From: JADFSZ01 sp022560555 [NCBI: PVC group bacterium]
GTDB lineage: Bacteria; GCA-001730085; JADFSZ01
Direction: 5' to 3'
Assembly: GCA_022560555.1 (NCBI GenBank)
Contig: JADFSZ010000006.1
Span: 1 to 20,048 of the forward strand
Length of the DNA stretch: 20,048 nucleotides
Shown here: positions 1 to 20,048 of the stretch, one piece after another
How the letters are laid out: each line of letters begins with the position of its first letter
Numbering within the stretch: position 1 is the stretch's first letter
Notes under the pieces: generated by a model
What the model was told of the DNA's origin: nothing
Seen by the model: only the letters and a program-made list of their open reading frames with translations
Database searches by the model: none
Made by a program: the position numbers and the translations under genes

Positions 1-504
1 AGGATTCCTATCTACACCGTCACTTCCCTCTCCGTCAAATTGTCCGGGAGGTGGACGTCTCCTGTGATGTTGAACCTCGCCACCCCCTTCACCCTCTCCT
101 CCTTCGCCAGACTGTTCAGGAGGCGGACGTCTCCTATGATGTTGTCCTTCTCCATCTCCTTCACCACTCTCTTCTCCTCCAAACTCTCCATGCGGTGGAA
201 ATCTTCGAGGTGGGTGTCCTTGTCCATTCCACTCGCCAGCCTCAAAATCTTGTTCGCCAAATCTTGGACCCCTTCCCTGATTACCATATTGTCCCGTCAG
301 ATGATGCTCTCCCTGAAATCTAGGTCCCGCTCCTTGGCCGCCCTGTGGTCCCGGGGGATTACCATGACCTTGAGAACCCTGTCCAACTCCCTGTCCACCT
401 CTCGAACCAGGAGAATTCTGAGCGAATGACAACGATGGCAAAAACAGCACCATCATAACAAACAAAATTCCTGACATCAGGAAAACGGTTTTTTTAGGTT
501 TCAT
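1..504 (-). CDS. secreted Gly/Gln/Pro/His-rich repeat protein, 3' end beyond window
   Basis: An open frame runs without a stop from ATG at 504 to the left edge, giving 168 visible residues. The start is supported by AAGGAG a few bases upstream. Residues 1-28 are a classical Sec signal peptide: MKPKK, a hydrophobic core, then SLSFA before QN. The mature part is low complexity. A Gly/Gln-rich stretch (about 30-75) is followed by acidic Gly/Glu stretches alternating with the basic unit QHHRRRPPPxQ, seen twice with a 24-residue period. No enzymatic domain is visible. It probably acts in the periplasm or outside the cell, perhaps as a metal-, polyanion- or surface-binding protein, but that is a guess from composition. 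It lies 74 bases downstream of the flavoprotein gene on the same strand. The true length is unknown because the stop lies outside the window. Confidence 0.72.
   Translation of the reverse strand, partial: MKPKKTVFLMSGILFVMMVLFLPSLSFAQNSPGSRGGQGVGQGSQGHGNPPGPQGGQGAGPRFQGEHHLTGQYGNQGRGPRFGEQDFEAGEWNGQGHPPRRFPPHGEFGGEESGEGDGEGQHHRRRPPPEQSGEGGEGEGGGEVQHHRRRPPPGQFDGEGSDGVDRNP
40..144 (-). repeat. tandem coding repeat, QHHRRRPPP unit, 72-nt period
   Basis: Two copies of a 33-nt segment occupy 112-144 and 40-72. They match at 28 of 33 positions by hand alignment, and most differences fall at codon third positions. The intervening sequence is rich in GGA/GAA/GAG codons (Gly/Glu). The repeat lies within the partial secreted protein and may continue past the left edge. 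Confidence 0.7.
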
Positions 505-533
505 CTCATCTCCTTTTTTTCATTTCTAATGTA

Positions 534-563
534 TTAATAGCATATATTAAAGCCAATATGCAA
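534..563 (-). promoter_or_regulatory. possible promoter for the repeat-protein gene
   Basis: On the minus strand, TTGCAT (558-563) is followed after 18 bases by TATTAA (534-539). The match is moderate and lies just upstream of the SD and ATG at 504. The gene could instead be read through from the flavoprotein gene. Confidence 0.3.
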
Positions 564-577
564 GTTCCAAAGCCTCG

Positions 578-1771
578 TTACATGCATTGGCCAGCCACAT
601 ACCCTGAAGCCCAGGCCCACTGAAAATTGTGACCTCCTAAATGCCCCGTCACATCCACAACTTCCCCGATAAAATACAAGCCTTTTTCCTTTTTAACCTC
701 CATCGTCTTTGAAGACAATTCAACTGTATCCACACCCCCCACCGTTACTTCCGCTTTGCCATACCCTTCCAAATCCCGCGGCTTCACAAGCCAGCGATGA
801 AGCTTCTTGGCCGCATCCTCAAAACTCCGGCCAAAATACCGGTTCATCGGTTTGTTCACAACATATCCATCAAACAGTCTGTCTGCTAATCTCTTGGGCA
901 TATATCTGGCAACAACATTTTTCATCTCAACTTTATTTTTGAGCTCACTCTCAAAAACTTCGATAATATTCACGTCCGGCAGCAAATCAATCTCAAGTCG
1001 ATCCCCTCTTTTCCAATATGACGAAATTTGCAATATCGCGGGACCGCTCAAACCACGATGCGTAAACAAAATGTTTTCCTTGAACGAATCTTTCCCTAAT
1101 TTCACAATAGCCAAAACAGATATACCAGATAATTCCCCAAATACATCTAAATCACTCTTCGTGAATGTCACTCCCGACAAACCCGGACGCGTCTCAGTAA
1201 TCTTTAATCCAAACTGTCGGGCCAGTTCATATCCTAATCCCGTCGCCCCAATCGTCGGAACCGACAAGCCCCCGGATGCGACAACCAAATTCTCTGACAA
1301 GATTCTCTCTTTCTCGGTATCAATACAAAACACGTGGCCTTTTACAATCTTCACAATATTTGAGCCAAGACAAATCTCGGCTCCGGCTTCTTCACACTCC
1401 TCGACAAGCATATCAATCACGTCTTGCGCGCTTTTATTGCAGAATAGTTGCCCCAGCTTCTTTTCGTGATATGCAATATCATGCTTATCTAAAAGACCGC
1501 AAATATCCGACGGCGTATAACGAGATAAAGCAGATTTGCAAAAATGAGGATTATTTGAAATAAAATTTTCAGGCCCGGAATGAATATTCGTAAAATTGCA
1601 TCGCCCTCCGCCCGAAATACGGATCTTTTTTCCCACCTTAAAATTGCGCTCAAGCACAATAACAGATCGGCCTCGTTTTCCTGCCTCAATCGCGCACATC
1701 AGCCCTGCGGCACCGGCACCAATGATCACCACATCACACGTGATGTGATTTATATTTCGTTTTCTCTGCAT
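578..1771 (-). CDS. YhiN/HI0933-family FAD-dependent oxidoreductase
   Basis: A 397-residue flavoprotein of the HI0933/YhiN (BaiN/RdsA-like) family, whose members are about 400 residues. The N-terminus carries the dinucleotide-binding GAGAAG (18-23) after a beta strand, and ER at 41-42 ends the second strand of the Rossmann fold. The family signature SGGGRCNFTN lies at 53-62. The C-terminus has the second FAD contact, a GHLGGHNFQWAWASGYVAG-type ending, which is diagnostic for this family. Family members are cytoplasmic, and one branch (BaiN) reduces bile-acid intermediates; the substrate here cannot be told. ATG 1771 is the only reasonable start because the FAD motif begins 15 residues in, although its SD is weak. 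The neighbours (secreted repeat protein downstream, Amt-like gene divergent) give no clear functional clue. Confidence 0.9.
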   Translation of the reverse strand: MQRKRNINHITCDVVIIGAGAAGLMCAIEAGKRGRSVIVLERNFKVGKKIRISGGGRCNFTNIHSGPENFISNNPHFCKSALSRYTPSDICGLLDKHDIAYHEKKLGQLFCNKSAQDVIDMLVEECEEAGAEICLGSNIVKIVKGHVFCIDTEKERILSENLVVASGGLSVPTIGATGLGYELARQFGLKITETRPGLSGVTFTKSDLDVFGELSGISVLAIVKLGKDSFKENILFTHRGLSGPAILQISSYWKRGDRLEIDLLPDVNIIEVFESELKNKVEMKNVVARYMPKRLADRLFDGYVVNKPMNRYFGRSFEDAAKKLHRWLVKPRDLEGYGKAEVTVGGVDTVELSSKTMEVKKEKGLYFIGEVVDVTGHLGGHNFQWAWASGYVAGQCM

Positions 1772-1993
1772 TTTTCTTTGTCAAAAATCCATGTCTGTTT
1801 GTGCCGCATACTTTGTAAACATTCGCACAGTTTCTATTTCACCCACATTGACCATAACTCTTATATTTGTTCTTCGATAAGAGAATTTTTCGTTGCGAAA
1901 AAACACGCATCCTATTTTCATCCCTATCAACATATTATACTCAATTATCTTCATTTTTTGAGTCTTATATCTAAGTCAAACACTACGATTTAG
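1772..1993. other. divergent intergenic region with two small inverted repeats
   Basis: This AT-rich stretch separates the flavoprotein (minus) from the Amt-like operon (plus). It holds CTCTTAT/ATAAGAG (1858-1864 with 1877-1883, 12-base loop) and, three bases on, TTTTTCG/CGAAAAA (1886-1892 with 1896-1902, 3-base loop). On the minus strand a TATAAT lies at 1934-1939, but without a good -35. No convincing gene was seen. Confidence 0.45.
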
Positions 1994-2023
1994 TTGACAA
2001 AATTTCCGAAAAAATGCTATATA
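1994..2023 (+). promoter_or_regulatory. strong sigma70-like promoter for the small ORF and Amt-like gene
   Basis: A perfect TTGACA (1994-1999) is followed after 18 bases by TATATA (2018-2023), preceded by the extended -10 dinucleotide TG at 2015-2016. Predicted transcription starts near 2030, leaving a leader of about 30 bases before the ATG at 2060. Confidence 0.7.
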
Positions 2024-2046
2024 TTAAATGTAGCATGTTCTCCCAA

Positions 2047-2054
2047 AAGGAGGT
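2047..2054 (+). promoter_or_regulatory. strong ribosome binding site of the 45-residue ORF
   Basis: AAGGAGGT lies five bases before ATG 2060. It fixes the start of the small ORF and excludes the longer reading from a TTG codon at 1994, which would lie in the -35 element. Confidence 0.75.
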
Positions 2055-2059
2055 GCGCT

Positions 2060-2197
2060 ATGATTATTTCACTGCAGCAGACATATCAGTATCACCGCGA
2101 CCTTTTTGATAAAGCCGCCAAAATATTTCTATCATCATTTTCTACCTTCATCTTAAAACTCTTTCTTAGAACCCGCGTAAACCCCTCGGATATCTAA
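2060..2197 (+). CDS. small hypothetical protein (45 aa) leading the Amt-like gene
   Basis: A 45-residue ORF starts at ATG 2060, behind a strong SD and a strong promoter. I do not recognise a family. The sequence begins MIISLQQTYQYHRDLF. It has a hydrophobic/amphipathic middle (about residues 21-35, rich in Phe, Leu, Ile and Ser) flanked by Lys/Arg, and ends NPSDI. It could be a small membrane-associated protein or a translated leader peptide. It ends 76 bases before the Amt-like gene with no terminator between, so the two are probably co-transcribed. In many bacteria amtB is paired with glnK; this ORF occupies a similar place but is far too short for a PII protein and shows no PII motif. Coding status rests on the expression signals rather than on homology. 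Confidence 0.55.
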   Translation: MIISLQQTYQYHRDLFDKAAKIFLSSFSTFILKLFLRTRVNPSDI

Positions 2198-2256
2198 CCA
2201 GGTTTTCCTATCCATTTTTCTCTCTACAAAAAAACGATCACAATACTCGTTTGTTT

Positions 2257-2267
2257 AAAGGAGGTGA
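2257..2267 (+). promoter_or_regulatory. near-perfect Shine-Dalgarno of the Amt-like gene
   Basis: AAAGGAGGTGA matches eleven bases of the usual 16S 3' end complement and lies six bases before ATG 2274. It is the strongest ribosome binding site in the window and suggests high translation. Confidence 0.75.
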
Positions 2268-2273
2268 AACCAA

Positions 2274-3497
2274 ATGTTAAGAAAAATCAAAAAACTGTTA
2301 AGCCGTACACTTGGCGCGTTTACAGGATTTCTCGCACTCGCACTACCGCAAATCGTGTATGCCGCCGACGGCTTGGATAAAGGAGATACAGGCTTGATGC
2401 TGACTTCTACTCTCTTGGTCCTTCTCATGGCACTTCCGGGACTCGCTCTTTTTTACGGCGGACTTGTCCGCAGTAAAAATACTGGTACGGTCATCATGGA
2501 GAGCTACGGGATCGCGATGGTCACAACTATCCTTTATGTTCTCATGGGATATGGCCTCGCGTTTGGACACGGGAACGGACTATTCGGCGGATTGCACAAC
2601 TTTGCTCTAAGTACGCTCTCTGTCGAGAGTCTTGTCGGCACCATCCCCGAATCCCTCTTTATCCTGTTTAATCTCTCCCTCATGATCTTCACCACCGTGC
2701 TCATTATCGGTGCGTTCTCGGGACGGATCAAATATACCTCCGTGCTTCTTTTCGCGGGGGCATGGGGCCTTCTGGTTTATTCACCCGTGTGTCATATGAT
2801 CAAAGGAGGCGGATATTTGTCCCACATTGGTTTGCTTGATTTCGGCGGCGGATCTGTGATCCATATCACAGCCGGTATTGCCGCACTCGTTACAGCACTC
2901 TATTTGTCAAAACGAAATGGCAAAGGACATATCGAACCAAAACCGCAGAACGCAACTATGTTTTACCTCGGAGCCATACTTCTCGTTCTAGGATCACTCG
3001 GTCTTATTATGGGCAGCGTGTTTACCCTCGGAGGTAAAGCCGGAATGGCACTGCTGGTTATGCTCATCGCCGGAGCGATGTCAAGCATCACATGGCTCGT
3101 GATCGATCTATTTCGTCACAAAAAACCTTCGCTTTACGGTTTGTTGACGGGAACCATTATCGGGCTCGTGGGCATCACACCTGCCGCAGGATATATTCTG
3201 CCGCTAGACGCGCTCACGATGGGATTGGTCATCGGACTTCTCGGATACTTTGCATGTTACCATCTCAAACGCCGTTTTGGCTATGACGATATCTATGATA
3301 TCTTCAGTGTGTTTGGTGTCGGCAGTATTCTGGGAATGCTTCTCACCGGAATGTTCGTTGCAGGTCCTATGGGAATCATGCACCAATTGATTATCCAGAT
3401 CAAGGGCGTCAGCCTTGTCGTGCTTTATACGGGAATCGTTACCTATCTGATCTTATATTTTATTGATCGGATGTTCGGTCTTCGTGCTCGCCGATAA
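2274..3497 (+). CDS. Amt/Mep/Rh-family membrane protein, divergent
   Basis: A 407-residue protein of the ammonium transporter fold: a signal-like N-terminus (1-31, as in E. coli AmtB), then about eleven transmembrane segments. Clear family blocks include PGLALFYGGLVRSKN, DFGGGSVIH, KPSLYGLLTGTIIGLVGITPAAGYI and the final FGLR. The pore His equivalent to AmtB H168 is present (H197), as is Asp160 (D189). By hand alignment to AmtB several hallmarks are replaced: second pore His H318 to Phe347, W148 to Lys177, F107 and F215 to Leu, and GWFGFN to GSLGLI. The cytoplasmic C-terminal tail that docks GlnK is missing, as the protein stops right after FGLRARR. The fold is certain, but canonical ammonium transport is doubtful. 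It may be a sensor, an altered-selectivity channel, or a decaying paralogue. It sits in an operon with the 45-residue ORF and ends at a strong terminator. Confidence 0.88.
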   Translation: MLRKIKKLLSRTLGAFTGFLALALPQIVYAADGLDKGDTGLMLTSTLLVLLMALPGLALFYGGLVRSKNTGTVIMESYGIAMVTTILYVLMGYGLAFGHGNGLFGGLHNFALSTLSVESLVGTIPESLFILFNLSLMIFTTVLIIGAFSGRIKYTSVLLFAGAWGLLVYSPVCHMIKGGGYLSHIGLLDFGGGSVIHITAGIAALVTALYLSKRNGKGHIEPKPQNATMFYLGAILLVLGSLGLIMGSVFTLGGKAGMALLVMLIAGAMSSITWLVIDLFRHKKPSLYGLLTGTIIGLVGITPAAGYILPLDALTMGLVIGLLGYFACYHLKRRFGYDDIYDIFSVFGVGSILGMLLTGMFVAGPMGIMHQLIIQIKGVSLVVLYTGIVTYLILYFIDRMFGLRARR

Positions 3498-3523
3498 TTC
3501 GTCTCATTCGAGTCGGAAAAAAA

Positions 3524-3553
3524 CCGCGGAGTTTTCACTCCGCGGTTTTTTTT
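3524..3553 (+). terminator. intrinsic terminator after the Amt-like gene
   Basis: The perfect 9-bp GC-rich stem CCGCGGAGT/ACTCCGCGG (3524-3532 with 3537-3545) has a 4-base loop and is followed by eight T. The run of A at 3517-3523 can lengthen the stem, so it could also work in the other direction. Confidence 0.93.
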
Positions 3554-3571
3554 ACTTCTCTGATTCCTCGT

Positions 3572-3600
3572 TTGCCGAATCGCTCAAGTAGGATTATAAT
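3572..3600 (+). promoter_or_regulatory. promoter of the Tyr/Gly-repeat gene, probably leaderless
   Basis: TTGCCG (3572-3577), a 17-base spacer and a perfect TATAAT (3595-3600). A start site seven to nine bases after the -10 falls at 3607-3609, on or beside the ATG at 3609. No SD sequence precedes that ATG. Confidence 0.65.
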
Positions 3601-3608
3601 ACGAGTTA

Positions 3609-4046
3609 ATGTTTATTAAGCTCATCAAATATTTGATCCCTCTTACTCTTCTTTGGGTGAGTCCCGACACAAGTTTCGCACAAGGCGAAGAGTTCAACGG
3701 ATATTCGCTCGGATACAAAGGCAATGAGATCGGCTATTCAATGGGATACAAACAAGGCTATTCCAAGGACCGTCACGGATACTCATCCGGATATTCGAAA
3801 GATCGATACGGATATCAATGGGGAGAAAAGAATCCCGAGTCAGATTATGACAAATCCCGCTATGGATACAAACTAGGCTATCCTGTCCAAGATAAAGGTC
3901 ATAAATACGGATATTCCAAAGATAAATATGGATACAAGTACGGCTATCCCGACACCCAAGGATACTCCGGATCAAAATATGATTACCCAAAAAAGGTAGA
4001 AAAAGATAAAGAGAAGAAAAAAAGGTTCCGCCTCAATCTTAATTAG
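3609..4046 (+). CDS. secreted Tyr/Gly/Lys-rich repeat protein
   Basis: A 145-residue protein with an N-terminal signal peptide (about 1-24, ending DTSFA before QG). The mature part is built from degenerate GY units: 14 GY pairs and 22 Tyr in roughly 120 residues, often as GYSKDRYGY or YGYKYGYP. It ends in a strongly basic tail (KKVEKDKEKKKRFR). I recognise no named family. Such Tyr/Gly repeats occur in extracellular, cell-wall or adhesive proteins, so a structural or surface role is plausible but inferred. It starts a two-gene unit with the DUF1223 protein, 18 bases downstream. ATG 3609 is the only start that keeps the signal peptide. Translation is probably leaderless given the position of the -10. 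Confidence 0.8.
   Translation: MFIKLIKYLIPLTLLWVSPDTSFAQGEEFNGYSLGYKGNEIGYSMGYKQGYSKDRHGYSSGYSKDRYGYQWGEKNPESDYDKSRYGYKLGYPVQDKGHKYGYSKDKYGYKYGYPDTQGYSGSKYDYPKKVEKDKEKKKRFRLNLN
3714..3984 (+). repeat. degenerate GY-unit coding repeats
   Basis: GGATA(T/C) and GGCTAT (Gly-Tyr) codon pairs recur every 9 to 30 bases. Longer units such as TATTC(C/G)AA(A/G)GA(C/T) (Tyr-Ser-Lys-Asp) recur at about 3759, 3792 and 3912. The pattern fits repeat duplication followed by drift. Confidence 0.6.
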
Positions 4047-4064
4047 ATCAGTTTTGAGACTTCA

Positions 4065-4850
4065 ATGCGCACATCAAAAGTAAAAGAAAATACACGAAAG
4101 CATTTTAGATGTAGCCTCTTGCTTGTGACTTGTGTCCTTTTGACATGTAACTATTGTTCGGGAACCGAACAAGAAAATGCCCCTGTCGTTATCGAACTCT
4201 TTACTTCCCAGGGATGCTCCAGCTGTCCGCAAGCAGAGTTTTTGCTTAAAACTTTAGCCGAGGAATACGGCCCGGAGATTCTCCCGCTTGCCTATCACGT
4301 GGATTATTGGGATTATATCGGGTGGGTTGATCCGTATTCATTTCCTGAAGCTACCGAACGTCAACGTGAGTATCAAAAAATTTTGAAAAACAAAACAATC
4401 TATACTCCTCAAGCCGTAATTCAAGGCGAATTAGTTCAACCCGCCTCCAGTAGAAAAAGCATGGAGCTAGGCATCCTCAAATACCAGAATTTATCGCGTC
4501 CGATGCTTGATTTAAAAATCGATTATTCCCTTGTCTTAAAAAAGGCGACTCTCACCATCGATGTGCCTGAAACAATTTCCAAAGAAAATATTAAAATCCT
4601 TGTGGTCTATTTTGAAAACGGCTTTCCCGTCTATGTCACTCGCGGCGAAAACGCGGGCAGAACACTCCCCATACATCATGCCGTGCTAAAAATTCAAGCC
4701 GTTAAACTTAACGACGCGCACTATTATCAAATTCCGATTGAGTTACCTGATGATTGGACGGCTTCACTAACAGGAGTCGCGGTGTTAGTGGAGGATCAAA
4801 AACACCGGATTTTGACGGCAGGATCAATTTTTCCTATCTCGCTCAATTAA
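4065..4850 (+). CDS. DUF1223 thioredoxin-like exported protein
   Basis: A 261-residue protein of the DUF1223 family, a thioredoxin-fold group of mostly secreted proteins. The N-terminus is basic then hydrophobic (about 1-32), consistent with export. The core block VVIELFTSQGCSSCP has the redox CxxC at C51/C54. It is followed by the family's HVDYWDYIGWVDPY and ERQREYQ...IYTPQAVIQG blocks. The C-terminal half (about 140-261) is beta-rich and less conserved. The biochemical role is unknown; a periplasmic thiol function is inferred from the CxxC. Cysteines in the signal region (TCNYC) do not form a good lipobox. It follows the Tyr/Gly-repeat gene by 18 bases, so the two are probably co-transcribed. 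Its 3' end overlaps the convergent TPR gene by 27 bases. ATG 4065 lacks a clear SD, but no alternative in-frame start precedes the signal. Confidence 0.87.
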   Translation: MRTSKVKENTRKHFRCSLLLVTCVLLTCNYCSGTEQENAPVVIELFTSQGCSSCPQAEFLLKTLAEEYGPEILPLAYHVDYWDYIGWVDPYSFPEATERQREYQKILKNKTIYTPQAVIQGELVQPASSRKSMELGILKYQNLSRPMLDLKIDYSLVLKKATLTIDVPETISKENIKILVVYFENGFPVYVTRGENAGRTLPIHHAVLKIQAVKLNDAHYYQIPIELPDDWTASLTGVAVLVEDQKHRILTAGSIFPISLN

Positions 4851-6836
4851 ATCTTCAGTTTTTTGAGACTGAATTTTTTTCAAAACCAGATTCAGCTCAT
4901 TTTTAACGATCTCATTCTCCGGATTGATCCGGAGAGCCCTCCCGAAATATGTCGCGGCCAAACTGTAATCTTTTCGCAACGAGCAAACTTTTCCCAAATC
5001 AAAGGCAAGTGAAAAATCATCGGGAAAGTTGCGATGCAACAGTTCATATTCTTTATAAGCCCTGTCATATTTTCCCAAAGAGTTTAGAACTTCGGCATAA
5101 TACTTCCGGGCCGTAACATCCTGAGGATTGATCAATATAGCCGCCGACAAATTTATCTCTGCTGATTCTAAATTTCCCAATTCTTTATTGGCCAATCCCA
5201 ATCCGAAATACGTGTCCGGATCTTGAGACTCAATTTCTAATGATTTCGTAAAATAAATGATGGCCCGTCCATACAACCCTTGAATCGCAACAGCATTTCC
5301 AAGCTTTTTTAACAACTCGGCATCCCGAGGATCCATCATAGATGCTTGATGGTAATAACTCATCGCTTCCATATACGACTCTATCTCAAAAAAAGCATCT
5401 CCTAAGAGCTCTTGAACATTCGAAAATCCCGGTGACAACTCAACGATTCTCTTAAAGAAAGGAATAGCATCTTCCACTTTTCTATTCTTAAATAACGCAA
5501 CTCCCAAACTATATAGAATCTGCGGTTCATCCGCGTGAAGCTGATTCGCATCACGATATCGTCCCACGGCTTCATCGATATTTCCCTGACGCATCATCAT
5601 GTCCCCCAGACGCTGATGAGCTATCCAAGATCGTGGATTTTTCCTTAATGTGTCCTGCCATAATCGCTCTTCGTCACGATACCCCAGTGTCTGCTGAAAT
5701 GTTAAATATGCAAAAAACAGCACTAGCACACCTAAGAGGCCTTGAGAAAGAAGTTTCCTGCCTGATAAATATTTGTGATGCAAAATGTAAAACCCCTCAG
5801 AAATGAGAACAGCCATACCCATCATTGCAATATATTGCCGATAATCCGCAATCATCGTCTGCGGGATAACGCTTGAAAACGTAAAAAGAACAAACGGAAA
5901 GAGAAAAAGGAGATAAAACAAACTCGCTTCCCATAAGGGTCTCGCCCAACGCTTTCGAAAATAAAAAAAGACACCGATCAGAACCAAAAAGCACAACCCG
6001 CCTAAATACCCGTAAAACCGAATCGAATTGACATCCAAATCCGGATAAACCATCATCAGGCGAATCGGCACAATCAACTTATAAATATAGATCCACAAAG
6101 CCAAACCTGCCTTGGCTATCCAAGAAATAATCTCGCTGGCCTCAACACTAAAAAATATTCTCAGCTCAGGGAAACGGACCCAAGCGTGAAAGATGACAAA
6201 TACGGTCATTATGAAAAAATAAGGCAGTGCATACAATAGATCCTGCTTGCTCACCTCACGGCGCTCCCACCAATCCAAAAGCAGGATCAACAAAGGCATG
6301 ACCCAGGCAATCGGACAAGCCATTGAGGCTAAAATGAAGATCACCAAGGATCCTATTTGCCATGATTTTTTATGGTTTTTTTCGTAAACAAGATACAACC
6401 ATACAGAGATCATCAAAAGCAAAAATCCCAAAAGATTCCCTTGCTGAACAATCCATGCCACCGATTGCACATTGACAGGATGGACCGCAAAAATTAAAGG
6501 CGCGAGCCAGGAGACCTCAAATTCAAGCTCTCTTAATATCTTCCAAAATAAAAATACTCCTGTGATATGTAAAAACAGGCTAACCAGATGATATCCAAGA
6601 GCATGGCTCCCCCAAAGACGATATTCTATCCAATAGAATGTGGAAGCCATCGGAGATCGAACAAGATGAAAGCTCTTAGACCAGATCTCTTTAATCCCGG
6701 CACTCTCACTAATCACAGGATTTGCGGTAACGAGAGCCTTATCCATCCAAACAAGACCGGCCTTTGCGAGAGGCAAGTAGGCACCGATAATCAGAATCAA
6801 AATCAGCACGCTGATAAACCAATTTTGTTTTGTCAT
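4824..6836 (-). CDS. GT-C-like polytopic membrane protein with C-terminal TPRs
   Basis: A 670-residue protein in two parts. Residues 1 to about 400 hold around ten hydrophobic segments. They include blocks typical of TMTC/PMT-like GT-C proteins: STFYWIEYRLWGSHALGYH and FAVHPVNVQSVAWI, the latter matching the common FALHPVHVESVAWI. The rest holds seven contiguous 34-residue TPR units (about 403-640) and a short charged tail. Family members transfer lipid-linked sugars at the membrane; activity here is inferred. The usual acidic pair in the first loop (WDDD-like) reads WMDK, so only one Asp remains. I chose ATG 6836 because GAGG lies six bases before it; a TTG at 6848 would place that SD inside the gene. 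It lies downstream of the sugar dehydrogenase gene and probably has its own promoter. Confidence 0.85.
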   Translation of the reverse strand: MTKQNWFISVLILILIIGAYLPLAKAGLVWMDKALVTANPVISESAGIKEIWSKSFHLVRSPMASTFYWIEYRLWGSHALGYHLVSLFLHITGVFLFWKILRELEFEVSWLAPLIFAVHPVNVQSVAWIVQQGNLLGFLLLMISVWLYLVYEKNHKKSWQIGSLVIFILASMACPIAWVMPLLILLLDWWERREVSKQDLLYALPYFFIMTVFVIFHAWVRFPELRIFFSVEASEIISWIAKAGLALWIYIYKLIVPIRLMMVYPDLDVNSIRFYGYLGGLCFLVLIGVFFYFRKRWARPLWEASLFYLLFLFPFVLFTFSSVIPQTMIADYRQYIAMMGMAVLISEGFYILHHKYLSGRKLLSQGLLGVLVLFFAYLTFQQTLGYRDEERLWQDTLRKNPRSWIAHQRLGDMMMRQGNIDEAVGRYRDANQLHADEPQILYSLGVALFKNRKVEDAIPFFKRIVELSPGFSNVQELLGDAFFEIESYMEAMSYYHQASMMDPRDAELLKKLGNAVAIQGLYGRAIIYFTKSLEIESQDPDTYFGLGLANKELGNLESAEINLSAAILINPQDVTARKYYAEVLNSLGKYDRAYKEYELLHRNFPDDFSLAFDLGKVCSLRKDYSLAATYFGRALRINPENEIVKNELNLVLKKIQSQKTEDLIERDRKN

Positions 6837-6872
6837 CAAAATCCTCAAATTTTCTTTTTAAAAACGCACCCT

Positions 6873-6900
6873 ATTATATATTCTCTTCCTTAAAGAACAA
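6873..6900 (-). promoter_or_regulatory. probable promoter of the TPR membrane protein gene
   Basis: Minus strand: TTGTTC (6895-6900), 16 bases, then a perfect TATAAT (6873-6878). The predicted start near 6866 leaves about 30 bases before ATG 6836. Confidence 0.5.
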
Positions 6901-6903
6901 GGC

Positions 6904-8019
6904 TTAAGGACCCTCGTAGTAAATGCGATAAATCACGCCAATATGGTCATCTGAAATCAAAAGAGATCCATCCATTAGTTCTAAAATATCTACGGGACGT
7001 CCCCAGGCACGGCCATGCACTACCCATCCCTCGGCAAATGTTTCATAGCTCACAGCTTTTTGATCTTTGAAGCTCACCAGCGTGATGCGATAGCCCGACG
7101 GCGTAGACCTGTTCCACGAGCCATGCTCCGCAATAAAAATCTGACCTCGATATTTCTCGGGAAACATGTTCCCTTTATAAAAAATCATTCCCAGCGCCGC
7201 AACATGGGCTCCGAGCTCCATCGCCGGAGCGAGAACATCACGATCCTCTAATTTAACTCCAAATTCGGGATCCAAAATATCTTTTCCGTGAACATACGGA
7301 AATCCAAAATGCAATCCCGCGATCGGCGCATGATTCAACTCATCGGGAGGCAAATCATCCCCTAACCAATCCCGTCCGTTATCCGTAAACCACATCTCTA
7401 ATGTATCCGGATCCCAATCAAATCCAACAGTGTTGCGTACCCCCTCGGCAAACACTTCCAATTCGCTGCCATCCGGTTTCATCCGCATGATCGTCGCATA
7501 ACGACGATCATCCTTTTCACACACGTTGCACGGGGCTCCCACGGGGACATAGAGCCAACCATCCGGACCAAAAGCCATATACTTCCATCCATGACTCGCG
7601 TCACTCGGGAATGTGTCATTTACAATAACCGGTTTACCTAAAGTCCCGCTAAAGCGATCCACTCGGTCAAAACGAATCACACGGTGAATCTCCGCAATAT
7701 AAAGTGACCCATCCAGATAGGCAACGCCATTCGGCGCCCTCAATCCTGACGCGATTTCATAGACAGAGTCCGCCCGAAAATCTCCGTTCCGATCCTCGAC
7801 AGCATAAACTTTTCCCGCTGTCCGTGTTCCCACAAATAGTTTTCCATCTTTTCCCATCGTCATGGAGCGAGCATTGGGAACATTAGGCGCGTAAATTTCA
7901 ATCCGAAAACCCGGTGGCAATTTAATGGCCTCAAGAGACACACTCTGACCCAGAACCGTTTCCGGAACAAAGCAGACCATGAATAAAGAGAAAGAGGTAA
8001 ATATGTATTTATTAATCAT
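6904..8019 (-). CDS. exported sorbosone/PQQ-type sugar dehydrogenase (beta-propeller)
   Basis: A 371-residue protein with a signal peptide (about 1-24, ending ETVLG before QS) and a six-bladed propeller of the glucose/sorbosone dehydrogenase family. Family blocks: LPPGFRIEIYA (N-terminal), the candidate catalytic base H143 in SHGWKYMAFGPDGWLYVPVG, GVRN (192-195, cf. the PQQ-contacting Arg of soluble glucose dehydrogenase), ELGAHVAALG, and IAEHGSWNRS near 297-305. It would oxidise a sugar or aldose in the periplasm and needs PQQ plus an electron acceptor. No PQQ synthesis genes lie in the window, and there is no fused cytochrome c domain, which some relatives have. CNVC at 164-167 could form a disulfide. 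ATG 8019 has a weak SD, but a signal peptide follows directly. Confidence 0.88.
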   Translation of the reverse strand: MINKYIFTSFSLFMVCFVPETVLGQSVSLEAIKLPPGFRIEIYAPNVPNARSMTMGKDGKLFVGTRTAGKVYAVEDRNGDFRADSVYEIASGLRAPNGVAYLDGSLYIAEIHRVIRFDRVDRFSGTLGKPVIVNDTFPSDASHGWKYMAFGPDGWLYVPVGAPCNVCEKDDRRYATIMRMKPDGSELEVFAEGVRNTVGFDWDPDTLEMWFTDNGRDWLGDDLPPDELNHAPIAGLHFGFPYVHGKDILDPEFGVKLEDRDVLAPAMELGAHVAALGMIFYKGNMFPEKYRGQIFIAEHGSWNRSTPSGYRITLVSFKDQKAVSYETFAEGWVVHGRAWGRPVDILELMDGSLLISDDHIGVIYRIYYEGP

Positions 8020-8041
8020 AACCCGTGCGAGTTCAATATCC

Positions 8042-8070
8042 TTGTACGTGCCAACATCTTATAGTAAAAT
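8042..8070 (+). promoter_or_regulatory. possible promoter of the SDR gene
   Basis: TTGTAC (8042-8047), 17 bases, TAAAAT (8065-8070). The -35 is weak. It overlaps the oppositely directed promoter proposed at 8058-8087. Confidence 0.4.
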
Positions 8071-8087
8071 AAGCGCTCAAGCAACAA
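8058..8087 (-). promoter_or_regulatory. possible promoter of the sugar dehydrogenase gene
   Basis: Minus strand: TTGTTG (8082-8087), 18 bases, TATAAG (8058-8063). Predicted transcription from about 8051 gives a leader of roughly 32 bases. Confidence 0.42.
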
Positions 8088-8131
8088 AACGAACATTAAA
8101 GACACTCTAACTATTTGACTTCAAAATTATT

Positions 8132-9106
8132 ATGAATATTCTGATAACAGGCGTTGCGGGGTTTATCGGATCCAATCTTGCCCGAGAACTCCTCAAAAGA
8201 AATCACCGGGTCACCGGCCTTGACAATTTCTCTCAAGGTTTTCCCCGGAATATCGAAGATCTCCAAGAAAATCCTCAATTCACATTTCTTGAGCTCGATG
8301 TCCTTGATCAAGACCTCGCACAAAAGCTGCCCGAATCCCTTGATACAATTGTGCATCTCGCGACCTACAAAATCCCCCGCTACGGAAATGCCCTTCTCAC
8401 ACTCAAAATTAATACGCATGGAACAGAAAATATTCTGGAATTCGCCAAAACAAAAAAAATCAAGGTTGTTTTTGCCTCCACATCCGACATTTATGGGAAA
8501 AACCCGGATGTGCCGTTTCATGAAGAGTCCTCTTCCGTAATCGGAAGCTCTAAAATCAAACGCTGGAGCTATGCCGTATCAAAACTTTTTGATGAACATC
8601 TGTGTTTAGCCTATCACGATGAATTCGATATTCCTGTTGTTATCCTGAGGTATTTCGGAGCCTACGGCCCTGGACAAAGTCCTTCGTGGTGGGGCGGCCC
8701 GCAAGCCGTCTTTATGCAAGCCATCCTCGAAGAAAAACCTTTAGAGATTCACGGAGACGGGAAGCAGACGCGAAGCTTCACTTATATAAGCGATACCATC
8801 AACGGGACGATCGCCGCGATTGAAAAATCAGTTGCGGTAGGACAAATCTTTAATATTGGGAGCACCGGGGAACTGTCGATTCTTGATCTGGCGCTAAAAG
8901 TGTGGGCATGCGCGAACAAACCGGGCGAACCTCCTTTAGAATTCAAGGATTACAATAGTTTTAATGGAAAGTACGAAGATGTGATGCGAAGAGTACCTGA
9001 CGTCACGCTCGCCGAAAATATTCTTGGGTTTAAGGCCACAAAAATTCTTGAGGAGGGCCTGAGAGAAACTTTTCTTTGGCAAAAATCTCTCTATCAAACG
9101 AAATAA
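8132..9106 (+). CDS. NAD-dependent sugar-nucleotide epimerase/dehydratase (extended SDR)
   Basis: A 324-residue extended short-chain dehydrogenase. The NAD-binding motif GVAGFIG (7-13) follows the first beta strand. STSDIYG supplies the catalytic Ser/Thr, and YAVSK places Tyr147 and Lys151. Later blocks RYFGAYGPGQ, IHGDGKQTRSFTYI.D and FNIGSTGELSI are typical of the GalE/UDP-glucuronate decarboxylase branch, so the substrate is almost surely an NDP-sugar; which one cannot be read. It has no SD before ATG 8132. It converges with the Gfo/Idh/MocA gene, with a single base between the two stop codons. Together with that oxidoreductase and the glycosyltransferase it suggests synthesis of a modified sugar for surface glycan. 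Confidence 0.93.
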   Translation: MNILITGVAGFIGSNLARELLKRNHRVTGLDNFSQGFPRNIEDLQENPQFTFLELDVLDQDLAQKLPESLDTIVHLATYKIPRYGNALLTLKINTHGTENILEFAKTKKIKVVFASTSDIYGKNPDVPFHEESSSVIGSSKIKRWSYAVSKLFDEHLCLAYHDEFDIPVVILRYFGAYGPGQSPSWWGGPQAVFMQAILEEKPLEIHGDGKQTRSFTYISDTINGTIAAIEKSVAVGQIFNIGSTGELSILDLALKVWACANKPGEPPLEFKDYNSFNGKYEDVMRRVPDVTLAENILGFKATKILEEGLRETFLWQKSLYQTK

Positions 9107-9107
9107 A

Positions 9108-10112
9108 TTATTGTTTGTCTAAAGCCTGTTGAATCTGCTCAATCACTTTAATCACGCGCAGGCCGTCCCGCCCATCCGATAACGGGGTTTTTCCTTCGAG
9201 TACACAATTCACAAAATGTTCACACTCCAATCTCAGAGGACTTGTCTTCGACAGGACAGGACAATCTACGCCGCCTTCTTTCAATTTTACATACTCTTCA
9301 TCATAAAAATCAAATTCCTCTTGGCGGATGGCTTCATTGTGAAAAATTTTTAATTTATTTACAGGCTCCATATCATCAAAAACACACATTTTTTTATCCC
9401 CAACGATCGTAATCTTTCTGATTTTATGAGGATCCAACCATGATAAATGCAAATGTGCGAGAATCCCACCCGGAAAATGAAGCGTGACAAACACAAGATC
9501 ATCCACGCCCTTTCTTAAAAAAGACTTTCCCACAGCCGTAACCGAATCCGGCTCCAGCCCCAGCAAATACAAAAGAACGGATATATCGTGCGGAGCTAAA
9601 CTCCAGAGTGCGTTTTCCCGCGAACGGACTTTCCCCAAATTCACACGTACCGAATACCCATACAAGATCTTCCCAAGTTCGTTTCGTTTCATCAATTCCT
9701 TTAACTCACGTACCGCGGGATGATATTCGAGTAAATGCCCAACCATTAAAACCTTTTTTTGACTCTCGGCTAAACGGATCAGCTCCTCAACTTCACGACT
9801 GGATTGAGCGATGGGCTTCTCCACAAAAACATGTTTTCCGGCTTCTAAACATTTTTTGGTTATTTTAAAATGTGTTTCGACATCCGTTACAACGGCCACA
9901 GCATCGATCTCTTGATCCGTCAGTACTGAATCCAAATTGTTAACATAGGTCAGATCGGGATATTGGCCTTTTATTTTTTCCCATCGATCAGGTCGAAAAT
10001 CACAGACTTTCATGATTTTGACCGACTCCATTTGGTAGTAGGTCTTTAGATGGTTCGGCCCCCAGTAACCCAGACCGACCAAAGCCATCCTCAGTTGTTT
10101 ATTTGGGGCCAT
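9108..10112 (-). CDS. Gfo/Idh/MocA-family NAD(P)-dependent oxidoreductase
   Basis: A 334-residue protein. The N-terminal Rossmann fold has GLGYWG (13-18). The family hallmark EKP occurs in HVFVEKPIA (Lys99), and the second domain has WSLAPHDIS, matching the catalytic HD of sugar-nucleotide members (W-x-x-x-P-H-D). It probably oxidises or reduces the C3 position of an NDP-sugar or a free sugar/inositol; WlbA-like enzymes of glycan loci are the nearest idea, held loosely. AAGGAG lies seven bases before ATG 10112. The start overlaps the 3' end of the glycosyltransferase gene by 14 bases, so the pair is translationally coupled. Confidence 0.92.
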   Translation of the reverse strand: MAPNKQLRMALVGLGYWGPNHLKTYYQMESVKIMKVCDFRPDRWEKIKGQYPDLTYVNNLDSVLTDQEIDAVAVVTDVETHFKITKKCLEAGKHVFVEKPIAQSSREVEELIRLAESQKKVLMVGHLLEYHPAVRELKELMKRNELGKILYGYSVRVNLGKVRSRENALWSLAPHDISVLLYLLGLEPDSVTAVGKSFLRKGVDDLVFVTLHFPGGILAHLHLSWLDPHKIRKITIVGDKKMCVFDDMEPVNKLKIFHNEAIRQEEFDFYDEEYVKLKEGGVDCPVLSKTSPLRLECEHFVNCVLEGKTPLSDGRDGLRVIKVIEQIQQALDKQ

Positions 10113-10866
10113 TTTTGCTCCTTGGTGTCCAGTTTCGTCTCAAGAAATTTCGACGTATCACGTCACAATACCCGAGGATTGTGGGGAAAATTTTCATTTT
10201 ACTCTGTCCGTCTCTTAATTGTCCCTTGAGCACCATCGGAACCTCAGATATTCGAAGATTCATACGATGAAATTTGATCAACATCTCCACCATACAGACA
10301 AAACCTTTCTCTTCAATAAAATGATCTCCATAGAGCTGAAAAGCTTTTTTTAAGGTTTCGCTTCGATACGCGCGATAAAACGAACTGTAGGTATTCACAC
10401 CCTTGATAGGAAAAAATGTTTTCAGCAAGCCATTGGCGCACGCGCTTAGAAAGAGCCTGAACCTCGTGGTCCCTTCAACACCACCGCCTTTAGCATAGCA
10501 TGAAGCCAAAACCAGATCATCTCCTGATCCAATTTTCGCGATCATTTTTTCCATTATATGAATATCGCTCGTATTGTCGGCCTCCATCGTAATGACAATA
10601 TCACGAGGCTCACATTCCTTGAGAATTTCTCTAAAGCCCGTTCGAAAAGCCTCATCAACTCCGTAATTGGCCGGATGCGATACAACCCTCACGGGTATCT
10701 CCGATCGATACTCTTCAATTAACCCCAACGTGTTATCCCGGCTACCGTCATCGATAATCAAAACATGATAATCAAGATAATCTTCCTTCATAAGAGTATC
10801 AATCCGCTTTAACAAAACCCTCAAATTTGTTTCTTCGTTGTATGCCGGAATTAAAAAACGAATCAT
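10099..10866 (-). CDS. family 2 glycosyltransferase (DPM1-like)
   Basis: A 255-residue GT-A fold glycosyltransferase starting MIRFLIPAYNEE. The nucleotide-binding DDGS lies at 39-42, followed by an acidic EADNTSD (95-101) standing where the DxD metal site is found. The order resembles dolichyl/polyprenyl-phosphate sugar synthases, which move a sugar from an NDP-sugar to a polyprenyl phosphate at the inner membrane face. No C-terminal membrane helices are present. I use ATG 10866 because the family begins at this point. The frame stays open to ATG 10971, but the extra 35 residues have no family match and that ATG overlaps a TATAAT. It is the first gene of the unit with the Gfo/Idh/MocA oxidoreductase. 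Confidence 0.88.
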   Translation of the reverse strand: MIRFLIPAYNEETNLRVLLKRIDTLMKEDYLDYHVLIIDDGSRDNTLGLIEEYRSEIPVRVVSHPANYGVDEAFRTGFREILKECEPRDIVITMEADNTSDIHIMEKMIAKIGSGDDLVLASCYAKGGGVEGTTRFRLFLSACANGLLKTFFPIKGVNTYSSFYRAYRSETLKKAFQLYGDHFIEEKGFVCMVEMLIKFHRMNLRISEVPMVLKGQLRDGQSKMKIFPTILGYCDVIRRNFLRRNWTPRSKNGPK

Positions 10867-11019
10867 ACGTTTCCCGTACCCTTTTTTCGCGAAAATATTG
10901 TCATAAACGCATACACATACCGGCTCAGACACTCCGAATAGGACGTTAAAAAATGAGTCCATATCATACATTATATGTATTGAATTGGAAGTAGTTTCTC
11001 AGGGATCGCGTAGGAACAA

Positions 11020-11047
11020 CATTACTTTAACTTTAATGAAAGTAATG
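11020..11047. promoter_or_regulatory. inverted repeat CATTACTTT / AAAGTAATG
   Basis: A perfect 9-bp inverted repeat (11020-11028 with 11039-11047) around a 10-base AT-rich centre. It could be an operator half-site pair or a weak hairpin. Its position between divergent genes, with no upstream plus-strand gene to terminate, favours an operator. Confidence 0.45.
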
Positions 11048-11202
11048 ATTTATGTATTTTTTTGCAAAGCATCTCCCGCGGCCCCATCCGAAACAGCAAA
11101 ACCCTAGGAACAAATACTGACAAGAATTGCAAGCACAAGAAAGCTCATAGTTTCTAAACCCAATCACCGATCATGTCGATCGAGATGCACGGTCCGTCTA
11201 TC

Positions 11203-11231
11203 TTGACTTTGGCCAAAACATTCGTTACTCT
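11203..11231 (+). promoter_or_regulatory. possible promoter of the Rieske-aminotransferase unit
   Basis: TTGACT (11203-11208), 17 bases, TACTCT (11226-11231). The -35 is good and the -10 is poor. The leader would be about 45 bases. Confidence 0.38.
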
Positions 11232-11282
11232 AAAAAGGCACTCATCGTGACGGTATGAAATGATAATTCCGAGAGAAAAACC

Positions 11283-11609
11283 ATGAAAGCTCTTGCAAAA
11301 ACAAGTGATATTCCCGAAGGAAAAGCTATCAAAGTTGATGCCTGCGATCGCGAAATCGCTATTTTTCGTTATCAGGGACAATTCCACGCAATCAATGCCG
11401 TCTGCCCCCATAACGGAGGCCCGTTGTACGAAGGGGCAGTAGATAATTGGATTGTCACGTGTCCGTGGCATGAATGGCAGTTTGATATCCGTTCAGGACG
11501 TGCCCCAAAAAACATCGGCCGAGTTACGTGTTATCCGATCGAAATTAAAGATGGTACAATATATCTCCTTGATCCGGAAAAGTATGATGATGTGTCACGA
11601 TTAAAGTAA
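11283..11609 (+). CDS. Rieske-type [2Fe-2S] ferredoxin
   Basis: A 108-residue single-domain Rieske protein. The two cluster-binding loops are CPHNGGPL (C42, H44) and CPWHEWQFD (C61, H64), with the usual spacing. It has no signal peptide or membrane anchor, so it is a soluble cytoplasmic electron carrier of the NirD/BphA3-like ferredoxin type, serving an oxygenase or reductase that is not in view. A GAGAG lies a few bases before ATG 11283. The next gene begins 17 bases after the stop, so the two are probably co-transcribed. The partner enzyme is not obvious, since class V aminotransferase-fold proteins do not normally need a Rieske ferredoxin. Confidence 0.93.
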   Translation: MKALAKTSDIPEGKAIKVDACDREIAIFRYQGQFHAINAVCPHNGGPLYEGAVDNWIVTCPWHEWQFDIRSGRAPKNIGRVTCYPIEIKDGTIYLLDPEKYDDVSRLK

Positions 11610-11626
11610 AAGAAATCTTCATTTTT

Positions 11627-12784
11627 ATGTCTATCGAAAAACTTCATCAAGATACTCTTAGACGTCAAAAAGAATTTCCCGTCTGTAAGGATTCGATTTT
11701 TCTTTCACACGCGGGCGTCTCCCCTCTTCCGGCCTGTGTCCAATCGGCCATAGATGATTATCTCAAACAAGCCACGCTAAAACATCAGGAAGATATTGTG
11801 AACACGGGCTTTTTGACCTCTATCCGAGAGGGCGCTGCCCGGCTCCTGGGATGCCACAAAAGCGAGATCGCTCTTGTCGGCCCCACATCCGTCGGTCTGT
11901 CACTCATCGCCAACGGCCTCGACTGGCAGAGCGGCGACAGAGTGGCATTTTACAAAGATGATTTTCCATCCAACGCTTTTCCTTGGATGGCCATGGCCGC
12001 GAAAGGGGTCGAGACGGACCTCATCCAACCCAAACAACTCGGGGCAATTACGCTCGATGACGTGAAAAAAGTTATTTCAAAAAAAACGCGTCTCGTTTCC
12101 GTCGCATCAGCTCATTTTGTCAGCGGATACAGAGTTGACATAGACGCGATCGGAACATACTTGTCGGATCAAAATATTCTTTTTTGTATCGATGGGATTC
12201 AAACCCTCGGCGTACTTGACACCCCGGTAGCTAACGCGGATTTTCTCGCGGCCGATGCGCATAAGTGGCTCCTGGGGCCCTGCGGAGCGGGAATTCTTTA
12301 TGTCAAAAAACGCGCTCAGGAAAAACTCCGCCCGACACTTTTGGGATGGAACAACATCTTTCAAAAAGATTTTGTGACACCGGCCGTTTTGGAATTTCCT
12401 CAACATGCCGGGCGATATGAAGCGGGAACATCAAATTTGCTCGGACTCGTCGGATTAAAAGCGTCGCTTGATATGCTTCTCAGCTACGGAATTGAATCGA
12501 TCGAAAAAACGGTTATCCGCCACACAGAATTTTTACGAACAAATCTTCTGGAGAGAAACTTTATTCTGGCTCAAGAGGACAACCATCGAATATCTGCCAT
12601 CACATCTTTTCGAAGTTCCCAATATGATATGAACCGGATTTTTGAGAATCTTGCAGAACACAGCATTGTTACAACTCCCCGCGTCACGCGTGACGGACAC
12701 ACGTGGATTCGCCTCTCCCCTCATTTTTACAACACACATGAGGAACTCAAGCAGTTTTTTCACATCTTGGATCAATGTATTTAA
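11627..12784 (+). CDS. class V aminotransferase-fold PLP enzyme (desulfurase-like, no active Cys)
   Basis: A 385-residue fold-type I PLP enzyme of the class V group (SufS/NifS, isopenicillin N epimerase-like). Visible marks: FLSHAGVSPLP near the N-terminus, SAHFVSG, FCIDGIQTLG with the PLP-ring Asp189, ADAHKWLLGPCGAG with the Schiff-base Lys213, and RYEAGTSN. The loop that holds the persulfide cysteine in SufS/NifS (SGHHC-like) reads SIVTTPRVTRDGHTWIR here, with no Cys. It is therefore probably not a cysteine desulfurase; an epimerase, lyase or EgtE-like C-S lyase role is possible. It has no clear SD and lies 17 bases after the Rieske gene. Its stop overlaps that of the convergent HAD gene by 4 bases. 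Confidence 0.87.
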   Translation: MSIEKLHQDTLRRQKEFPVCKDSIFLSHAGVSPLPACVQSAIDDYLKQATLKHQEDIVNTGFLTSIREGAARLLGCHKSEIALVGPTSVGLSLIANGLDWQSGDRVAFYKDDFPSNAFPWMAMAAKGVETDLIQPKQLGAITLDDVKKVISKKTRLVSVASAHFVSGYRVDIDAIGTYLSDQNILFCIDGIQTLGVLDTPVANADFLAADAHKWLLGPCGAGILYVKKRAQEKLRPTLLGWNNIFQKDFVTPAVLEFPQHAGRYEAGTSNLLGLVGLKASLDMLLSYGIESIEKTVIRHTEFLRTNLLERNFILAQEDNHRISAITSFRSSQYDMNRIFENLAEHSIVTTPRVTRDGHTWIRLSPHFYNTHEELKQFFHILDQCI

Positions 12785-13494
12785 GACGGGCACTTGTCCG
12801 GAAGGATTTGCAATAAATCTTGTAACGTTTTAAGAGCTTCGTCATCCCCATGAGACAGTTCAGGGTGATGCTGTATCAAGAGACACTGCCAACCGACACT
12901 CCTGGAGGCTTCTACATCATGATAATGACTGTCGCCGACATGAAGCATGGCACGGGGAGGAAGTCCGATCATTTTTTGGGCAATGTGAAAAATCCCCGGA
13001 TCAGGCTTTTCGCAGCCAACCTCCGTTGAAATCACAACCTGATCAAAAAGATCGAGGATCTCCACCCCGTCTAAAATACCCCGCAGGCGATTGTCCCAAT
13101 TTGACAAAACGGCCACACGATACCCACGATCTTTTAATTGAGCCAGAACATCCCGCGCATTATCATACAGTTTCCAATGACGGGCATCCGCAAATGTGTT
13201 CCACAAATCGTTAAAAAGGTTTTCAAAATTTTTGGGTTTATCCAAATCCGAAAGGGTTTCCATCACAACATCTTTCCACCATTTGATTTCACTCGCTTCA
13301 TCAATGCTGCCTCGTGGGGCTTTCTGCGCTTTTTTCCAAGACCGCCTAAAGGCCTCCTCTAAAACATCCTTTCCATGATTCAATCCATGATTTTTCATTA
13401 CATCTGAATAAATTTGCCCCACAGACGGATAGGGCCGTACAAGTGTTCCGCCGGCATCAAATGTAATCCCCTTAATTATATCCGTGTTAATCAT
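12781..13494 (-). CDS. HAD-superfamily hydrolase (HDHD3/REG-2-like)
   Basis: A 237-residue haloacid-dehalogenase-like protein. Motif I is FDAGGTL (nucleophile Asp13), motif II LSNWD (Ser131), motif III CEKPDPGIF (Lys163), motif IV VGDSHYHDVEA (Asp188/Asp193). A helical cap occupies about 20-110. The second Asp of the usual DxD is Gly15. That residue is the general acid in phosphatases, so phosphatase activity is uncertain; similar variants occur in the HDHD3-like branch. ATG 13494 overlaps the stop of the nif3-like gene by one base (TAATG) and has no SD, so it is likely translated by reinitiation. Confidence 0.88.
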   Translation of the reverse strand: MINTDIIKGITFDAGGTLVRPYPSVGQIYSDVMKNHGLNHGKDVLEEAFRRSWKKAQKAPRGSIDEASEIKWWKDVVMETLSDLDKPKNFENLFNDLWNTFADARHWKLYDNARDVLAQLKDRGYRVAVLSNWDNRLRGILDGVEILDLFDQVVISTEVGCEKPDPGIFHIAQKMIGLPPRAMLHVGDSHYHDVEASRSVGWQCLLIQHHPELSHGDDEALKTLQDLLQILPDKCPS

Positions 13495-14255
13495 TAGACA
13501 ATGGTGGGTTCATCAATAAAAACTGTTTTGATACGGAATTTTTTTTCAAGCTCTTTCCCCACGGCCTTCACACCTAGTGTTTCCGAATGATAATGTCCCA
13601 GATACATCACGTTGAGGCCCAACTCCATCGCCAGGTGATGGTCCTGATGACGCGCTTCCCCCGTGCAAAAACAATCCAGACCTCTTCGGGCCGCTTCATG
13701 GATCGCCTCTGACGCTGCTCCGGACACAAAACCGATAGTTTTGATCCGATCCACACCAAAAGGAAGCACCGTCACGGGGCCATGAAGAGTGCTCTCAAAT
13801 TTTTCTTTGAGAGCATTGCGAGATATCTTTTTATCCAGTTCTCCCGCGTATCCGATCGTTGTCCCAACGTATTCGCCAAATGCACGCAGATTTTTCAGCT
13901 TAAATAGTTTCGCGAGTTTAATATTGTTTCCCAAGGTCGGGTGGCAATCCAGCGGGAGATGAACAGAGTATAAGTTAAGGTCTTTTTTGATGAGATATTC
14001 GATTTTTATTTTATCAAGACCCGTGATTGTTTTCAGGCTTCCCCAAATCAATCCGTGGTGTGTCAAAAGCATCTGACAGCGAAGAGAAAATGTTTTTTTA
14101 AATACCGACAAGGACGCGTCCACAGCCAAAGCCACGCGGGAGACCTTATCCGTTCCTTCAACTTGCAGTCCATTCTCCATAAAATCATCCATATCATGAA
14201 CCAACAAACGCCGGTTAAGATAATCCACCAATGTATCGCGTGAAATAGTACTCAT
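13494..14255 (-). CDS. Nif3/YbgI (DUF34) dinuclear metal protein
   Basis: A 253-residue NIF3-family protein. Metal-ligand blocks are LLTHHG (H66/H67), SVHLPLDCHP (H99, D103) and GHYHSET (220-226, with His and Glu ligands), as in the hexameric YbgI toroid with a dinuclear metal centre. Length matches the short form, without the inserted PII-like domain of longer members. The family has been linked to GTP cyclohydrolase I-like or metal-chaperone roles, none settled. AAGGA lies about ten bases before ATG 14255. It is the first gene of a coupled pair with the HAD protein and is divergent from metG. Confidence 0.92.
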   Translation of the reverse strand: MSTISRDTLVDYLNRRLLVHDMDDFMENGLQVEGTDKVSRVALAVDASLSVFKKTFSLRCQMLLTHHGLIWGSLKTITGLDKIKIEYLIKKDLNLYSVHLPLDCHPTLGNNIKLAKLFKLKNLRAFGEYVGTTIGYAGELDKKISRNALKEKFESTLHGPVTVLPFGVDRIKTIGFVSGAASEAIHEAARRGLDCFCTGEARHQDHHLAMELGLNVMYLGHYHSETLGVKAVGKELEKKFRIKTVFIDEPTIV

Positions 14256-14286
14256 AATCGTTTATCCTTTCTTGAAGAGAAGTGTT

Positions 14287-14315
14287 ATTATACCGAGACT
14301 TTCACAGGATTGCAA
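14287..14315 (-). promoter_or_regulatory. promoter of the nif3-HAD unit
   Basis: Minus strand: TTGCAA (14310-14315), 17 bases, perfect TATAAT (14287-14292). The predicted start near 14280 gives a leader of about 25 bases holding the SD. Confidence 0.68.
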
Positions 14316-14330
14316 AAGCCGGAAATGAAT

Positions 14331-14359
14331 TTGAATTTCCAAAAGTGCTATGGTATCAT
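14331..14359 (+). promoter_or_regulatory. promoter of metG
   Basis: TTGAAT (14331-14336), 17 bases, TATCAT (14354-14359) with an extended -10 TG at 14351-14352. Back to back with the nif3 promoter, the two -35 boxes being 15 bases apart. The leader of about 27 bases carries AAAGGA, five bases before the ATG. Confidence 0.65.
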
Positions 14360-14392
14360 ATCGATGCATAACTCCCGATATGAAAAGGACAT

Positions 14393-16042
14393 ATGTCGCA
14401 AGCAAAAACAATTTTAGTCACCTCTGCGCTTCCCTACGCGAACGGTCCGATTCACATCGGTCATCTGCTTGAGTATATTCAAACGGATATTTTCGTACGC
14501 TATCAAAAGCTCCGCGGACAAACATGTTACTATTTTTGCGCTGATGACGCGCATGGTACGCCCATCATGATTTCCGCGCGGAACGCAAACATCTCCTGCG
14601 AAGAACTGATCAAAAAATATTCTGAAGAACACCAGAGAGATTTTCGAACGTTTTCAGTCGCTTTCGATAATTATACCTCGACACACTCCCCCGAAAATCA
14701 GGAACTTGTTTATCATATTTACGATGAACTCAAAAAGAAAAACAATATCGATTCTCGCGTTATCGAGCAATTTTATTGCGAACGAGATACCATGTTTCTA
14801 CCTGATCGCTTTATTCGCGGACAATGCCCCCGCTGTCAGGCCGAAGATCAGTACGGGGATGTATGCGAGTCGTGCGGTGCCACATATCACGCGAGCGAAA
14901 TCAAGAATCCTGCCTGCAGCATCTGCGGACAAAAACCTGTCATCAAAAGGTCCAATCACTTTTTCTTTCGTCTGAACGATTATAAAAAAGAGCTCATCTC
15001 CTGGATTGAAGAAGGACATGTACAGGTTGAAGTTAAAAATAAGCTTCAGGAATGGCTTCAGGGTGAGCTTAGAGATTGGGATATCTCCCGTGACGGGCCC
15101 TATTTTGGATTCCCGATTCCTGATGAAGATAACAAATATTTTTATGTCTGGCTGGATGCTCCCATCGGATACATGGCGTCCACAATAGATTATTGTCGGA
15201 AAAACAATCTTGATTTTGATAAGCTCTGGAAGGGTGATACGGACATCTATCATTTTATCGGAAAAGACATTATGTATTTTCACTGCCTCTTTTGGCCTGC
15301 CATGCTCATGGGCTCCGGCTATACGCTTCCAAAAGAAGTCTGTATCCACGGATTTCTCACCGTTGACGGTGTCAAAATGTCCAAATCCCGCGGAACATTT
15401 ATCAAGGCTGAGGTGTTTGCCAAACACATTGAGCCTGAGTTTTTGCGTTACTATTACGCGTCCAAACTCACCCGCTCGATTGATGACATTGATTTGTCGC
15501 TTGAGGATTTTGTTTTCAAGATCAATGCGGATATTATCGGTAATTTTGTGAATATATTTTCACGCGCAACAAAACTTATTTCAAAGCTTAATAATACATT
15601 AGCCGATGTTATTGATTCGAACGACCCGATTTTAAGAGAATTTCAGAACGCGAATGAATCTATCGCGGACATGTACGCATCACGGAATTTTTCCGGTGCC
15701 ATCCGAAAAATCATGAAGCTTTTCAGTGACCTCAACAAATATTTCAATGACGCCTCTCCCTGGATTGTAATTAAAGAAGATCCGGAACGTGCCCGTCAGA
15801 TTCTCTCAACGACTCTCGCGGCCGGCGCATGGGGGAGCGTTTTTCTTAAGCCGGTGATTCCGGGGATAATTAAAAAAATCGAGGACATGCTTGATATTGG
15901 AATATTAACTTGGAAAGATATTGAAGATGATTCAAGCCTGTTGAAAAAATTGTCTCACCATACTATCAAAGACTATGTGCGTCTTGCCGATCGCATTGAA
16001 CTAAAGCAAATTGACGGTATGATCGAAGAGTCGAAAGAGTAA
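14393..16042 (+). CDS. metG: methionyl-tRNA synthetase, core form
   Basis: A 549-residue class I aminoacyl-tRNA synthetase that charges tRNA-Met in the cytoplasm. The ATP-binding HIGH lies at 21-24 and KMSKS at 328-332. The connective peptide has the zinc knuckle C145/C148/C158/C161 at the same spacing as E. coli MetG, plus a third CxxC pair at C175/C178 that E. coli lacks. The anticodon-binding helical domain follows (about 390-549). The protein ends EESKE, just where the longer bacterial enzymes continue into the Trbp111/EMAP-like dimerisation domain. No remnant of that domain is seen downstream, so this is a core-only enzyme. SD AAAGGA precedes ATG 14393. Confidence 0.96.
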   Translation: MSQAKTILVTSALPYANGPIHIGHLLEYIQTDIFVRYQKLRGQTCYYFCADDAHGTPIMISARNANISCEELIKKYSEEHQRDFRTFSVAFDNYTSTHSPENQELVYHIYDELKKKNNIDSRVIEQFYCERDTMFLPDRFIRGQCPRCQAEDQYGDVCESCGATYHASEIKNPACSICGQKPVIKRSNHFFFRLNDYKKELISWIEEGHVQVEVKNKLQEWLQGELRDWDISRDGPYFGFPIPDEDNKYFYVWLDAPIGYMASTIDYCRKNNLDFDKLWKGDTDIYHFIGKDIMYFHCLFWPAMLMGSGYTLPKEVCIHGFLTVDGVKMSKSRGTFIKAEVFAKHIEPEFLRYYYASKLTRSIDDIDLSLEDFVFKINADIIGNFVNIFSRATKLISKLNNTLADVIDSNDPILREFQNANESIADMYASRNFSGAIRKIMKLFSDLNKYFNDASPWIVIKEDPERARQILSTTLAAGAWGSVFLKPVIPGIIKKIEDMLDIGILTWKDIEDDSSLLKKLSHHTIKDYVRLADRIELKQIDGMIEESKE

Positions 16043-16055
16043 AAATCTGTGATGA

Positions 16056-16076
16056 GTAAATGGTAAATCGTAAATG
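16056..16076 (+). repeat. three tandem GTAAATS heptamers
   Basis: GTAAATG, GTAAATC and GTAAATG follow each other without gaps in the 103-base space between metG and the acyl-CoA dehydrogenase gene. Stop triplets occur in the repeat. No terminator hairpin was found in this convergent interval. Confidence 0.6.
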
Positions 16077-16145
16077 GTTTAAAAAATTAAAGGATCAGAT
16101 TTTTCGCGGATACGCCGATGAAGCCCCAAACATATATCCTCCCTC

Positions 16146-18029
16146 CTACATTTGATGGGTATTCGTCTTATGAATCATAATATCATTTTCCAGCCATTTA
16201 TATTCCCCCGCCAAAACTTTTTTCACAAGATCTTTGCTGACTCGATCACTGTTGTGATTCACCGATCGAAAAATCTGACGAATCCTCAGACGTGATTCCC
16301 GGCAAAATAAATCTGCCAGTTCCACAGAATTTTTCTTTTCATCTGATTTTTTGGACAATTCGGTCGCGTATGAACAAACACAAGTCATCGCGAACAATTC
16401 ACATCCAATATCAACGAAACGATTCAGGATATTCTGCTTGCCTTCAAGCTTTTTTTGGTAACGCATCATCTTATAAAACAAACGCCGCGCGAGTTTTTTG
16501 CTCGTGAGTGACACATAAATCATATGCCCAATCAATTTTGCGGGCATGCCCATGTATGTTTTTAAGTTCACCCACGGGATATACTGCCAGGGAAGCCATA
16601 ACGAGTAATACCCCATCATGGAAAACACAGCTAAGATCTTAGCGCCTAAACTTGTCCGGGAACTTATGAGAGGCTTGATCTTCTGCATATGCGGATCCAA
16701 AGCTTCACGGGCTATAAACAAATGCATAATCTCGCTCGTTCCCTCAATAATCAAATTAATCCGGGAATCTCTGAAAATGCGCTCCACCGGAAAATCCGTT
16801 TCCCCCCGCTCTCGTAAAGAAACGGAAGACTCATAACCGCACCCTGCCCGAATCTGAACGGTATCATCGATAATCCGCCACCCGGCTTCGGTGCAAAATA
16901 ATTTCGCGACGGCTGCTTCCAAACGAATGTCAAATTTTTTGGCGTCTGCCATATGCGATACAAGCCATGTCATAGCTTCCATCGCAAAAACATTTGCCGT
17001 CATACTTCCGATTTTCGCCGAAATGCTTTCGTGCTCTCCGATCACTTGTCCCCATTGCTTACGTTCTGACGCCCAGCGACGCGAAACATTCAGACACCAT
17101 TTCCCCACTCCTGTGGTCGCCGCGGGCATCGTGAGCCGCCCCGTGTTTAAGGTCATCAACGCGAGTTTTAAACCCTGTCCTTCTCCCAAAATAATATTTT
17201 CTTTCGGAACTAAGACATCCTCGAAAATAAGAACACCGTTTTGAATCCCATGTAAACCCATAAAAGAACAACGATGTTCCACACGAAATCCCGGAGAATT
17301 TGTCTCGACAATAAACGCCGTGATCTGCTTTCGTTCCTTCCCATAAACAATTTTCGGAGGTGTTACGGCCATCACAACAATAATGTCCGCAATTGTTCCG
17401 TTCGTGCACCAGAGTTTTTTGCCGTTAAGACGAAACGTTTTTCCGTCTTCCAAAGGCGTTGCTGTCGTCACCATGCTTCTTGGATCCGACCCCGCCTCCG
17501 GCTCCGTGAGGGCAAAAGCAGAAATCGCGTCCTTTCTAAACCGCGGCAGAAATTTTCGTTTTTGTTCTTCCGTTCCGAAAAGAATCAAAGGTTGAGGCAC
17601 CCCAATACTCTGATGCGCGGACAATAAAACGGCCGTAGATCCACAGTGTGACGCCACAAGATGAATCGCCCTATTGTAATTCACTTGACTGAAGCCCAGG
17701 CCGCCGTAATCTTTGGGAATTTTGATGGCAAAAGCTCCTAAATCGAACAGCCTCTTTATCGCGTCAGACGAGATCTCTCCGGTACGGTCAATTTCTTCAG
17801 CGTTAATATATTTTTTCAGGAATTCTTCCAGTTTGACTAAAAAATCATCCCCTTCTTTTTTGTCATGGGGATTCTGTTTGGGAAAAGGGGATACAAGGTC
17901 CCAGCGCACACGCCCTTGGAACAACTCAACCAAAAAGCTGGGATGCACCCAGGCTTCCTCTCGGGAAGCCTCGGCCAGTTCCAGGGATGCGCGCTTTTCC
18001 TCACTTATATTTTTATGGAACATGCCCAT
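16146..18029 (-). CDS. long acyl-CoA dehydrogenase (FadE-type)
   Basis: A 627-residue FAD-dependent acyl-CoA dehydrogenase that introduces the first double bond in fatty acyl-CoA. Dehydrogenase core at about 60-450: FALTEPEAGSDP, then LWCTNG (FAD and substrate contacts), GRLTMPAATTGVG, AKLFCTE and QIRAGCGYE. The catalytic base is probably Glu429 in IIEGTSEIMH, the position used in most family members. A helical C-terminal extension of about 170 residues places it near the membrane-associated VLCAD/ACAD9-like long forms, suggesting long-chain substrates (inferred). An N-terminal stretch of about 55 residues is also extra. AGGGAG lies before ATG 18029. It is downstream of the FadB/FadJ-like gene with a 31-base gap, so the two are probably one operon. 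Confidence 0.93.
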   Translation of the reverse strand: MGMFHKNISEEKRASLELAEASREEAWVHPSFLVELFQGRVRWDLVSPFPKQNPHDKKEGDDFLVKLEEFLKKYINAEEIDRTGEISSDAIKRLFDLGAFAIKIPKDYGGLGFSQVNYNRAIHLVASHCGSTAVLLSAHQSIGVPQPLILFGTEEQKRKFLPRFRKDAISAFALTEPEAGSDPRSMVTTATPLEDGKTFRLNGKKLWCTNGTIADIIVVMAVTPPKIVYGKERKQITAFIVETNSPGFRVEHRCSFMGLHGIQNGVLIFEDVLVPKENIILGEGQGLKLALMTLNTGRLTMPAATTGVGKWCLNVSRRWASERKQWGQVIGEHESISAKIGSMTANVFAMEAMTWLVSHMADAKKFDIRLEAAVAKLFCTEAGWRIIDDTVQIRAGCGYESSVSLRERGETDFPVERIFRDSRINLIIEGTSEIMHLFIAREALDPHMQKIKPLISSRTSLGAKILAVFSMMGYYSLWLPWQYIPWVNLKTYMGMPAKLIGHMIYVSLTSKKLARRLFYKMMRYQKKLEGKQNILNRFVDIGCELFAMTCVCSYATELSKKSDEKKNSVELADLFCRESRLRIRQIFRSVNHNSDRVSKDLVKKVLAGEYKWLENDIMIHKTNTHQM

Positions 18030-18060
18030 ATATTCTCTCCCTAATCAAACCCGTTATAAA

Positions 18061-20048
18061 TTAACTATAAAACTTTTTGTTATTTTTTTCCAAATTTAAT
18101 ATATAATCGGACGGTTTAAAACGATTTTCATTAACGTTTTTCTCAAGATCCTTGAGTTTACGTACAATGTTTGGAATCCCGCATTGATCCGCATATCTTA
18201 AAAGACCCCCTCTGAAAGGAGGAAATCCTGTCCCCATAATCATTCCTATGTCCACATCCGACGCTTCGCGGCAAATTCCTTCTTCTAAACAACGTCCGGC
18301 CTCATTGATCATTACGTAAATAGTTCGTTCAATCACGTGTTCGCTTAACATATGTTCATGCCCATTTGAACACAATCGTTCAATATCGGGATTGGGTTTT
18401 CGCTTTTTCTTATCATGTATATAAAATCCTCTGCCTCCTTTTTTTCCGAGAAATCCTTCATCGCACATGGACTTCAAAATAGGAGCTACCGCCATCCGAG
18501 GCCCAAAACAATCTTCTAGAATTTTGGCTACTTTATATCCGACATCTAAGCCAATCTCATCCATCAAGATAAACGCTCCCATCGGCATGCCGAAATCAAG
18601 AAGAACTTCATCAATCCATTCAAACGACTGCCCTTCAGCGGTTAAATACCCGGCTTCATTTAAGAATGGCAGTAATATCCTATTGATCAAAAATCCGGGG
18701 CCGTTTTTAACCACAATCGGGGTTTTCCCAAGTTTCCTTGAAAGATCCACAATCGTGGCCACAGCTGTGTCGGATGTTCGTTCTGCCCGGACTACTTCAA
18801 CAAGGGGCATCCGGTGCACGGGATTAAAAAAATGCATACCAACGGCTCGTTCGGGATCTTTGAGCACGCCCGCAATCTCATCCAGAGACAACGCGGATGT
18901 GTTTGTCGCCAAGATCGCGTCCGGTCTGGTCCATTGATCCAATTCCTTAAAAACACTTTTTTTAATATCCATTTTCTCAATCACAGCTTCAATCACAATG
19001 TCCGCCAAACGAAATCCGGAGTAGTCCAAAGTGGCGGAAATGCGTGACATTCGGGCATTGGCTTCGCCTGAATTCAGCCGCCTTTTTTTCACAAGACTTT
19101 GAAACAATTTCCAAGCGCTCTTTAACCCGATCAGAATGGCTTTTGGATCAATATCTTTCATGCGAACGGAGACATTATGATGGCTCAACAGCTGCGCGAT
19201 TCCTCCGCCCATTACCCCCGCGCCAAGGACAGCAGCGGAATCAATAGGTCTTCCTTGAGCCTCAGTCCATTTTTCTTTTTTATACCGCTCAAGCAAATAG
19301 AAAACTTGAATCAAATTTTTGGAAATGTTTCCCAAAACGAGCCCCCCAAAAGCTTGGGCTTCTCTTTGAAGCGCCTTGGGACGAGTTGACGCATAATTAT
19401 CCATTATCACATCCAGCGCCGCAAGCGGGGCCGGATAAAGTCCGCGGGTTTGAGCCAAAACCATTTTTTTCGCTTTAGCTTTTACAAGCATCCGTCCGAA
19501 AGGCGTATCTTCTAAAATCCGCATCAGAATTTTCTTTTTTCTTTTTGTAATGGCTCGTCTTTTCTGAAATTTGTGCTTTGTGAGAAAATCCCTAACGGTC
19601 TGATCGATCAAACCGTCCGGGGCCAACCCATCAATCAGCCCCATTCGTAAGGCCCGGTTTCCGTCCACGACCTTCCCCTGGAGGATCATCTCCAGCCCCT
19701 TTCCAAGACCGATTAAACGCGGCAGCCTCCATGTTCCACCAAACCCGGGAAGGATTCCCAATTTTACTTCCGGCAAGCCCATCCGGACTTTCGGATGAAA
19801 TGTGGCAAATCGGTATTGGCATGCAAGGGCAAGCTCCAGCCCACCCCCCAACGCGGCTCCGTTAATCAACGCCACTGTAGGAAACGGTAAATCCTCAAGT
19901 TCATTTAAGATTTCCTGACCTTCAGCAGATTTTTTTATCCCATCTTCACGTTCTTTAATCCCGTCAATCTCTTTGATATCAGCCCCGGCAATAAACATTC
20001 CGGATTTAGCACTTTTCACTAAAAGAGCCTTGATGTCTTTGTTGGTTT
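18061..20048 (-). CDS. enoyl-CoA hydratase/3-hydroxyacyl-CoA dehydrogenase (FadB/FadJ-type), start beyond window
   Basis: The frame stays open to the right edge, giving 661 residues of a protein that usually has about 710. The GTG at 20019 is internal: upstream codons encode NKDIKALLVKSAKSG, which continues the crotonase fold. Crotonase part: FIAGADIKEI (oxyanion hole), then INGAALGGGLE and GLPEVKLGILPGFGGTWRLPR with the two catalytic Glu. NAD-binding part: GAGVMGGGIA, then NTSALSLDEIAG and HFFNPVHRMPLVEVV with the catalytic His. Two 3HCDH C-terminal domains follow, with MGAFILMDEIGLDVGYKVA. It performs steps two and three of beta-oxidation. The thiolase partner is not in the window and may lie upstream. 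Confidence 0.95.
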   Translation of the reverse strand, partial: TNKDIKALLVKSAKSGMFIAGADIKEIDGIKEREDGIKKSAEGQEILNELEDLPFPTVALINGAALGGGLELALACQYRFATFHPKVRMGLPEVKLGILPGFGGTWRLPRLIGLGKGLEMILQGKVVDGNRALRMGLIDGLAPDGLIDQTVRDFLTKHKFQKRRAITKRKKKILMRILEDTPFGRMLVKAKAKKMVLAQTRGLYPAPLAALDVIMDNYASTRPKALQREAQAFGGLVLGNISKNLIQVFYLLERYKKEKWTEAQGRPIDSAAVLGAGVMGGGIAQLLSHHNVSVRMKDIDPKAILIGLKSAWKLFQSLVKKRRLNSGEANARMSRISATLDYSGFRLADIVIEAVIEKMDIKKSVFKELDQWTRPDAILATNTSALSLDEIAGVLKDPERAVGMHFFNPVHRMPLVEVVRAERTSDTAVATIVDLSRKLGKTPIVVKNGPGFLINRILLPFLNEAGYLTAEGQSFEWIDEVLLDFGMPMGAFILMDEIGLDVGYKVAKILEDCFGPRMAVAPILKSMCDEGFLGKKGGRGFYIHDKKKRKPNPDIERLCSNGHEHMLSEHVIERTIYVMINEAGRCLEEGICREASDVDIGMIMGTGFPPFRGGLLRYADQCGIPNIVRKLKDLEKNVNENRFKPSDYILNLEKNNKKFYS

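Follow-up and report, generated by a model that had tools for sequence, protein, structure and literature searches.

The stretch of bacterial DNA analysed here (20,048 nt, hereafter the window) carries a gene for an ammonium transporter (Amt) homologue, in which the predicted fold of Escherichia coli AmtB goes together with replacement of most of the invariant residues of the conduction path. We give roughly even odds (about 0.5) to the reading that this protein is a retained, remodelled paralogue, one that has kept the AmtB fold, had its conduction machinery replaced and no longer carries out canonical ammonium transport.

The features of the locus are collected in Table 1. A preliminary description, made from the sequence without database searches, had credited the gene with an intact frame and with the best ribosome binding site in the window. 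The frame is indeed open throughout, and the 9-mer AAGGAGGTG occurs only twice on the two strands of the whole window, once before the amt-like gene and once before the 45-aa ORF upstream of it. This ORF, which has no Pfam match, is possibly a leader or a small partner protein; in Methanosarcina mazei, a small protein of 61 aa, sP36, acts on AmtB1 (PMC10714827, in the part of the paper at hand). The promoter-like site lies before the same ORF and is absent from the listing of a consensus scan that demands T as the last base; the scan itself gave 8 sites in the window versus 5.6 in shuffles, which is no excess. None of 200 shuffles folded as well as the hairpin that follows the gene, which a pattern scan did not list. 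A structured leader or riboswitch was considered and rejected, there being no Rfam match in the window and a leader folding z of 0.01 against shuffles. The other ORFs of the window that were tested included no recognisable nitrogen-assimilation gene and gave no PII match. The Gly-Tyr-rich protein encoded further downstream has no Pfam match.

Table 1. The amt-like gene, its candidate signals and its neighbours, in window coordinates.
Feature	Position	Strand	Remarks
Promoter-like site	1994..2023	+	TTGACA, 18 nt, TATATA; TG before the second hexamer; found by eye
Other copy of AAGGAGGTG	2047..2055		Precedes the 45-aa ORF
45-aa ORF	2060..2197	+	46 codons with stop; upstream of the amt-like gene, same direction
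Shine-Dalgarno AAGGAGGTG of the amt-like gene	2258..2266	+	9-mer counted on both strands of the window
amt-like gene	2274..3497	+	ATG start, 407 aa, no internal stop
Layout of the Amt-like protein	2274..3497	+	Signal-peptide-like N-terminal helix, then 11-helix Amt domain
Codon of K177	2802..2804	+	W148 position, S1 site
Codon of F347	3312..3314	+	H318 position, second pore His
Terminator-like hairpin with T run	3516..3553	+	Directly 3' of the amt-like gene; -30.4 kcal/mol, z -7.0
145-aa Gly-Tyr-rich repeat protein	3609..4046	+	Secreted-looking; repeats GYSKDRYGY and similar; adjoins a DUF1223 protein

By descent the window protein is a member of the Amt/Mep/Rh superfamily. It matches PF00909 with an E value of 3.6e-71 and 240.4 bits against a curated cut-off of 23.2, and falls below the curated cut-offs of TIGR00836 amt (277.5 vs 343.3 bits) and NF007947 AmtB (284 vs 657 bits). 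PF00909 is the sole domain, reaching residue 405 of 407, with no fused kinase, cyclase or other output domain. An AlphaFold model (pLDDT 80.7, pTM 0.81), a check that the preliminary description had proposed, superposes on AmtB with Z 54.3 and an rmsd of 2.0 Å over 373 residues at 38% identity, and the predicted fold is that of AmtB. We regard the fold as well supported to be under constraint, and we infer that a present function is too.

The pore residues were placed with a MAFFT alignment of the window protein, AmtB and 130 other distinct Amt rows, these being the stronger matches among those listed for two overlapping sets of 145 and 290 searched genomes. Here F107 of AmtB corresponds to L136, W148 to K177, D160 to D189, H168 to H197, W212 to S241, F215 to L244, N216 to I245, S219 to S248 and H318 to F347; the H318 region aligns free of gaps, and phmmer against PDB chains pairs the same residues. 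The hand alignment of the preliminary description, in which H168 and D160 were kept, H318 was Phe, W148 was Lys, F107 and F215 were both Leu and the C-terminal tail was absent, proved right at every position given, and W212S, N216I, A162G, Q104N and A108M are now added to its list. Retained are D160, H168, S219, Y140 and the structural glycines. The twin-His pair is incomplete (H168 present, 318 Phe), the S1 site F107/W148/S219 has become L/K/S, the Phe gate F107/F215 together with the S2 residue W212 has become L/L/S, and the conserved tail columns E390 to Y404 are gaps.

In the reference rows F107, W148, D160, A162, W212, F215, N216 and S219 were each found 130 times out of 130, H318 in 129 of 130 (one gap) and H168 in 127 of 130 (three Glu), so that for this sample the earlier statement of a near-invariant second histidine, with the first more often changed, holds. 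The Glu at the first pore His, as in fungal Mep1 and Mep3, belongs to three prokaryotic Amts (L101, L098 and L123, from genomes G234, G096 and G245). With one short row dropped and AmtB added (again 130 rows), 24 columns are strictly invariant, ten of them in the conduction path. The window protein changes seven (F107, W148, A162, W212, F215, N216 and H318), all from these ten, and leaves the other 14 intact (Fisher p 3.5e-4, a guide only, because the path list was drawn up after the differences had been seen). At columns conserved to 85% or more it keeps 64 of 96, below every one of the 130 rows (the lowest of which keep 65, 66 and 70, and AmtB 87), the missing tail making up 7 of its 32 differences.

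In AmtB, NH4+ is bound at S1 (F107, W148, S219) and deprotonated, the resulting NH3 moves through the Phe gate and along the hydrophobic pore, and the proton follows water wires bridged by the twin His (as set out in parts of PMC7447429 and PMC10433425). The window protein would no longer perform this canonical binding, deprotonation and proton relay. Its cation-pi S1 site would be gone, with the ammonium group of K177 perhaps acting as a tethered occupant, and S2 (W212/F215) would be gone too; with Phe at 318 the proton relay should be cut, and the pore not widened as it would be by Ala; loss of the tail should let the protein escape GlnK control; and for ammonium uptake the cell would then rely on the canonical Amt found elsewhere in the genome, on contig C59.

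A working ammonium transporter, in which H168 and D160 suffice and an aliphatic gate conducts, fast, poorly selective and free of GlnK control, strikes us as quite unlikely. It would accord with the retention of D160, H168, S219 and Y140. Aliphatic replacements at F107, W148 and F215 reportedly keep function, in work credited to Hall and Kustu in 2011. The loss of a single histidine is by itself no proof of lost transport, because AmtB H318A still moves NH4+, in a channel-like manner and with K+ moved too (PMC7447429, in the text available), and single His-to-Ala variants, H318A included, support yeast growth on ammonium (excerpts of PMC3647058). Against this stand the seven invariant path residues changed together, the lysine in the S1 site and the missing tail, as well as the engineered variants of AmtB, where F215A gives almost no growth on ammonium and H168E alone of 14 His variants is effective in methylamine transport (the same excerpts of PMC3647058). 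With S1, S2, the gate and the second His all altered, and given the engineered H318F and His-variant data, we think canonical electrogenic transport has been lost.

For the remodelled paralogue, the job that we weakly favour would be either that of a path, unregulated and electroneutral, through which small uncharged molecules (NH3, for example) pass, or that of a non-transporting ammonium binder. Taken separately, a neutral path seems to us unlikely, though a reading to be reckoned with, and a binder or sensor is doubtful. The suggestion of a sensor in the preliminary description found no direct evidence, the protein having no output domain, no tail and no evident partner; its other suggestion, a channel of altered selectivity, may be right by analogy with H318A, although Phe makes for a bulkier and drier site than Ala does.

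The main rival is relaxed selection, by which a redundant second Amt would have lost its function and be drifting within the limits of a membrane fold, still unbroken; we rate this as possible but rather unlikely. Among the matches listed, no close relative of the window protein was seen in the genome contig collection, in viral contigs or in 290 related genomes, and the nearest relatives are 45-46% identical; the phyla of the two nearest hosts (3 and 12 genomes) yielded no close relative either, and of 12 rows from these phyla the eight complete ones have both His, the four partial ones giving no score at 318. One relative, 46% identical to the window protein, is a canonical amt that sits amid short ORFs on a viral contig of IMG/VR (L202:1031-2374). 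Several measures are what relaxed selection would lead one to expect: an end branch of 1.24, four times the median of 0.3; among 393 compared residues, 120 that none of 15 near relatives has, when each relative compared with the other 14 has 6-92 such residues; two Trp in the core, versus 7-13 in 14 near relatives; and an Ile/Leu/Val/Met share of 0.383 versus 0.308 in near relatives. The long end branch and the two Trp could also be produced in this way, and the genome holds a canonical copy besides. Loss of Glu was rejected as a sign of decay, since it stems from the missing tail (core Glu number 4, versus 3-9 in 14 relatives).

Other observations speak against relaxed selection. From the 120 novel residues, about 4.7 nonsense changes are expected without selection, and no stop or frameshift is present (P about 0.009 for the absence of nonsense changes); the protein departs from none of the 14 invariant columns that lie outside the path; and the gene retains its strong Shine-Dalgarno and its terminator-like hairpin. 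The argument against simple decay made in the preliminary description therefore stands in part, strengthened by the missing nonsense changes and the intact columns outside the path, and weakened by the long end branch.

The host genome is a draft of 1.66 Mb in 222 contigs, 91.5% complete with contamination of 1.98, and contains two Amts. The search for a second, canonical copy, which the preliminary description had proposed, found it on contig C59 (388 bits), where a PII gene (PF00543, E 1.6e-28) comes next. This canonical Amt is only 28% identical to the window protein, so that a hetero-trimer of the two would, judging from sequence, be unlikely. The amt-like gene has a G+C content of 0.488 against 0.441 for the window and 0.434 for C59, and its codon fit of 0.023 is the second lowest of the 15 window genes compared (13 of the other 14 lie at 0.04-0.12). 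In the tree the protein stands apart both from the canonical Amt of its host and from that of the only other genome of the phylum, a placement that is unsure given its support of 87 and the long branch. Higher G+C, low codon fit and tree place together suggest acquisition from outside the lineage, and the paralogue was probably gained in this way. That the whole contig is a stray or an assembly artefact, and the gene foreign to the organism, would be consistent with the fragmented draft, its contamination and the atypical composition of the gene, but is highly improbable: the frame is intact and the family alignment consistent, the window contig carries the genome's only full-length MetRS and is for that reason not an obvious stray, and the contig of the canonical Amt is nearly equal in G+C.

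Loss of H318 has recurred in bacterial proteins under purifying selection. We scanned 84,980 species, one genome each, with a degenerate DNA pattern of the H318 region in which the codon at 318 does not begin with C; the pattern demands the flanking motifs and misses Gln, Pro, CTN-Leu and CGN-Arg at 318. Eighteen of the 58 loci returned code for an Amt-family protein where the pattern matches (L142 and L156 being one species). As a count of such Amts this is a lower bound, since the pattern with a His codon matches 98 of the 136 sequences of the Amt set. The same scan of viral contigs gave four loci, none of them Amt-family. Residue 318 is Phe in the Nitrospirota L154 and L185, in Aeriscardovia L178 and in Lachnospiraceae L167, and Ala, Asn, Ser or Tyr in the other 14, single aligned residues being less sure below about 25% identity (L167, L190 and the Chloroflexota). 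Counted over eleven path positions, changes number at least five in 16 of the 18 loci and two in Citromicrobium L183 and Stygiobacter L164; F107L occurs in six, F215L in seven and A162G in nine, and D160 is kept in all 18, a point in favour of the working transporter considered above.

Trees from which the path columns had been left out require a minimum of six switches between His and non-His, with the window protein counted in. A single origin of the H318-less Amts was rejected (p-AU 2e-8, for 12 of the 18 variants and the window protein versus 32 rows), in a test chosen after the tree had been seen and with long branches in play, and a clade joining the window protein to the Nitrospirota pair was weakly rejected (p-AU 0.046). 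Relatives sharing F347 and K177, which the preliminary description had suggested looking for, were absent from the rows examined (the stronger matches among those listed). The idea that the protein founds an Amt-like subfamily is accordingly unsupported, because no such relative was found and H318 was lost separately in several lineages. In the 12 of the 18 genomes checked for further Amts, a twin-His copy was also present in eight, and the variant was the only Amt found in four (two Aeriscardovia, Stygiobacter and Lachnospiraceae).

Six pairs of genes were compared by the Nei-Gojobori method, with 40 leading and 20 trailing aligned codons dropped. The dN/dS ratio was 0.160, 0.090, 0.097, 0.065 and 0.157 in five variant pairs (the pair L184/L144 having a dS of 1.4, near saturation), versus 0.119 in the sixth, a canonical control from two Nitrospirota genomes. 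Ratios this low mark the H318-less Amts of these pairs as maintained proteins, which counts against relaxed selection in the window protein as well.

Some of the variant loci have features of their own. In the two Nitrospirota loci (L154:391-3142 and L185:4132-6475), an H318F/H168C Amt gene comes immediately downstream of nrfA, which encodes the periplasmic, ammonifying nitrite reductase (PF02335, E 4e-128; NrfA is 95% identical in the second locus), and each genome has a canonical Amt elsewhere. The Aeriscardovia proteins (L142, L149, L152, L156 and L178) have neither pore His, with G, F or W at 168 and N, F or A at 318; a check of three of their genomes turned up no other Amt in two, the three proteins that were aligned retain the tail, and the gene of A. 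aeriphila L142 is followed by one for PII. In the Lachnospiraceae locus (L167:108-1706), an Amt domain apparently devoid of pore His (F168, F318) is fused to PII in one frame. The six Chloroflexota variants (L140, L144, L161, L165, L174 and L184) make up a divergent Amt clade; they carry W215, either Arg or Gln at position 148 and either Ser or Ala at position 318, and a formyltransferase gene (PF00551/PF02911) lies beside two of them, L184 and L144.

The role of the twin His has so far been argued from engineered mutants and from near invariance, and the change of the first His to Glu in fungi is described as the only natural variation of the pair in the portion of a 2020 eLife paper at hand (PMC7447429). 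We found no report of natural bacterial Amts devoid of the second His in the literature searched, which lay mostly outside the subscription journals. Natural H318-less proteins, most of them with several path changes and some shown to be maintained by selection, make it possible to test what the Amt fold can do once the twin-His motif is gone, and they urge caution in annotation, as a PF00909 match does not always denote an ammonium transporter. We suggest, tentatively and as a somewhat unlikely generalization, that Amt folds with a dismantled path constitute a real and repeatedly evolved bacterial functional class, found mostly beside canonical Amts, in which the window protein and the Chloroflexota would have converged on K/R148, G162, S212 and an aliphatic residue at 216, the entrance would be self-occupied, and the hydrophobic pore would carry a cargo other than the ammonium ion or the protein would only sense ammonium.

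Compared with known systems, the window protein has in common with E. coli AmtB the fold, D160, H168, S219, Y140 and the structural glycines, but differs in H318F, W148K, F107L, F215L, W212S, N216I, A162G and the lack of a tail, and no PII gene was recognised beside it. Phe at the second pore His has a laboratory counterpart in the engineered AmtB H318F, the original paper on which is said to be that of Javelle et al. of 2006. This residue is visible in the aligned chain of the mutant (PDB 2npg), whose other path residues, unlike those of the window protein, are canonical, and which crystallised with its fold unchanged (PMC3647058, in part). The Amt-fold receptors Ks-Amt5 and Sd-Amt1 (PDB 6eu6, 8qj3/8qj4) share the fold of the window protein (Z 50-51), and Ks-Amt5 binds ammonium without moving it (from the part of PMC5764959 seen); however, Ks-Amt5 keeps the twin His, the Phe gate and the S1 Trp (PMC10433425, likewise in part), and has a fused kinase, whereas no output domain was found in the window protein. 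Fungal Mep1 and Mep3 are also natural departures from the twin-His motif, but with the first His turned to Glu and with ammonium still transported (according to sections of PMC9040831 and PMC3647058).

Among the natural bacterial variants, the Nitrospirota pair, at about 35% identity, resembles the window protein in F318, L107, L215 and G162, but has C168 in place of H168, keeps W148 and the tail, and differs in its position downstream of nrfA. The six Chloroflexota variants are a separate clade only 22-24% identical to the window protein, from which they differ in W215 (six), W107 (five, with one gap), N219 and Ser or Ala at 318. They too lack His at 318, and they have G162 in all six, S212 in four, Leu at 216 in six where the window protein has Ile, and Arg at 148 in four with Gln in two. 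Four of the six, at 23-24% identity, agree with the window protein in having G162 and S212 together with a basic 148 and an aliphatic 216, which looks like convergence.
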